The translations under genes and the position numbers were made by a program. This document shows positions 1 through 55,409 of a stretch of DNA of 55,409 nucleotides, piece by piece; position 1 is the first letter of the stretch; each line of letters starts with the position of its first letter. This DNA is from Caldimicrobium sp. (GTDB lineage Bacteria; Desulfobacterota; Thermodesulfobacteria; Thermodesulfobacteriales; Thermodesulfobacteriaceae), in contig WYEG01000016.1 in NCBI GenBank assembly GCA_009903935.1, positions 1-55,409 on the forward strand. Reading direction: 5' to 3'. Under the pieces are notes generated by a model. That model saw only the letters and a program-made list of their open reading frames with translations. It ran no database searches and was not told where the DNA came from.

Positions 1-1863
1 TTTGTCAGCATTTCCGGTAGGGCAAGACCAGTCCTTGAGAAACTCCCTTACATCGATAAGCTCCTCCCCATGCCCGTCCCCTATAAGTTTGTCTCAAAAG
101 CAAACTACATGGTAAAGGTAATAGAAATGGTCAACACTCCCCAGTTTGATAATCTAAACTTGGTTGAGTATTTCCTATGGAAGTGTCAAGTTTTTAACGC
201 TGAGGATGAAACGCCTGATGTAGTAGTTGACCAAAACATTGTTTCTGAGCTTAAACCAGTGTTTGACCAAATCAGGGAAGCAAGCGACGGGAAGAAGGTT
301 CTTCTCTTTCACTATCTTGCCTCATCGGTTCATAGGTCGCTTCCGCCAAAGCTCCTAAAGGAGATCGAGCCTTTCATTGAGAAGGAGTATGTGCCCGTGC
401 TCTGCAGCCTCCCAAGCGAGGATGTCACCCTTGAGCTTGCTCTTGAAGCCTATGGAATTACCTCGGTAAACCTAAGCTCCCTGATGAAAGATATACGATA
501 CTTGATTGCTGCTGTCTATCTTTCAGACGCCGTGATCACCGCAGATACGGCAACTCTCCACATTGCCGCAGGGCTTAAAAAACCAACGGTTCTCATCTCT
601 GGACCGATCGACGGAGAGCTACGAGCAAGGACCTATCCTACGGTGATCAGCATCCCAGCCAACTACAGAGGGCAAACCTGCGTTGCTCCCTGCATGAAGC
701 ATACCTCAGACGGTCCTTGCCCTGAAGCCAGGGTAAAGCACGAGTTCTACAGCCCCTGCATCCAGAGCATCCCGGCAAGGGTTGTCTACTATGCCTTAAA
801 AGATGCTGAGCTTCTGGTGGAGAAAGATTATCCAAAGCCCGAGAAGTGCCCAGTTTGCGAATATTCTGGGGAATTTCCACTTTTTGAAGTGATAAATCAG
901 TCAAGGATGTTTGAATGCCCTTCTTGCGGTTTGCAGTTTCCGTATCCGATTAATGCTGCTGACTACGACAAAGTTTATGATGAGAAAACGGAATACATTG
1001 GGCTTCTTGATTTAAAGTCTACTGCTTATCAATCTTTTAAAGAGGTCTCCGACGAGAAAACTGAGGTCAAAAAATGGCTTAGGGTTCCGCGGTTTACTGT
1101 TCTACAAACTATCCTTGATAGGCTTCCAAAGGGAAAGCTCTTTGATGTTGGTTGTAGCACAGGGTTTTTCTTGCTTATCGCTAAAAAGTTTGGGTTTGAT
1201 GTCTACGGAATGGAGGCAAGCTCTGAAGCCGTAGAGGTCGCAAAGAGAAACTTTAAGCTCAAAGTAGCCCAAGCCCTAACCTTTGATGAGCTCCCTGAAG
1301 ATTTTAAGGGTCCCTACAAGGTGGTTTCCGCCTTTGAGGTGCTTGAGCATGTGGAAGAGCCTATGAAATTTTTGCAAGGAATTTATGAGCTTTTAGAAGA
1401 TGATGAAGGCTACCTCCTTCTTAACTGTCCTCCCTTTTATAAGTTTGAGAACTTGGCTAAGGGCTATAGAAAATTCAAGTGGTGGTATAACGATTTTCCA
1501 CCCCATCACCTAACCCGCTGGAAGCCTTGGACGCTCTTCTATGCCCTAAAGAGGGCAGGCTTCTCTCAGGTTTTCATCTTCACCGAGCCCCTTATACCTG
1601 GGACGGTGCTTGAGGGAGTGACCCCTCCGGTCGTAACCATAAACCTTGAGGACGGACGGGCGATAAATCTAAACACAACTGGGATCATACTCGAAACCTT
1701 AAAGCCCCTCTACCTCAACTCCCGCTACCTTGGCAACTTCCAGTATGCCTTAGCGGTGAAAGGAAAAAGTAGCATAGATTGGGAAAGAGTGATCCATAGG
1801 GCGATACGGTTTTCTGCGGTTGAGATCATCTGGGGCTTTAGTGATGAACCTAAGAATACTTAA
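1..1863 (+). CDS. Glycosyltransferase family 9-like / zinc-ribbon / SAM methyltransferase fusion (5' partial)
   Basis: The frame is open to the window edge, so the N-terminus is missing; 620 residues are visible. The first half resembles family 9 (heptosyltransferase-type) glycosyltransferases: the motif ADTATLHIAAGLKKP near visible residue 181 matches their donor-binding loop, and a Cys-rich stretch follows. A four-Cys zinc-ribbon-like insert (CPVC near 283, CPSC near 306) leads into a class I SAM methyltransferase domain with glycine motif FDVGCSTG near 381 and a later FEVLEHVEEP, as in Methyltransf_23 proteins. A role in modifying a surface glycan is inferred; substrate unknown. It converges on the next gene with a 4-bp overlap. 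The domain calls are fairly firm; the exact reaction is not. Confidence 0.75.
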   Translation, partial: FVSISGRARPVLEKLPYIDKLLPMPVPYKFVSKANYMVKVIEMVNTPQFDNLNLVEYFLWKCQVFNAEDETPDVVVDQNIVSELKPVFDQIREASDGKKVLLFHYLASSVHRSLPPKLLKEIEPFIEKEYVPVLCSLPSEDVTLELALEAYGITSVNLSSLMKDIRYLIAAVYLSDAVITADTATLHIAAGLKKPTVLISGPIDGELRARTYPTVISIPANYRGQTCVAPCMKHTSDGPCPEARVKHEFYSPCIQSIPARVVYYALKDAELLVEKDYPKPEKCPVCEYSGEFPLFEVINQSRMFECPSCGLQFPYPINAADYDKVYDEKTEYIGLLDLKSTAYQSFKEVSDEKTEVKKWLRVPRFTVLQTILDRLPKGKLFDVGCSTGFFLLIAKKFGFDVYGMEASSEAVEVAKRNFKLKVAQALTFDELPEDFKGPYKVVSAFEVLEHVEEPMKFLQGIYELLEDDEGYLLLNCPPFYKFENLAKGYRKFKWWYNDFPPHHLTRWKPWTLFYALKRAGFSQVFIFTEPLIPGTVLEGVTPPVVTINLEDGRAINLNTTGIILETLKPLYLNSRYLGNFQYALAVKGKSSIDWERVIHRAIRFSAVEIIWGFSDEPKNT

Positions 1864-2555
1864 GCAATTAGGTCAAAGAGTTTGAAATTCCTAACGCTAA
1901 AGTAGGTAGCGTAGAGAATGGGAAGATAACCTGTAACATTAAAGTGATAGAGCTTCTCTGGGGAAAGCTTGGGTATGGCTTCAACGGCGTTGGCAATGAG
2001 GACATTTTTTAGCACAACCGAGCCATGCTTCGTGTCTATCTTTAGCCCTTCTATAAGCTTGAGAAGCCCGTTCTCGTAGGCGGTTTTAGCAAACTCTAAA
2101 GCTTGGTTGATGTCTAAAGCATAGTTAGTGAGCTCCTCCTTCCTTTGGGTAAAGAAGGGGGTAAAGCTTCCGTCCTCAGCAAACACAGGCTCACCATCTG
2201 AAGCTTCAGCCCTTTCATCGTAAACCACAAGATAGTCATCCCCTTTTTTAGCTACGCCAAAGGGATAGAGCTCAGCACACTTCGGGATGACATCAACGAT
2301 AAACTGCCCTTTATCGTTTACAAAGAGGTTCTTCTCTTCTATCCCAAGGACGGCAAAGGGGTAGATAAAACTTTCTGAAACACCAAACAGGACAGGATAA
2401 TACATGGAAGCTGCAATGATCTCAGAGTATCCAAGGGGTAAGGCTACAACCTTCCGTAGAAAGGAAAAGTCAGAGGGTAGAGCAAGCCTCAAATTTTTGT
2501 GCTTTTCCTCTTCAAGGATGGTCGGCTTTTTCATCCCAGCGGAGAAGACAAACAT
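1860..2555 (-). CDS. SapC-family protein
   Basis: This 231-residue protein carries the pattern of the SapC family (first described as S-layer associated): an early VALPLGYSEIIAASMYYPVLF-like segment (alanine-rich helix then YP-V-F), an AVLGIEEKNLFVND step near residue 68-80, and a later aromatic/proline region ending PFFTQRKEEL. No signal peptide or membrane span is visible, so cytoplasmic location is likely. The ATG is preceded by AAGGGGG five bases upstream, which supports the start used. Biochemical function of the family is not established. Proximity to a glycosyltransferase hints at envelope work, but the two genes are convergent, so there is no shared transcript. Confidence 0.65.
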   Translation of the reverse strand: MFVFSAGMKKPTILEEEKHKNLRLALPSDFSFLRKVVALPLGYSEIIAASMYYPVLFGVSESFIYPFAVLGIEEKNLFVNDKGQFIVDVIPKCAELYPFGVAKKGDDYLVVYDERAEASDGEPVFAEDGSFTPFFTQRKEELTNYALDINQALEFAKTAYENGLLKLIEGLKIDTKHGSVVLKNVLIANAVEAIPKLSPEKLYHFNVTGYLPILYATYFSVRNFKLFDLIA

Positions 2556-2641
2556 AGTACCCCCTTATAATCCCTATTTTTTCGCTCAAAAATCAATACT
2601 AATCAACTTTTGAGAAATTGAAAGGGAAATTTCTAAACTTT

Positions 2642-3538
2642 CTATGAGTCTTCAGGCAAACCTTCTTTTAAACCCTCAGATTGAGAGCCAGGAAAGAGAA
2701 TATCTTCTGCTTTGTTCCAGAGCGTTAGAAAATCAACTGCCGAAAACTCCTCTACCTTGGTAATCAGACCCTCCAAATAGACCAAATCCTTTGAGCCTTG
2801 AGGATAGACGAAGAGATAATGGTTTGGTTTAAGCTCAGGGGTCAAGAAAAAAAGAGCCTCTTTGATAAAGGTTTCTCGCTTCATATAATCCTTTAGAAAC
2901 ATCTGTTCTTCCTTGAAATCCCGACTAAGGAAGGGCCAAGGGGAAAAATGCTCTCTCTTTATCGTTCCAAGCACTACATAAGATTTAACTCTTTCAAAAA
3001 CATCTTTTTTCCCCTTTTTTCTTAAAGCCAGGTTATCCTTCCAGAGCCAAACCTCTTTGTAAAAGATATCCCTTCGACGAAGGGGCGTAAACTGACCATA
3101 GTTTAGCTGAGAGACAACATCGATGAGGCTAACCTTTAGGGCAAAACCTCGTCTAAAAGGTTCTTGGTCAAGGTTTGAGCCAAGGCAAAGATACTGCCAA
3201 AACCTTTCCTTCAAAAGCTCAAGAAGATAAGTAAGCTTTCTGTTTTGGCTCTCAAGCTCCTCTATCTCCTTCCACAAGGTCTTTCTTGATAGACGCTCGA
3301 CATAAGCCTTTTTATAAGCTCGAAATGCCTCAGGGTCCTTTTCGTAGTTTAGGCTCTCAAAGGCAAGGTTTAGCTCAAGCGCCTTCCTTGGGTCGCCACC
3401 TTTGTCAGGATGATATACAAGCTGAAGCACGCGATAAATCGATTTGATGAGCTTAAACAACACCTCATCAGGAAGCTCAGCAACAAGCTTGGGAGTAAGC
3501 CCGAATATCTCAAAAGGGTTCTTTTTTCTGCGTTTCAT
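2642..3538 (-). CDS. J-domain (DnaJ-like) protein with unrecognised C-terminal part
   Basis: The first ~70 residues form a J domain: NPFEIFGLTP at the start, then QLVYHPDKGGDP with the HPD tripeptide at about residues 42-44, the contact that stimulates Hsp70 ATPase. There is no G/F region and no zinc-finger repeat, so this is not a canonical DnaJ but a class III J-protein. The remaining ~220 residues are rich in charged and aromatic residues and are not recognised. A coiled-coil-like helix (about 90-115) follows the J domain. It starts two bases after the stop of the upstream nucleosidase-like gene, so both are probably one transcript. Client specificity cannot be told from sequence. Confidence 0.7.
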   Translation of the reverse strand: MKRRKKNPFEIFGLTPKLVAELPDEVLFKLIKSIYRVLQLVYHPDKGGDPRKALELNLAFESLNYEKDPEAFRAYKKAYVERLSRKTLWKEIEELESQNRKLTYLLELLKERFWQYLCLGSNLDQEPFRRGFALKVSLIDVVSQLNYGQFTPLRRRDIFYKEVWLWKDNLALRKKGKKDVFERVKSYVVLGTIKREHFSPWPFLSRDFKEEQMFLKDYMKRETFIKEALFFLTPELKPNHYLFVYPQGSKDLVYLEGLITKVEEFSAVDFLTLWNKAEDILFPGSQSEGLKEGLPEDS

Positions 3539-3539
3539 C

Positions 3540-4217
3540 TCAAGCGTCTTTCTCGATAAACGACCTAAAAAGGGGTAGAAGCCTTTGTCTTAGGCTTTGC
3601 AAATTTTCTGGCAGGCTTTGGCTTAACTCTCCTACTTTATCGGTTATAAAAGTTAGCCCGGCAACCTCTATACCATAATATTCGCCGAGGGCAAAGAGGG
3701 CTGAAGCCTCCATGTCTAACACATCCGCTTTCACTCTCTTAGGGAGCCCTTTTCCTCTTTCGTAAGGGAAAGGAAAATCAACAGAAAGAATAGCCCCTTT
3801 TTTATAAGAAAGATTAAGCCTTGCTAACTCGGTTTCAAGCTTGACTAAAAGATCACTTGAAGGATAAAAGGTCCTTCTTTTAGGATAGAGCTCTTTGGTT
3901 AAGCCAAGCTTGGTGTAAGCTTTCGTTGGCACGAAAAGTTCGCCCTTGTTAGAAGCTTTGTTTAGGGCACCGCCCCAGCCGAGAAACATCGCTTCCCTAA
4001 CTTTAGCCCTTGCTAAGAGTTCAAACAAAAATCCTGCCATCTGAGCGGAAAAAAGAGGGCCACACACCAAGGCATTGCCTCTTCGGAAAATCTTAACGCC
4101 TAAATAGGTGGTGATAAGCTCTAATGGAAAGCAAGCTTTTAGAAAATTAAGCTCAGGCTGGGGGGCAATTATTAGGGCTTTTTTTGTTTCGAGATTTGGT
4201 AATTTGGGTAGATACAT
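3540..4217 (-). CDS. Nucleoside phosphorylase-fold protein (MTA/SAH nucleosidase or futalosine-hydrolase-like)
   Basis: The 225-residue product matches the purine nucleoside phosphorylase/nucleosidase superfamily. It has GWGGALN in the phosphate/ribose loop region and, near the C-terminus, DMEASALFALGEYYGIEVAG followed by ITDKVG, the usual Met-Glu ribose-binding pair and catalytic Asp. Which nucleoside is used is not clear. I chose the ATG at 4217 rather than a GTG at 4277, because a promoter-like TTGAGC-17 bp-TACAAT lies between them and would start the RNA at or next to this ATG. That makes the message leaderless; no Shine-Dalgarno is visible. It is the first gene of a pair with the J-domain gene. 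Confidence 0.65.
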   Translation of the reverse strand: MYLPKLPNLETKKALIIAPQPELNFLKACFPLELITTYLGVKIFRRGNALVCGPLFSAQMAGFLFELLARAKVREAMFLGWGGALNKASNKGELFVPTKAYTKLGLTKELYPKRRTFYPSSDLLVKLETELARLNLSYKKGAILSVDFPFPYERGKGLPKRVKADVLDMEASALFALGEYYGIEVAGLTFITDKVGELSQSLPENLQSLRQRLLPLFRSFIEKDA

Positions 4218-4223
4218 GTTTTT

Positions 4224-4252
4224 ATTGTAAGAATTTTTAATTGATTGCTCAA
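4224..4252 (-). promoter_or_regulatory. Promoter candidate for nucleosidase-like gene (leaderless)
   Basis: Read on the minus strand, TTGAGC and TACAAT are separated by 17 bases. Only six bases separate the -10 from the ATG at 4217, which puts the predicted start site at the first base of the coding sequence. Confidence 0.45.
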
Positions 4253-4296
4253 TAGGTTCAGCGAAGATAAAGAACACCGGAAGGGTGTGTGGAAGG

Positions 4297-4325
4297 TTGT
4301 AAAAGCAGAAAATCTCGGGTATAGT
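4297..4325 (+). promoter_or_regulatory. Promoter candidate for ndk-thiL
   Basis: TTGTAA and TATAGT with a 17-base spacer, giving a predicted start near 4332 and a leader of about 29 bases that holds the AAGGGAGGG ribosome-binding site of ndk. Confidence 0.5.
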
Positions 4326-4360
4326 TTGGCAACATCAAAAAATTGGCAAGGGAGGGCACG

Positions 4361-4783
4361 ATGGAACGAACCCTGGTGTTGATAAAACCTGACGGTGTTA
4401 GCCGGAACCTTATAGGAAAGGTTATTGCTCACTTTGAAGAAAACGGACTTCGGGTGGTAGCTCTAAAGAAAGTGCGGCTCACCAAAGAGCAAGCTAAAGC
4501 CTTTTACATTGTTCATAAGGAGAGACCCTTTTATGAAGACCTTACAAACTACATGAGTTCAGGTCCTATCGTAGCCATGGTGTTAGAAGGCGAAAACGCC
4601 ATAGCCAAAGTAAGGGAGCTTATGGGTGCAACCGACCCAGCTCAAGCAAAAGAAGGCACCATAAGAAAACTTTACGGGCTTGATAAGGAAAAAAACACCG
4701 TGCACGGTTCGGATAGCCCAGAATCGGCAAGCAGGGAAATCCCCTTCTTTTTCAGCGAATTTGAGCTTATGAACGCAGAATAA
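4361..4783 (+). CDS. ndk: Nucleoside-diphosphate kinase
   Basis: NDK moves the gamma phosphate from ATP to other nucleoside diphosphates through a phospho-histidine. The 140-residue protein is the normal length and nearly textbook: ERTLVLIKPDGV at the start, NYMSSGPIVAMVLEG in the middle, and NTVHGSDSPESASREI holding the catalytic His. The ATG at 4361 is preferred over an upstream TTG at 4343 because AAGGGAGGG sits five bases before it and conserved homology begins there. thiL begins 26 bases downstream, so the two are likely cotranscribed from the promoter near 4297-4325. Confidence 0.97.
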   Translation: MERTLVLIKPDGVSRNLIGKVIAHFEENGLRVVALKKVRLTKEQAKAFYIVHKERPFYEDLTNYMSSGPIVAMVLEGENAIAKVRELMGATDPAQAKEGTIRKLYGLDKEKNTVHGSDSPESASREIPFFFSEFELMNAE

Positions 4784-4809
4784 TCTTCCTTCTGCTTCTT
4801 TTAGAGGCC

Positions 4810-5754
4810 GTGACCGAACAGGAGTGGATCGAATACTTAAGAAGATTTCTTCCGCAAAATAAAGAAATTTTAGCCTCCGCAGAGGAAGACTGCGCGGTCA
4901 TCAAACTTCAAGAAAAAAATTACCTGCTTTTCACGACGGATGCCCTCGTTGAGGGCATCCATTTCAAACTTGATTACTATACCTTTTTTGACCTTGGCTA
5001 TAAGCTATCAGCGGTTAACCTTTCAGACATTGCCGCCATGGGGGGAACCCCTCTCTACGCCGTCCTTACCCTTGGGTCAAACATTGCCTTAGATAAAGCC
5101 TGGCTTGACCCCCTGCTTGAGGGAATAAATGCCTGTTTAGGAAATTATTCAGCAAAGCTTGTGGGCGGAGATACGGTAAAGAGCCCGTTTTTTTTCTTAA
5201 ACCTTGCCTTGGTTGGAGTAGCTGAAAGACCGGTTCTTAGGTCAACGGCAAAACCGGGTGATGAGGTGTTTGTCTCAAGACCACTCGGGGCAAGCTCCGC
5301 CTTCTTAAGACTGATTAAAGAAAAGCCTTTGGAAGAAATCCCAGAGCAAGCTCGTTTAGCCCATCTTCGTCCAGAGCCTGAGGTTGAGCTTGGACGCGAG
5401 CTTAGCCAAGTTGCAGAAAGTATGATTGACATTTCAGACGGGCTTCTCCTTGACCTCTATCGTCTTTGCAGACCTTCGAATGTTGGAGCTATCGTAGAGG
5501 TTGAAAAAATTCCTGTTGCTTCTTGCGCAACCTTAGATGATGCCTTGGCTGGCGGAGAAGATTTTGCCCTACTCTTTACGGTTTCAAAGGAAAAGCTAAG
5601 GGCAATACCTAAGATAGAAGAAAGTCTAAACAGGAAGCTTTACAAAATTGGGGAAATTATTCCAGAAAGAAAGTTATTTCTAAAAGAAAACGGGGGGCTA
5701 AGGGAAATTGCCCCCCGGGGATACGACCATTTTACTTCTCAACTTCAACCTTAA
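4810..5754 (+). CDS. thiL: Thiamine-monophosphate kinase
   Basis: ThiL phosphorylates thiamine monophosphate to the cofactor thiamine diphosphate. The 314-residue protein shows the family hallmarks in order: EEDCAVIKL at residue ~25, TTDALVEGIHF, NLSDIAAMGGTPLYAVLTLG, KLVGGDTVKS, and DISDGLLLDLYRLC, followed by GGEDFALLF near the C-terminus. It starts at GTG with only a weak upstream purine run (AGAGG, very close to the start). Its last 23 bases overlap the 3' end of hsp20 on the opposite strand. A second thiamine gene, thi4, lies at 25561, unlinked to this one; other thiamine genes are not in the window. Confidence 0.95.
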   Translation: MTEQEWIEYLRRFLPQNKEILASAEEDCAVIKLQEKNYLLFTTDALVEGIHFKLDYYTFFDLGYKLSAVNLSDIAAMGGTPLYAVLTLGSNIALDKAWLDPLLEGINACLGNYSAKLVGGDTVKSPFFFLNLALVGVAERPVLRSTAKPGDEVFVSRPLGASSAFLRLIKEKPLEEIPEQARLAHLRPEPEVELGRELSQVAESMIDISDGLLLDLYRLCRPSNVGAIVEVEKIPVASCATLDDALAGGEDFALLFTVSKEKLRAIPKIEESLNRKLYKIGEIIPERKLFLKENGGLREIAPRGYDHFTSQLQP

Positions 5755-6172
5755 TAGTTTTCTTTGGCTCTACCTTCTTAGGAAGGACAACTTTTAACAC
5801 ACCATCTTTGTAAGTAGCCTTTACCTTTTCTACATCTACTTCAGTTGGAAGTTGAATAGCCCTCATAAAGCTACCATAATACCTTTCTACACGATAAAAG
5901 TTTTCCTTCTTTTCCTCTTCTTCTCTCTTCTTTTCACCTCTAATAGTCAAAATGTTGTCTGAGATGTTGATTTCAATCTCCTCTGGTTTGACACCAGGTA
6001 GGTCAGCTTTTACAATAATGCTATCTTCTGTTTCAGATACATCAACAGCTGGTGTCCATTCAAACCATTCAAATTTTTCTGGCAATACAGGTCTGCTAAA
6101 GAATTCATTAAATAGCCTGTCGATCTCCTTTCTTAATTCTTGAAATGGACGCCATACTACTAAGTCAGCCAT
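5732..6172 (-). CDS. hsp20: Small heat-shock protein, Hsp20/alpha-crystallin family
   Basis: A 146-residue holdase chaperone. The N-terminal arm begins MADLVVWRPFQELRKEIDRL. The alpha-crystallin domain follows (ADLPGVKPEEIEINI, then LTIRGEKK, then FYRVERYYGSF), and GVLKVVLPKK near the end is the conserved A-x-x-x-n-GVL motif. The frame is open further upstream, but the start at 6172 is fixed by a near-perfect AAGGAGGTGAT Shine-Dalgarno. Divergent from clpB across 158 bp, so both heat-shock genes probably share control. The gene's 3' end overlaps thiL by 23 bp on the opposite strand. Confidence 0.95.
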   Translation of the reverse strand: MADLVVWRPFQELRKEIDRLFNEFFSRPVLPEKFEWFEWTPAVDVSETEDSIIVKADLPGVKPEEIEINISDNILTIRGEKKREEEEKKENFYRVERYYGSFMRAIQLPTEVDVEKVKATYKDGVLKVVLPKKVEPKKTIKVEVEK

Positions 6173-6236
6173 ACCTATCACCTCCTTTTTGATTTTATTT
6201 TTCTTTTCTGACTTAAAAATAAACATCCTGTTTTTT

Positions 6237-6278
6237 AAATTCAAGACCCCTATTTTATCTATGTCATACCTTGAATTC
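6237..6278. promoter_or_regulatory. Inverted CTTGAATT pair between hsp20 and clpB
   Basis: AAATTCAAG at 6237-6245 and CTTGAATTC at 6270-6278 form an inverted pair, each reading outward as CTTGAA toward one of the two heat-shock genes. CTTGAA is the -35 core of RpoH-type promoters in Proteobacteria. I do not see a convincing CCCCAT-like -10 at the expected distance on either side, so this could equally be an operator. Confidence 0.35.
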
Positions 6279-6330
6279 TTAAACCTTGTTTTTATTTTTA
6301 AAAAGAAAAACACTTTTAGGAGGTTAGCAA

Positions 6331-8922
6331 ATGAAGCTTGAAAAGTTTACTTTTAAAGCTCAAGAAGCGCTTCAGTCAGCGCAAAAGCTTGCGGAGTCTT
6401 ACAATCATACAGAGCTCCATCCTGAGCATCTACTTAAGGCGATGATAGAGCAAGAAGGAGGAATTATCCCCACCATTCTTGATAGGCTCGGCATAAATTC
6501 AAAGATAATCTCAACTGAGCTTGAGGAAATTTTAGAAAGGCTTCCGAGGGTTTCAGGAGGGGCTTATCAGCTCTACTTATCTATGCCTTTAAAACAGGTT
6601 TTGGACAGGGCTGAAGCCTTAGCCAAAGAAATGCGCGATGCCTACATCTCAACTGAGCATCTTCTATTAGCCATAATAGATAGCCCTACAAAAGCTGGCG
6701 AAGCCCTACGCCGTAGAGGGGCAACCTTTACCTCAGCCATGGAAGTTATCAAGCAGATCCGTAAAGGAAGACGTATCACTGACCAGAACCCAGAGGAGCA
6801 GTATCAAGCCCTTGAACGTTTCGGACGAGACCTAACAGCCCTTGCCAGGGCTGGGAAGCTTGACCCAGTTATCGGAAGGGATGAAGAGATCCGCCGAGTA
6901 ATGCACATCCTTTCCCGTAGAACTAAAAACAATCCCGTGCTTGTGGGTGAGCCTGGCGTGGGTAAGACCGCTATCGTCGAGGGGCTTGCCCAGAGGATCG
7001 TAGCCGGAGATGTCCCCGAGATCTTAAAGAATAAGAGAATCATTCAGCTTGACCTTGGGAGCCTCCTTGCAGGAACAAAGTATCGTGGCGAGTTTGAAGA
7101 GAGGCTAAAGGGGATACTTGCTGAAGTGCAGGCTAGCGAGGGGGAGATCATCCTCTTCATCGATGAAATCCACACCATCGTTGGAGCTGGGGCCGCTGAA
7201 GGGGCAATGGATGCAGCAAACATGCTAAAACCAGCCCTTGCAAGGGGTGAGCTACACTGCATCGGCGCAACAACCATTGAAGAATACAGAAAATATATAG
7301 AAAAGGACCCAGCGTTAGAGAGGCGCTTCCAGCCTGTTTATGTTGAAGAGCCAACGATCGAGCAAGCTATAGCTATCCTCAGAGGTCTTAAGGAAAAGTA
7401 TGAGGTGCACCACGGCGTTAAGATTACGGACAATGCTATCATTGCCGCGGTCACCCTTTCCCATCGCTACATCACCGATAGATACCTTCCTGACAAAGCC
7501 ATAGACCTTATAGATGAGGCAGCAGCAAAGCTCCGCATTGAAATCGATTCTATGCCAACGGAGATCGATGAGATAGAAAGAAAGATCAAACAGCTTGAGA
7601 TCGAAAAGGTTGCCTTAGAAAAAGAAACCGACCCCAAGGCTAAGGAGAGGCTGCAGAAACTTCTTGAACAGCTTGACGAACTTAGAAAGCAAGCAGAAGA
7701 GATGAAGGCTCAGTGGCAAAGGGAAAAGGAGATCATTCAGGAGATCAGAAAGATCAAAGAGAGGATCGACCAGCTCAAGATCGAAGCCCAGCAAGCAGAA
7801 AGACAAGGAGACCTAAACCGAGTAGCAGAGATTATCTACGGGCTCATACCTCAGCTTGAGAAGGAATTAGCTCAAAAGAACGAAAAGCTTGCCGAGGTTC
7901 AAAAGGGTAAACGGTTCCTTAAAGAAGAAGTTGACGCAGAGGATATTGCCGAAATAATAGCTAAATGGACGGGCATTCCAGTGAAAAGGCTTCTAGAATC
8001 AGAAAGGGAAAAGCTCCTTAAGATCGAGGAAAGATTGCGGGAGAGGGTTGTTGGGCAGGACCATGCCATTTCCGCAATTGCAAACGCCATCCGCCGGGCA
8101 AGAGCAGGGCTTAAGGACCCAAACCGTCCGATAGGCTCTTTTCTTTTCATCGGTCCAACCGGTGTAGGTAAAACCGAGCTTGCTAAAGCCCTTGCGGAGT
8201 TTATGTTTGACACCGAAAAAGCCTTGATTAGAATAGACATGAGCGAATACATGGAAAAGCACTCAGTGGCAAGGCTTATTGGAGCTCCTCCGGGGTATGT
8301 GGGCTATGAAGAGGGTGGACAATTGACCGAAGCCGTGAGAAGAAAGCCCTACTCAGTTATCCTTCTTGACGAGATAGAAAAGGCTCATCCTGAAGTCTTT
8401 AACATACTGCTTCAAGTGCTTGATGACGGAAGGCTTACGGATGGTAAAGGGCGCACTGTCAACTTTAGCAACACCATCATCATCATGACCTCAAACCTTG
8501 GTAGCCACTACTTCCAAGAGGGATTCTACGCTAAGGAAGAGATTGAAAGAAAGATTATGGACCTCCTTAAGACTTCCTTAAGACCTGAATTCTTAAACAG
8601 GATCGATGAGGTCATCATCTTCAACAACCTTACGATGGACCATATCTTACAGATCGTTGACATTCAGATAAAGTATCTCAACTCTCGGCTTGCTGAAAAG
8701 GGTTTATTCTTAGAGATCACTGAAAGGGCGAAGCTAAAGATTGCTGAAATAGGATACGACCCCATCTTTGGAGCAAGACCCTTGAAGAGAGCAATCCAGA
8801 GATACATCGAAAACCCCTTAGCTATAAAAGTGCTTGAGGGAGCCTTTACCGAAGGTGATGTGGTAGTGGTTGATGTCAACGAGACCGGAGAATTTGAATT
8901 TCATAAAAAAGTGAAGCATTAA
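6331..8922 (+). CDS. clpB: ATP-dependent chaperone ClpB
   Basis: ClpB is the hexameric Hsp100 disaggregase that pulls polypeptides out of aggregates with DnaK and small heat-shock proteins. The 863 residues give the full architecture. There is a Clp N-domain (about 1-145), then NBD1 with Walker A GEPGVGKT at about 206-213. A long coiled-coil middle domain (about 400-530, Glu/Lys-rich) separates this from NBD2 with GPTGVGKTE near 608. The middle domain separates ClpB from ClpA/ClpC, and no IGF/L ClpP-docking loop was noticed. AGGAGG precedes the ATG. The gene heads an apparent plus-strand run to 14958, with fmt following the stop codon directly. Confidence 0.97.
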
Positions 8923-9864
8923 ATGAAAAAATACCGAGTAGCTTTTTTTGGCACGCCGGAATTTGTTATCCCTGTTGCTGAATACTTATACCAAAACGAG
9001 GATTTAGTGGTCGTAGTAACCCAGACAGAAAAGCCTAAGGGACGAGGGCTTAAGCCCTTCCCTTCTCCTGTTAAGACCTGGGCTGAAGAGAAGGGGTTGC
9101 CGGTTCTTGAGCCTGCTAAGCTTCGGGATACGGCTTTTTTGGAAACCATAAAAAGCTTTGAGTTAGACTTGGGAGTAGTCTTTGCTTACGGAAAGATCTT
9201 GCCTTCAGAGCTACTTCAGACCCCAGGGTTTGGCTTTTGGAACCTTCATGCCTCCCTTTTGCCAAAATTCCGCGGAGCATCTCCTATCGTTTATGCCATT
9301 CTTACAGGTGAAAAAGAAACAGGCATCACGGTTATGCAGATGGATGAGGGCATGGATACAGGTCCTATCCTCCTTCAAGAAAGGATAGAAATTGACGAAG
9401 ATGAAACAACTCCAAGCTTAACAGAAAAGCTAAAGAATTTAGCCGTCGTTGCCCTTGATAAGGCTTTAAAGCTTCACAAAGAAGGTAAGCTCTTTCCTCA
9501 ACCTCAGGAACACGATAAAGCAACCTATGCCCCGCTTCTCAAAAAGGAAGATGGCTTTTTTAACTGGAATGAGGATGCCTTGATAATAGAACGAAAGGTG
9601 AGGGCTTTTCAGCCTTGGCCTTCTGCTTGGACTTACTATCAAGGGAAAATACTCAAGGTTTATAAGGCAAAAAATATAGATATAGAAGAAGCAAAGGGCT
9701 CACCCGGTGAAGTTTTAAACATATCAAAGGAAGGTATTTTGGTTTCTTGTGGAAAGGGTGCTCTTTTACTTGAAGAGGTTCAGCTTGAGGGTAAAAAAAG
9801 GATGTCAGCCTATGAGTTTGCCCTTGGTCAACGTTTGAAAAAGGGGGATAATTTACAGTTTTAA
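8923..9864 (+). CDS. fmt: Methionyl-tRNA formyltransferase
   Basis: Fmt formylates initiator Met-tRNA using 10-formyl-tetrahydrofolate. The 313-residue protein begins with YRVAFFGTPEF and carries the signature NLHASLLPKFRGASPI, whose Asn-His belong to the folate/catalytic site. ITVMQMDEGMDTGPIL follows, and a C-terminal OB-like tRNA-binding part starts at about 205. The ATG touches the clpB stop codon, so translation is probably coupled; no separate strong ribosome-binding site is seen. In many bacteria fmt is next to def, which is absent here. Confidence 0.96.
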   Translation: MKKYRVAFFGTPEFVIPVAEYLYQNEDLVVVVTQTEKPKGRGLKPFPSPVKTWAEEKGLPVLEPAKLRDTAFLETIKSFELDLGVVFAYGKILPSELLQTPGFGFWNLHASLLPKFRGASPIVYAILTGEKETGITVMQMDEGMDTGPILLQERIEIDEDETTPSLTEKLKNLAVVALDKALKLHKEGKLFPQPQEHDKATYAPLLKKEDGFFNWNEDALIIERKVRAFQPWPSAWTYYQGKILKVYKAKNIDIEEAKGSPGEVLNISKEGILVSCGKGALLLEEVQLEGKKRMSAYEFALGQRLKKGDNLQF

Positions 9865-9887
9865 TAAGCGTTTAAAGGAGGGTTTGT

Positions 9888-10232
9888 ATGTTTAAAAAAT
9901 CAGTGAAAGTTTTAGTTTTAGCTTCAGTTTGCGGGCTTATTTGGACGAGCGCATCAATCGCGCAATACGCAAAGAAGGGAAAGGAGGTTTTTCAAAGGTT
10001 AGGGTGCACAGCCTGCCATTCTGAAAGCTCAAGCGCAGTTGCCCCATCAGTGAAGGAGATCTCTAAAGCTTATGCTGGCAAGCCCAAAGACCTTGAAGAC
10101 TTCTTTCTCGGTAAAAGGGAACCTATAATCGATAAATCAAGGTTTGGAGCAATGAAATCTTTTATTAACCTAACAAAAAAGATCTCTCCGGAAGAAAGGC
10201 AAGCCCTTGTTAAATATCTACTTTCCTTCTAA
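9888..10232 (+). CDS. Small periplasmic c-type cytochrome
   Basis: A 114-residue class I cytochrome c. Residues 1-25 form a Sec signal peptide (KKSVK, then a hydrophobic core ending SIAQ). The haem site is CTACH at about residues 41-45, and a candidate distal Met is in FGAMKSF near 93. The C-terminal helix ends ERQALVKYLLSF, as in c551/c552-like electron carriers. The ATG has AAAGGAGG upstream. It presumably shuttles electrons in the periplasm; its partners are not encoded nearby. Confidence 0.9.
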   Translation: MFKKSVKVLVLASVCGLIWTSASIAQYAKKGKEVFQRLGCTACHSESSSAVAPSVKEISKAYAGKPKDLEDFFLGKREPIIDKSRFGAMKSFINLTKKISPEERQALVKYLLSF

Positions 10233-10241
10233 ACTTTAAGA

Positions 10242-11543
10242 GTGATCTATGAAGATTTAATATTTTTTTGGTTAGCCTTTTTACTCGTTGAGCTTGCTCC
10301 TTCTCTTGATTTAGGCTTAGATGTTTGGTCTTTAGTCCTTCTCTTTCTTTTTAAAGAAGTCCTTTTCTTTCTTGTTTTAACATCTTTTAAGAAAGCTCTT
10401 CCTTTAAACAGTAGACTTCCTCGTAGAGTGCATTTTCTTATTTTTCTTATGATTTTTTCCTTTTTTACCGCAGACTTAAGTATTTTTGGGGTTAAAAGCC
10501 TTTTTGAAGATAGGTATTTTGGGCTTATACCCCCTCTCTTGCTCTTTTTTCATTATTATTTGCCAGCCCGGATTCTTCTCTACAATCTAAACTTAAAATA
10601 CCTAAGGCTCTTTTTTGCCCTGCTTTCTCCCCTTCTCTTACTATACCTTCTTGAAGAAACCGCTGATTATCTTAGCTTTGATTATCCTTTACGGACTGGC
10701 AGTTTTATTTTGCTTATTCTTGTCGTTGCGCCAGCTCTGATGGTAAAGGTCCTACCAGTTTATGAGCTTTCATCTCCCTACTTAAGAAATCTAATCGAAA
10801 ATTTCACCAGAGCTTTAAAGATAAAATTTCGAAACATCCTTGTCCTTAAGCCCATAGGACCAAGGCTTTACACCGCAGGGGTTTTAGGCTTTTTTCCTCC
10901 CTTTAGATATCTCTTCTTTAGCGAGCCCTTACTTAAGGTGCTTGATGAGGATGAGGTGCTTGGGGTGATAGCGCATGAAGTCGCCCATCTGCGCAATCAT
11001 CACGGGCTATGGCTATTCCTTCTCCTCTTTAGCTTTACTTTATATCTGCTGAATTTGCTCTTCCTCTTCCTTCTTCCCTTTGCTCTTATGTTTGAGGATG
11101 TTGATGCTTTTTCTGAATTTTTTGAAACAAACAAAGAAATTTTAGAAATTATTCTTTCTTTCTACCTCATGATCTTTGCTTTTTTCTTCTTTCGTTATAT
11201 TTTTGCTTATTTTTTAAGGTCCTTGGAGAGGGAGGCTGACATGTTTGCCTGCTATTACCTTGGGTCAGAGGTTCCCTTAGTTAAAGCCCTCTACAAGGTG
11301 GGTGAGGCAACGGGTCAACTTTTTGAAAAATCCTGGCATCACTACGGTCTTTATGAGAGAATTTCCTTTCTAAGAAAGATGTTTTCCCAGGAAGGCTTAA
11401 GTAAAGAATTTTTTGTAAAAAAGAAAAGGCGTATAAGGTGGCTCATCCTTTTTTGGCTCCTTCTTAACCTTTTCTTAGGGCTTATTTTTCAATATCTTGG
11501 TGCTCCTTTCTTTGAGAGGTTGTTGAAATTTTTCCTTAACTAA
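10242..11543 (+). CDS. M48-family membrane zinc metalloprotease
   Basis: A 433-residue polytopic membrane protein with the zinc-protease motif HEVAH at about residues 245-249 (AHEVAHLRNHHG). A downstream LEREADMFACYY supplies the third zinc ligand Glu, as in M48 (HtpX/Ste24-type) peptidases. Several very hydrophobic Leu/Phe-rich segments precede and follow the catalytic domain (about 5-50, 62-80, 95-145, 155-172, 256-285, 300-325 and the C-terminus). Membrane-protein quality control is the usual role; this is inferred. It is longer than HtpX (about 290). The GTG start lies nine bases after the cytochrome stop, with only a weak purine stretch upstream. Confidence 0.8.
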   Translation: MIYEDLIFFWLAFLLVELAPSLDLGLDVWSLVLLFLFKEVLFFLVLTSFKKALPLNSRLPRRVHFLIFLMIFSFFTADLSIFGVKSLFEDRYFGLIPPLLLFFHYYLPARILLYNLNLKYLRLFFALLSPLLLLYLLEETADYLSFDYPLRTGSFILLILVVAPALMVKVLPVYELSSPYLRNLIENFTRALKIKFRNILVLKPIGPRLYTAGVLGFFPPFRYLFFSEPLLKVLDEDEVLGVIAHEVAHLRNHHGLWLFLLLFSFTLYLLNLLFLFLLPFALMFEDVDAFSEFFETNKEILEIILSFYLMIFAFFFFRYIFAYFLRSLEREADMFACYYLGSEVPLVKALYKVGEATGQLFEKSWHHYGLYERISFLRKMFSQEGLSKEFFVKKKRRIRWLILFWLLLNLFLGLIFQYLGAPFFERLLKFFLN

Positions 11544-11557
11544 GTAAGCTTAAAAAG

Positions 11558-12361
11558 ATGCTTAGACCACCCTACAAGGAATACACTCAATTCTATATTT
11601 ACGGCTTTAGGAACACCCATCCTGAGCTCAGAGACTTTGATGACCCAGACCTCATAGGCTACTGGGAAGAGGATGGGATCGGGGTTCTTTTCTTTCACAA
11701 GCCAAAGGATGAGCTTGTAGATAGCCTCGTTAAAAAGTATAACCTTATCCTTGATGTAAAGGATGTTGTCCCCTTTTCTGAGTGGAACGAAAGGCGGATC
11801 CCTCGTCCTTTCAAAGTTGGTCCGATAAGGATTGCCCCCATTTGGTATGAAGGAGAGTATGACCTTCGGTTTGACCCAAGCGTTGTCTTCGGCGAGGGGA
11901 TGCATCCCACAACGGAGATGGTGCTCAACGCCTCTTGGGACCTATACAACCTTGACCCTACTATTGAAAAGGTCTTTGACCTTGGCTGCGGAAGCGGAAT
12001 TTTAACCCTTCTTTGGGCAAAGCTTGGGAAGAAGGTTGTTGCCCTTGACTACAACCCCCTTTGCGTCCGCGTAGCAAAGCACAACCTTGCCTTAAACAAC
12101 CTCTCTGCCGAGGTCATAGAAGGAGATGTTCGGGAGCATCTACCCTATGAAGGGGACCTCATTTTAGCAAACCTTTACAAAGGCTTGTTATTAGAACTCT
12201 TGGGCAAAAAAGAGTTTTTTTCTGCAAGATATTACATACTCTCGGGCATAGTCTACACCATGTGCGAAGAGATCGAGTCCGCCTTAGCCAAAGCACCGGT
12301 TAAAATCCTTGAAAAAAGGGAAAAGGACAACTGGGTCTGCTATCTTTTAGCCCATGCCTGA
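11558..12361 (+). CDS. prmA: Ribosomal protein L11 methyltransferase-like protein
   Basis: PrmA methylates ribosomal protein L11. The 267-residue product has the family signature FGEGMHPTTEM (usual form FGTGHHPTT) followed by the SAM-binding motif FDLGCGSGILTLLWAKLG. Later comes LILANLYKGLL, matching the catalytic-region motif usually read as D-x-x-x-ANI. The normal N-terminal substrate domain is present but short. The second His of the typical GTGHHPTT is replaced by Met, so substrate identity is slightly uncertain. It lies inside the clpB-cbiX/cbiC run and overlaps coaX by 8 bases. Confidence 0.85.
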   Translation: MLRPPYKEYTQFYIYGFRNTHPELRDFDDPDLIGYWEEDGIGVLFFHKPKDELVDSLVKKYNLILDVKDVVPFSEWNERRIPRPFKVGPIRIAPIWYEGEYDLRFDPSVVFGEGMHPTTEMVLNASWDLYNLDPTIEKVFDLGCGSGILTLLWAKLGKKVVALDYNPLCVRVAKHNLALNNLSAEVIEGDVREHLPYEGDLILANLYKGLLLELLGKKEFFSARYYILSGIVYTMCEEIESALAKAPVKILEKREKDNWVCYLLAHA

Positions 12362-13139
12362 ATATCTATTGACCGTTGATGTTGGAAACACCTCTACGGG
12401 ATTTGCGATTTTTCATTTTGACGGAGCGCTAAAGGCTTGCGGTAGCTTCCGCACTGAAACCCCTGTTTCAACTGAAGAACTTTTAGTAAAGCTAAAAGGT
12501 TTTTTAGACCTATACCAAATCAAGCTTCACGAGATTAAAGGGCTTTCTATCTCCTCCGTTGTTCCAAGCCTAACCTCTTTTTGGGTTGAGCTTGGGAGAA
12601 AATGGCTTGCAAGGGAAGTCTTGGTTGCAAGCTCGGAGACTGTGCCCATTAAAATTGACCTTAAGTATCCTTCTGAGGTAGGGGCAGATAGGATCGTTAA
12701 CGCCTTTTCTGCCTGGGAAAAGTATAAAAAGCCTTGCATCGTCGTTGATTTTGGGACAGCTACCACCTTTGATTGTATTTCTGAGGGTGGAGTCTATCTT
12801 GGCGGAGCTATTGCACCTGGTGTTCTTTCAGCCTCAGAGAGTCTTTTTACCAAGACGGCAAAGCTCCCTAAGATAGACCTTTTTTCTCCCCCAGAATCTC
12901 CTCTTGGAAAAGATACCATCTCAGCCATGAAGAGCGGAATTCTTTATGGGTTCGCCTGCCTTGCTGATGGCTTGATCGATATGCTTAGCGTAGAGATGAA
13001 GAGCAACCCTGAGGTCATTGCCACAGGGGGGCTTGCCAGGGTTATTTCTCCCTTAAGTAAGCGTATAAAAAGAGTTGAGCCCCTTCTTACGCTTGAAGGG
13101 CTCTATCTTCTTTGGAAAAAATGCTCCGCATTGCCGTAG
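12354..13139 (+). CDS. coaX: Type III pantothenate kinase
   Basis: CoaX carries out the first step of coenzyme A synthesis. The 261-residue protein has the ASKHA-fold nucleotide loop LLTVDVGNTSTGFAIF at its start and VVDFGTATTFDCI in the middle. GGAIAPGVLSASESLFTKTAKLP follows, the pantothenate-binding region of type III kinases. Near the C-terminus VIATGGLARVI is the adenosine motif. Type III enzymes have high Km for ATP and are not inhibited by CoA (family knowledge). The start overlaps prmA by 8 bases and the end overlaps the next gene by 19, so translational coupling is likely. Confidence 0.95.
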   Translation: MPEYLLTVDVGNTSTGFAIFHFDGALKACGSFRTETPVSTEELLVKLKGFLDLYQIKLHEIKGLSISSVVPSLTSFWVELGRKWLAREVLVASSETVPIKIDLKYPSEVGADRIVNAFSAWEKYKKPCIVVDFGTATTFDCISEGGVYLGGAIAPGVLSASESLFTKTAKLPKIDLFSPPESPLGKDTISAMKSGILYGFACLADGLIDMLSVEMKSNPEVIATGGLARVISPLSKRIKRVEPLLTLEGLYLLWKKCSALP

Positions 13140-13978
13140 TTCAACCTTCAAGCCCTCCGAAAGAAGAAGATTTGGCAAAGGGGCTTGAAGTCTTAAAAGA
13201 GCTCGGACTTTCCTTTAAATCTTTTGCCGACCCTACCCCTTCTATCCCCTCGGTAGCTGCTTTTCTTTTAGCAGAAATAATAGCTATGCAAGAGTTTGAT
13301 TATCTGTGGGCAGTCCGGGGTGGCTTTGGAGCCATAAAAATCCTTCCTTTTTTAGATGAGTATTTAAAAAATCTAAACCTTAAACCATTTCAAATCCCTC
13401 CTATAATTGGCTTTTCTGACATTACAGCCCTTCATTCCTACTTCTGGAAAAAATTTAGAAGCATTGGCATCCATGCCCCGATGGTTGTCAACTTACCTAC
13501 GGTTGAGAGAGATTGTCTTGACCTTCTGTTAGAAATCCTTCACCGCAAAAGAATAGAGCTTGTGCTCGAAGGAAGAGCTTACCGAGATGGAGAAGCTGAA
13601 GGATATCTCTTTGGGGGGAACCTTGCCACCTTTGCCAGTCTCTGCGGGACCGCTTATCTCCCTCTTGAGGAAGAAATTATTCTATTTTTTGAAGATGTGA
13701 ACGAACCGCCACATCGCTTGGAGCGAGCTCTCATGCAGGTTATCTTGAGTATATCTCTTCAGCGAATAAAAGGCATCCTATTTGGAGATTTAGGCGGGAT
13801 ATCTTCAGAAGCCTTGCTCCATAGCCTTCAGCATAACCTTCCAGAAAATATTCCCATAGGGGTTGACTTTCCTTTCGGGCATGGTAAAAAAAATTACCCT
13901 TTAATCTTTGGAACAAAGGCAAGATTTTCCTGTCATGGCGGGAAGGCAATTTTAAATATGGAGGTCCCTTTAGGATGA
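13121..13978 (+). CDS. LD-carboxypeptidase, S66 family
   Basis: S66 peptidases (LdcA/MccF) remove the terminal D-Ala from murein tetrapeptides. The 285-residue product shows the fold's expected blocks: MLRIAVVQPSSPP, WAVRGGFGAIKILPFLD with the nucleophile-region turn, GFSDITALHSYF, IHAPMVVNLP, then LFFEDVNEPPHRLERALMQ holding the catalytic Glu, and a C-terminal GVDFPFGHG with the likely catalytic His. The ATG at 13121 is preferred to a TTG at 13112; it sits inside the coaX tail. A role in peptidoglycan recycling would pair with mpl at 30375. Overlap with the next gene is the ATGA type. Confidence 0.88.
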   Translation: MLRIAVVQPSSPPKEEDLAKGLEVLKELGLSFKSFADPTPSIPSVAAFLLAEIIAMQEFDYLWAVRGGFGAIKILPFLDEYLKNLNLKPFQIPPIIGFSDITALHSYFWKKFRSIGIHAPMVVNLPTVERDCLDLLLEILHRKRIELVLEGRAYRDGEAEGYLFGGNLATFASLCGTAYLPLEEEIILFFEDVNEPPHRLERALMQVILSISLQRIKGILFGDLGGISSEALLHSLQHNLPENIPIGVDFPFGHGKKNYPLIFGTKARFSCHGGKAILNMEVPLG

Positions 13979-14958
13979 AGGGCGAGAGAGAAAAGATAGT
14001 GCTCGTTTTGCATGGGAGCCCAAAGAGGTCTGCCAATGCTTGGGAGCCCTTTAGGGTTTACCTATCCAAAATTCTTGATGTGCCTGAAGAGGATGTAGTG
14101 TTAGCCTATCTGCAATTTGGGGAGCCGGATGTGGAGTCCGCCCTAAGGCAGTGTCTTAAGGATGGGGCAAAAAGGGTAATTCTTCATCCCCTTTTTCTCT
14201 CAGCTGGCGTTCATGTAACGAAGGACCTACCAGAGATTGTTGAGAAGATTAAGGCTGATTTCCCTTGGGCAGAGGTATTAATAACCAAGCCCCTTGGACA
14301 GCATGAGCGACTTGCCGAAATCGTAAAAGAGCGGATTGACGAGGTAAGAACCTACAGCCCACAAAGCATAGAAGAGGAAAGCTTTCGTATTATTGAAAGA
14401 GAGTTCGATTTTAGCAGGTTTATGCCCCTTGAGAGAGAGGTTGTAAAGAGGGTAGTTCATGCGACGGCTGACCCGGAGTACATTGAAACCATGGTCTTTC
14501 ATCCGAAAGCTATTGAGCTAGCTCTTAAGAATTTGAGGGATAAAAAGAAGATCCTTGTTGATGTAGAGATGACGAAAGCCGGCATCTCAAAAAGGCTCTA
14601 TCCGAGAGAAAAAGTGGTCTGCTATTTAGATAAGGTTGGAGAGGTTAGTGTCGGCACACGCACCGAGCAAGCGGTAGAGCTTGCATTAAAAAACGAAAAC
14701 GACCTTGGGCTGGTAGTGATTGGCAACTCTCCGACGGCTTTGGTCAGAGCTATAGAGGTTTTAAGGGAGCAAAAAAGGGACGATGTAGTGGTTGTTGGTC
14801 TGCCTGTAGGATTTGTTAAAGCCCTTTCGGCAAAGCTAATGCTTCTTCGAGAAGACATTCCTTATATAACAAACTTAAGCAGAAAGGGTGGAAGTCCCGC
14901 GGCTTGCGCAGTGGTTAATGCGCTGTTGAGATACATCCTCAGCTCGACCTTTAGTTAA
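13975..14958 (+). CDS. cbiX-cbiC: CbiX-CbiC fusion: sirohydrochlorin chelatase plus precorrin-8X methylmutase
   Basis: A 327-residue two-domain protein of cobalamin (B12) synthesis. Residues 1-120 are a short CbiX domain that inserts Co(II) into sirohydrochlorin; candidate metal-site His residues are H13 (VLHGSPKR) and H80 (LSAGVHVTKDLPE). Residues ~125-327 are CbiC, which moves a methyl from C11 to C12 to give cobyrinate. Its marks are SPQSIEEESFRII, VVHATADPEY with catalytic His at 162, VDVEMTKAGI, GNSPTAL, LPVGFV, and the terminal SRKGGSPAACAVVNALL. The ATGA overlap with the LD-carboxypeptidase gene marks the end of the operon. No other B12 gene is nearby. Confidence 0.92.
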   Translation: MKGEREKIVLVLHGSPKRSANAWEPFRVYLSKILDVPEEDVVLAYLQFGEPDVESALRQCLKDGAKRVILHPLFLSAGVHVTKDLPEIVEKIKADFPWAEVLITKPLGQHERLAEIVKERIDEVRTYSPQSIEEESFRIIEREFDFSRFMPLEREVVKRVVHATADPEYIETMVFHPKAIELALKNLRDKKKILVDVEMTKAGISKRLYPREKVVCYLDKVGEVSVGTRTEQAVELALKNENDLGLVVIGNSPTALVRAIEVLREQKRDDVVVVGLPVGFVKALSAKLMLLREDIPYITNLSRKGGSPAACAVVNALLRYILSSTFS

Positions 14959-14993
14959 TACTTGATTTATAAACTACTTTTTATCCAAGGATG

Positions 14994-15145
14994 GGGTTGT
15001 TCAAAAAAGTCCCCTACTTCGTCGTGCCGAGCGATAGCGAGGCATCCCTCACTTCGTTCGGGACGGCGTCCCCAGGGAGACCCCTCGGCTGACGCCTCGG
15101 GGTGACAGCGGGGGGCTTACATAAAAACATTTTTAATACAGTCCC
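14994..15145. repeat. MITE-like repeat, copy A
   Basis: This 152-bp element fills most of the convergent gap between cbiX-cbiC and flgL. It begins GGGTTGTTCAAAAAAG and ends TTTTTAATACAGTCCC, a mismatched version of the terminal inverted repeat seen intact in copy C. Inside are GGGACGGCGTCCC (a palindrome), the TGCCGAGCGATAGCGAGGCA block and ACCCCTCGG...CTCGGGGT, which can form hairpins. It may also end transcription from both sides. No target duplication is visible. Confidence 0.75.
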
Positions 15146-15209
15146 TTTTTGTGCTTGACACTGTTTATGACGGAGGGTCACGACCGAGTTTAGAAAACTT
15201 ACTCAAGCT

Positions 15210-16151
15210 TTACAGATACTTGGCTAAAGAGAGGTCAGAGACCATGGCCACGGATTTCAAGGCTGCGTCGTAGGCTATGCTCAAGCTTTGAAGCTTTGTG
15301 GCAAGCTCGGCAAGGTCAGCAGATTCTGCCTCTGCAAGGTTCTTCTGAATGGTCTGCTTGAAATCTTCATACAAGTCTTTTTTCGTCTCAAGATGACTAA
15401 TTTTAGCTCCTACCTCCCCGCGGTAGCCTGAGATGGCATTAAAAATTTCATCAAGCTTCCCGATAAAGCTTTGGATGTAATACTGCTCCTTCTGATAGTC
15501 AATGTTGTTGTCAGCCTGAAGGGTTCGTTTTAACGCAAGGAGGGTTTCAAAAACGCCGGTTTCCATAAATGTCTTTTGTCCTGTTTCACCAAGGGTAAGC
15601 TTCATGTCCTTGTCGTAGCCAATGCTTGCTTGCTCAACCGACCCGTTATACATAACCCTTTCTATAACCTGCCCGTTTGGGAGGGTTTCTTTAACAAGCA
15701 TGAAGGGCTTTGTCCCCTCCTCAAAGCCTGTTGTCTTGTCCCCTGAGAAGATATACTTTTCTCCAAGCTGGGAGTTGGCAAGGGAGAGAAGGGTTGAGAC
15801 GATGGAATCAACCTCTTTTGCTATGGCTTGACGAGCGTTAACATCGTTTGTGGCGTTAACAGAGTTTATAGCTAAGGTTTTAGCTCGGGCGATAAGGTCT
15901 TCAACCTGCCCAAGGGTGCTCTCTTGGGCTCGCAAGAAAGCTAATCCCTCATCGATCGCTTTCCCATATCTCTCTATCACTGAGATTCCCTGTTTGTAGT
16001 TTAAGGTTATCACCGCGGATGGGGGGTCATCTGATGGTCTAAGAAACTTCTTCCCAGAGGATATCTTGAGCTGGCTTGCGTTTATCTCCGAGGATAGTCT
16101 GTTTAGGTCAGCAAGAAAGCTTTGATACTTGGTGTTAAAGCCTATCCTCAT
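15210..16151 (-). CDS. flgL: Flagellar hook-associated protein 3 (FlgL)
   Basis: FlgL is the second hook-filament junction protein, exported through the flagellar apparatus. The 313-residue protein has the flagellin-like D0/D1 termini: an N-terminal helix containing INASQLKISSGKKFLRPSDDP, the usual S-S-G-K-x-x-x-x-P-S-D-D-P motif, and a C-terminal amphipathic helix ending LSIAYDAALKSVAMVSDLSLAKYL-like. The middle domain is moderate in size. It is the last gene of the flagellar operon, ten bases after flgK; a repeat element follows. Confidence 0.95.
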   Translation of the reverse strand: MRIGFNTKYQSFLADLNRLSSEINASQLKISSGKKFLRPSDDPPSAVITLNYKQGISVIERYGKAIDEGLAFLRAQESTLGQVEDLIARAKTLAINSVNATNDVNARQAIAKEVDSIVSTLLSLANSQLGEKYIFSGDKTTGFEEGTKPFMLVKETLPNGQVIERVMYNGSVEQASIGYDKDMKLTLGETGQKTFMETGVFETLLALKRTLQADNNIDYQKEQYYIQSFIGKLDEIFNAISGYRGEVGAKISHLETKKDLYEDFKQTIQKNLAEAESADLAELATKLQSLSIAYDAALKSVAMVSDLSLAKYL

Positions 16152-16161
16152 GGGCTACCCC

Positions 16162-19100
16162 CTATCTTTTGGCTGAGATCAAAGCATCAAACATGTCTTC
16201 CACGGTGGAAAGGATCTTAGATGTGGCGATAAAAGCCTGCTGATACTTAACAAGGTTTGCCATCTCTTCATCCAAGGAAACCCCGGAAATGCTATCCTTC
16301 ATCGCTTTCATCTGACGAAGCAGATCATCAAGGAAGGTTTGGTTGTCCTTCACAGCCTTGGTGGCATTTCCTACTTCACCGACCATGCTTGCGTAGTAGT
16401 CGTTTAGAGAAGAAAGGTTCAAAGCTATCCGAGGATTGGTCGCCGAGTCGGCTATCCTTTGGGCTGTCCGGTTGTCTCCCCTTTTTAGCTCATAGCCTTT
16501 CAAAGCATTGACCAAGCCCTCAGTAAGGGTCGGTTGAACATGAACCTTAGCTGAAAGATAGGGCACAAAATCACCATCGCTTTCAAGCTCAAAGCTGTTT
16601 ATCGGCGTTGAGCCAAAGAATTTATCATTGACCTCGATGCTGAGTTTTCCTTGAGGGTCAAGGTTAGCCTTAAGGTCAGGGAATCCATCCCCATCAAGGT
16701 CAAGGCTGTTTAACCAAGCGATGATGTCGTTTAAAGTTGGAGAAGTAAAGGATTGAGAGGCTGAGCTTGCCACGCTTCCGTCTGGCTTTAAGAGCCTAAC
16801 GGTTATAGTTTGGTCGCTAAAGGTAGTTCCTCCGCTTAAACCCTCTGAGGATATATAGGCATAAGTGTTTGTGTTTTGCCGGTAGGTGTTTGCTCTAAGG
16901 ATGCTTGCTGAGGGATAATTTGGTCTTTCATCGGCAAGGACGAAGCTTTCCGTTTTATAGAGCCCGGTTTTACTGATGATCAGCCTACCCTGTCTATCAA
17001 GGGTTGCTGAAAGCCCAAAGATTGCGCTATCTGGAGCGTTTATCCTCTGAAGTAAAGAGAACATAGGCTTGTCTGTCCAAAGCTCAAACCTTGCTGGGTC
17101 AACGACCCCGTCTGAAGCATCAAAGGCATCGATGGCTTTTCCTTCTGTATCAAAAAGGTAGGCTGAAAGCTCGCCCATCTTCAAACCAAGAGCACCAGTT
17201 GCACCTTTTAACAAGCCTAAGGAGCCATCATCATCGGCTGAAATGGTAAAGTATGCGGCGGAAGCCTCCGCTGGGTCAAGGTAGATATAGAACCGGTCTC
17301 CAGCCTGTCTTGCCTTAAGACCTGCGACAGCGTTAAAGTTTGCAAGTAGCTCAGATAATGTAGAAGACCCGGATACGCTTGCCGAAGAGATAAAGTTTCC
17401 AGCCCTGTCATAAAATCTCACAGTATAGCTTACCGCCGAGAGAGGTATAAAGCCCGTTGCCACGCCCTCATACACCGTGGGCTTATATACATGTTCAAGC
17501 CCGGAGAAGAGGCGAGATTCTGTCGTCCCGGTAATGCGAAAGGCAGGTGGAATAATGCCGTTTTCTCTTAAGTATACAAGAAAACTATCCGCAGAAGAGG
17601 AAGGATTAGCTAAAGCCTCTAAGCTCTCGCCAAGCTCAAACCCGTAGACTTTGGTCTGGTCTGGCTCAAGGGAAAGGACAGCCTTACCATAAGGGTCTAA
17701 GTAAGCCCTGAGGAAGGGGAGTTTATCAAGCTTTTCAAGCATGGTTTGCAGAGTGTCCCCTGTTGATCCAGAATTTACTGACACCTTATAGGCTTTCAAA
17801 GTATCATCCCAAGAATAGAGATGAGCAACACCTGAGGTTCCCTCAACTACGGTGAAGTAGGATGAACCTTGCGGGGCATTTGCAGGGATAAGCTCAAGCC
17901 TCAAGATTCCGTCTTCATAGTAAGCCTTTATCCCTTGAGAGCCGTTTAGCCTGTCAAGAAGTTGACTGATGCTTGTTCCGCTTCCTATGGTTATGGTCTG
18001 TAGGATTGATCCGTTTGCATCTTTAAGGTAGATGTTTAGGTCGCCTGTCAAAACCCCACCGCTCAAAGTCCCAGCATATACCGCTAAGGGTGGAACTTGA
18101 TAAGCCTTGCCTTGGGCATCGTAGGGTCTTACATAAAGGGTTTTAACAAGGAAGGTTTGGTTGGGGTTGACGGCTGAGTTTGTGATGTATGAGCCAAAGA
18201 ATGGAGCTTCACTTCTAAAGGCGCTCACATCAAGGCGTCCCGTGGCGATAAGCTCCGGCTTTTGCACAAGGAGGGGGTTAACCTCAAAGTCTGCTGGGTC
18301 GGTTCCGTGGAAAAAGAGGTTTAGCCCAGTTGAAAGAAGGATGCCTGAGGTGTCGTTTGAGAAGGCAAAGGATAAGCCATCCCTTGCTTGGATGACAAGC
18401 CTTCCCGAACGGATGACCGCCCTTATATCAAAGTTTGTCGGGTGATCGGGGTTTAAGCCAGCGCTTTTTATTGCATTGTTGATAGTTGTTGCTAAATCAT
18501 CAAGCGTGGCATCCTCGCTAAGGTTTAGGTCTACCTTTATGGGGGAGACTTTGCCTTGTTCATCCTTTACCCAGAGGAAAAAGGAGCCATCCCGCTTTAA
18601 GTCTAAATAGTATGGAAGTTCCTTTAGGTATTGGTTTGCCGAATAGGCTCCCTCAAGCTCTTTGGTGAAAAAGCTCAACCCTACGCCTTGAGTATGAAGC
18701 TCGTTTACCGCCCGAATTAGCTCTTCACCAAAGAGCTTTAACTTTCCCGCAAGGTTTATCTCGACGACCCTCCATTGAAAAGCCGGGTCGTCAAACCTTC
18801 CAAAATCAAGAGTAGCAGGGCTTGAGGTTATGCTAAACTCAAGCTTTCCAGGTCCACGAAAGGCATCCTCAACAAAGAGCCTTCCGTCCTTGATGTAAGC
18901 TTTCACTGTAAAGCTAAAAGCCTTCTCTACCTCGTTCAGAAACTCTCTTATGGTTTTGCTTGACGAAATGGTAAAGCTTCCAGATATCTCCTTACCAAAG
19001 TGGTCTTTTCCTTGAAAGCTTATCGTGCCCGTGGAAAGCCCAAGCTCAGCGAAGGTGTCAGACTCAGAGATTGTCCTTCCTGCTAAAGGGTTCATGACCA

Positions 19101-19995
19101 CTTTGTTTCCGGATACATACTCAAAGTTGTAGCTATCTGAAAGCTGCTCTAATAGCTTTAGCCAGCCGCCAAGCTCGCCGCTTGGCACCTCTTTACTGGT
19201 TAAAGGAACTTTTTCTCCGTTTGACCCTACCCAATAGACGGTTGTCCCGGAGATCTCAAGCTTCCAATTGTAGGAAAGGTTGACCAGATTATAGCCTTTG
19301 CCAAGGATAACATTGTATGACCCCTCTTTAGTCTCAAAATACTGAATTTGAGCGTATTGAGAGAGCTCCCCGATTAGCTTATCCCTTTGGTCTCTTAAGT
19401 CGTTTGCCGTCCTTCCTCCGGACTCAAGAGCCGTTATCTGATGGTTTAAGTCGGCTATGGCTGAGGAAAGCCTGTTTATCTCGTCTACTACGCTCTTTAG
19501 CTTGAGACCGATCTGGTTTTCGAGGTCCCTCATTCCCTCAAACTTTGATTTTAAGGCTTCAGCGATAAGCTTACCTGTCTCGACAACTTGAGTTCTTGCC
19601 GAAAGGTTTTCTGGGTAGTTTGCTAAGCTTTGCCAAGCGGTGTAAAAATCCCTCATGACCTTTGCTAAGCCCGTATCCTGAGACTCGTTAAAAAGAGACT
19701 CAAGGATGGTTAAGCCCTGAGATTGGGCGCTAACCATGCCGTAGAGCGTGCGCTTAAGGTTTATGTTTCTCTCAAGAAATTCGTCGAAGTAGCGCATGAT
19801 CTTTTCTATCTTTACCCCAGAACCAATAGGACCTACAGGGGATGGGCTCGGGGGATAGGTTGTTTCAACCACCTTTTGGCGAGAAAAATCTGGATTGTTC
19901 ACATTAGCCACATTATGGCTTATCACCTGAGTTGCCGTCTGAAAGCTAAGAAGGGCGTTCTTAGCGATGTTTAAGGCTGAGGTTAAGCCTGCCAT
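16162..19995 (-). CDS. flgK: Giant flagellar hook-associated protein 1 (FlgK)
   Basis: FlgK caps the hook and joins it to FlgL/flagellin. The N-terminus is canonical (SALNIAKNALLSFQTATQVI then SHNVANVNNPDFSRQ, residues 6-40) and so is the C-terminus (DEEMANLVKYQQAFIATSKI, 1242-1260). The protein has 1277 residues, about twice the usual 500-650. The extra length is a middle region with about seven repeated modules of the form T-L-x-x-L-L-x-x-L-N ... L-K-A-x-L-D-x-x-G-R-L-x-I (around residues 345, 496, 674, 746, 877, 977 and 1085). They resemble flagellin hook-IN motifs. A Ca-loop-like DLDGDGFPD sits at 1099. The insert probably faces outward on the filament base. Confidence 0.95.
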   Translation of the reverse strand: MAGLTSALNIAKNALLSFQTATQVISHNVANVNNPDFSRQKVVETTYPPSPSPVGPIGSGVKIEKIMRYFDEFLERNINLKRTLYGMVSAQSQGLTILESLFNESQDTGLAKVMRDFYTAWQSLANYPENLSARTQVVETGKLIAEALKSKFEGMRDLENQIGLKLKSVVDEINRLSSAIADLNHQITALESGGRTANDLRDQRDKLIGELSQYAQIQYFETKEGSYNVILGKGYNLVNLSYNWKLEISGTTVYWVGSNGEKVPLTSKEVPSGELGGWLKLLEQLSDSYNFEYVSGNKVVMNPLAGRTISESDTFAELGLSTGTISFQGKDHFGKEISGSFTISSSKTIREFLNEVEKAFSFTVKAYIKDGRLFVEDAFRGPGKLEFSITSSPATLDFGRFDDPAFQWRVVEINLAGKLKLFGEELIRAVNELHTQGVGLSFFTKELEGAYSANQYLKELPYYLDLKRDGSFFLWVKDEQGKVSPIKVDLNLSEDATLDDLATTINNAIKSAGLNPDHPTNFDIRAVIRSGRLVIQARDGLSFAFSNDTSGILLSTGLNLFFHGTDPADFEVNPLLVQKPELIATGRLDVSAFRSEAPFFGSYITNSAVNPNQTFLVKTLYVRPYDAQGKAYQVPPLAVYAGTLSGGVLTGDLNIYLKDANGSILQTITIGSGTSISQLLDRLNGSQGIKAYYEDGILRLELIPANAPQGSSYFTVVEGTSGVAHLYSWDDTLKAYKVSVNSGSTGDTLQTMLEKLDKLPFLRAYLDPYGKAVLSLEPDQTKVYGFELGESLEALANPSSSADSFLVYLRENGIIPPAFRITGTTESRLFSGLEHVYKPTVYEGVATGFIPLSAVSYTVRFYDRAGNFISSASVSGSSTLSELLANFNAVAGLKARQAGDRFYIYLDPAEASAAYFTISADDDGSLGLLKGATGALGLKMGELSAYLFDTEGKAIDAFDASDGVVDPARFELWTDKPMFSLLQRINAPDSAIFGLSATLDRQGRLIISKTGLYKTESFVLADERPNYPSASILRANTYRQNTNTYAYISSEGLSGGTTFSDQTITVRLLKPDGSVASSASQSFTSPTLNDIIAWLNSLDLDGDGFPDLKANLDPQGKLSIEVNDKFFGSTPINSFELESDGDFVPYLSAKVHVQPTLTEGLVNALKGYELKRGDNRTAQRIADSATNPRIALNLSSLNDYYASMVGEVGNATKAVKDNQTFLDDLLRQMKAMKDSISGVSLDEEMANLVKYQQAFIATSKILSTVEDMFDALISAKR

Positions 19996-19998
19996 GCT

Positions 19999-20337
19999 TT
20001 AAACCCTCTTGCTTAAAACTTTGGGAGAGCTTTCCTTTCCCTTAGCCAACCCCTGGGGATAAGTCTCCCCCTCGACGAAGAATTTCTGCAAAAACCGGTA
20101 AGCCTCTTCAACGAAAGAAAGTCCAGCCTGAATGATCCTTCTATTTCTCTCGTTTTCTCGTAAAATCTCTGAAAGCAACTCTTTATCTTCCTCGGAAAGT
20201 TTCTTCCCCTTTAGGCTTTCCACAAGCCTTGCCTTGTAGCTAGCCCATTTTAAGACCTCATCAACAGCACAGGATAGGAGAGCTTTTCTCTCCTCGGATA
20301 AAACCTCTCTCAGGGCTAAAAGCTCTTTTGTTGGCAT
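19999..20337 (-). CDS. flgN: FlgN-like flagellar export chaperone
   Basis: A 112-residue, almost entirely helical, charged protein directly upstream of flgK (three bases apart). Size, helix content, position and the pattern LREVLSEERKALLS...KLSEEDKELLSEILRENERNRRII fit FlgN, the chaperone that escorts FlgK and FlgL to the export gate. FlgN is poorly conserved, so the call leans on gene order. No membrane segment or signal peptide is seen. Confidence 0.65.
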   Translation of the reverse strand: MPTKELLALREVLSEERKALLSCAVDEVLKWASYKARLVESLKGKKLSEEDKELLSEILRENERNRRIIQAGLSFVEEAYRFLQKFFVEGETYPQGLAKGKESSPKVLSKRV

Positions 20338-20351
20338 AACTATACCCCCTT

Positions 20352-20678
20352 TTATTTATTCGGATTTTCGATAGCCTTCTTAAGATAAGGGCTTTTCAAA
20401 AGTTGTTGGTAGAGAAAATCGCCAAAACCCCGAGGTCTTCCGGAAACTGCCCTTGCTACCTCTTGATACAAAAAGTCTTGATAGAGCTTCCTTTCGAAGG
20501 ATTCAGGAAGAAGTTCGCTTTTCATAATTGTCCGGTCAAGTCCCTTCAAGATTTCATACCAGATGAGGGACTCAAACTCTGAGGTGAGCTTCTTTAAGGC
20601 AAGCTTAGGGTCCCGTTTAGCAAGGGCGTTAAGCTTTTCTAAGCTTTGGTAGTTTAAAGCGTTAATGTCTGCGGTCAT
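20352..20678 (-). CDS. flgJ: Rod-binding protein, FlgJ N-terminal domain only
   Basis: The 108-residue protein matches the rod-binding (scaffold) domain of FlgJ: LTSEFESLIWYEILKGLDRTI, the usual x-x-F-E-x-x-x-x-x-x-L-K-x-M-R block, followed by YQDFLYQEVARAVSGRPRGFGDFLYQQL, matching the M-x-D-x-x-A-x-x-x-x-x-x-G-x-G-x-A-x-x-L motif. The C-terminal muramidase domain of enterobacterial FlgJ is absent, as in many other phyla; a separate lytic enzyme would be needed to let the rod pass the wall. It sits between flgI and flgN in one operon. Confidence 0.82.
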   Translation of the reverse strand: MTADINALNYQSLEKLNALAKRDPKLALKKLTSEFESLIWYEILKGLDRTIMKSELLPESFERKLYQDFLYQEVARAVSGRPRGFGDFLYQQLLKSPYLKKAIENPNK

Positions 20679-20688
20679 GCCTTACCCC

Positions 20689-21780
20689 CTACATGATCAC
20701 AAGCTCTGCATGAAGGGCTCCAGCCTCTTTTATCGCTTGAAGCACCGCTATGAGCTCCCTTGCGGTTGCCCCAACGGCGTTCAAAGCCCTCACAAGCTCG
20801 CCAAGGGTTGCCCCCTCTTCAAGAACCACTATCCTTGCCTTTTCTTCCTTGGCTTTGACCTCAGTCCTTGGGACAACCGCCGTCTCACCCTGACCAAAGG
20901 GGAAAGGTTGAACAACCTGGGGTGTCTCCCTTACCTCAACGCTAAGGTTCCCGTGAGCCACGGCAACCTTAGAAATTCTAACATTTTCCCCTATGACCAC
21001 TGTGCCTGTCCGCTCATCTATCACTACCCTTGCTGGGATGTCTGGTCTTACTTCAAGGTTTCCTATTTCAGCAAGAAGGGGAACAACTTTACCTCTATAG
21101 TTTTTCGGCACTTCAAGCTCGATCGTCTTTATGTCTACTGCCTTGGCATAGTTTCCCCGGAGGTATTGATTTAAAGCTTCGGCAACCCTTTGAGCAGTGG
21201 TAAAATCCTCGGTGCGAAGGCTTAAGGTTAGCCTGTCTAAGGAATTTAGGTCTCCTGCAGGGACTTCCCTCTCAACGATTGCCCCGTTTGGCACGCGTCC
21301 AACCGTAGGATGGTTTACGGCAACTTGAGCCCCGGCACCACCCGCGGCAAATCCACCTATCGAGACCGGACCCTGAGCCACCGCATAAACCTGCCCATCA
21401 GGTCCAATAAGAGGCGTAAGCAGTAGGGTTCCTCCTTGTAAGCTTTTGGCATCTCCTATGGCTGAAACTTGGACATCAATCCTTTGCCCAGACTTCACAT
21501 TAGGAGGAAGATAGGCGGTAACCATAACCGCGGCTGCGTTCTTTAGCTTCACCTGCTCCTTTGGAACCCTAACCCCAAACTTTTCAAGCATGTTAACGAC
21601 AGACTGCACGGTAAACTTAGTCTGGTCTCCGTCACCCGTCCCTTTCAACCCTACGACCACTCCATACCCCACAAGATAATTACCCCGCACTCCTTCAACT
21701 TCCATAAGGTCCTTAAGCCTTGCGGAAAAAACCTCTAAAGGAAAAAGGAGAATTATCAAGGTAAGCGCAAGCCTCTTCAT
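20689..21780 (-). CDS. flgI: Flagellar P-ring protein FlgI
   Basis: FlgI forms the P-ring around the rod in the periplasm. The 363-residue protein has a signal peptide (KRLALTLIILLFPLEVFSA) and strongly conserved blocks: RLKDLMEVEGVRGNYLVGYGVVVGLKGTGDGD, a leader of every FlgI, PPNVKSGQRIDVQVSAIGDAKSLQGGTLLLTPL, and the C-terminal LNAVGATARELIAVLQAIKEAGALHAELVIM-like segment. Length is normal. The presence of FlgI together with FlgH implies an outer membrane. Confidence 0.97.
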   Translation of the reverse strand: MKRLALTLIILLFPLEVFSARLKDLMEVEGVRGNYLVGYGVVVGLKGTGDGDQTKFTVQSVVNMLEKFGVRVPKEQVKLKNAAAVMVTAYLPPNVKSGQRIDVQVSAIGDAKSLQGGTLLLTPLIGPDGQVYAVAQGPVSIGGFAAGGAGAQVAVNHPTVGRVPNGAIVEREVPAGDLNSLDRLTLSLRTEDFTTAQRVAEALNQYLRGNYAKAVDIKTIELEVPKNYRGKVVPLLAEIGNLEVRPDIPARVVIDERTGTVVIGENVRISKVAVAHGNLSVEVRETPQVVQPFPFGQGETAVVPRTEVKAKEEKARIVVLEEGATLGELVRALNAVGATARELIAVLQAIKEAGALHAELVIM

Positions 21781-21790
21781 AGCCTACCCC

Positions 21791-22495
21791 CTAAAAGAGC
21801 CAGAAAAGTTGAAGAAGCCTTGTTATAATGCCCGGTCCGGATGCGGCTTCGCTGTTTGGTCCCTTACCGCTATACTCTATGTAAAGGTCAGAAACTTTGG
21901 ATGAGAGAACAGAGTTATCGGAGTCTACATCCTGAGGTCTCACAATGCCTGTTAGGGTTATGTATTCAAGGTCTCTATTCCTCTTTATGGTTCTAACGCC
22001 TTGGATTACGAGGTTTCCGTTTGGCAAAACCTCAACCACTCTTGCGGTAACCGTGGCTACGATCCGGCTATCCCTCTGGAGCTGACCCTGCCCGCTTGTG
22101 CTGCTCGTCATGCTTCCATCAACAAGATGAGCTGGGTCAAAGGCTTGAGGCAACGGTAGAAGCTTGTTTACCTGCTTTTCATACCCTAAAAGGTTGTTCA
22201 CCCCAGCCCTTGCGCTTGATTGCTTTGAGCTCCCCTGCTTTACATTGTTTGAAGTCTGGTAGGTTTCAACGATCTTAACGGTTATGGTATCCCCGACAAA
22301 CCTTGCCCGGTTATCAGAGTAAGCAAAGAGAAAGTTGCTCTCCCGAAAGAGAGAACCCTTGGTTGCAGGCTGGTCCATCCTTTGCGGGATCTCTACCTTT
22401 GGGGGTGGGGGCGGTGGCGGAGGAGTTTTTGGGTCAAACTCCCAGCACGAGGAAAGTAAAAGCCCTAAAAGACAAAGCATGGCTATTCTTTTCAT
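21791..22495 (-). CDS. flgH: Flagellar L-ring lipoprotein FlgH
   Basis: FlgH forms the outer-membrane L-ring. The 234-residue protein starts with a lipoprotein signal whose lipobox is LLSSC (Cys about residue 17). A run of eight prolines follows (about 25-32), then the FlgH core with GSLFRESN, NRARFVGDTITVKIVE, and ATVTARVVEVLPNGNLVIQGVR with KRNRDLEYITLTGIVRPQDV. Length is as expected. The proline run is a local oddity, possibly a stiff tether between the lipid anchor and the ring. The stop shares one base with the start region of flgA's end (22495). Confidence 0.96.
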   Translation of the reverse strand: MKRIAMLCLLGLLLSSCWEFDPKTPPPPPPPPKVEIPQRMDQPATKGSLFRESNFLFAYSDNRARFVGDTITVKIVETYQTSNNVKQGSSKQSSARAGVNNLLGYEKQVNKLLPLPQAFDPAHLVDGSMTSSTSGQGQLQRDSRIVATVTARVVEVLPNGNLVIQGVRTIKRNRDLEYITLTGIVRPQDVDSDNSVLSSKVSDLYIEYSGKGPNSEAASGPGIITRLLQLFWLF

Positions 22496-23217
22496 CAGTA
22501 GCTCACCTCCACAAGCCTCTCTCCCGCAACCTTAGCAAAAACAACCTTCTGGCTCTCCTTGTTCTTAACCCTTATGACCTCACCGAGCCTTCCGTTCTCT
22601 AAGGCAACGCCCTTTGCTTTCACGATAAAGTTTTTTCCCTGAGCGATAAGCTCAACCTCTTCGTTCCTTTTAACAAGCACTGGAAGCTGAAGATGAGAGG
22701 TCCTAAGAACCATGCCTGTTCTTAGGCTCATCCTTACCTCTTTTCCAAGGGCTGAACCTACATCAAAGACTACATCGTGAGGGAGACGAGAAAGCTCTCT
22801 TAACTCAAGGCTCACATGTTCCTCCCGCAACACCTCACCCGCCTGAAGGGGCTTAACAACAACCGGAACCTTTTTTAGCACCTCTACAAAGCCCCAAAGC
22901 CTTAAGACCTGAGGATTTCCGTTTGATCCTGAGTAGGTTAAGATGGCTGTGTTTGAGCCTGGGCGGGGCATAGTAATCCAGTCAAGACGGTAGGGCTGAT
23001 TGCGCTTAAGCTCATATGTCCTTGGCTCAACCCGGAACTTTTCAAGCCGAACCTCATCATCCTTTAGACCAAGCCTTGCCTTAAACTCCTTGAGAAAGAT
23101 CCCTTTAAGCTCATCCTCTGAAACCATGCTCGCATAGCCAGGCTTTAGGCTAACCATTAAAGAAAGAATAAGCAAACCAAGGACAAGGATTAGCCCTTTA
23201 AGACTAAACCTTACCAT
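22495..23217 (-). CDS. flgA: Flagella basal body P-ring formation protein FlgA
   Basis: FlgA is the periplasmic chaperone for P-ring assembly. The 240-residue protein has an N-terminal signal/hydrophobic segment (about 6-28), a variable domain, and a C-terminal SAF-type domain. The latter includes PVVVKPLQAGEVLREEHV, LGKEVRMSLRTGMVL and VKRNEEVELIAQGKNFIVKAKGVAL, followed by GEVIRVKNKESQKVVFAKV, the typical FlgA ending. It lies between flgG and flgH, four bases after the flgG stop; the order flgF-flgG-flgA-flgH-flgI is common. Confidence 0.92.
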   Translation of the reverse strand: MVRFSLKGLILVLGLLILSLMVSLKPGYASMVSEDELKGIFLKEFKARLGLKDDEVRLEKFRVEPRTYELKRNQPYRLDWITMPRPGSNTAILTYSGSNGNPQVLRLWGFVEVLKKVPVVVKPLQAGEVLREEHVSLELRELSRLPHDVVFDVGSALGKEVRMSLRTGMVLRTSHLQLPVLVKRNEEVELIAQGKNFIVKAKGVALENGRLGEVIRVKNKESQKVVFAKVAGERLVEVSY

Positions 23218-23220
23218 ACC

Positions 23221-24003
23221 TTACCTCTTCAGCCCGTTTGCTATTTCAAGGAGCTGGTCTGCCGTCGTTACCGCCTTAGAGTTAGACTCATAAGCCCTCT
23301 GAGTGATGATCATCTTTACCATCTCTTCTACTACATCGACGTTTGACATTTCAAGGTAGCCCTGGGCGATGGTGCCAAAGCCGTTCTGTCCCGGATTTCC
23401 CTCGATGACATCTCCGGCAGCTGGCGTGGCTTTAAATAGGTTTCTCCCTACGGCATAAAGCCCAGCTGGGTTTGGAAAATCGTAAAGTAAAAGCTGAGCC
23501 TGAGCCAAGACTTGACCCGTAGGAGAAAGGGCGGTTATGACCCCATCCGGGGTTACCTCTATGCGGGCTGTGCCCGTTGGGACGGCAAACTCTGGCTGAA
23601 GCCTTGCCCCGTCAGGGGTTACGATGTAGCCATCCCGGTCAAGCTTAAAGTTTCCAGCTCGAGTATAGTATTCCTCTCCACCCATGAGCACCTTGAAAAA
23701 ACCCCTTCCTTCAATGGCAAAGTCAAGCTCTTGGTTTGTCAGTTGATACTCCCCTTGGGTGAAGAGCTTGGTTATGGCTACCGGTCTTACGCCAAGCCCT
23801 ACCTGCATGCCAACCGGGACCTGAACTCCGTCTGCGGTCAAGGCACCGGCAAGCTTTAGGTTTTGATAAAAAAGGTCTTCAAACTCCGTTCGGCTCTTCT
23901 TAAAGCCTGGGGTAGTGACATTGGAAAGGTTGTTAGCAATGGTGTCAAGCTGGAGCTGTTGCCCCTGCATTCCCGTTGCCGCACTCCAAAGGGAACGTAT
24001 CAT
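23221..24003 (-). CDS. flgG: Flagellar distal rod protein FlgG
   Basis: FlgG builds the distal rod. At 260 residues it is the standard length, with N-terminal IRSLWSAATGMQGQQLQLDTIANNLSNVTTPGFKK-type helix, the LDFAIEGRGFFKV core, YYTRAGNFKLDRDGYIVTPDG, and C-terminal LEMSNVDVVEEMVKMI followed by ITQRAYESNSKAVTTADQ. The split ANNLSNVxTPGFK signature is diagnostic for rod/hook axial proteins. It follows flgF by four bases. Confidence 0.97.
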   Translation of the reverse strand: MIRSLWSAATGMQGQQLQLDTIANNLSNVTTPGFKKSRTEFEDLFYQNLKLAGALTADGVQVPVGMQVGLGVRPVAITKLFTQGEYQLTNQELDFAIEGRGFFKVLMGGEEYYTRAGNFKLDRDGYIVTPDGARLQPEFAVPTGTARIEVTPDGVITALSPTGQVLAQAQLLLYDFPNPAGLYAVGRNLFKATPAAGDVIEGNPGQNGFGTIAQGYLEMSNVDVVEEMVKMIITQRAYESNSKAVTTADQLLEIANGLKR

Positions 24004-24006
24004 ACC

Positions 24007-24771
24007 TTACCTCCCTGTAGCAGTGTTTAGTCTTTCTGTAGCCTCATCAAAGGCTCTTATGCTCCTTTGCACGGCTTCAAAAGCTCGATGGATCTCAATG
24101 AGAGAAACCATCTCCCGTATGACCTCAACGTTTGCCTTCTCGACAAATCCCTGCCTAACCTCATAGTTTACTGCCATCATCTCCTGAGCCCCGTCGCTCA
24201 CATAGAGGTTTTCCCCAACCTTTTTAAGCTTGGTTGGGTCATCAAAGGTTACCACATCAAGGCGAGCAATCTCTGTGCCATCTATGGAAAGCAACCCATC
24301 GGGCGAGACTTGAAGCTTTAGGTCTTCCATAGTGACAAGCCCGCCGACAGCCATCCCTGGGTCAAGGATAACCGGTGCTCCGTTAGCAAGCACAGGATAG
24401 CCTTGAGGCGTAACAAGCCGCCTTTGGGCATCTATAGTAAAGTTTCCAGCTCTCGTGTAAGCTATGCCCTGAGGAGTCTGCACTTTGAAAAAGCCCTCTC
24501 CTACGATGGCTAAATGAAGGGGAGAGCCGGTAGGCTCAAGAAATCCTTGAGTATCCCGCAAGAAAGGCACCGTCTCCTTGAAGGCTTTGCGATACCTTGG
24601 TCCAACCTTTCTCATCAAAACCTCATGGAAGGCAAGACCATCAGCCTTATAGCCAGGCGTGTCAACATTTGCTAAGTTGTTTGCCGTTGCGGTCAAGCGT
24701 CTATCAAGAAGCTGAGCCGCCTCTAAAGCTTCAAGCAAACCAACCTGGGGATTTATTCGGATGTTAGCCAT
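24007..24771 (-). CDS. flgF: Flagellar proximal rod protein FlgF
   Basis: A second FlgG-type axial protein of 254 residues: ATANNLANVDTPGYKADGLAF near the start, LAIVGEGFFKVQTPQG, YTRAGNFTIDAQRRLVTPQG, and the ending VEKANVEVIREMVSLIEIHR. Because it precedes a clear flgG, FlgF is the natural identity; FlgF and FlgG are hard to separate by motif alone. AGGAGG stands five bases before the ATG. It is the first gene of the flagellar operon. Confidence 0.9.
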   Translation of the reverse strand: MANIRINPQVGLLEALEAAQLLDRRLTATANNLANVDTPGYKADGLAFHEVLMRKVGPRYRKAFKETVPFLRDTQGFLEPTGSPLHLAIVGEGFFKVQTPQGIAYTRAGNFTIDAQRRLVTPQGYPVLANGAPVILDPGMAVGGLVTMEDLKLQVSPDGLLSIDGTEIARLDVVTFDDPTKLKKVGENLYVSDGAQEMMAVNYEVRQGFVEKANVEVIREMVSLIEIHRAFEAVQRSIRAFDEATERLNTATGR

Positions 24772-24792
24772 CTCTACCTCCTGAAAAATTTA

Positions 24793-24809
24793 TTCAAAAA
24801 ACATGCCAA
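24793..24809 (-). promoter_or_regulatory. Possible sigma-54-type element upstream of flgF
   Basis: On the minus strand TTGGCATGTTTTTTGAA fits the -24 box (TTGGCA) with a five-base gap to TTGAA where TTGCA is expected. The predicted start would leave only about ten leader bases, crowding the AGGAGG site, so support is weak. The rest of the 24772-24980 gap shows no clearer promoter. Confidence 0.25.
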
Positions 24810-24980
24810 TTTGATAGAGGGAACTTTTGCTCGTTAGCTAAGTCTTTGGAAGCTTACAATTGCCCTTGTAGACCTAAGCAGGCATGAGGAAAATTTTTCC
24901 TTCCTTTTTTTCTGGAAAAAGTTTCCTCTAAGGTGTCGAATAAATCTCTAAACTTTGACCTTTTGTCAAAGAATTGACTG

Positions 24981-25403
24981 ATGGGACGGCTCCCCCTCTT
25001 TTTTTGTCGCCCCGAACGTTGTGAGGGGTCTTCTTGGGATGGATATACTGTCCCTAACGAATTAAGGGATGCCTCCGTTAGAGAGTCCTTCGCTGAGCTT
25101 CTTTCAGAGCTTGGTTATGAGGTAATTGCCTGCGAAAACGGAGAAGAGGCGGTTAAAATTTATCAAGAACAGGGTCCCTTTGATTTAGCCATCCTTGATT
25201 ATACGGTGCCTGGTAAATGGAACGGCATTGAGGTTCTAAGGGAGCTTAAAAAGGTCGACCCTGAGGTTAAAGCCATCTTGGCCACAGGCTACGGACAAAC
25301 TGAAACGGTGGTCTTAGCTAAGCAGGAAGGATTTAAAGAGGTTTTAGTAAAACCCTTTGAAGTAAAGAAACTTCTTAAGGCTTTAAAAGCTTCCCTTTCT
25401 TAG
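24981..25403 (+). pseudogene. Receiver-domain fragment, N-terminus replaced by repeat DNA
   Basis: From about 25077 the frame encodes a response-regulator receiver domain: VRESFAELLSELGYEVIA, AILDYTVPG with the phospho-acceptor Asp, LATGYG with the conserved Thr, and LVKPF with the conserved Lys. The first beta strand with its acidic pair, which binds Mg2+, is missing. Upstream, the reading frame runs through diverged repeat copy D and gives a repeat-derived peptide (RPERCEGSS...). The TVPG-x-W-N-G style of loop is typical of the C-terminal receiver of hybrid kinases, so this may be the tail of a lost hybrid kinase. The ATG at 24981 has no ribosome-binding site. Phosphotransfer is unlikely. 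Confidence 0.65.
25006..25075 (-). repeat. Diverged repeat, copy D (inverted orientation)
   Basis: The stretch reads like the reverse complement of the A/B/C core: GTCGCCCCGAA..., then GAGGGGTCTTCTTGGGAT, CTGTCCCTAACGAA and GGGATGCCTC. It is the most diverged copy, has no recognisable terminal repeats, and stops exactly where receiver-domain coding resumes. Confidence 0.55.
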
Positions 25404-25547
25404 AATGCTTTTTCCCTTTTTTAAGGCGTCCTGATTTGCTGTCCACTTTTGGGTAAAGCTTTTGTAGCAGGCTTCACTGCAAAAATACCAAGGCTTGTTT
25501 ACACAACAGGTTTTAACAGATATCGGCTCTGAGGTAATGGTTTTCCC
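25383..25547 (-). pseudogene. YHS/TRASH-like metal-binding fragment
   Basis: On the minus strand between thi4 and the receiver fragment, a ~54-codon open stretch encodes VKTCCVNKPWYFCSEACYK then SFTQKW. The Y-F-C-S-E-A-C-Y-K-S-F part is the hallmark of YHS/TRASH metal-binding domains (W/Y-F-C-S-x-x-C). No ATG, GTG or TTG lies in frame before the motif; the frame opens after a TGA at 25548-25550. It is either a degraded gene or starts at a rare codon. The 3' end overlaps the receiver fragment by 21 bases. Confidence 0.35.
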
Positions 25548-25560
25548 TCACCAGGAACAC

Positions 25561-26361
25561 TTAACGAGCCTTTTTCTTTCCCTTTTTAGCTCCTGCGGCA
25601 TTCTTTAAATCCCTCTCTATGATTTCCGCAAGCCTTTTTCCGCTCATAAGCATCCCACCAAAGATTGGACCCATCCGAGGGAGACCATAGACTGCACAAA
25701 CGGCGATCCCGGCTACATATAAACCTTCGGCCACCTTCCCCGTATGCTCAACCACAAGCCTTTCTGCAACCTCAGTCCAATTAGACTTTTCGCCCACAAA
25801 GTCAATGCCAAGCTCAGGGTTTTTCCTTGCGGCAACGGCGATGATCTCCGCATCATGCCCTGTAGCATCAACCAGAGCTTTGCTTGCCGTGTAGATTGGG
25901 TCTACATGAAGACCGGAGAGTTGAATGGCTGTCCAATGCCAGAGGACCCCAACAACCCTTGGAGGATTGTCCCGAACGATAACATCGTCTACGTTTGCCC
26001 CAAGGATGATCTTAGCCCCGGCATCAAGAGCCTTGGCGGAGAGCTTAGCGATGAGCTCTGCTGGGTCAAGTGTAAAGACCTCATCGTTGTACTTTTTATA
26101 GCGGATGCCAAAGTCATCAAGGATAGGCTGAACCTCCTTCTGGACGGCGATCTTGGGGATGAGGTTTCCACCTCCGCCTATTCCACCCCCAAAGGAGAGC
26201 CTCCTTTCATAGACTACAACCTTAAAACCTTTCTCGGCAAGGTATTTAGCGGCGGTGAGCCCCGATGGTCCTGCCCCAGCGATAAGGACATCAACCTCGC
26301 TATAGTCTAAAAGGTCCTTCAAACCATCTTCTAAAATGGCACGATTGATGAGTACTTCCAT
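25561..26361 (-). CDS. thi4: Thi4-family thiazole synthase (non-cysteine type)
   Basis: Thi4 makes the thiazole part of thiamine from NAD and glycine. The 266-residue flavin-fold protein has VDVLIAGAGPSGLTAAKYLA, YERRLSFGGGIGGGGNL, DATGHDAEIIAVAARK, and the C-terminal GPIFGGMLMSGK. In yeast the loop after TGHD carries the Cys that gives up its sulfur. By eye the matching position here is Ala, so this should be a non-suicide enzyme using free sulfide, as in methanogen homologues (family knowledge), with Fe(II). ATG at 26361 is chosen over GTG at 26367 because AGGAG then fits at five bases. It would suit a sulfide-rich anaerobe. Confidence 0.9.
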   Translation of the reverse strand: MEVLINRAILEDGLKDLLDYSEVDVLIAGAGPSGLTAAKYLAEKGFKVVVYERRLSFGGGIGGGGNLIPKIAVQKEVQPILDDFGIRYKKYNDEVFTLDPAELIAKLSAKALDAGAKIILGANVDDVIVRDNPPRVVGVLWHWTAIQLSGLHVDPIYTASKALVDATGHDAEIIAVAARKNPELGIDFVGEKSNWTEVAERLVVEHTGKVAEGLYVAGIAVCAVYGLPRMGPIFGGMLMSGKRLAEIIERDLKNAAGAKKGKKKAR

Positions 26362-26381
26362 AGACACTCCTCTTTAATATT

Positions 26382-26399
26382 GATAATAATTTTGATAAT
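26382..26399. promoter_or_regulatory. Fur-box-like GATAAT pair upstream of thi4
   Basis: Two GATAAT hexamers (26382-26387 and 26394-26399) are six bases apart in the AT-rich leader 20-40 bases before the thi4 start. GATAAT arrays are the building block of Fur operators. The middle hexamer is not a match and the reverse hexamer is missing, so this is tentative. No TPP riboswitch signature was seen here. Confidence 0.3.
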
Positions 26400-26458
26400 A
26401 AACATTTAAACATTACGAGTTCCTTCTTCAGATGTTTAGTGAAAAATTTAACATTAAT

Positions 26459-27958
26459 CTAAAAGGCTTCCTTGAAGATCTGTCTAAAATGGTATCCGCT
26501 TACCACCTGAGCAAGGATGGTAGAGAAGGCTTTTGGTTTTTTAGAGATCGTCTTCCAAAGAAGCTTCCAAAAGTCGCTTCTTCCCTTTTCCCTAAACCCG
26601 AAATGAAAAAGTATCTTAGGAATACTCAATAGATAGCCGTAATTATACTTCAAATAAGACAAAGATAAGCTGAACTTAGCCTTGAAGGAATAATCGTCGA
26701 GGAAAGTTGAAACCCTTCTATAGTAATTCTTTACCGAATAGAGCTCCCGTATTACCTTTTTGTAGCCTTCGATTAGGGTTTCAAAACCCATCTTGGGGAT
26801 GATGTTTGTAGAAATGTCGGTGTTGTTGCCAATAAACCGGGAAAGGATCCTTCCCTCCTCAAGGAGCCTATGGTAGAGCCTTGTTCCCGGGGGAGCGTTG
26901 AGAACGCCAACCATGGCGATGATGATCCGTGTATCCTCGATGAACCGAACCAGAGTGTCAAAGATGGTGGGTGGGTCGTTGTCAAAGCCAAGGATAAAGC
27001 CTCCCATTACCTCAAGACCAGACTTTTGAACCTTTCTAATAGAGGAAACGAGGTCCCGGTTAATGTTTTGACGCTTGTTTGCCTCCTTTAAGCTCTCTTC
27101 ATTCGGCGTCTCGATCCCGATAAAGACTGAGGTAAAACCAGCCTCGGTCATAAGCCTTATGAGCTCATCGTCATCAGCCAAATTGATGGACACCTGAGTG
27201 TAAAAATAAAAAGGATGGTTCCTCTTTTTTTGCCATTCAATAATAGCGGGGAGGATCTCCTCCTTCGTTATCCTCTTTGGACCGATGAAGTTGTCGTCAA
27301 CGAAAAAGACTGAGCCCCTCCAGCCGAGCTGATAGAGGTTTTCAAGCTCGTTTAGGATCTGTTCTTTGGACTTAGTTCGCACGGCATGCCCAAAGAGATT
27401 GGTGACATCGCAGAACTCACAGTTAAAAGGGCACCCTCGGGAAAACTGAATGCACATAGAAGTATAGCTCTTAAAGTCTATCAGGTCATACCTTGGGATA
27501 GGGCTTTTTTTGAGGTCTGCCTTCTCTTGGGTGGTATAAAGCTTCTTTGGGTTGCCTTGGGCAAGGTCTGAGAGAAATTGAGGCAAAGTTATCTCTCCCT
27601 CGTTTAACACAAAGTGGTCCACATCTTCCCAAAAATCCTGATAGAAAACAGTAAAGAGAGGACCGCCCGCCACAACCTTCTTGGAAAACCCTTTAGCCCT
27701 CTTGATTACCTCTTCTGCGGATTCCCTTTGAACAGCCATGGCGCTGACAAGAACAAGGTCAGCCCAGGCTAAATCTTTATCCTCCAAAGGGGAAACGTTT
27801 AGGTCAACGAGCTTTAGCTCCCAATCTTGGGGAAGAAGGCTTGCTATGGTAAGTAGACCAAGGGGGGGATGGGTTGCAGCTTTATTTAGAAACTTAAGGG
27901 CATGCCGAAAACTCCAGAAGGTGTCTGGATACCGAGGATAGATTAGAAGAGCTTTCAT
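26459..27958 (-). CDS. B12-binding radical-SAM protein, HpnP/DUF4070-like
   Basis: A 499-residue enzyme with an N-terminal cobalamin-binding Rossmann-type domain (KALLIYPRYPDTFWSF, PPLGLLTIASLLP, VVAGGPLF). The radical-SAM core follows, with CPFNCEFC near residue 175, then FVDDNFIGPKRITKEE and FIGIETPNEESL. The C-terminal part matches the DUF4070 type. The family includes HpnP, the hopanoid C-2 methylase, which starts with the same Y-P-R-x-P-x-T-F-W-S-F pattern. No hopanoid or squalene gene is in the window, so a methylase of another lipid or cofactor is equally possible. It follows the NtrC-type regulator by 12 bases and is probably in its operon. Confidence 0.8.
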   Translation of the reverse strand: MKALLIYPRYPDTFWSFRHALKFLNKAATHPPLGLLTIASLLPQDWELKLVDLNVSPLEDKDLAWADLVLVSAMAVQRESAEEVIKRAKGFSKKVVAGGPLFTVFYQDFWEDVDHFVLNEGEITLPQFLSDLAQGNPKKLYTTQEKADLKKSPIPRYDLIDFKSYTSMCIQFSRGCPFNCEFCDVTNLFGHAVRTKSKEQILNELENLYQLGWRGSVFFVDDNFIGPKRITKEEILPAIIEWQKKRNHPFYFYTQVSINLADDDELIRLMTEAGFTSVFIGIETPNEESLKEANKRQNINRDLVSSIRKVQKSGLEVMGGFILGFDNDPPTIFDTLVRFIEDTRIIIAMVGVLNAPPGTRLYHRLLEEGRILSRFIGNNTDISTNIIPKMGFETLIEGYKKVIRELYSVKNYYRRVSTFLDDYSFKAKFSLSLSYLKYNYGYLLSIPKILFHFGFREKGRSDFWKLLWKTISKKPKAFSTILAQVVSGYHFRQIFKEAF

Positions 27959-27970
27959 GTTTTAAAACCT

Positions 27971-29359
27971 CTAAGAATATTTCCATTTTTTCAGTTTATC
28001 CCTCAAAGTCTTCCTGTCAATGCCTAAAACTTGAGCCGTTAGACTTTTATTCCATTTGAGGAGGTCTAACACTTTAAGAATGTAGATCCTTTCTACCTCT
28101 TCAAGAGGTAAGATTTTGGCTTTATCTTTGGAGACGGGGATGGGAACAGGAATTTCTTCCATGGACTCATCCCTTTTGCTTAGCTCAAAGCCAGCAAAAT
28201 AAAGGTCCTTCTCGGTAATCTCCCTATCTTTGCTAAAGATCACAAGCCTTTCAACGAGATGTTTTAGCTCCCGGACATTACCAGGCCAATCGTAGCTAAA
28301 GAATAGCTCCATAACCCTTGGGGCAAAGCCTTTGATCGGTTTTTGATGCTTCTTGCTAAAGTAATTAAGAAAATACTGGGCAAGAAGGGGTATATCCTCT
28401 TTTCTCTCCCTGAGAGGGGGTAGATGAAGATGCACCACATTGAGGCGATAGAAAAGGTCTTCCCTAAAGGTTCCTTTTTTGACCTCCTCCTTTAAATCCT
28501 TGTTCGTTGCCGCAACTATCCTAACCTTGGCTTTAACGATCTTTAGGCTTCCAACAGGAGAAAATTCCTTCTCTTCAACGACTTTTAGAAGCTTTGCCTG
28601 AAGGTCTAAGGGGATGTTTCCTATCTCATCAAGGAAAAGCGTTCCCCCTTGAGCAAGCTCTATCTTCCCCACCTTCGAGGTAAAGGCTCCGGTGAAAGCT
28701 CCCTTCACATGACCAAAAAGCTCGCTTTCAAAAAGGGTGGGGACGATGCAGCTACAATCCACGCAAACAAAAGGACCTTTGTAGATGGTATCAAGCTCAT
28801 GGAGCTTCTTGGCAAGAAGCCCTTTACCAGTTCCGGATTCTCCAGTGATCAAAACCGTGGTGTCCGTTTGGGCGATCATTCTAACCTTTTCTAAAATCTG
28901 TTTTATCGCCTGGCTCTTTCCGATAAAAGGTATCCTCTCATCCCTTTCCGTTAAACTAAGCTTCAAGTAAAGGTTTTCTAAAAGGAGTTTTTTCTTTTCT
29001 AAGGCTTGCTCGAGGGTGTGCTTTGCGGTGAAGAGGTCAAAGGGCTTTTCCAGGAAGTCAAAGGCGCCTATCTTCAAAGCCTTTACCGCAGTCTCGATGT
29101 TTCCGTAGGCTGAGATGACGATAAACTGGGTATCAAGGCTCTGGTCTAAGAACTCTTGCAAAAGGTCCAAACCGCTTCCATCAGGGAGCTTAAGGTCTAA
29201 GAAGACGACATCATACTCGTATTGAGAGTAAAGCTTCCTTGCTTCGGTAGCAGACCCTGCTACATCAACTAAATAGCCCTCCTTCTGAAAGGTATGACTT
29301 AAGCTTTCCCTTATAGGAAGCTCATCATCAACCACTAACACCTTAGCTTTAAAAGACAT
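27971..29359 (-). CDS. NtrC-type sigma-54 response regulator
   Basis: A 462-residue regulator with three domains. The receiver has the acidic pair at VVDDE and phospho-acceptor Asp55 in VFLDLKLPDG. The AAA+ domain has Walker A GESGTGKG, an intact GAFTGA loop for sigma-54 contact, and Walker B GGTLFLDEIG. A C-terminal Fis-type helix-turn-helix ends LTAQVLGIDRKTLRDKLKKW. It overlaps the histidine kinase gene by 11 bases, so the two form a pair. Targets are unknown; sigma-54 flagellar genes are a possibility given the neighbouring operon. Confidence 0.93.
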   Translation of the reverse strand: MSFKAKVLVVDDELPIRESLSHTFQKEGYLVDVAGSATEARKLYSQYEYDVVFLDLKLPDGSGLDLLQEFLDQSLDTQFIVISAYGNIETAVKALKIGAFDFLEKPFDLFTAKHTLEQALEKKKLLLENLYLKLSLTERDERIPFIGKSQAIKQILEKVRMIAQTDTTVLITGESGTGKGLLAKKLHELDTIYKGPFVCVDCSCIVPTLFESELFGHVKGAFTGAFTSKVGKIELAQGGTLFLDEIGNIPLDLQAKLLKVVEEKEFSPVGSLKIVKAKVRIVAATNKDLKEEVKKGTFREDLFYRLNVVHLHLPPLRERKEDIPLLAQYFLNYFSKKHQKPIKGFAPRVMELFFSYDWPGNVRELKHLVERLVIFSKDREITEKDLYFAGFELSKRDESMEEIPVPIPVSKDKAKILPLEEVERIYILKVLDLLKWNKSLTAQVLGIDRKTLRDKLKKWKYS

Positions 29360-30365
29360 CGCTTCTCAAGGCCTCCCTCGTTGGTAATGGTAATCTTATC
29401 TGAAAGCCTGCCCCTCCTTTTGGGGCGTTATAAGCGGTTATGGTGCCGCCGTGGTGCTTAATGATGTTAGCGCAGATGGCTAAACCAAGCCCAGTCCCCT
29501 CCTTACCTTCCTTGGTAGTAAAGAAGGGGTCAAAGATGTAAGGCAAAACTTCAGCTGGTATACCAGGTCCTGTATCTTCAACCACGATGATTATTCTATC
29601 AGGTCTTGCCTTAGTCTCAACATATATCTTTCCTTTTCCTTTCATGGCTTCCGCTGCGTTGATGAAAAGGTTAAGCATCACCTGTTCCATCTGGGTTTGG
29701 CTTGCGTAAAAAGGAGGAAGCTTTGGTTCAAGCTTCATCTCAAACTCGACCTCTCGGAAGATTTGATAATCTACCAAAAAATTGTAAACTTTTAGTATCA
29801 CCTGGTTAAGGTCAATCCATTCCTTCTTTTCAGCGTCAGGCTTTCCAAAATCAAGAAGGGTTTTAGAGATTATCCGACAACGCCTGGCAAGGTCTATAAT
29901 CTTATCCACAAACTCTCTGGCTTTGCTCCCGCTTGGGACTTCATCCTTTAACATCTCTGCATAAAGGAGGATCCCTGAAAGGGGGTTTTTCAATTCGTGA
30001 GAAATTTCACCAGCAAGCTTCCCAAGGCTCATAAGTCTATCCGTATGATACCAATGATGGAACTTAAAAAGGTCTCTATCGCGGATCAGAATATGAAGAT
30101 GCCTTCCTTCATCCAAACTCAGGGTTATGGAATAGTAAAAGGCTCCTTCATAGGGGAAAAGGCTTAACCCAGGGGAAAAGGAAAAATAGCCTAAAACCTT
30201 TTCCAAAGGCTGTCCTACGGGCTCGCTCTTAAGCCTAAAGGTGGTAAGAAAGGCTTGATTTACCCCAAGGATAATATGCCCCTCAGCTGTCAAAGAGGTT
30301 ATGGCTAAAGGATATGGGTATGAGGAAAAACCCTCCAGTTTAAAGAGAAAATCTCCTTCTTTCAC
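29349..30365 (-). CDS. Soluble sensor histidine kinase (NtrB-like)
   Basis: The 338-residue kinase has no membrane segment. Residues ~15-100 look like a PAS-type sensor (AITSLTAEGHIILGVNQAFL). The HisKA motif ISHELKNPLSGILLY carries the phospho-accepting His at about 123. The ATPase domain has NLFINAAEAM (N box), VVEDTGPGIP (G1), FDPFFTTKEGKEGTGLGLAI (F and G2 boxes). Architecture and coupling to the NtrC-type gene suggest a cytoplasmic NtrB/FlgS-like kinase. The signal is not evident. It is downstream of mpl by nine bases. Confidence 0.92.
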   Translation of the reverse strand: MKEGDFLFKLEGFSSYPYPLAITSLTAEGHIILGVNQAFLTTFRLKSEPVGQPLEKVLGYFSFSPGLSLFPYEGAFYYSITLSLDEGRHLHILIRDRDLFKFHHWYHTDRLMSLGKLAGEISHELKNPLSGILLYAEMLKDEVPSGSKAREFVDKIIDLARRCRIISKTLLDFGKPDAEKKEWIDLNQVILKVYNFLVDYQIFREVEFEMKLEPKLPPFYASQTQMEQVMLNLFINAAEAMKGKGKIYVETKARPDRIIIVVEDTGPGIPAEVLPYIFDPFFTTKEGKEGTGLGLAICANIIKHHGGTITAYNAPKGGAGFQIRLPLPTREALRSDVF

Positions 30366-30374
30366 GCCTATAGA

Positions 30375-31784
30375 TTAAGCATAACTTTTGAGCAAGCCTA
30401 AAAGATTGTGAATTTCTTCCCACATGAACTGACTGGACATGAAAACTATGAGAGTTTTTTCCCCAGTTTGCTTTAAGGGAAGAAAACCATTTTCTAAAAG
30501 GTGCGCCTTTTTACCTCTTCTTCTTATACCTTGAATCAGCCTTTCCAAATCAAGCCTTTCTTCTGGGGGCACCTTCTCAAGAAGAGGCGACTTTTTTATA
30601 AACACCTCATCCGCTAAGCTTAAGACCTCTTCGTAGTCTACCTGAAAGACCTTTCTCCTGCTGGTGTTAGTCCGTGGCTCAAAGATTATGATGGTTCGCT
30701 CGGGGTTTATTGTCTCCTTTAGCCCAAGAAAAGTTTCCTTTACGGCGGTTGGATGATGGGCAAAATCGTCAATCACTACAATATTTCCCTTTGCGTAAAG
30801 CACTTCCTGCCTTCTTTTTACCCCTTCAAAGTTTTCTAAAGCCTTGATAATTTTTTCTTCCGAAAAACCAAGATGGTATAGCAGGGCATAGACGGCGATA
30901 AAATTAAGGGCGTTATAATCACCGGGGAGGGGGAGAGCCCCTTCCTTGCCTACTTCAATTTCTCCTCCCTCATGCTTAAAGATGATCCTTGTGTTAAAGC
31001 GACCGTCTTCAAAGGTGGTAGTTGCTTTAAGTAGGCGAAACTCGGCTTTCGGGTCTTTACCGTAGCTAACAACCCTTGCCTTTGTCTCCTTTGCAAGCCT
31101 TCTTAACACTTCATAATCCCAGTTTATCACTATAAGACCCTCTCGCGGAACCTCAACTACAAGCTCTTTAAAAACCTTTACCAAGGAATCAAAATCAGGG
31201 TAGGCATCTGCATGGTCGTACTCAAGGCTTGTAAGGATTAGACCAAAGGGCTTGTAGTGTTTGAACTTTGGAGAAGGGTCAAAGAAGGCTGAAGGATATT
31301 CATCCCCCTCAACGACTGCCCATTCTCCCCTTCCAAAACGATAATTAAGACCTGTTTCTCGCAAGACTCCACCCACAAGATAAGTAGGGTCTTGAGAAAG
31401 GGCTGAAAGGGCATGAGCTAATAGGGCGGTTGTGGTTGTTTTTCCGTGGGTTCCAGCACAAACAAGGACTTTTTTCCCGGGGAAAATATGCTCAGAGAGA
31501 AACTGCGGGAAAGAAAGAAGGGGTTTTCCCATATCAAGGCTTGCCTCTACTTCAGGGTGGTCTCTTTTTACGGCGTTCCCAACGATCACCAGGTCCGGAT
31601 TAAAAAGCTGAATGTTTTCATTCTTTGGTTCAAAAACTGGAATTCCCTCTTTTTCTAAGATCTCGCTTGCTGGAGGATAGAGGGGTAGTTTATCTGAGCC
31701 TGAAACCTCATACCCAAGCCTTTTTGCAAGAGCTGCTACCCCTGACATACCTATCCCGCCAATACCAATAAAGTAAGCCTTCAT
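30375..31784 (-). CDS. mpl: Murein tripeptide ligase Mpl
   Basis: Mpl attaches recycled L-Ala-gamma-D-Glu-mDAP to UDP-MurNAc. The 469-residue Mur ligase has the dinucleotide-like start AYFIGIGGIGMSGVAALAKRLG, the ATP loop GTHGKTTTTALLAH, and VVEGDEYPSAFFDPSPKFKHY, the Mpl-specific version of the centre that sets it apart from MurC (also encoded at 45006). VIDDFAHHPTAVKETFLGL follows. Together with an mDAP-type MurE this suggests wall-peptide recycling. The start overlaps the stop of hemW by 4 bases. Confidence 0.92.
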   Translation of the reverse strand: MKAYFIGIGGIGMSGVAALAKRLGYEVSGSDKLPLYPPASEILEKEGIPVFEPKNENIQLFNPDLVIVGNAVKRDHPEVEASLDMGKPLLSFPQFLSEHIFPGKKVLVCAGTHGKTTTTALLAHALSALSQDPTYLVGGVLRETGLNYRFGRGEWAVVEGDEYPSAFFDPSPKFKHYKPFGLILTSLEYDHADAYPDFDSLVKVFKELVVEVPREGLIVINWDYEVLRRLAKETKARVVSYGKDPKAEFRLLKATTTFEDGRFNTRIIFKHEGGEIEVGKEGALPLPGDYNALNFIAVYALLYHLGFSEEKIIKALENFEGVKRRQEVLYAKGNIVVIDDFAHHPTAVKETFLGLKETINPERTIIIFEPRTNTSRRKVFQVDYEEVLSLADEVFIKKSPLLEKVPPEERLDLERLIQGIRRRGKKAHLLENGFLPLKQTGEKTLIVFMSSQFMWEEIHNLLGLLKSYA

Positions 31785-32899
31785 CTTCCTCCCTCTTTAT
31801 ACAAAGCTTCAACAACTTGCCAGAGGTATTTTACCACTAAGCTATGCCTTAAAAAGCCTTCAAGGGTCGGACAAACTCGCTCCCCATCAAGAACCACCAA
31901 ACCCTCTTTAAGAAGAGGCTCTAAATCCTCCTTAGGAATGGAAAAACCTAAAAGCCTTTTGATCTGAAGAGTTGAAAATCCTTTCTGCATCCGAAGCCCC
32001 ATGAAGATGACCTCTTTTGCCATGTCAAGGGGTGTTAGCTCCTCTAAAACTTCATCATCCTTCCACCGAAGGTTTTCAATACGGGATACAGCCCCCGGTC
32101 CAATCCCAAGGTAGGGCTTAAATTCCCAGTAGAGGAGGTTGTGCTGACAAAAATAGGAAGGCTTTGCATAGTTAGATATCTCGTAGTGAATAAAACCTCT
32201 TTCCTCTAAGAATTCGTGAGAAGCTAAAAAAAGTTTCCTTCCCAGGCGAAGGTTCTTTTGCCGTTGCCTTTCCCCAAACCTTTCAGCAAATGGGGTCCCC
32301 TCATAGGGAGTAAGCTCATAGAGGGAAATGTGCTTTACCGGAAAATTTAAAAGCAGGCTCAACTCTTTTAAAAGGGTTTTTACCCCTTGACCAATATAGC
32401 CATAGATCAGGTCAACGGAGAGGTTTTCAAACACCTTAGCCCCCATCTCTAAGGCTTTAAGGGCAGTTTTAGCATCATGGACCCTTGAGAGGAAACGCAG
32501 TCCCCGGTTTGCTAAGGACTGGACCCCAAGGCTTAAACGATTAAACCCAACCTCTTTATAGCCTGAGAGCTTCTCAAGCGTTAAGCCCTCGGGGTTTGCC
32601 TCAATAGTTAGCTCAACTGGTTCAAAGATAAAATGCTTAGAGAGCTCGGAAAAAAGGCTTTCATAAAAAGCTTGCGAAAGAAGGCTTGGCGTCCCCCCTC
32701 CGGCATAAAAGGTGATTATCCTTATTTCTCGTAGGAAAAACCGCTCTTCAAGCAGGCTCTTTTTCCGCCTAATATCCTCCTTGATGATAGCTAAAAATTC
32801 CTTTTCTTCAGGCTTTTTAGCGACGGAATAGAAATCGCAGTAAGGGCACTTCTTGAGGCAAAAGGGCACATGAAAATAGAGTCCAACAGCTTCAGTCAT
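31781..32899 (-). CDS. hemW: HemW-like radical SAM protein
   Basis: HemW-family proteins resemble oxygen-independent coproporphyrinogen oxidase HemN but act as haem chaperones (family knowledge). The 372-residue protein begins with YFHVPFCLKKCPYCDFYSVA, giving the C-x3-C-x2-C cluster at about residues 14-21. TFYAGGGTPSLLS, TIEANPEGLT, FNRLSLGVQS and HISLYELTPYEGTPF follow in order. The extra HemN N-terminal motif and second SAM-site Cys are absent, consistent with HemW. A c-type cytochrome and its haem demand occur elsewhere in the window. Confidence 0.9.
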   Translation of the reverse strand: MTEAVGLYFHVPFCLKKCPYCDFYSVAKKPEEKEFLAIIKEDIRRKKSLLEERFFLREIRIITFYAGGGTPSLLSQAFYESLFSELSKHFIFEPVELTIEANPEGLTLEKLSGYKEVGFNRLSLGVQSLANRGLRFLSRVHDAKTALKALEMGAKVFENLSVDLIYGYIGQGVKTLLKELSLLLNFPVKHISLYELTPYEGTPFAERFGERQRQKNLRLGRKLFLASHEFLEERGFIHYEISNYAKPSYFCQHNLLYWEFKPYLGIGPGAVSRIENLRWKDDEVLEELTPLDMAKEVIFMGLRMQKGFSTLQIKRLLGFSIPKEDLEPLLKEGLVVLDGERVCPTLEGFLRHSLVVKYLWQVVEALYKEGGR

Positions 32900-32906
32900 T
32901 TAAGAA

Positions 32907-33197
32907 TTAACGAATAGCAAGGTCAGGGAAATTAAGGTCCGGGCTTGGTTTCTCAAAAAGTATCCTTTGTCTAAAGGGCACGCCTAAGTTCCTAAACATT
33001 ATCAGTATCTCTTCATTTTCAACATATTCAGCAATGACCTTGATGTTTAACCTCTGGCAAAAGCTTAACACAGATTCTACCATAGCGGAATCCTCTACCA
33101 TACTTCTTTGAAATAAACCAACAACAAACCCATTCTCAAGCTGGGGCTGTTCAAAAAAGGTCCACCTACTTTGTCCTGCCGAGCGAGAGCGAGGCAT
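32907..33197 (-). pseudogene. C-terminal fragment of an EAL domain, N-terminus from a repeat
   Basis: Residues 19-96 of this 96-codon frame match the last third of a cyclic-di-GMP phosphodiesterase (EAL) domain: SMVEDSAMVESVLSFCQRLN, VIAEYVENEEILIMFRNLGV and FEKPSP. The EAL and DDFG metal-binding motifs lie upstream and are gone, and the usual QG of the last motif reads QR, so it cannot be active. The first 18 codons fall inside repeat copy B. The remaining gene starts at the repeat edge, eight bases before hemW. It is called a broken gene rather than a functional small protein. Confidence 0.7.
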
Positions 33198-33262
33198 CCC
33201 TCACTTCGTTCGGGCGACGTCTTACAAGGAGACCCCTCGCCTAACGCTCGCGGCGACAGCCC
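33144..33262. repeat. MITE-like repeat, copy B (right end lost)
   Basis: Starts with a clean GGGCTGTTCAAAAAAGG terminal repeat and carries the conserved core (CTTTGTCCTGCCGAGCGAGAG, CTTCGTTCGGG, GGAGACCCCTCG). The right side ends early with GACAGCCC, without the A/T-rich tail seen in copies A and C. It truncates the EAL gene. Confidence 0.7.
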
Positions 33263-33303
33263 ATCCATGTCTTCCCTCAGTCCTTGAGTGCTTCAAAGTT
33301 TTC

Positions 33304-33332
33304 TTTAACTTTAACCAAATTCGCAATATAAT
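33304..33332 (+). promoter_or_regulatory. Promoter candidate for the divergent NtrC-type gene
   Basis: TTTAAC and a perfect TATAAT are 17 bases apart. Nine bases separate the -10 from the ATG at 33342, so the transcript would be leaderless or nearly so; no ribosome-binding site precedes the ATG. Confidence 0.5.
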
Positions 33333-33341
33333 AATAATTGT

Positions 33342-34721
33342 ATGAAGGCTGAGGTTTGGGTTTTAGACGACGAAAAGCCGATCTGCGAAGTTTTGGTAAG
33401 CATCCTTCAGGATGAGGGCTATTCCGCAAGAAGCTTTATTCTGGCAAGAGACTTTTTTAAGGCTCTAAAAGAGCAAAGACCGAAAGTAGTCTTTCTTGAC
33501 CTTTGGCTAAAGGATGCTGACGGCATGGAAGTCTTAGCGAACTTAAAAAAGGAACATCCGGAAATACCTGTCATCATCATCTCCGGGCATGGGACGGTTG
33601 AAAGCGCGGTTAAAGCCATAAAGCTTGGTGCTTTTGATTTCATTGAAAAGCCCCTTTCCTACGAGAGAGTGCTTCTCACCTTGGAGCAAGCTTTAAAGTT
33701 TGCAAGTCTTGAAGAAGAAAACCGAAGGCTTCGTTCTGCCCTCTTAGGTGAGGTAAAGCTTACCGGTAGCTCTAAAGCCGTTGAAGAGCTAAGAAAGCTC
33801 ATAAACCGTGTGGCAAAGCTTGACACTACAGTTCTTATCTACGGGGAATCTGGGGTAGGCAAAGAGGTTGTGGCAAGGCTCATTCATCTTAACTCAGACC
33901 GAAGAGATAAACCCTTTATTGAAGTGAACAGCGCTGCCATCCCGGAAACTCTTCTTGAGGCTGAGCTCTTTGGCTATGAAAAAGGAGCTTTCACGGACGC
34001 AAGGTCAGCAAAAAAAGGTAAGTTTGAGCTTGCCCATGGGGGAACAATCTTTCTTGATGAGATAGGGGACATGTCCCTTTCTGCTCAAGCAAAGCTTCTT
34101 CGAGTTTTGCAAGAAAAAAAGATAGAAAGGCTTGGTGGTTCTCAACCCATCATGGTTGATGTTAGGGTTATCGCGGCAACGAACAAGAATTTAGAGGAGC
34201 TCATCGCTCAAGGAAAATTCCGCGAAGACCTATACTACCGCTTAAATGTTTTCCCAATCAGGGTCCCAGCCCTCAGAGAAAGAAAAGAGGACATACCCCT
34301 TCTTGTTGAAGAGTTCCTCGCAGAGTTTGCTGTGAAGATGCCTCACAGAGTAAAAAGGTTAGCACCTGAGGTGATAGAACTCTTCTTAAACTACAGCTGG
34401 CCTGGCAATGTTCGGGAGCTTAAAAACACCGTTGAAAGATTGGTAATCTATGCTGGAGACAAAGAAGAAATAACCCTCTCTGACCTTCCCCCAGACCTTA
34501 TATCTCAGCTTGAAGGACGGCTTACACTTCAGAAGGAAGATAGGCTTGAGCCTTGGTTCAATCTCAAGGACTTTAGGCTTGCTAAAAGACAGTTTGAACG
34601 GGAATATCTAAGAAGAAGGCTTGAAGAGAACGATTGGAATGTCTCTCAAACGGCAAGAGAAATCGGTATTGAAAGGGCTTATCTCCAAAAGAAGATCAAA
34701 GAGCTTGGTTTGAAGCCCTAA
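33342..34721 (+). CDS. NtrC-family response regulator with GAFTDA loop
   Basis: A 459-residue regulator: receiver domain with VLDDE and phospho-acceptor Asp53 in [15 protein letters not shown]+ domain with Walker A GESGVGKE (about 168-175), then a Fis-type helix-turn-helix at the end ([20 protein letters not shown]). The sigma-54 contact loop reads GAFTDA at 215-220, not GAFTGA. In studied activators changes in this loop weaken or abolish sigma-54 activation, so this may act as a repressor or with sigma-70. The overall layout is NtrX-like. No kinase gene is adjacent. Its end overlaps tsaD by 26 bases on the opposite strand. A leaderless promoter is predicted. Confidence 0.9.
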
Positions 34722-35709
34722 GCTTATACATTGCCCTGGCATAACACTCTGCTGAGAGGGGAGTAAATTCTTTCCTTTCCCATTTTTTATATGCAAGAAA
34801 GCCAACCATAACCGCATTATCCGTGCAAAGCTCCGTCGAGGGAAAGTATACGCTAAAACCTTCTTCCTCCGCCCTCTTCTGAAAAAACTCCCTTAACCTT
34901 TTATTTGCTGCAACCCCACCCGCAACGACAACCCTTGGGATACCAAGCTTTTTAAACGCTTTTACTGTCTTTTCCACAAGGACCTCGCAGACAGCCCTCT
35001 CAAACCCAGCGCAAAGATGCTCAACCTTTAGCCCCTCTCCCTCTTTTTTCACAAGATGAAGCACAAAGGTTTTAAGCCCAGAGAAGCTAAAGTCAAGGTC
35101 TTGACTGGTAAGTAAAGGGCGGGGAAGTTCGTAGTAGTCTGGGTCTCCCTTTTCAGCAAGCTTGCTTATTGCTGGACCTCCTGGATAGGGCAAACCAAGG
35201 AGCTTTGCTACCTTATCAAAGGCTTCGCCCGCAGCATCATCCCTTGTGTGACCAAGTAGCTCTAAACGGTCAAAATCGGTAGCTAAAAAAAGCGCGGTAT
35301 GCCCCCCAGAAACAAGAAGCCCAAGGAAGGGAAACTCAACCTCCTTCTCAAGAAATATGCTAAAGACATGGGCTGACAAATGGTCAACCCCGATAAAGGG
35401 TATTCCAAGAGTTAGGGAAAGGGTTTTTGCGTAGGTTGCGCCAACAAGCAAAGACCCTATGAGCCCTGGTCCAAGGGTTGCCGAGATAACTTTTAGGTCT
35501 TTTGGAGTAGCCCCTGCTTCAGCTAAAAGCTTTTTGACCAAAGGATGTAAGACTTCAAGCTGCTTTCTGCTTGCTATCTCAGGGACAATCCCGCCAAAGG
35601 GTGAATGCAGAGCAACCTGAGAGTAAAGAAGGGAATGGACAAGCCTTCCTTCAAGATTAAACAGAGCAACGCCGGTTTCGTCGCAGCTTGTCTCAATGGC
35701 AAGAAGCAT
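34696..35709 (-). CDS. tsaD: tRNA threonylcarbamoyladenosine transferase subunit TsaD
   Basis: TsaD transfers threonylcarbamoyl to A37 of tRNAs that read ANN codons. The 337-residue protein is the standard length, with LAIETSCDETGVAL at the start, GPGLIGSLLVG, and the metal-binding His pair in VDHLSAHVFS (H110, H114). VSGGHTALF, AFDKVAKLLGLPYPGGPAI, GVAANKRLRE and the ending CTDNAVMVGFLAYKKW follow. It is next to gmhA (14 bases). The other t6A genes tsaB, tsaC and tsaE are not in the window. Confidence 0.97.
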   Translation of the reverse strand: MLLAIETSCDETGVALFNLEGRLVHSLLYSQVALHSPFGGIVPEIASRKQLEVLHPLVKKLLAEAGATPKDLKVISATLGPGLIGSLLVGATYAKTLSLTLGIPFIGVDHLSAHVFSIFLEKEVEFPFLGLLVSGGHTALFLATDFDRLELLGHTRDDAAGEAFDKVAKLLGLPYPGGPAISKLAEKGDPDYYELPRPLLTSQDLDFSFSGLKTFVLHLVKKEGEGLKVEHLCAGFERAVCEVLVEKTVKAFKKLGIPRVVVAGGVAANKRLREFFQKRAEEEGFSVYFPSTELCTDNAVMVGFLAYKKWERKEFTPLSAECYARAMYKLRASNQAL

Positions 35710-35723
35710 CGCTTAGCGTTTCA

Positions 35724-36302
35724 TTAAGTAAAGAGAACTTTCTCAAGTAGCTCGGAGAAGATGTGAAGGAAAAGGAGATGTCCTTCCTGAATCCTTGGTG
35801 TGTTTGATGAAGGAACAAGGATAAGGATATCGCAAACTTCTGGCATCTTCCCGCCTGTTCCACCGCTTAAACCAACGGTGGTTAGACCAAGCTCCTTTGC
35901 CCGCTTTAGCGCAAGGAGGACATTGGGTGAATTTCCGCTTGTGCTTATCCCAAGGGCAATGTCCCCTTCCTTCCCTAAGGCTTCAACCTGCTTGACGAAG
36001 ACCAATGAAAAATCGTAATCGTTAGCAATAGCGGTGAGGACTGAGGTATCGGTAGTTAGAGCAATGGCTGGAAGGGGCTTTCTCTCAAGCTTAAACCTGT
36101 TTACAAGTTCTCCTGCCAGGTGTTGAGCGTCAGCCGCGCTCCCCCCGTTGCCAAATACAAGAAGCTTTCTTCCTTGACGAAAGGCTTCAGCGCAAAGCTC
36201 AACAACCTGCAAGATCTTTTCACCCTCTTTATGTATAAATTCATCTATAGTTTGACTATGCTCTTCTAAAATTTTGGTTAAAAGAGATTTCTCTAAAGTC
36301 AT
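35724..36302 (-). CDS. gmhA: Sedoheptulose-7-phosphate isomerase
   Basis: GmhA converts sedoheptulose 7-phosphate to D-glycero-D-manno-heptose 7-phosphate for lipopolysaccharide inner core. The 192-residue SIS-domain protein has LLVFGNGGSAADAQHLAGEL, the phosphosugar-binding loop with the QHLAxEL helix, then ALTTDTSVLTAIANDYDF, ISTSGNSPNVLLAL, and a terminal IQEGHLLFLHIF with the metal/catalytic residues. AGGGGTG precedes the ATG. With the glycosyltransferase 9 domain at 1-1863 it suggests a heptose-containing surface glycan. Confidence 0.95.
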   Translation of the reverse strand: MTLEKSLLTKILEEHSQTIDEFIHKEGEKILQVVELCAEAFRQGRKLLVFGNGGSAADAQHLAGELVNRFKLERKPLPAIALTTDTSVLTAIANDYDFSLVFVKQVEALGKEGDIALGISTSGNSPNVLLALKRAKELGLTTVGLSGGTGGKMPEVCDILILVPSSNTPRIQEGHLLFLHIFSELLEKVLFT

Positions 36303-36361
36303 CGTAGCACCCCTATTGAGTAAGGTCGCTCATCCTGCCAAGCAACTGTTATCTACGGCCT

Positions 36362-37135
36362 TTATTTTACAATCATATATTTCAACTTATAGTAAGCTAA
36401 GCCAAGGTATTCGTGCATGGCGATGTTCGTTAGGTCTAAGTATAAAGGTTTAGGAAAGAGGTTTCTTAAGGTCAAACGGGGCACGCAAAGATGATGGGCA
36501 AAATGTGTTGGATAGGGTATAGGATTTAGACCCTCCTTTTTAAAGATAAGGGTTGCCCTTGGAAGATGATAGGCTGAGCTTAATAGCAAAAAGGGTTCTC
36601 CCTGAGGTAGGATGTTTTTCAAATCTTTTGCTGAGCTCAAAGTGTCAAGCGGGGTATCAATAGACAAAGCGTTTACTCCAAGGTTTTCTAAAAGCTTACG
36701 ATAATATTCAGCCTCCCTTCCTTCTTCATAGGAACCACCCAAAATGATAAGCTTTGCTTTTGGATTTTCCCTTAGGATTTTTAGCGTGCCTAAAAGCCTT
36801 CTCATCCCTTCGCTCGTTATCCTTTCCTCTAAGCTTAGGTTTTCACCGAAGTTTATACCCCCGGTCAAAAGGACGATGTATTTAACTTCTTTGGTTAATT
36901 CTATGTTGGGTTGCTTTACCCCCCTTTCCAAAGATTTAAGAAGTAGGTAAGGAAGGACTGGTGTTGTAGAGAGGTAATACAGAAAAACCGCCACAAAAAG
37001 GAGAAGCCTTCTTCTTCCCCTTCTTTTTTCAAGAATGACATAAATCGTAACCAAAAGAAGAAAAAGGAAGATCAAGGTAGAGGGATAGAATAGGTAAAGT
37101 AAGAATTTTTTGAGGAGGATTAAAGTTTCCGACAT
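36362..37135 (-). CDS. DUF218 (YdcF/ElyC-like) membrane protein
   Basis: The 257-residue protein has two N-terminal hydrophobic helices (about 8-32 and 40-62), then a soluble DUF218 domain. The domain shows VLLTGGINFG, LIILGGSYEEGREAEYY, IDTPLDTLSSAKDLKNI and LLLSSAYHLPRATLIFKKEG. The family includes ElyC and SanA, implicated in cell-envelope integrity and undecaprenyl-phosphate metabolism in E. coli. A specific role here is not shown. It sits between gmhA and a diguanylate cyclase, both on the minus strand. Confidence 0.82.
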   Translation of the reverse strand: MSETLILLKKFLLYLFYPSTLIFLFLLLVTIYVILEKRRGRRRLLLFVAVFLYYLSTTPVLPYLLLKSLERGVKQPNIELTKEVKYIVLLTGGINFGENLSLEERITSEGMRRLLGTLKILRENPKAKLIILGGSYEEGREAEYYRKLLENLGVNALSIDTPLDTLSSAKDLKNILPQGEPFLLLSSAYHLPRATLIFKKEGLNPIPYPTHFAHHLCVPRLTLRNLFPKPLYLDLTNIAMHEYLGLAYYKLKYMIVK

Positions 37136-37155
37136 AGAAGTTGGCTAATTTTACC

Positions 37156-38571
37156 TTAGTATTCTTCGCTTGTCCAGAACTCCCTTTGAAATCTGACAAC
37201 TTTATTTCTCCCAAGCTCCTTAGCCTTATACAGAGCAACATCGGCAAACTTTATTGCTTCCCAGATGTGAGTGGTATCAACGGGGAATTCGGAGCAGCCG
37301 ATGGAAATAGTCCGTCTGATTATTCCCTTGGGAGTTTTAAATTCATGCTCTTCAACCTTTCTTCTTATCTTCTCTGCTACCTTTTCCGATTCACCCTCCT
37401 TCATGTCAATAAGAAGGATTAGGAATTCCTCGCCACCAAACCTTACGACTAAGTCGGATTTCCGAACAGAAGAAACAAGAAGGTTAGCAAGCTCCTTCAA
37501 GATCAAATCCCCGATATCATGTCCGTATTTATCGTTTATGGACTTAAAATAGTCGAGGTCACACATAAGCACACCAAGGGTTGTTCCTCGGCGAAGGATT
37601 TGCGCTGTCAAGTTATCAAGTATTCCCTCAAGGAACCTGCGGTTATAAAGCCCTGTTAATGGGTCCTTTAAGGTCTGCTCCTTTAAGGCTAAAGCGTAGC
37701 GTTTGGATTCTAAAACAGGTGCGGTTTCTTCAAGGTATCTTTTCGCCATGGATAGTTTTTCCATAATTTTTTTAGATTTTAAAGTAGTAATGGTTCCTGG
37801 AAGATGGATTTCAACGACGGCTAAAACCTTACCCCCTGAGGTCATGGGGATGCAAACATGGTTTGTTACTCCTTGATATTCATAATACTTGCACGGAGAA
37901 GGGGTGCTGAGAGAATCTACTACCTCACCCGTTCTTTTTGCTCGGCAATGATCAGCGTTAAAAAGGGGTTCTGGATTAACCTCAAGGTCCTCGTCGGATT
38001 TGTAAACAACGGACATCGTGTTTGCCGAGTTTGAAACCTCATAGATCACAATAGCCCCAAGGCTTAGCTTCTCTAAGGTTTTACCAAGCCTTGTGTATAT
38101 ATCCATAAGGTCTTCATCGTTTTCAATAAGGTGCCTGTAGATTTCTAACTCCTTAAACTGTTGAATTAAATTCTCCACAAGACAGGCAAGGCTTCCAATC
38201 TCATCCCTTGCCCTAAGACAAGAAATATTTTCCATCTCAACCATTGAAGCACGGGGGTTAGTGATTAGTTCCGCGATCTTTTGTCTCATTCTATCAAGCG
38301 GTCTTTTCACCATATAATAAAAGGCAAGAGCTCCCCAAATTAGGAAGATGAAGATAAAGATGATCAAAAAAAGAAGAGACAGTTCAAAGTATAGGCGCAG
38401 CTCTTTTTGCGTAGCTAAAGAAGGGTTGTTCATGATTTCCTCAAGGAGAAAGTAGAAATAAAAGGTCAGAGCGAAGTTGACTAAAACGCAAGCACCAATA
38501 ATAAAACCAACCTTCCAAAATAAGCTTAACTTAAGAAAAAAACTTAAAAGTTTAGCTATCCAATTTCTCAT
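37156..38571 (-). CDS. Membrane diguanylate cyclase with GAF-like sensor
   Basis: This 471-residue protein makes cyclic di-GMP. Two membrane helices (near residues 20-45 and 70-90) are followed by a HAMP-like linker with FYYMVKRPLDRMRQKIAEL and CLRARDEIGSLACLVENL, then a GAF-like sensor region (about 170-300). The GGDEF domain has DPLTGLYNRRFLEGIL, LMCDLDYFKSINDKYGHDIGD and the active site RFGGEEFLIL, plus an upstream RKSD inhibitory site. ATG at 38571 is preferred over an ATG twelve bases upstream, because GAGG is then correctly spaced. Upstream direct repeats and a palindrome may regulate it. Confidence 0.9.
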   Translation of the reverse strand: MRNWIAKLLSFFLKLSLFWKVGFIIGACVLVNFALTFYFYFLLEEIMNNPSLATQKELRLYFELSLLFLIIFIFIFLIWGALAFYYMVKRPLDRMRQKIAELITNPRASMVEMENISCLRARDEIGSLACLVENLIQQFKELEIYRHLIENDEDLMDIYTRLGKTLEKLSLGAIVIYEVSNSANTMSVVYKSDEDLEVNPEPLFNADHCRAKRTGEVVDSLSTPSPCKYYEYQGVTNHVCIPMTSGGKVLAVVEIHLPGTITTLKSKKIMEKLSMAKRYLEETAPVLESKRYALALKEQTLKDPLTGLYNRRFLEGILDNLTAQILRRGTTLGVLMCDLDYFKSINDKYGHDIGDLILKELANLLVSSVRKSDLVVRFGGEEFLILLIDMKEGESEKVAEKIRRKVEEHEFKTPKGIIRRTISIGCSEFPVDTTHIWEAIKFADVALYKAKELGRNKVVRFQREFWTSEEY

Positions 38572-38588
38572 ACTCAACCTCATTTAAT

Positions 38589-38634
38589 TCTAAAAATAAT
38601 ATTTACAAAAGTCTAAAAATAATATTTACAAAAG
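38589..38634. repeat. Tandem 23-bp direct repeat upstream of the diguanylate cyclase
   Basis: Two identical 23-base units (38589-38611 and 38612-38634), each ending ATTTACAAAAG, lie 18 bases above the ATG. They are AT-rich and could be operator sites or a local slippage duplication. Confidence 0.6.
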
Positions 38635-38643
38635 TTTGTAAAT
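38624..38643. promoter_or_regulatory. Palindrome ATTTACAAA-AG-TTTGTAAAT
   Basis: A perfect nine-base inverted repeat with a two-base centre that overlaps the second 23-bp unit. This is the form of a dimeric repressor or activator site. The gene next to it is the diguanylate cyclase, so control of c-di-GMP output is plausible. Confidence 0.45.
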
Positions 38644-38680
38644 TATATTAACCAAAAAATTAATTTGTCAAAGTTAATTT

Positions 38681-38998
38681 GGGCTGTTTAAAAAAGTCCC
38701 CCTACTTTGTCCTGCCAATCCCCCTATTTTGTCATGCCGAGCGATAGCGAGGCATCCCACACCTCAATCGGGACGGCGTCCCGGGATGTCATCCCGAGGC
38801 GTGTAAGCGCCGAGGGACCCCCTCGGCTGACGCCTCGGGGTGACAGAAAAGAGAGAGGCTCGGGGTGACAACCTCCCACCATGTTTTCCCGAGGTGCGTA
38901 TGCGCCGAGGGACCCCTCACCTGTCGGCTCGGGGTGACAGAAAAGAGAAAGGCTCGGGGTGACAGTGGGCTTATACAAAAACATTTTTTGAACAGCCC
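38681..38998. mobile_element. MITE-like element, copy C (intact terminal inverted repeats)
   Basis: This 318-bp element accounts for most of the 432-bp gap at 38584-39015. The left end is GGGCTGTTTAAAAAA and the right end TTTTTTGAACAGCCC, inverted repeats with one mismatch. The flanks are near-duplicates (AAGTTAATTT left, AAGGTTAATTT right), as expected of a target duplication. Inside, a ~78-bp unit is duplicated (38793-38870 and 38888-38964). The frame on the minus strand at 38724-38984 encodes only repeat-derived peptide (FCHPEPTGEGSLGA) and is not taken as a gene. Confidence 0.75.
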
Positions 38999-39015
38999 AA
39001 GGTTAATTTTAGGAG

Positions 39016-40203
39016 TTATATACTTGCACCTGCGCTTGCTACAGTAACGATCGAGCCTTCCCCAAAAGGTAGAGCTTCTTGCTTATAAATCTCTCCCGTT
39101 GCCTTAGCTTTAAGGGTTGCGATAAGCTTGGCAAGCAAATACAAGCACCCTGATCCGCAGCATTTTAGAGGCTCATTTTTGATAAGCTCTTCCTTCAAAG
39201 CTTGCGTCTCCCCCTGAAAAGCAAGCTCTATGACCCTCTTGTCAAACCGCATGGCTAAGCCTGCAATCTCATCCCCTGCCGAAAATGGGTCCCCATACCT
39301 TAAACCGAGATGACAAAAATCTATGCCAAGGACAATGTAGGTCGTATCATCTATTAGGTCTGCTAAACCCTCAACAAACCTGTCTGTAAGTTCTCCTCCT
39401 GCCTCTAACAAATGATGAGACCCAACGAGTATGGGGAGGGAAACGATGGAATCACCCCCAAGGTAGCGCAAGAAAAGGGCTTGAAACTCAATAGAATGCT
39501 CCCTCCTGTGGACAATATGGTTTGGGAAGAGTTCAAGCTTTTTTGAATTGGCAAGATAGAAATAGCCTCCCCGGTCAAAACGCAGAAGACCAAAAGGAGT
39601 GTGCATGTCCTTAGTTAAAACGGAAAAGGGATAATCAAGATAGTGCCCAACCCCTAAGATGATCACCCTTGACCCAGGCGGAAGCCTAAACCTTTTGTAA
39701 GAACTGGCATAACACTTAGCACCAACCCGAAGGTCTATGTGAGGAGCTATAAGGATCCGTGGAAGCTTTACTCCCTCAACAGGTTCAAGCTTCAGTAACT
39801 CTTCAAGAAAAGCCTTTGCCTCTTCAGGGTTTAAAGGATAGCTTATGTTGGCGTGAGCCATCGGTCTTGCTGGCAAGGCAAACCAAGCTTCATAAACCTT
39901 TTCTTTTAGCTTTTCAAAGGTTGGGCTCCAGAGAAAACCCTTTTCGTCCAGGGTTTGCACAAACTTAACAACCTCCTCAAAGGGCACGATCTGACCAAAC
40001 CTCTGAGTAGCCAAGGCTTGTAGGTCCCGTAGGTCATGGTTACCATCCATATAACTGAGAAGAAAAACCACCTCTTGAGGGATGGGCAAGACTTCGTCAA
40101 CAAAACCCACAGGATCTCTCAAAAAAAGGAAGGGCTTCCCCTCGATCGTCCCGGGAATGGCGTCAACCTGCCTAAGTATGGGTTTGAAATCTGAGTTCAT
40201 CAT
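39016..40203 (-). CDS. MEMO-family (AmmeMemoRadiSam system B) protein with N-terminal domain
   Basis: The C-terminal ~270 residues are a MEMO domain: LIAPHIDLRVGAKCYASSYKRF, VIILGVGHY, EHSIEFQALFLRYL, PILVG and GIDFCHLG, with His/Cys residues of the putative metal pocket. The first ~115 residues resemble the PqqD/winged-helix-like region found in some bacterial members (LRDPVGFVDEVLPIPQEVVFLL...DGNHDLRDLQ). Function of bacterial MEMO proteins is unknown, though the family's human member binds iron. The start is at ATG 40203 (or 40200), overlapping the parB-like stop. Its position at the end of the dcw cluster is unusual. Confidence 0.8.
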   Translation of the reverse strand: MMNSDFKPILRQVDAIPGTIEGKPFLFLRDPVGFVDEVLPIPQEVVFLLSYMDGNHDLRDLQALATQRFGQIVPFEEVVKFVQTLDEKGFLWSPTFEKLKEKVYEAWFALPARPMAHANISYPLNPEEAKAFLEELLKLEPVEGVKLPRILIAPHIDLRVGAKCYASSYKRFRLPPGSRVIILGVGHYLDYPFSVLTKDMHTPFGLLRFDRGGYFYLANSKKLELFPNHIVHRREHSIEFQALFLRYLGGDSIVSLPILVGSHHLLEAGGELTDRFVEGLADLIDDTTYIVLGIDFCHLGLRYGDPFSAGDEIAGLAMRFDKRVIELAFQGETQALKEELIKNEPLKCCGSGCLYLLAKLIATLKAKATGEIYKQEALPFGEGSIVTVASAGASI

Positions 40204-40988
40204 AGCTCGGAGACATCTCCAAAATCTTCTTGAGATAACTCTTGGCAAGCCTGCTTTACTCGCTCTATGGCGGAATAGAAATCGTCCTCGATCGTTCTTA
40301 CCCTTACTCCGTAAGCCTTTTGGACTGCCTTCCGAACAATCTCCCCCTTTAGGAGGGCGTTTTCCCAACCAAACTCTGCATACTTTTGATTAACAATGTC
40401 GTTAAGCTCAATTAGGGCTTTTGCCCGGTTTCTTCTCTCAACCACCCCTTCGCTTAAAGGCACCCTAAGGAAATCATCGACCTTGTCCACAAAACTCTCG
40501 TAGAAGCTTGCCGGAAACCTTTTATCAAACTCCTCAATAGCAAACCCAAAGGTAATAAGCATCGGTTCTTTTAAGTAAGTATAAAGCTCATCCTCAATGA
40601 GGTTTGGGTCCTCCCGGTAAAAATCCATGTAAAGCCGGTAAGCTTGCTTAGCCTTTTCTTTAACATTCGGTGGTTTTTCGGTGTTGAACTCAAGGATGTA
40701 GTGGTACATCTTCTCATCAACAACGATGGCTAAGATCTCCCGTGCCCCAAGGCTCCGCATAGCCTCAAGCCTATGCCTTCCGTCAACAACATAATACTTA
40801 CCGCCTTTGGGGACGACCACGATGGGCGTCAGGAACCCAAGCTTATCGATGGCAAGTTCAAGCTGTTTTCTCAAGCTTTCCGAAATGTCTCTTTGGAATG
40901 GGGGAACTTCGATTTCCTCAAGACGAAAAAGGGCAAGCTTTAGAGGTTGTTTCTTTACCGGGTCTTCAAAGACCGCTATCTCCTTCAT
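40200..40988 (-). CDS. ParB/sulfiredoxin-fold protein downstream of ftsZ
   Basis: A 262-residue protein with an N-terminal ParB-type domain. VPPFQRDISESLRKQLELAI, LTPIVVVPKGGKYYVVDGRHRL and EAMRSLGAREILAIVV follow the ParB/Srx order (box I Q-R, then D-G-x-H-R-L). There is no clear central ParB helix-turn-helix like that of chromosomal ParB. The C-terminal ~150 residues are helical and unfamiliar, so it is not the partitioning ParB. AAGGAGGAG precedes the ATG, 19 bases from the ftsZ stop. It is probably cotranscribed with ftsZ and the MEMO gene. A nucleotide-binding or regulatory role is possible; none is shown. Confidence 0.72.
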   Translation of the reverse strand: MKEIAVFEDPVKKQPLKLALFRLEEIEVPPFQRDISESLRKQLELAIDKLGFLTPIVVVPKGGKYYVVDGRHRLEAMRSLGAREILAIVVDEKMYHYILEFNTEKPPNVKEKAKQAYRLYMDFYREDPNLIEDELYTYLKEPMLITFGFAIEEFDKRFPASFYESFVDKVDDFLRVPLSEGVVERRNRAKALIELNDIVNQKYAEFGWENALLKGEIVRKAVQKAYGVRVRTIEDDFYSAIERVKQACQELSQEDFGDVSEL

Positions 40989-41007
40989 TTTCTCTCCTCC
41001 TTGGGTC

Positions 41008-42126
41008 TTAATCGGCGCTCCTTCTTAAAAAGGTGGGAATGTCAAGTATGTCTTCTATCGGCTCATCACTCAAAGACCTTTTAAGCTTTTCCTCCCTTCT
41101 TTTTCGCCCCTCTTCAATGGGCATAATCTTATCATCCTTTACCTTTTCACCCACCTTCTCAATACCGGTTCCGATTACCGTAACCCTAAGGAGGTCCTCC
41201 ATAGACTCATCGTAAACTATGCCATAAAAGACCTTTGCTTCGGGATGAACTTCCTTAAGGATGGTCGAGGTAATAATCTGGGTCTCATGAAGGGTAAAGG
41301 TTTCAGGATGAACGGTGATATTGAGGAGAACACCCCGAGCCCCAGCCAAAGATATATCCTCAAGCAGAGGGCTTGAAACCGCCATGTTTACCGCAAGCTC
41401 AGCCCTATCCTCACCCCTTGCCTCACCCATTCCCATCAGCGCTACTCCTCCGCTTTCCGTCATAACCGCTTTCACATCCGCAAAGTCAAGATTAATATAG
41501 CCGGGGGAAAGCACTAAGTCAGAGATGCCCTTCACTGCATAATATAATACATCATCTGCCCTCTTGAACATCTCATAAAGCTTTTCTTGAGGGGAGCCAA
41601 GCGTCAAAAGCCTATCGTTAGGGATCACAATTAAAGTATCAACAAACTTTTTCAACTCTTCAAGCCCCTCTTCTGCAATCCTTTGCCGCACCTTCCCTTC
41701 AAAGGTAAAGGGTTTGGTGACGACTGCCACCGTTAGAATCTCCATTTCCTTGCAGATCCTTGCTATAACTGGAGCTGCCCCTGTTCCTGTGCCACCACCC
41801 ATTCCGGCAGCGATAAAAACCATGTCCGCATCCCTCAAACAGTCCCTAATCTCCCTTTCGCTCTCTTCGCAAGCCCTTCTTCCAATCTCAGGTTTTCCAC
41901 CGGCTCCAAGCCCTCGGGTTAGGTTCTTTCCAAGATGGACCTTAATGGGTGCTGGATTAAGAGAAAGAACTTTGTAATCTGTGTTTGCTGAAATAAACTC
42001 CACTCCACTTATTCCCTTTTTTATCATATGAGCAACTGCGTTCCCTCCAGCACCACCGACGCCTATCACCTTGATGATAGGTTGAAGCCTTATTTCTTCA
42101 TCTACCATCTCAAAGGCTAAACCCAT
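41008..42126 (-). CDS. ftsZ: Cell division GTPase FtsZ
   Basis: FtsZ polymerises at midcell to build the Z-ring. The 372-residue protein has [32 protein letters not shown], the tubulin signature [27 protein letters not shown]-like IVIPNDRLL and the T7-loop region [10 protein letters not shown]. The conserved C-terminal peptide [11 protein letters not shown] that binds FtsA/ZipA is intact. AAGGAGG is three bases from the first ATG. It lies after ftsA as in most dcw clusters. Confidence 0.98.
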
Positions 42127-42147
42127 CTTCCTTCCTCCTTTAGAATT

Positions 42148-43356
42148 TTAAAATCCTTTAATCCACTCCTTGAGCTTCTGTAAAATCCCTTTCCCCTTAG
42201 ATGTTTTAATTTCTTCGAGTTGATAGTTTTGAAAGGCATAAACAAGCATTCCGACCGCTGTGGCAAATTGAGGATGATTTATCTCCTCTCCAAGCCCTTT
42301 TAGCTTAACAGGATAGCCAATCCTCGTCGGAAGGTCTAAAATCTGGTCTGTCAGATAGATTAGACCAGGTAGAAGGGCTGAACCTCCGGTTAAGACCGCA
42401 CCGCCTGTCAAAAGACTTTTATCCACATTCTTGGAAATATTCTGGTCTACCAGCTCCAGTATTTCCTTCATCCTTAGCTCTAATATTTCAGCAAGAACCC
42501 TCCTGCTTATCCTTCTTGAAGGTCTCGCCCCAACCCCTGGGACCTCAACTTCTTCTTGCTCATCAACAAGCTCTCTAAGGCAAACCCCTTTCTCTATCTT
42601 GATTCGTTCCGCCTCCGTTTTAGTGGTGCGAAGTCCGATGGCTAAGTCGTTCGTTAAGTTTTCACCGCCTACAGGTATTGAGCCTACATACTTAAGGACA
42701 TATTCCTGGATAACCGCAAAGTCTGTAGTTCCACCACCAAGGTCTATGATAAGTACCCCAAGGTCTTTTTCTTCTGGCGTTAAAACAGCCTCTGCAGAGG
42801 CTAACCCTTGATAGAGGACAGCCGAAACCTCGATCCCTAAGTTTTCGAAACAGCGAAGAAGGTTTTGCACCTGAGAGCGCTGGGCAGTGATCAACTGCAC
42901 ATGAGCCTCAAGCCTTACCCCAGACATCCCAATGGGCTGCTGAACCCCCCTTAAATTGTCAACCACAAACTCCTGAGGGATCACATGGAGTATCATCTGA
43001 TCCTGAGGAAGGTCTATGGATTGAGCTGCTTGAATAACCTCGTCAACATCCTCAGGAGTTACCTCCCGATTTTTTAAAACTACAACACCCATACCAGTCC
43101 AGGTCTTCACATGGCTTCCGGCAATGCTTGCCAGCACCACCTGCGGGGTCTGTTTAGCCTGGACTAAAGCCTTTTCGATAGCCTGTTTGATGCTTGAAGT
43201 TGCCTCTTCAAGGTTGACAATCGTCCCCTTTTTCAAACCGCTTGAAGGCACAAAACCTATACCTGTTACCCACTGCTCATTCCCTTTAATCTCCCCTACA
43301 AGGGCGCAGACCTTGGTTGTCCCAACATCAACCACTAAATAAGCACCACCGCTCAT
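42148..43356 (-). CDS. ftsA: Cell division protein FtsA
   Basis: FtsA is the actin-like tether of FtsZ to the membrane. The 402-residue protein has the phosphate-1 loop VVDVGTTKVCALVGE, domain 1C region (about 85-160), IIDLGGGTTDFAVI, ILTGGSALLPGL, and a C-terminal amphipathic helix ILQKLKEWIKGF that can insert in the membrane. It follows ftsQ and precedes ftsZ, the standard arrangement. In E. coli FtsA also recruits FtsN/FtsQLB toward FtsWI, which matters given the altered FtsI homologue in this cluster. Confidence 0.97.
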   Translation of the reverse strand: MSGGAYLVVDVGTTKVCALVGEIKGNEQWVTGIGFVPSSGLKKGTIVNLEEATSSIKQAIEKALVQAKQTPQVVLASIAGSHVKTWTGMGVVVLKNREVTPEDVDEVIQAAQSIDLPQDQMILHVIPQEFVVDNLRGVQQPIGMSGVRLEAHVQLITAQRSQVQNLLRCFENLGIEVSAVLYQGLASAEAVLTPEEKDLGVLIIDLGGGTTDFAVIQEYVLKYVGSIPVGGENLTNDLAIGLRTTKTEAERIKIEKGVCLRELVDEQEEVEVPGVGARPSRRISRRVLAEILELRMKEILELVDQNISKNVDKSLLTGGAVLTGGSALLPGLIYLTDQILDLPTRIGYPVKLKGLGEEINHPQFATAVGMLVYAFQNYQLEEIKTSKGKGILQKLKEWIKGF

Positions 43357-43367
43357 TTAAACCACCC

Positions 43368-44114
43368 CTAAATACTTCTGTATTTTACCAAAGCTCGACC
43401 AAATGGATAATCAAGTCTAATCAATTCTACCCGGTCTTCCAAGTGGTTATCATATATGTAGGTCATGATCCTGTCAAGATAGGAATAAAGCGTAAATAAT
43501 TCGTTAGCAGTTGTAAGTGGTAAATAGATAGTTATATGACTTTTGGTGTTTAGAACGATCTTATCCTTTGTCAAAAGGATCTTCTGCAGATTTTCATACA
43601 CGGGTAGATACTTCTTATTCTGTTTTAGCCAGGCTAAAAAATTGAAAAAGATATCTTTATTCTTTTCATCTTCCATAATCACATAAGGGTAGTATAAGAT
43701 GTCATTTGGATTAGCTTCAGATAAGATAACACCTTTACGGTCTATAAGATAACCTTTATTGTTCTTAACTAAGATGGCAAGGGGTGACCTCTCTTTAACC
43801 TGCACTTCAAGGGTCGAAGGAAGTTGTCTTCTGAGCATAACATCTTCAATTAGATGATGTTTTTTTAACCTTTCTCTCAATTGGGCTAAGTCTAAACGAT
43901 ATAGTATCTCCCCACCCTTTAAATCAAGCATCCTTAAAATGTCTTCCTTGCTAACCTTAACATTTCCATAGACTTTTATCTCTTTAAGCACAAAAAGCCG
44001 AGTAAAATATAGGGCATAGAGCAAAAGCCCAGCAAGCACTATTCCAAGCAAGCTAAAAGTAAGGGCTAAAAATAGTTTTTTCTTTGTTTGCCAAAGTTCT
44101 TTTACATACTGCAT
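43368..44114 (-). CDS. ftsQ: Cell division protein FtsQ/DivIB
   Basis: FtsQ is a bitopic septal protein that, with FtsL and FtsB, controls FtsWI. The 248-residue protein has a short cytoplasmic start, one membrane helix (about 15-37) and a POTRA domain beginning LFVLKEIKVYGNVKVSKEDILRM. The FtsQ beta domain follows, with PLAILVKNNKGYLIDRKGVIL. It overlaps murB by 13 bases. Length and layout are normal, so the FtsQ scaffold is retained even though the ftsI gene here is reduced. Confidence 0.92.
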   Translation of the reverse strand: MQYVKELWQTKKKLFLALTFSLLGIVLAGLLLYALYFTRLFVLKEIKVYGNVKVSKEDILRMLDLKGGEILYRLDLAQLRERLKKHHLIEDVMLRRQLPSTLEVQVKERSPLAILVKNNKGYLIDRKGVILSEANPNDILYYPYVIMEDEKNKDIFFNFLAWLKQNKKYLPVYENLQKILLTKDKIVLNTKSHITIYLPLTTANELFTLYSYLDRIMTYIYDNHLEDRVELIRLDYPFGRALVKYRSI

Positions 44115-45028
44115 CCTAAAAACTTTACCTCCGGCTCAAGCATGATACTAAACCTTTCCCAAACCCTTTTTTGCACCTCCCTAAGCAGGGCTAAAACATC
44201 TTTTGCCGTTGCTGAGCCAAGGTTTACGATAAAGTTCGCATGCTTTTCCGAAACCTTTGCCCCACCGACCCTAAAACCTTTAAGCCCGCAATCTTCGATC
44301 AGCTTTCCAGCATAACAACAGGGCGGATTTTTAAAGGCAGACCCAAAGGTTTTCTCAGCTAAGGGCTGGCTTGCCTTCCTTTTAAAGTAGATTTCCTTCA
44401 ATTTTCTTTCGATTTCTTCTGGATTAGATTTTACTAACTCAAGGGTTGCGGAGACTACTATGCCTTCTTTGCTAAAGGACCGATAAGTCCAATCGCTATC
44501 CTTTGGTTCATAATCTTCTATTTTCCCGTCTTTAAGGAGCTTTACCCTCCTCACAAGCATGGAAAAGCTTCTTCCGTAGGCTCCTGCGTTCATCCGCACC
44601 GCACCACCAACCGTTGCCGGAACCCCAGCTAAAAACTCAAGCCCAGAGTAGCCCTTTTTCCTGGCAAAGCTTATTACCTCGCCAACCATAGTCCCGGATA
44701 AAGCCTCAAGAAATAAAGTGGCATCTGGAGCAAATGACCTCTCGGCTATCCCCTTCATATTCCTTAGGTTTATCACCACCCCAGAGTATCCTTCATCAGC
44801 ACAAAGAAGATTGCTACCTCCTCCCACTACATACCAAGGTATATCAAGCTCCGTGGCATTTTTTACTATTTCAAGAAGCTCATCCTCCTTTTTTGGAAAA
44901 ACCATAAAGCTTGCCGGACCGCCTATTCTTATAGTAGTATGCTTAGCTAAAGGCTCATCCACCTTGTAAGCTATGCCCTTCTCCTTCAAAAACTTTTCAA
45001 ATATCTTAAGCTGAAAGGGCTTTCCCAT
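44102..45028 (-). CDS. murB: UDP-N-acetylenolpyruvoylglucosamine reductase
   Basis: MurB reduces UDP-GlcNAc-enolpyruvate to UDP-MurNAc with FAD and NADPH. The 308-residue protein has HTTIRIGGPASFMVFP, WYVVGGGSNLL, GLEFLAGVPATVGGAVRMNAGAYG, YRSFSKEGIVV and SAFKNP, then CYAGKLIEDCGLKGFRVGGAKVSEKHANFIVN. This layout places it in the short (type II) MurB class. It overlaps murC by 23 bases and ftsQ by 13; the order murC-murB-ftsQ is usual. Confidence 0.97.
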   Translation of the reverse strand: MGKPFQLKIFEKFLKEKGIAYKVDEPLAKHTTIRIGGPASFMVFPKKEDELLEIVKNATELDIPWYVVGGGSNLLCADEGYSGVVINLRNMKGIAERSFAPDATLFLEALSGTMVGEVISFARKKGYSGLEFLAGVPATVGGAVRMNAGAYGRSFSMLVRRVKLLKDGKIEDYEPKDSDWTYRSFSKEGIVVSATLELVKSNPEEIERKLKEIYFKRKASQPLAEKTFGSAFKNPPCCYAGKLIEDCGLKGFRVGGAKVSEKHANFIVNLGSATAKDVLALLREVQKRVWERFSIMLEPEVKFLGCSM

Positions 45029-46403
45029 CTCTCTCTTCTGTTGCGCTCAAAAGGGCTTCTCCGATTTTATACACATCCCCTGCACCCATGGTCACAAAGA
45101 GGTCGCCTGGAGAAAGAAGCGTTTTAACCACCTCTAAAGCCTTGCTTTTTTCAGCATAGAAGGTAGGCTTTTCTTTACGAATTTCTTTTACCGCTTGATA
45201 GAAAGCCTCCCCAGACACTCCTGATATCGGCTTTTCGCTTGCCGGATAGATATCCGTAAGGATCAGGATATCAGGCTCCTTCAACACTAAAAGAAAGTCT
45301 TCCCAAAGGGCTTTGGTTCGGGTGTATCTATGGGGCTGAAAGAGAAGAATTAGGCGTTTATCCGGATGTTTTTTCTTTAAGGCTTTTAAGCTAACCTCTA
45401 TCTCCCTTGGATGATGAGCATAGTCATCATAGATTAGGGCACCTTGGGCTATTCCCTTCAGCTCAAGCCTCCTCTTTACTCCCCTAAACTGAGAAAGGAC
45501 AGATAAAACCTCCGGGATGGGTAAGCCTAAAACTAAGGCGCAGGCGATGACACCCAAGGCATTCTGAACATTATGAAGCCCTGGAACTTGAAGTTTTAGA
45601 ACCCCAAGAAATTCCTCTCCATGGTATACGGCAACCTCTGGATAAGCGGTATCGCTTAAAACTTTTCCTCTAACTTCGTTCTCCTCGCCTAAACCGTAGA
45701 AGATAAAAGGTAAAGAAAGCTCAGCAACCGTTTCCCTAATACCAGGGTCATCTCCGCAAAGGATAACTCTACCCTCAGGGCTTGTCCTCAAGATAAAGCT
45801 TTGGAAAGCCTTCTTTATGGCGGTAAAGTCGGCGTAAAAATCAAGGTGTTCCCGGTCGATGTTCGTGATGATAGTAATGTAAGGGTTGTAGTAGAGAAAA
45901 GAGCCATCGCTTTCATCAGCCTCGGCTACAAGGTAGGTTCCTTCCCCGAGTAAGGAATGGCTTTGCAGGTTGTTAACGATCCCCCCCACAACCACGGTAG
46001 GTTTTAGCCCAAGCTTGCAGAGAAGCTCAGCAAGCATGGAGGTTGTCGTAGTCTTTCCGTGAGAGCCAGCAACAACGATGCTCTTTGGATGAACGCTCAT
46101 CACTTCAGCGAGCATCTTAGCCCTTGGTATAACCCATAACCCAAGCTCGCGAGCTTGCTTAAGCTCGGGATGGTCGAGAGAAACAGCTGAAGAATAAACC
46201 ACTATCTCAACCCCCTCAAGATGAGAGGGATGATGCCCAAGAAAAACGGGGATCCCAGCTCCGCGGACCTTTTCCAAGTATTTGCTGTCTGAGAGGTCGC
46301 ATCCTGAAACCTCATGCCCCATCTTATGGAGAATAAGAGCTAAACCGCTCATCCCTACGCCGCCTATACCCACGAAATGGATTTTTCTCTTCTTCTCAAG
46401 CAT
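45006..46403 (-). CDS. murC: UDP-N-acetylmuramate-L-alanine ligase
   Basis: MurC adds L-Ala to UDP-MurNAc. The 465-residue enzyme has HFVGIGGVGMSGLALILHKMG, the ATP loop GSHGKTTTTSMLAELL, EADESDGSFLYY, TNIDREHLDFY, and DDYAHHPREIEVSLKAL near the C-terminus, all MurC-typical (compare with mpl at 30375). AAGGAGAT precedes the ATG by seven bases. It starts four bases after murG's stop and ends in an overlap with murB. Confidence 0.97.
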   Translation of the reverse strand: MLEKKRKIHFVGIGGVGMSGLALILHKMGHEVSGCDLSDSKYLEKVRGAGIPVFLGHHPSHLEGVEIVVYSSAVSLDHPELKQARELGLWVIPRAKMLAEVMSVHPKSIVVAGSHGKTTTTSMLAELLCKLGLKPTVVVGGIVNNLQSHSLLGEGTYLVAEADESDGSFLYYNPYITIITNIDREHLDFYADFTAIKKAFQSFILRTSPEGRVILCGDDPGIRETVAELSLPFIFYGLGEENEVRGKVLSDTAYPEVAVYHGEEFLGVLKLQVPGLHNVQNALGVIACALVLGLPIPEVLSVLSQFRGVKRRLELKGIAQGALIYDDYAHHPREIEVSLKALKKKHPDKRLILLFQPHRYTRTKALWEDFLLVLKEPDILILTDIYPASEKPISGVSGEAFYQAVKEIRKEKPTFYAEKSKALEVVKTLLSPGDLFVTMGAGDVYKIGEALLSATEERDGKALSA

Positions 46404-46406
46404 GCC

Positions 46407-47480
46407 TTATCTCCTTTCAACTAAAGCTTCCATCTCAGCAATTGCTCGCTCTAAGCCTTGAGGGTCAAAAAACTTTCTCATCGCTCTTCCCATTTTAACC
46501 CTAAGTTCCTTTTGAGAAAGGGCAGACCTCAAAAGGCTTAAGGCTCTCTCCGGTGTAGCTTCGCTTTGCCTTAGCATAAAGGCGCAGCCAGCTTCAACCA
46601 ACGCCTTTGCGTTTTTCTCTTGATGGTTGTGCGTAGCATAAGGAAAGGGTATAAAAAGGGCAGGTATCGCAAGGGCGCAAAGCTCAGCGATGGTGCTTGC
46701 CCCAGCTCGGCTTAGCACAAAATCTGCCTCGCTGTAAACAGATCCCATATCATCGATAAAAGGCAAAATCTTAACCCTCCCGCCGAAGGCTTCTTCATTA
46801 AACCTTTTCTTTACCCTTTCATAATCATCAAGCCCAGTCTGCCAGATAACCCTTAGATTTGGGAACTCTTCAAGAAGCCTTGGCAAGACTTCTAAAGAAA
46901 GCTCGTTTATAAACCTTGCCCCAAGGCTACCCCCCAAGATGAGAAGACAAACATCTTCTTTCTTGTCCTCTTTTTTCTTAAAAAGAGACCTTCGGACAAA
47001 ATTCCCGCTAAAAACTACCTTATCCTTCGGGAAATAATCTTTGCTCTCAGGGAAGGAGATGAACACCCTGTCAACGAAACGGGAAAGAAGCTTGTTTGCC
47101 ACGCCAGGGATAGCGTTCTGCTCATGTAGCCCAAGCCTTTTCCCAAGTAGCTTCCCAGCTAAAACGACGGGTATAGAAACATAACCCCCTTCGGCAAAGA
47201 TAATCTGAGGGTTAAGGTGTTTAATAAGCTGTAAAGACCGTAAAAAGGCAAGACCAAGTTTAAAAAGGGCAATTATTTTTCTTGGCAAAGACCTTCCGAC
47301 AAAGCCTTCAACCTCAAGATGATAAACCGGAAAGGGCTTATCTTTAAGAATTCTCTTCTCTATAGGGCGAGAGCCGGCTACAAAAACAACCTCCCTTCCC
47401 TTTTCAAGAAGGGCTTCAGCCAAGGCAAGCCCAGGCATGATGTGCCCCCCAGTTCCTCCGGCAACAACCATCCATCTCAA
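46407..47480 (-). CDS. murG: Lipid II synthase MurG
   Basis: MurG adds GlcNAc to lipid I at the inner face of the membrane. The 357-residue protein has VVAGGTGGHIMPGLALAEAL, FAEGGYVSIPVVLAGKLLG, LHEQNAIPGVANKLLSRF, LILGGSLGARFINE, DDMGSVYSEADFVLSRAGASTIAEL and the GT-B closing PYATHNHQEKNAKALVE. The TTG start at 47480 overlaps murD's stop by 4 bases and has a GGAG ten bases upstream; an ATG at 47471 is the alternative. ftsW usually lies between murD and murG; here there is no space for it. Confidence 0.96.
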   Translation of the reverse strand: MRWMVVAGGTGGHIMPGLALAEALLEKGREVVFVAGSRPIEKRILKDKPFPVYHLEVEGFVGRSLPRKIIALFKLGLAFLRSLQLIKHLNPQIIFAEGGYVSIPVVLAGKLLGKRLGLHEQNAIPGVANKLLSRFVDRVFISFPESKDYFPKDKVVFSGNFVRRSLFKKKEDKKEDVCLLILGGSLGARFINELSLEVLPRLLEEFPNLRVIWQTGLDDYERVKKRFNEEAFGGRVKILPFIDDMGSVYSEADFVLSRAGASTIAELCALAIPALFIPFPYATHNHQEKNAKALVEAGCAFMLRQSEATPERALSLLRSALSQKELRVKMGRAMRKFFDPQGLERAIAEMEALVERR

Positions 47481-48874
47481 TGATACACCACTCCCTCTTC
47501 CTTTTTTCCAAGATACTTTGGGGCATACTCTAAGACAAGCTGTCTAAAAACCTCGCCCCTTTCCGCATAATCCTTAAATTGATCAAAGCTTGAGCAGGCT
47601 GGAGAAAGAAGGACTGTATCCCCTGGCTTTGCTGTCTTAAAGGCTACGGCTAAAGCAGAAGGAAGGTCTTCCACCACATAGGTTTCAACAAGATTTGCAA
47701 GCTCATCAGCTATAATCCATCTTGCCTCTCCCATAAGGATAAGAACTCTTACCTTTTCTTTGATTAGGGGGATAAGCGGCGCATAAGAGCCGCCCTTATG
47801 TCTCCCACCAAGGATTAAAATAATGGGAGAAGGCAAGCCCCTTAAAGCCTGAAGAGTTGCGTCAACATTTGTAGCCTTGGAATCGTTAATAAAGTGGACC
47901 CCTCCAAAGGTCCCCACAAACTCAATCCGATGAGGAAAGCCAATAAAGTTGTCTATAAGCCTTTGGCCTACCTCCTTGCTAACCCCAAAGACCCTCCCCA
48001 CAAGAAGGGCTGAAAGAAGGTTCAACCGGTTATGCACCCCAAGAAGCTTAAATTTATGGAGGGAATAAACTTCCTCTTCCCCAAAGGGTTTTAAGATGGC
48101 ATACCCGTTCTTTAGGTAGCCAGAGACACCTGCTTCTTGCCTTTCCCCAAAGAAAAGCGTTTCCCCTTTAACCATCCCTTTAAAATCTTCAAAGTAGGGC
48201 AATGCTTTTGCTAAGATGGCAAAGTCCTCCGGAGTTTGATTTTCAAAGAGTCTGTATTTGTAGTAGGCATACTCCTTTAGGTCTCGATACCTTTCAAGAT
48301 GGTCTGGGGTTATGTTTAGAAGGACGCCAACTTTTGGGGCAAAGGTTTCTATTCTTTCAAGCTGAAAGCTTGACACCTCAAGCACAATCCTATCAACCTT
48401 AACATTTGAGACCACATAGTCCGAAAAAGGTATCCCGTAATTTCCACCGGTAAACACCTTTTCTCCGGCAAACTTAAAGAGGTCTGAGACCATGGCTGTG
48501 GTCGTAGTTTTTCCGTTTGTTCCCGTTATGGCAACGGTTCTCTTTTTTTCATCCTCTGAAAGATAGGACCAGGCTAATTCAAGCTCAGAGATAACAGGAA
48601 CCCCCGCCCGCAAAGCAGGAAGATAAACTTCTTGCGGAACACCTGGGCTTACAACCACAAGGTCAGCTTTTCTGAGAGTTTCTTCCCGGTGGGCTCCAGC
48701 CTCAAAAACTACCCCTTGAACCTCAAGGGAAGAAACCATAGAGGGTGGAAGCTCCTCCTTTGGTTTGGACTCGCTTACCACTACATTTGCCCCTTTAACC
48801 AAAAGGAGCCTAACCGCAGATTGCCCGCTCTTGCCAAAGCCTACTACCACTACTTTTTTCCCTCTAACATCCAT
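47477..48874 (-). CDS. murD: UDP-N-acetylmuramoylalanine-D-glutamate ligase
   Basis: MurD adds D-Glu to the wall precursor. The 465-residue ligase has VVVVGFGKSGQSAVRLL, VVSPGVPQE, the ATP loop AITGTNGKTTTTAMVSDLF, EVSSFQLERIETFAPKVGVLLNITPDHLERY and the C-terminal FINDSKATNVDATLQAL and LLSPACSSFDQFKDYAERG, the diagnostic MurD ending. It is flanked by mraY (nine bases) and murG (4-bp overlap). The direct murD-murG link is the sign that ftsW has been lost from, or was never in, this cluster. Confidence 0.97.
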   Translation of the reverse strand: MDVRGKKVVVVGFGKSGQSAVRLLLVKGANVVVSESKPKEELPPSMVSSLEVQGVVFEAGAHREETLRKADLVVVSPGVPQEVYLPALRAGVPVISELELAWSYLSEDEKKRTVAITGTNGKTTTTAMVSDLFKFAGEKVFTGGNYGIPFSDYVVSNVKVDRIVLEVSSFQLERIETFAPKVGVLLNITPDHLERYRDLKEYAYYKYRLFENQTPEDFAILAKALPYFEDFKGMVKGETLFFGERQEAGVSGYLKNGYAILKPFGEEEVYSLHKFKLLGVHNRLNLLSALLVGRVFGVSKEVGQRLIDNFIGFPHRIEFVGTFGGVHFINDSKATNVDATLQALRGLPSPIILILGGRHKGGSYAPLIPLIKEKVRVLILMGEARWIIADELANLVETYVVEDLPSALAVAFKTAKPGDTVLLSPACSSFDQFKDYAERGEVFRQLVLEYAPKYLGKKEEGVVYH

Positions 48875-48883
48875 GGCTCTTCC

Positions 48884-49963
48884 TTATCTTATCTTCAAGG
48901 TGCTAAGGGCTAAAAGCCCAAAAATCACAGAAATTATCCAAAATCTAACCACCACTTTATTTTCCTTCCAGCCAAGTAGTTCAAAATGATGATGAAGGGG
49001 CGCCATCTTAAATATTCTTTTTCCGCCTGTAAGCTTAAAGTATCCTACCTGAAGGATTACTGAGAGGGCTTCAGCAACAAAAATAGCTCCAGCAAGAAGC
49101 AGCATAAACTCCTGCTTCACCATGATGGCTATAGCTCCCATCACCCCTCCAAGCCCTAAAGCCCCAACATCCCCCATAAAAACTTCTGCTGGATGGGAGT
49201 TATACCACAAGAAACCAAGCCCAGCCCCGCCGAGGATGGCACAAACTATGGCTAACTCTCCGGCATAGGGGATGTAAGGTAAGAATAAATACTGGGAAAA
49301 CTTAACATGCCCAGACACATAAGCAAAGACAAGATATACCCCGGCCACAACGCAGAAGGGAACAATAGCAAGCCCATCAAGACCATCCGTTAGATTTACC
49401 GCATTAGAACTTCCAAGCATAACAAGGAGCGAAAAGACAAGGTAAAAAATCCCAAGGTCTAAGACAACCTTTTTAAAGAAGGGTAGGTTAAGAGTTGTGC
49501 TAAACCCCAAGACTTCAAAAAGAAAAAGATAAAAGATCAAAACACCAAGAGCCTGAAGTAGGAGCTTTTGTTTTCCCGTAAGACCAAGGTTTTTTCCGCG
49601 CTTGATCTTTAGGTAATCATCTACAAATCCCACAAGCCCAAAGAAGAGAAGCACAAAAAGGGCAAGCCAGACAAAAGGATTGGTAAGGTTGCACCAAAGG
49701 AGCGAGGAAATGACCACCGAAAGGATGATGACAACTCCACCCATCGTAGGGGTTCCGGTCTTAACCATATGATGCGAAGGACCCTCCTCCCTCACAACCT
49801 GACCAAACTGCTTTTCCTTCATAAACTTTATAAACCTTGGCATAAGAAAATAAACAAGCAAAAAGGCAAAGATGGAACCATAGATCATCCGAAAGGTGAT
49901 GTATTTAAAAACATTAAACACGCTTATCCATTCAGAAAGCGGATAAAGAAGGTGGTAAAACAT
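48884..49963 (-). CDS. mraY: Phospho-N-acetylmuramoyl-pentapeptide transferase
   Basis: MraY makes lipid I from UDP-MurNAc-pentapeptide and undecaprenyl phosphate. The 359-residue polytopic membrane protein has about ten hydrophobic helices. Signature loops are GTPTMGGVVII, FVDDYLKIKRGKNLGLTGKQKLLLQ, NAVNLTDGLDGLAIVP, and AEVFMGDVGALGLGGVMGAIAI, which includes the catalytic Asp. MAPLHHHFELLGWKENKVV near the end is the conserved His loop. Order and length are standard. Confidence 0.97.
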   Translation of the reverse strand: MFYHLLYPLSEWISVFNVFKYITFRMIYGSIFAFLLVYFLMPRFIKFMKEKQFGQVVREEGPSHHMVKTGTPTMGGVVIILSVVISSLLWCNLTNPFVWLALFVLLFFGLVGFVDDYLKIKRGKNLGLTGKQKLLLQALGVLIFYLFLFEVLGFSTTLNLPFFKKVVLDLGIFYLVFSLLVMLGSSNAVNLTDGLDGLAIVPFCVVAGVYLVFAYVSGHVKFSQYLFLPYIPYAGELAIVCAILGGAGLGFLWYNSHPAEVFMGDVGALGLGGVMGAIAIMVKQEFMLLLAGAIFVAEALSVILQVGYFKLTGGKRIFKMAPLHHHFELLGWKENKVVVRFWIISVIFGLLALSTLKIR

Positions 49964-49966
49964 GCC

Positions 49967-51364
49967 CTATCTTCCTCCCTCAAGCAAAGCCAAAACGACC
50001 CTTTCCATCCCCATAGCCCTCGACCCCTTAACTAAAACCACACACCGAGAAAGGTCAATCTTCCCTTGCTTTAAAGCTTCTAACAAGGCCTCAGTTGTCT
50101 CAAAGGTCAAGCAATCGCCCTTCCCAAACCCAGCTCTATAGTCTTGGGCATGCTCACCCACAAAAATGGCAAAATCCGCAACTTTTCCAGCAAGCTCCCC
50201 GATACTTTGATGGGCTGACTTAGCAAACTCCCCAAGCTCCTTCATATCGCCAAGTATGGCAACCTTTCTAAAATCCCCTTTTGGAAAATTTTCAAGATAC
50301 TCAAGGGCTACAGCCATAGAACCAAGGTTTGCGTTGTAGGTATCATCAAGGACGACCAAATTTTCAGTCTTTATGACTTTAAGCCTACTGTAGAACTCCT
50401 CTATCTCTGGTAATTTCTCGCAGACCTCTTCAAACTCTAAGCCTGTCCCAAGGGCAATGGCTATGCTTGCAGAAAGGTTTAAGACCTGATGCCTACCTTT
50501 TAGCTTAGCAAAGACTTCCCTCTTTTTCTCAGACCAAACCAAACTTATCTTTGCTCCCTCTTCAACCTCTTCAAACCTCTCTATCCAAAGGTCTGCCCCC
50601 TTTTCAAAACCAAAGCTAATCTTAGTTTGAGGGAAGTTTTTAGCTCTTTCGCGAAGGTTTTCCTGGTCGTAAAAATAGACGATCGTGCCGTCTTCTTTCA
50701 TCTTAGCAAAAAGGGAGGTTTTCTCTTCCAAGACCCCTTCAAGGCTTTTTAATCCCTCAAGATGGGCGGCATAAACACAAGTAATAGCTCCAAGGTCTGG
50801 GTTGGTAATTTCTGTAAGCCTTGCTATTTCACCTGGTGAGTTCGTTGCTATCTCAAGGATTACCCAATCCTTATCCCTATCCTGGGCAAGAATGGTCATT
50901 GGGACGCCGATTAGGTTGTTGAAGTTTGCCTCGTTCTTTCCACATTTATAAAATTTAGAAAGGATCTGATAGGTCATCTCTTTGGTTGTCGTTTTTCCGC
51001 AGGAGCCTGTTATGGCGATTACTTTATAGCTATCAAGGCTACGAACATACCTTGCAAGCTCACCCAGGGCATAAAGGGTATCCTTAACCAGGATGATTGA
51101 GACATCCCTCGGTAGGTCGTCCCATCTTAGGTAATCAGGCATGCGCTCAACAACCGCTCCTTTTACCCCGCTTGCTATGGCTTCTTTTATGAACTCGTGT
51201 CCGTCAAACCTTTTACCTTTTAACGCAAAGAAAAGAAAGCCTGGTTCAACATTCCTTGAATCAGTGGTTACCCCGGAAAAAGTAATGCCCATATCTCCGT
51301 TTAAGAGAATCCCTTTCGTTGCCCGAACTACATCCTCAGTAGATAGAACCCTCCTCGCAATCAT
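49967..51364 (-). CDS. murF: UDP-MurNAc-tripeptide D-Ala-D-Ala ligase
   Basis: MurF adds D-Ala-D-Ala to complete the pentapeptide. The 465-residue protein shows the MurF N-terminal domain (ITFSGVTTDSRNVEPGFLFFALKG), the ATP loop AITGSCGKTTTKEMTYQIL, NEANFNNLIGVPMTIL, and VVLDDTYNANLGSMAVALEYL in the C-terminal domain. VVLVKGSRAMGMERVV closes the protein. TTTK rather than TTTT in the loop is normal for MurF. It lies between murE and mraY, three bases from the latter. Confidence 0.97.
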   Translation of the reverse strand: MIARRVLSTEDVVRATKGILLNGDMGITFSGVTTDSRNVEPGFLFFALKGKRFDGHEFIKEAIASGVKGAVVERMPDYLRWDDLPRDVSIILVKDTLYALGELARYVRSLDSYKVIAITGSCGKTTTKEMTYQILSKFYKCGKNEANFNNLIGVPMTILAQDRDKDWVILEIATNSPGEIARLTEITNPDLGAITCVYAAHLEGLKSLEGVLEEKTSLFAKMKEDGTIVYFYDQENLRERAKNFPQTKISFGFEKGADLWIERFEEVEEGAKISLVWSEKKREVFAKLKGRHQVLNLSASIAIALGTGLEFEEVCEKLPEIEEFYSRLKVIKTENLVVLDDTYNANLGSMAVALEYLENFPKGDFRKVAILGDMKELGEFAKSAHQSIGELAGKVADFAIFVGEHAQDYRAGFGKGDCLTFETTEALLEALKQGKIDLSRCVVLVKGSRAMGMERVVLALLEGGR

Positions 51365-51374
51365 TTGTCCCCTC

Positions 51375-52841
51375 TTAGCCTTTAATCTCCGATAAAAGCC
51401 TCTTTACTACCTCTCGGTCAGAAAAAGGGATCCTTTTCCCCTGCACCTCTTGGTAATCCTCATGCCCCTTCCCTGCTATAAGGAGTACATCCCCAGCCCT
51501 TAGCATTTCAAGGGCAGACTTGATAGCCTCCTCCCTATCGACCCACACATAACAGGGCTTTATTCCCGTTAGTCCTTTTTTTATGTCTTCGATAATCATC
51601 TTTGGGTCTTCAAACCTTGGGTTGTCTGAGGTTAGGATGATAAGGTCAGAAAGTTCTTCAGCAACCTTGCCCATAAGTGGTCTTTTCCCGGCATCCCGAT
51701 TTCCCCCACAACCAAAAAGAACGATTAGCCTATTTCTTTGAAGAGGAGCTAAGCTCTCTAAAGCAGACCTTAAGGCGTCAGGTGTATGAGCATAGTCAAC
51801 AAACACATAGGCTCCATCCTTCTCACCAACGAGCTCAAGCCTACCCGGTGGATTGGTAAGGTTTGGTAAAGCTTTCACAAGGTCATCCACAGGAAAACCA
51901 AGGGCATAGAGAACCCCCAAGGCAACCCCAAGATTTTTAGCTTGAAAATCGCCAACAAGCCTTGTCTTCACATTATAAGTCTTTCCAGCTATTTCCATAG
52001 TTAGCTCAAGGAAGGGCGTTCTTCGAATTAAGGCTACTCGGAAAAAGTCATCGTTTACAGAGATAAGTCGTAACGCTGGTCGAGAAGTCTTTAGCTCCTT
52101 AAAGAGCCTTCTTCCGTATTCTGTCTCAAAGGAGATTATAGCTACCCCATCCTCCTTAAGATACTTTGTGAAGAGCTTTTTCTTTGCTTGAAAATAGGAT
52201 TCCATGTCTCCGTGGTAGTCAAGGTGGTCCCTTGAAAGGTTGGTAAACCCGCAAGCTGAGAAGTTTAGCCCAAAGATCCTATCTTGGTCCAAAGCATGGG
52301 AAGAAACCTCAAGGGCAACAAGCTTTATCCCCAAGTCTTTTGCTTTTTTTAAAAAAGGAAAAAGCACAAAGCTTGAGGGCGTTGTCTCCCGTGATGGCAA
52401 AACCTCCCCAACATCGTAATAGATGCTCCCAATGTAGCCGCTTTTTACTCCAAGGGCAGAGCTTAAGGCTTTTATAAAAAAGGTAGATGAAGTCTTTCCA
52501 TTTGTGCCCGTTATCCCAACCAGAGTGATCGAGTTTTGAGGATGGTCATAAAAGCGGGAAAGGAGCTTTCCTAAGGTTTCCTTAAAATCTTTAAGCCTAA
52601 TCTGAGGGGCATAAAGGTCTAAGTCAATGCTATCTTCCTGAATGATAAGTTTTGCCCCTCTTTTGATGGCTTCCGGTATGAATTCTTTTCCGTTTAGCTT
52701 TGTGCCCCGCCTTGCAACAAAGATATATCCCTTTTTTACGCTTTGCGAATGGTCAGAAATTCCTGTTATCTCCTCATCCCAGTTTACCATATAATCTTCC
52801 AAAATCTCATCTCTCGACAAAAGGTCCTTTAGCCGTTTCAT
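51375..52841 (-). CDS. murE: UDP-MurNAc-L-Ala-D-Glu:mDAP ligase
   Basis: MurE adds the third residue of the stem peptide. The 488-residue protein has GISDHSQSVKKGYIFVARRGTKLNG, the ATP loop GITGTNGKTSSTFFIKAL, ETTPSSFVLF, EVSSHALDQDR, FTNLSRDHLDYHGDMESYF and VDYAHTPDALRSALESL. The substrate motif is LTSDNPRFEDP; DNPR is the meso-diaminopimelate type (Lys types have D-D/N-P-x). This predicts Gram-negative-style mDAP peptidoglycan, consistent with mpl. The start overlaps the stop of the FtsI-like gene by 4 bases. Confidence 0.97.
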   Translation of the reverse strand: MKRLKDLLSRDEILEDYMVNWDEEITGISDHSQSVKKGYIFVARRGTKLNGKEFIPEAIKRGAKLIIQEDSIDLDLYAPQIRLKDFKETLGKLLSRFYDHPQNSITLVGITGTNGKTSSTFFIKALSSALGVKSGYIGSIYYDVGEVLPSRETTPSSFVLFPFLKKAKDLGIKLVALEVSSHALDQDRIFGLNFSACGFTNLSRDHLDYHGDMESYFQAKKKLFTKYLKEDGVAIISFETEYGRRLFKELKTSRPALRLISVNDDFFRVALIRRTPFLELTMEIAGKTYNVKTRLVGDFQAKNLGVALGVLYALGFPVDDLVKALPNLTNPPGRLELVGEKDGAYVFVDYAHTPDALRSALESLAPLQRNRLIVLFGCGGNRDAGKRPLMGKVAEELSDLIILTSDNPRFEDPKMIIEDIKKGLTGIKPCYVWVDREEAIKSALEMLRAGDVLLIAGKGHEDYQEVQGKRIPFSDREVVKRLLSEIKG

Positions 52842-53848
52842 CTCAAGACGCCGCTATCCTTAAAAAGGGGTAAAAGGTTACGGGGCTCGACCCCGTTTCT
52901 AACAACCAAGATAACCCGCTCCCTTCCCGATAGGAGATGGATAGATTTTTCTTGCGAGGGAAGAACTAAGATTTCTTCCTTTGCTTCTTGAGAGGAAGAA
53001 CCTGAAGATTTTATGGTTGCCTCTTTTATGGTTGCCTCTTCAGCCCCAAACCTTGGCAAAACCGTCAACCTTGTGTTCTCTCCGTTTATCCTTCTTAGCT
53101 CAGCCTGCACCAAATGAAGAGGTGTTATCCTAAGATACTCTCCATCCTTTTTAACCTCTTGCTTTCCAAATTCCCATTCAAGGGTTGAAAATTCATAAGA
53201 AGGAAGAAGGTAGGGTGGAAGAAGGAAAGTTTTCTCAAAAAAGGGGGTGGTAAAGAGAGAATAGAAAGCGAGCAACTCTCCGTTTCTCTTAGCAACAAGG
53301 ATTTCTTCTAAATCTTTTGTTTTTCTCCCTAAGTTTGATATCCTTTTTATTGTGTCAAGCGAAAGGGAAACCTGGAGGCTTTTCCCTTGCTTTAGACTAT
53401 CATCAAAAGCCTTTTCCAAGCCTGCTACCCCATCTTGATTGCTAACTCTCCCAACCAAAGCTTCTAAACCTGGATAGATAACCTTTCTTTCAAAGCTCCA
53501 TTCCACGAAGACATTATCTTCCCGTTTTAAAAGTTCTGCTTCCTCTTGGGTTAAGGAATCGGAAAGAAGGAAAACTCCCTTCTCAGGTAGGTTTACCCCT
53601 TGGGCAAGATACTTTCGCACCACTGGGGAAAGGTCATCCCCTATCATCGCCTTTCCTTTAATAAGGAGATAGGCTCGGTAATGGTCTCGGGAGATAACTA
53701 AGGGGTTCCCTTCGCGGTCAAGGATGTAGCCTCTTTTAGTTAGAACCCTCTCAATGGGGCTACTCTTTACCGTTGTAATATATAAAATTATAAAAACAAA
53801 ACAACAAAAAATGCACACCCAAGGGAATAGCCTTCTTCCCCTTTTCAT
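52838..53848 (-). CDS. FtsI-like protein lacking the transpeptidase catalytic motifs
   Basis: This 336-residue protein occupies the ftsI position between ftsL and murE. It has one N-terminal membrane helix (about 7-27) and the class B PBP start RGYILDREGNPLVISRD (39-55). The pedestal ending is VGRVSNQDGVAGLEKAFDDS (132-151), followed by LSLDTIKRI and a GELLAFYS stretch matching the usual GEILAMAS strand. ITPLHLVQAELRRINGEN (241-258) matches vTPLQla-x-Ayaa-x-aNgG, but the ~150-residue stretch normally before it is cut to about 40 residues. No active-site SxxK in context, SxN or KTG is found; an SQEK at 298-301 lies in the wrong place. FtsI is normally 550-600 residues. Overlaps of 1 and 4 bases with neighbours argue it is a maintained, non-catalytic division protein, not a decaying gene. 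Confidence 0.8.
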   Translation of the reverse strand: MKRGRRLFPWVCIFCCFVFIILYITTVKSSPIERVLTKRGYILDREGNPLVISRDHYRAYLLIKGKAMIGDDLSPVVRKYLAQGVNLPEKGVFLLSDSLTQEEAELLKREDNVFVEWSFERKVIYPGLEALVGRVSNQDGVAGLEKAFDDSLKQGKSLQVSLSLDTIKRISNLGRKTKDLEEILVAKRNGELLAFYSLFTTPFFEKTFLLPPYLLPSYEFSTLEWEFGKQEVKKDGEYLRITPLHLVQAELRRINGENTRLTVLPRFGAEEATIKEATIKSSGSSSQEAKEEILVLPSQEKSIHLLSGRERVILVVRNGVEPRNLLPLFKDSGVLR

Positions 53849-54249
53849 CAGGGCACCCTTATGATATCCTTTTCTGTTGGTGGTCTAAGCCCAAGCTTTT
53901 TAGCCTTTTCTTCAAGCATCTCCTTTGAGGTTAACCTTGTTAGTTCTGAAGTTAGATAAACGTTCTCTTGAGAAAGCTTATTCTTTTCTACCCTTACCAT
54001 GAAGTATTGATAAAGTTTGTGGGCAAAGAAGACGGATACAACCAGAAAAAGAACGGTTAAAAAAAGGAGCGCGCCCTTTTCTATATAATCAATCAGAACC
54101 TCTCGTAAGCTTTCTTCCCCCTTTTCTTCTGAGCGGGCTTTCGGTTTTGAGACGGTTGGTTTAAGCATCTCTCTACTTTCTCGAGAGGGGCGCAAATTTT
54201 CTTTCATAAAAGAGCCACCAGGTTTTACTGTGTATACCTTTCCGGCCAT
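53848..54249 (-). CDS. ftsL: Cell division protein FtsL-like
   Basis: A 133-residue bitopic protein: a long charged cytoplasmic start (1-58), a membrane helix (about 59-77, ALLFLTVLFLVVSVFFA), and a periplasmic coiled coil (about 84-115, with KNKLSQENVYLTSELTRLTS). The tail EEKAKKLGLRPPTEKDIIRVP is the classic FtsL end (A-x-x-x-L-G-x-x-x-P). GAGAGGG precedes the ATG. It lies between rsmH and the FtsI-like gene. The cytoplasmic part is longer than in E. coli FtsL (about 120 aa overall). Confidence 0.85.
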   Translation of the reverse strand: MAGKVYTVKPGGSFMKENLRPSRESREMLKPTVSKPKARSEEKGEESLREVLIDYIEKGALLFLTVLFLVVSVFFAHKLYQYFMVRVEKNKLSQENVYLTSELTRLTSKEMLEEKAKKLGLRPPTEKDIIRVP

Positions 54250-54251
54250 GG

Positions 54252-55133
54252 CTATACCCTCTCTGCTATACGGAGTTTTGCGCTTCGAGCCCGAGGGTTG
54301 CGCCTTACCTCCTCGGGGCTTGGAGTAATGGGCTTCTTTGTCAAAACCTTAAACCTTGGGTCATTCCTGAAGGAAAGTTTGACCAGCCGGTCTTCAAGAG
54401 AATGAAAAGAGATAACCGCTAACCTCCCCCCTTTCTTCAAGATAGATGGGATTCCTTTCAAAGCTATTTCTAAGTTTTCAAGCTCCTTATTAACCTTTAT
54501 CCTAAGGCTTTGAAAAACGACGGCTAAGAGGTCGTTTAAATCACGCCTCCCCTTGTAGAAGGCTTTAACCGCTTGGACTAAATCTACAGTCCTCGTGAAG
54601 GGGGCACGCTTCCTTTGTTCGCAGATAAACTTGGCAAAGAAAAAAGCCTTTGGCACCTCTCCCTCTTCAAAAACCTTTGCTAACTCAGACAAACTAAGCC
54701 TATTCAACACATCTGAAGCGGTTATTCCTAAGGTTTGGCTCATCCTCATGTCAAGGGGCTCATCTCTTTTGAAACTAAAGCCTCGTCCCACGCCCTCAAG
54801 CAAAAAGGAGGAAACACCAAGGTCAAGAAGCACACCATCAGCTAAAACCCCCTCTTGGTTTAAAATTTCAGGGATTTTGGCAAAGTTCTCTTTATAAAGC
54901 TTAAACCTGCCTTCATAAGGTTTTAGCCTCTCAAGGGCGATGTCATAAGTTTCTTCGTTCCATTCAAAACCGTAAAGAAACCCGGTAGGAGAAGACCTTT
55001 CAAGAATGGCAAGGCTATGCCCTGCAAGACCAACCGTCCCGTCAACATAGACACCACCCTCTTTAACATCAAGCCCCTCTAAAACTTCTTTAAGTAAAAC
55101 TGGCTCATGATGAGCCTGCTTTTCCGTCTGCAA
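54252..55133 (-). CDS. rsmH: 16S rRNA m4C1402 methyltransferase RsmH
   Basis: RsmH (MraW) methylates N4 of C1402 in 16S rRNA. The 293-residue protein has HHEPVLLKEVLEGLDVKEGGVYVDGTVGLAGHS, the SAM region GFEWNEETYDIALERL, LLDLGVSSFLLEGVGRGFSF, the DMRMSQ motif, FQSLRIKVNKELENL and VISFHSLEDRLVKLSFR, all conserved. No ATG is available; the TTG at 55133 lies inside the mraZ end (29-base overlap) and an upstream in-frame stop bounds the choice. No clear ribosome-binding site, so translation probably depends on mraZ. Confidence 0.95.
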   Translation of the reverse strand: MQTEKQAHHEPVLLKEVLEGLDVKEGGVYVDGTVGLAGHSLAILERSSPTGFLYGFEWNEETYDIALERLKPYEGRFKLYKENFAKIPEILNQEGVLADGVLLDLGVSSFLLEGVGRGFSFKRDEPLDMRMSQTLGITASDVLNRLSLSELAKVFEEGEVPKAFFFAKFICEQRKRAPFTRTVDLVQAVKAFYKGRRDLNDLLAVVFQSLRIKVNKELENLEIALKGIPSILKKGGRLAVISFHSLEDRLVKLSFRNDPRFKVLTKKPITPSPEEVRRNPRARSAKLRIAERV

Positions 55134-55409
55134 AGTAGGGGTTTACCGTCTCGAGGATCTGATAAAAGTTTTCCTTAATATCCTTAAACCTTTCCCTTAG
55201 CCTTTCTGGATGCCAAATTTCAAAGTAGTTTAGCATCCCAAGCAGGCAAACCTCGTGGTCAAGGTTGTATTCCTCGCGCAAAGCCTGAGGCAGGAGCAGT
55301 CTTCCCTGTTTATCAGGTTGGCACTCCTCAGCCGAGCCCAAAAAGTAGCGTAGAAACTCCCGTCCTTCCCTCATGCTCCAGGGAATGCTTAAAAGCCTCT
55401 CCTCAAGCT
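55105..55409 (-). CDS. mraZ: MraZ transcriptional regulator (5' partial)
   Basis: MraZ is an AbrB-type DNA-binding ring protein that controls the dcw operon. Only the C-terminal ~100 residues are in the window; the frame is open to the edge (LEERLLSIPWSMREGREFL). The second of its two repeats is visible: FLGSAEECQPDKQGRLLLPQALREEY, with the DKQGRLLLP motif, then LLGMLNYFEIWHPERL. Full length is normally about 145. The Met at 55374 is internal. The promoter lies beyond the window. Confidence 0.93.
   Translation of the reverse strand, partial: LEERLLSIPWSMREGREFLRYFLGSAEECQPDKQGRLLLPQALREEYNLDHEVCLLGMLNYFEIWHPERLRERFKDIKENFYQILETVNPYFADGKAGSS

Follow-up and report, generated by a model that had tools for sequence, protein, structure and literature searches.

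One account holds FtsW and FtsI to be universally essential for making the septal wall (PMC10693644). In Escherichia coli, mutations at FtsI R210/K211 and in the FtsW loop ECL4 alter FtsW activation, and FtsL has been proposed to act on FtsI (PMC8078798). A catalytically dead PBP2B supports division in Bacillus subtilis, but this protein is a point mutant made in the laboratory, and PBP3 covers for its catalysis (PMC5656894). The vegetative septum of Clostridioides difficile is made by PBP1 without a canonical FtsWI pair (PMC10693644, PMC12713402). According to the accessible text of one further report, ftsW is absent from four genomes of Desulfobulbaceae/cable bacteria (sulfate reducers and cable bacteria) that otherwise keep the dcw cluster; FtsI is treated there as an ordinary divisome member, and a loss of its catalysis goes unmentioned in that text (PMC7873302). 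Searches of an open-access library turned up no account of an FtsI that is dead in nature, which is weak evidence of novelty.

The locus considered here lies in a 55,409-nucleotide stretch of Caldimicrobium sp. (contig WYEG01000016.1; hereafter, the window), whose dcw cluster runs mraZ, rsmH, ftsL, a short ftsI, murE, murF, mraY, murD, murG, murC, murB, ftsQ, ftsA, and ftsZ. The short gene, pseudo-ftsI (52838..53848, minus strand), encodes 336 amino acids from an ATG start. It occupies the ftsI slot between ftsL (53848..54249, minus strand; 133 aa, identified by its position and by matches to PF04977 and TIGR02209 below the cut-off) and murE (51375..52841, minus strand), which was matched in each of the 41 genomes examined from the order. 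ATGA junctions link pseudo-ftsI to both neighbors: it shares 1 nt with ftsL and 4 with murE. As in the PBP2B mutant, a class B penicillin-binding protein (PBP) would be needed structurally, independent of catalysis, but the loss seen here is natural and old, covers a whole order and beyond, and comes with the absence of FtsW. The likeness to C. difficile is a vegetative septum made without the canonical FtsWI pair; the difference is that the SEDS/bPBP pair of the C. difficile dcw cluster, SpoVE/SpoVD, is active and used in sporulation, with no degenerate FtsI in the slot.

Pseudo-FtsI resembles FtsI/PBP3 in its dcw position, its single N-terminal membrane helix, its RGxIxDR and pedestal residues, and its overall fold. 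Unlike FtsI/PBP3, it lacks SxxK, SxN, and KTG, an FtsW partner, and the segment aligned with R210/K211, and its transpeptidase domain is about half the size. A sequence-only reading of the window had described an intact 336-residue open reading frame (ORF) overlapping both neighbors and carrying a membrane anchor, RGYILDREG, and TPLHLVQAE. All of these are present: the anchor is a helix predicted at residues 7-27 (53768..53830, minus strand) in the AlphaFold2 (AF2) model, and the two motifs fall at residues 39-47 and about 242-250, respectively. The pedestal (residues about 38-157; 53378..53737, minus strand) is without the segment that aligns with E. coli FtsI 202-215, where R210/K211 lie. 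The transpeptidase domain survives as a remnant (residues about 158-336; 52841..53377, minus strand) that keeps beta strands and the TPLHLVQAE helix and lacks the SxxK/SxN region and KTG. When the protein is aligned to FtsI of E. coli and to 65 catalytic relatives, every SxxK, SxN, and KTG position holds a gap or the wrong residue, which bears out the claim of the same reading that the slot holds an FtsI homolog stripped of its catalytic motifs.

That reading had proposed a profile search and a structure prediction, and both agree with it. The Pfam scan returned a weak fragment of PF03717 (PBP dimerization domain) at residues 38-62 (E 0.002, below the cut-off) and no match to PF00905 (transpeptidase). 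The score against TIGR03423 (PBP2/MrdA) is 11.6 bits versus a cut-off of 455, which places the protein outside PBP2, and a comparison with solved structures by sequence alone gave no significant match. The AF2 model (pLDDT 82, pTM 0.71), computed from the window protein together with twelve relatives, has the PBP pedestal and core fold with the SxxK, SxN, and KTG regions missing; strands at 180-197 and 290-318 are retained besides helix 7-27, the pedestal, and the TPLHLVQAE helix. Foldseek matches the model to class B PBPs, for the most part crystal structures of FtsI/PBP3, at E 1e-12 to 1e-10, with a TM-score of about 0.5 normalized by query length and an rmsd of about 10 A. The alignment covers both the pedestal and the transpeptidase core, the latter interrupted by long gaps. 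The match to PBP3 structures and the alignment with longer forms establish class B PBP homology despite the sub-threshold Pfam fragment, and pseudo-FtsI is a true ftsI descendant turned pseudoenzyme.

The cluster had also been taken to be a working one. The other divisome genes are there, including ftsQ, ftsA, and ftsZ (41008..44114, minus strand; the C-terminal DIPTFLRR tail of FtsZ is kept), but ftsW, a point that the sequence-only reading overlooked, is gone from both cluster and genome. Its usual site is a 4-nt overlap of murD and murG (47477..47480, minus strand). From a phylum-wide sample of genomes we extracted the dcw regions surrounding mraY, rsmH, or murE; FtsI was scorable in 104 clusters, a few genomes whose clusters are dispersed or truncated being left out. 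All 39 FtsW-less clusters have an FtsI without any of the three motifs, while 64 of the 65 FtsW-bearing clusters have all three, the remaining one carrying KTA instead of KTG. Sampling is uneven: 20 of the 39 FtsW-less clusters come from the order of the window, and in one of the 39 (locus L125, genome G040) the stretch stops before murD, and FtsW absence rests on the genome search. No dead form contains PGSxxK or K(T/S)G(T/S). The FtsW-less clusters belong to families that we number f1, f2, f3, f17, f20, f27, f31, f56, f57, f63, f66, and f67. When mapped on a 103-taxon tree inferred from six other dcw proteins, the joint loss of FtsW and FtsI catalysis takes at least three changes, each required by well-supported branches: in a large group with the order of the window, in f20, and in f27 with f56. 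An IQ-TREE analysis of 40 taxa arrives at this count as well. A single FtsW-less clade is disfavored by an AU test (p = 0.026), with moderate support given that the test was run after tree inspection and under a simple model.

The dead forms did not lose their residues evenly. RG..DR is kept in 67-87% of them, the R of R.YP in 90%, and the G and E of G.EG.E in 72-77%; at the positions corresponding to E. coli FtsI 206-215, R210 and K211 included, 30-35 of the 39 have a gap, the window protein being one of them. Loss on the FtsW side with the rest kept fits a protein that may still contact other divisome proteins after the loss of FtsW. Two observations count against such a scaffold. The four f20 proteins retain the residues aligned with the R210/K211 segment, and in f27 and f56 the FtsI pedestal is almost wholly gone; a pedestal scaffold is therefore not needed in every FtsW-less lineage.

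The sequence-only reading had suggested looking for a second full-length ftsI, and the genome has none: its PF00905 matches are only PBP2, PBP1A, and a DacA-like protein. Nor does ftsW lie elsewhere in this genome, where PF01098 matches one SEDS gene, which adjoins PBP2. The inventory is thus one class B PBP (PBP2), one SEDS protein (RodA), one PBP1A, and one short gene with GT51 as its sole match, with MreB on another contig and mreC upstream of PBP2. PBP2 scores 617 against TIGR03423 and carries PGSTFK, SCD, and KTGT; judged by these motifs and by HTDLAF in RodA, both enzymes look catalytically intact. Across the family, where the PF00905 matches are of these same three kinds only, there is one SEDS gene per genome (split over two contigs in one draft) and, judged by match number and score, one PBP2-type class B PBP. 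The SEDS/PBP2 set is the same in the remaining two families of the order, whose extra weak PF00905 traces fall inside the dead FtsI itself. SEDS proteins score higher with the RodA model than with the FtsW model in ten sampled lineages and in the genome of the window, and the SEDS gene is adjacent to PBP2 in 22 loci. Pseudo-FtsI accordingly has no cognate FtsW in its genome, where only RodA is present.

Because FtsW and FtsI catalysis are gone, the septal wall must come from other synthases. We infer that pseudo-FtsI acts as a scaffold in a divisome without FtsWI and that the septum is built by RodA-PBP2, PBP1A, or both, a reading to which we give a probability of about 0.62. In this lineage the glycosyltransferase FtsW disappeared jointly with FtsI catalysis, leaving a membrane-anchored periplasmic pedestal and a collapsed transpeptidase core, and the protein would have been kept as its structural divisome role outlived the enzyme complex. 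That role would most likely be to bind FtsL and FtsQ and to mark the septal site; binding is suggested by the retained pedestal residues and by the position in the operon. Septal peptidoglycan would come from the remaining synthases, most likely from a single RodA-PBP2 pair serving both elongation and division, with PBP1A helping. A more specific version, which we advance tentatively and at somewhat less than even odds, is that several lineages of one phylum use a single RodA-PBP2 for elongation and division, with the dead FtsI as an adaptor that passes the FtsQ/FtsL signal to it.

The nearest competitor keeps the scaffold and assigns the septum mainly to a class A PBP, PBP1A, with RodA-PBP2 remaining an elongation complex. 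It finds precedent in C. difficile, where PBP1 carries out septation without canonical FtsWI (PMC10693644), and this genome and most of its relatives do contain one PBP1A and a short GT51-only gene; PBP1A is a serious candidate for the septal synthase where it is present. MreB and MreC, moreover, make a dedicated elongasome plausible. Against it stands at least one genome of the same family (G026) without a GT51 domain or PBP1A match, in which RodA-PBP2 may be the sole recognized peptidoglycan polymerase; that assembly is an estimated 99% complete, but it is a draft of about 80 contigs in which a gap is possible. On balance we regard a septum built mainly by PBP1A as unlikely, at roughly one chance in a few.

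The same short form in relatives had been named as a further check, and 22 of the 30 family genomes, in three genera, carry a short ftsI homolog of about 290-350 aa in the same slot. They include single-contig assemblies and the named records Thermodesulfobacterium hveragerdense, T. thermophilum, T. hydrogeniphilum, T. geofontis, and Caldimicrobium thiodismutans. Elsewhere among the examined genera and families of the order, the slot holds forms of 379-392, 449-474, and 522 aa that lack the catalytic motifs too, with a C-terminal PASTA domain in those longer dead forms that were scanned. The missing catalytic stretch, read from the window as one deletion, is by this comparison of sequences instead the end point of gradual, order-wide erosion.

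Such shrinkage, from 522 to about 290-350 aa, would also be expected of a decaying relic that does little as a protein and is kept mainly by translational coupling of ftsL, ftsI, and murE. The ATGA overlaps with both neighbors, the low identity of short forms to the window protein between genera (26-35%), and the near-total pedestal loss in f27 and f56 are compatible with such decay. The remaining evidence argues for a maintained protein. An alignment of 13 short forms, which are about 30% identical to the window protein, has 25 invariant columns, including the pedestal residues R39, G40, D44, R45, R121, G133, G140, G143, E145, and K146; the AF2 fold is well predicted; and the gene was retained after at least three independent losses of FtsW. 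In six species pairs, dN/dS of the dead gene is 0.10, 0.24, 0.29, 0.16, 0.39, and 0.11, close to what neighboring genes show in these pairs. Four of the six have a synonymous divergence of about 1 or above, and the absolute values are reliable for the f20 pairs only. As judged from these substitution rates, the dead gene is under purifying selection, as the sequence-only reading had supposed. The stops, frameshifts, and relaxed selection of an ordinary pseudogene are not what the gene displays, with no stop codon in the 22 family homologs and dN/dS of 0.10-0.39. We therefore consider a relic improbable. That an assembly or sequencing error removed about 200 codons, a concern raised with the original observation and favored by the draft state of the contig, is refuted by the relatives, whose short ORFs recur in 22 genomes, single-contig assemblies and named isolates included, with lengths that differ in a phylogenetic series.

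Whole families with MreB, FtsZ, FtsA, FtsQ, and FtsL thus lack both septal enzymes, a state reached at least three times independently, and most keep a dead FtsI. Septum construction in these heat-loving sulfur bacteria must proceed without the FtsW-FtsI pair, usually regarded as near-universal, which suggests that growth and division can both be handled by one SEDS-bPBP pair or by a class A PBP. The structural and enzymatic roles of FtsI are here separated in nature, and FtsI function beyond cross-linking becomes directly testable. We predict that FtsI-directed beta-lactams would find no division target in these organisms.

Several further features of these genomes were recorded. Many dead FtsI proteins keep the PASTA domain (L115-L126), which is lost in the genus of the window and two sister genera (the window and L128-L134). 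Two cysteines (alignment columns 263 and 288) are common to twelve relatives among L128-L134 and other short forms, and the window protein has neither, a paired absence that suggests a disulfide lost as a unit. RodA-model scores are 250-297 bits in the family of the window and its sister family versus 352-438 in other FtsW-less lineages (loci noted here are L159, L059, and L319:6021-7121); RodA has changed more where FtsI is most eroded. One protein listed by PF00905 (G127:C33) was set aside as a class B PBP candidate, as its sequence looks like a class D beta-lactamase.

In the ftsW slot between murD and murG, f27 and f56, the lineages with the smallest FtsI remnants, carry a conserved ORF of about 262 aa (L229:10585-11379, L234:10692-11483, L235:11107-11892, and L302). 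Its many hydrophobic stretches probably span the membrane. The one copy scanned has no Pfam match, and the idea that this ORF is a degenerate FtsW is unsupported, with an HHalign probability of 1.6%, the same as that of an MraY control. Finally, in families f4, f39, f65, and f72, a divergent mraY outside the normal dcw cluster adjoins an ORF of roughly 700-1200 aa that matches MurG (L239, L240, L268, L293, and L298).
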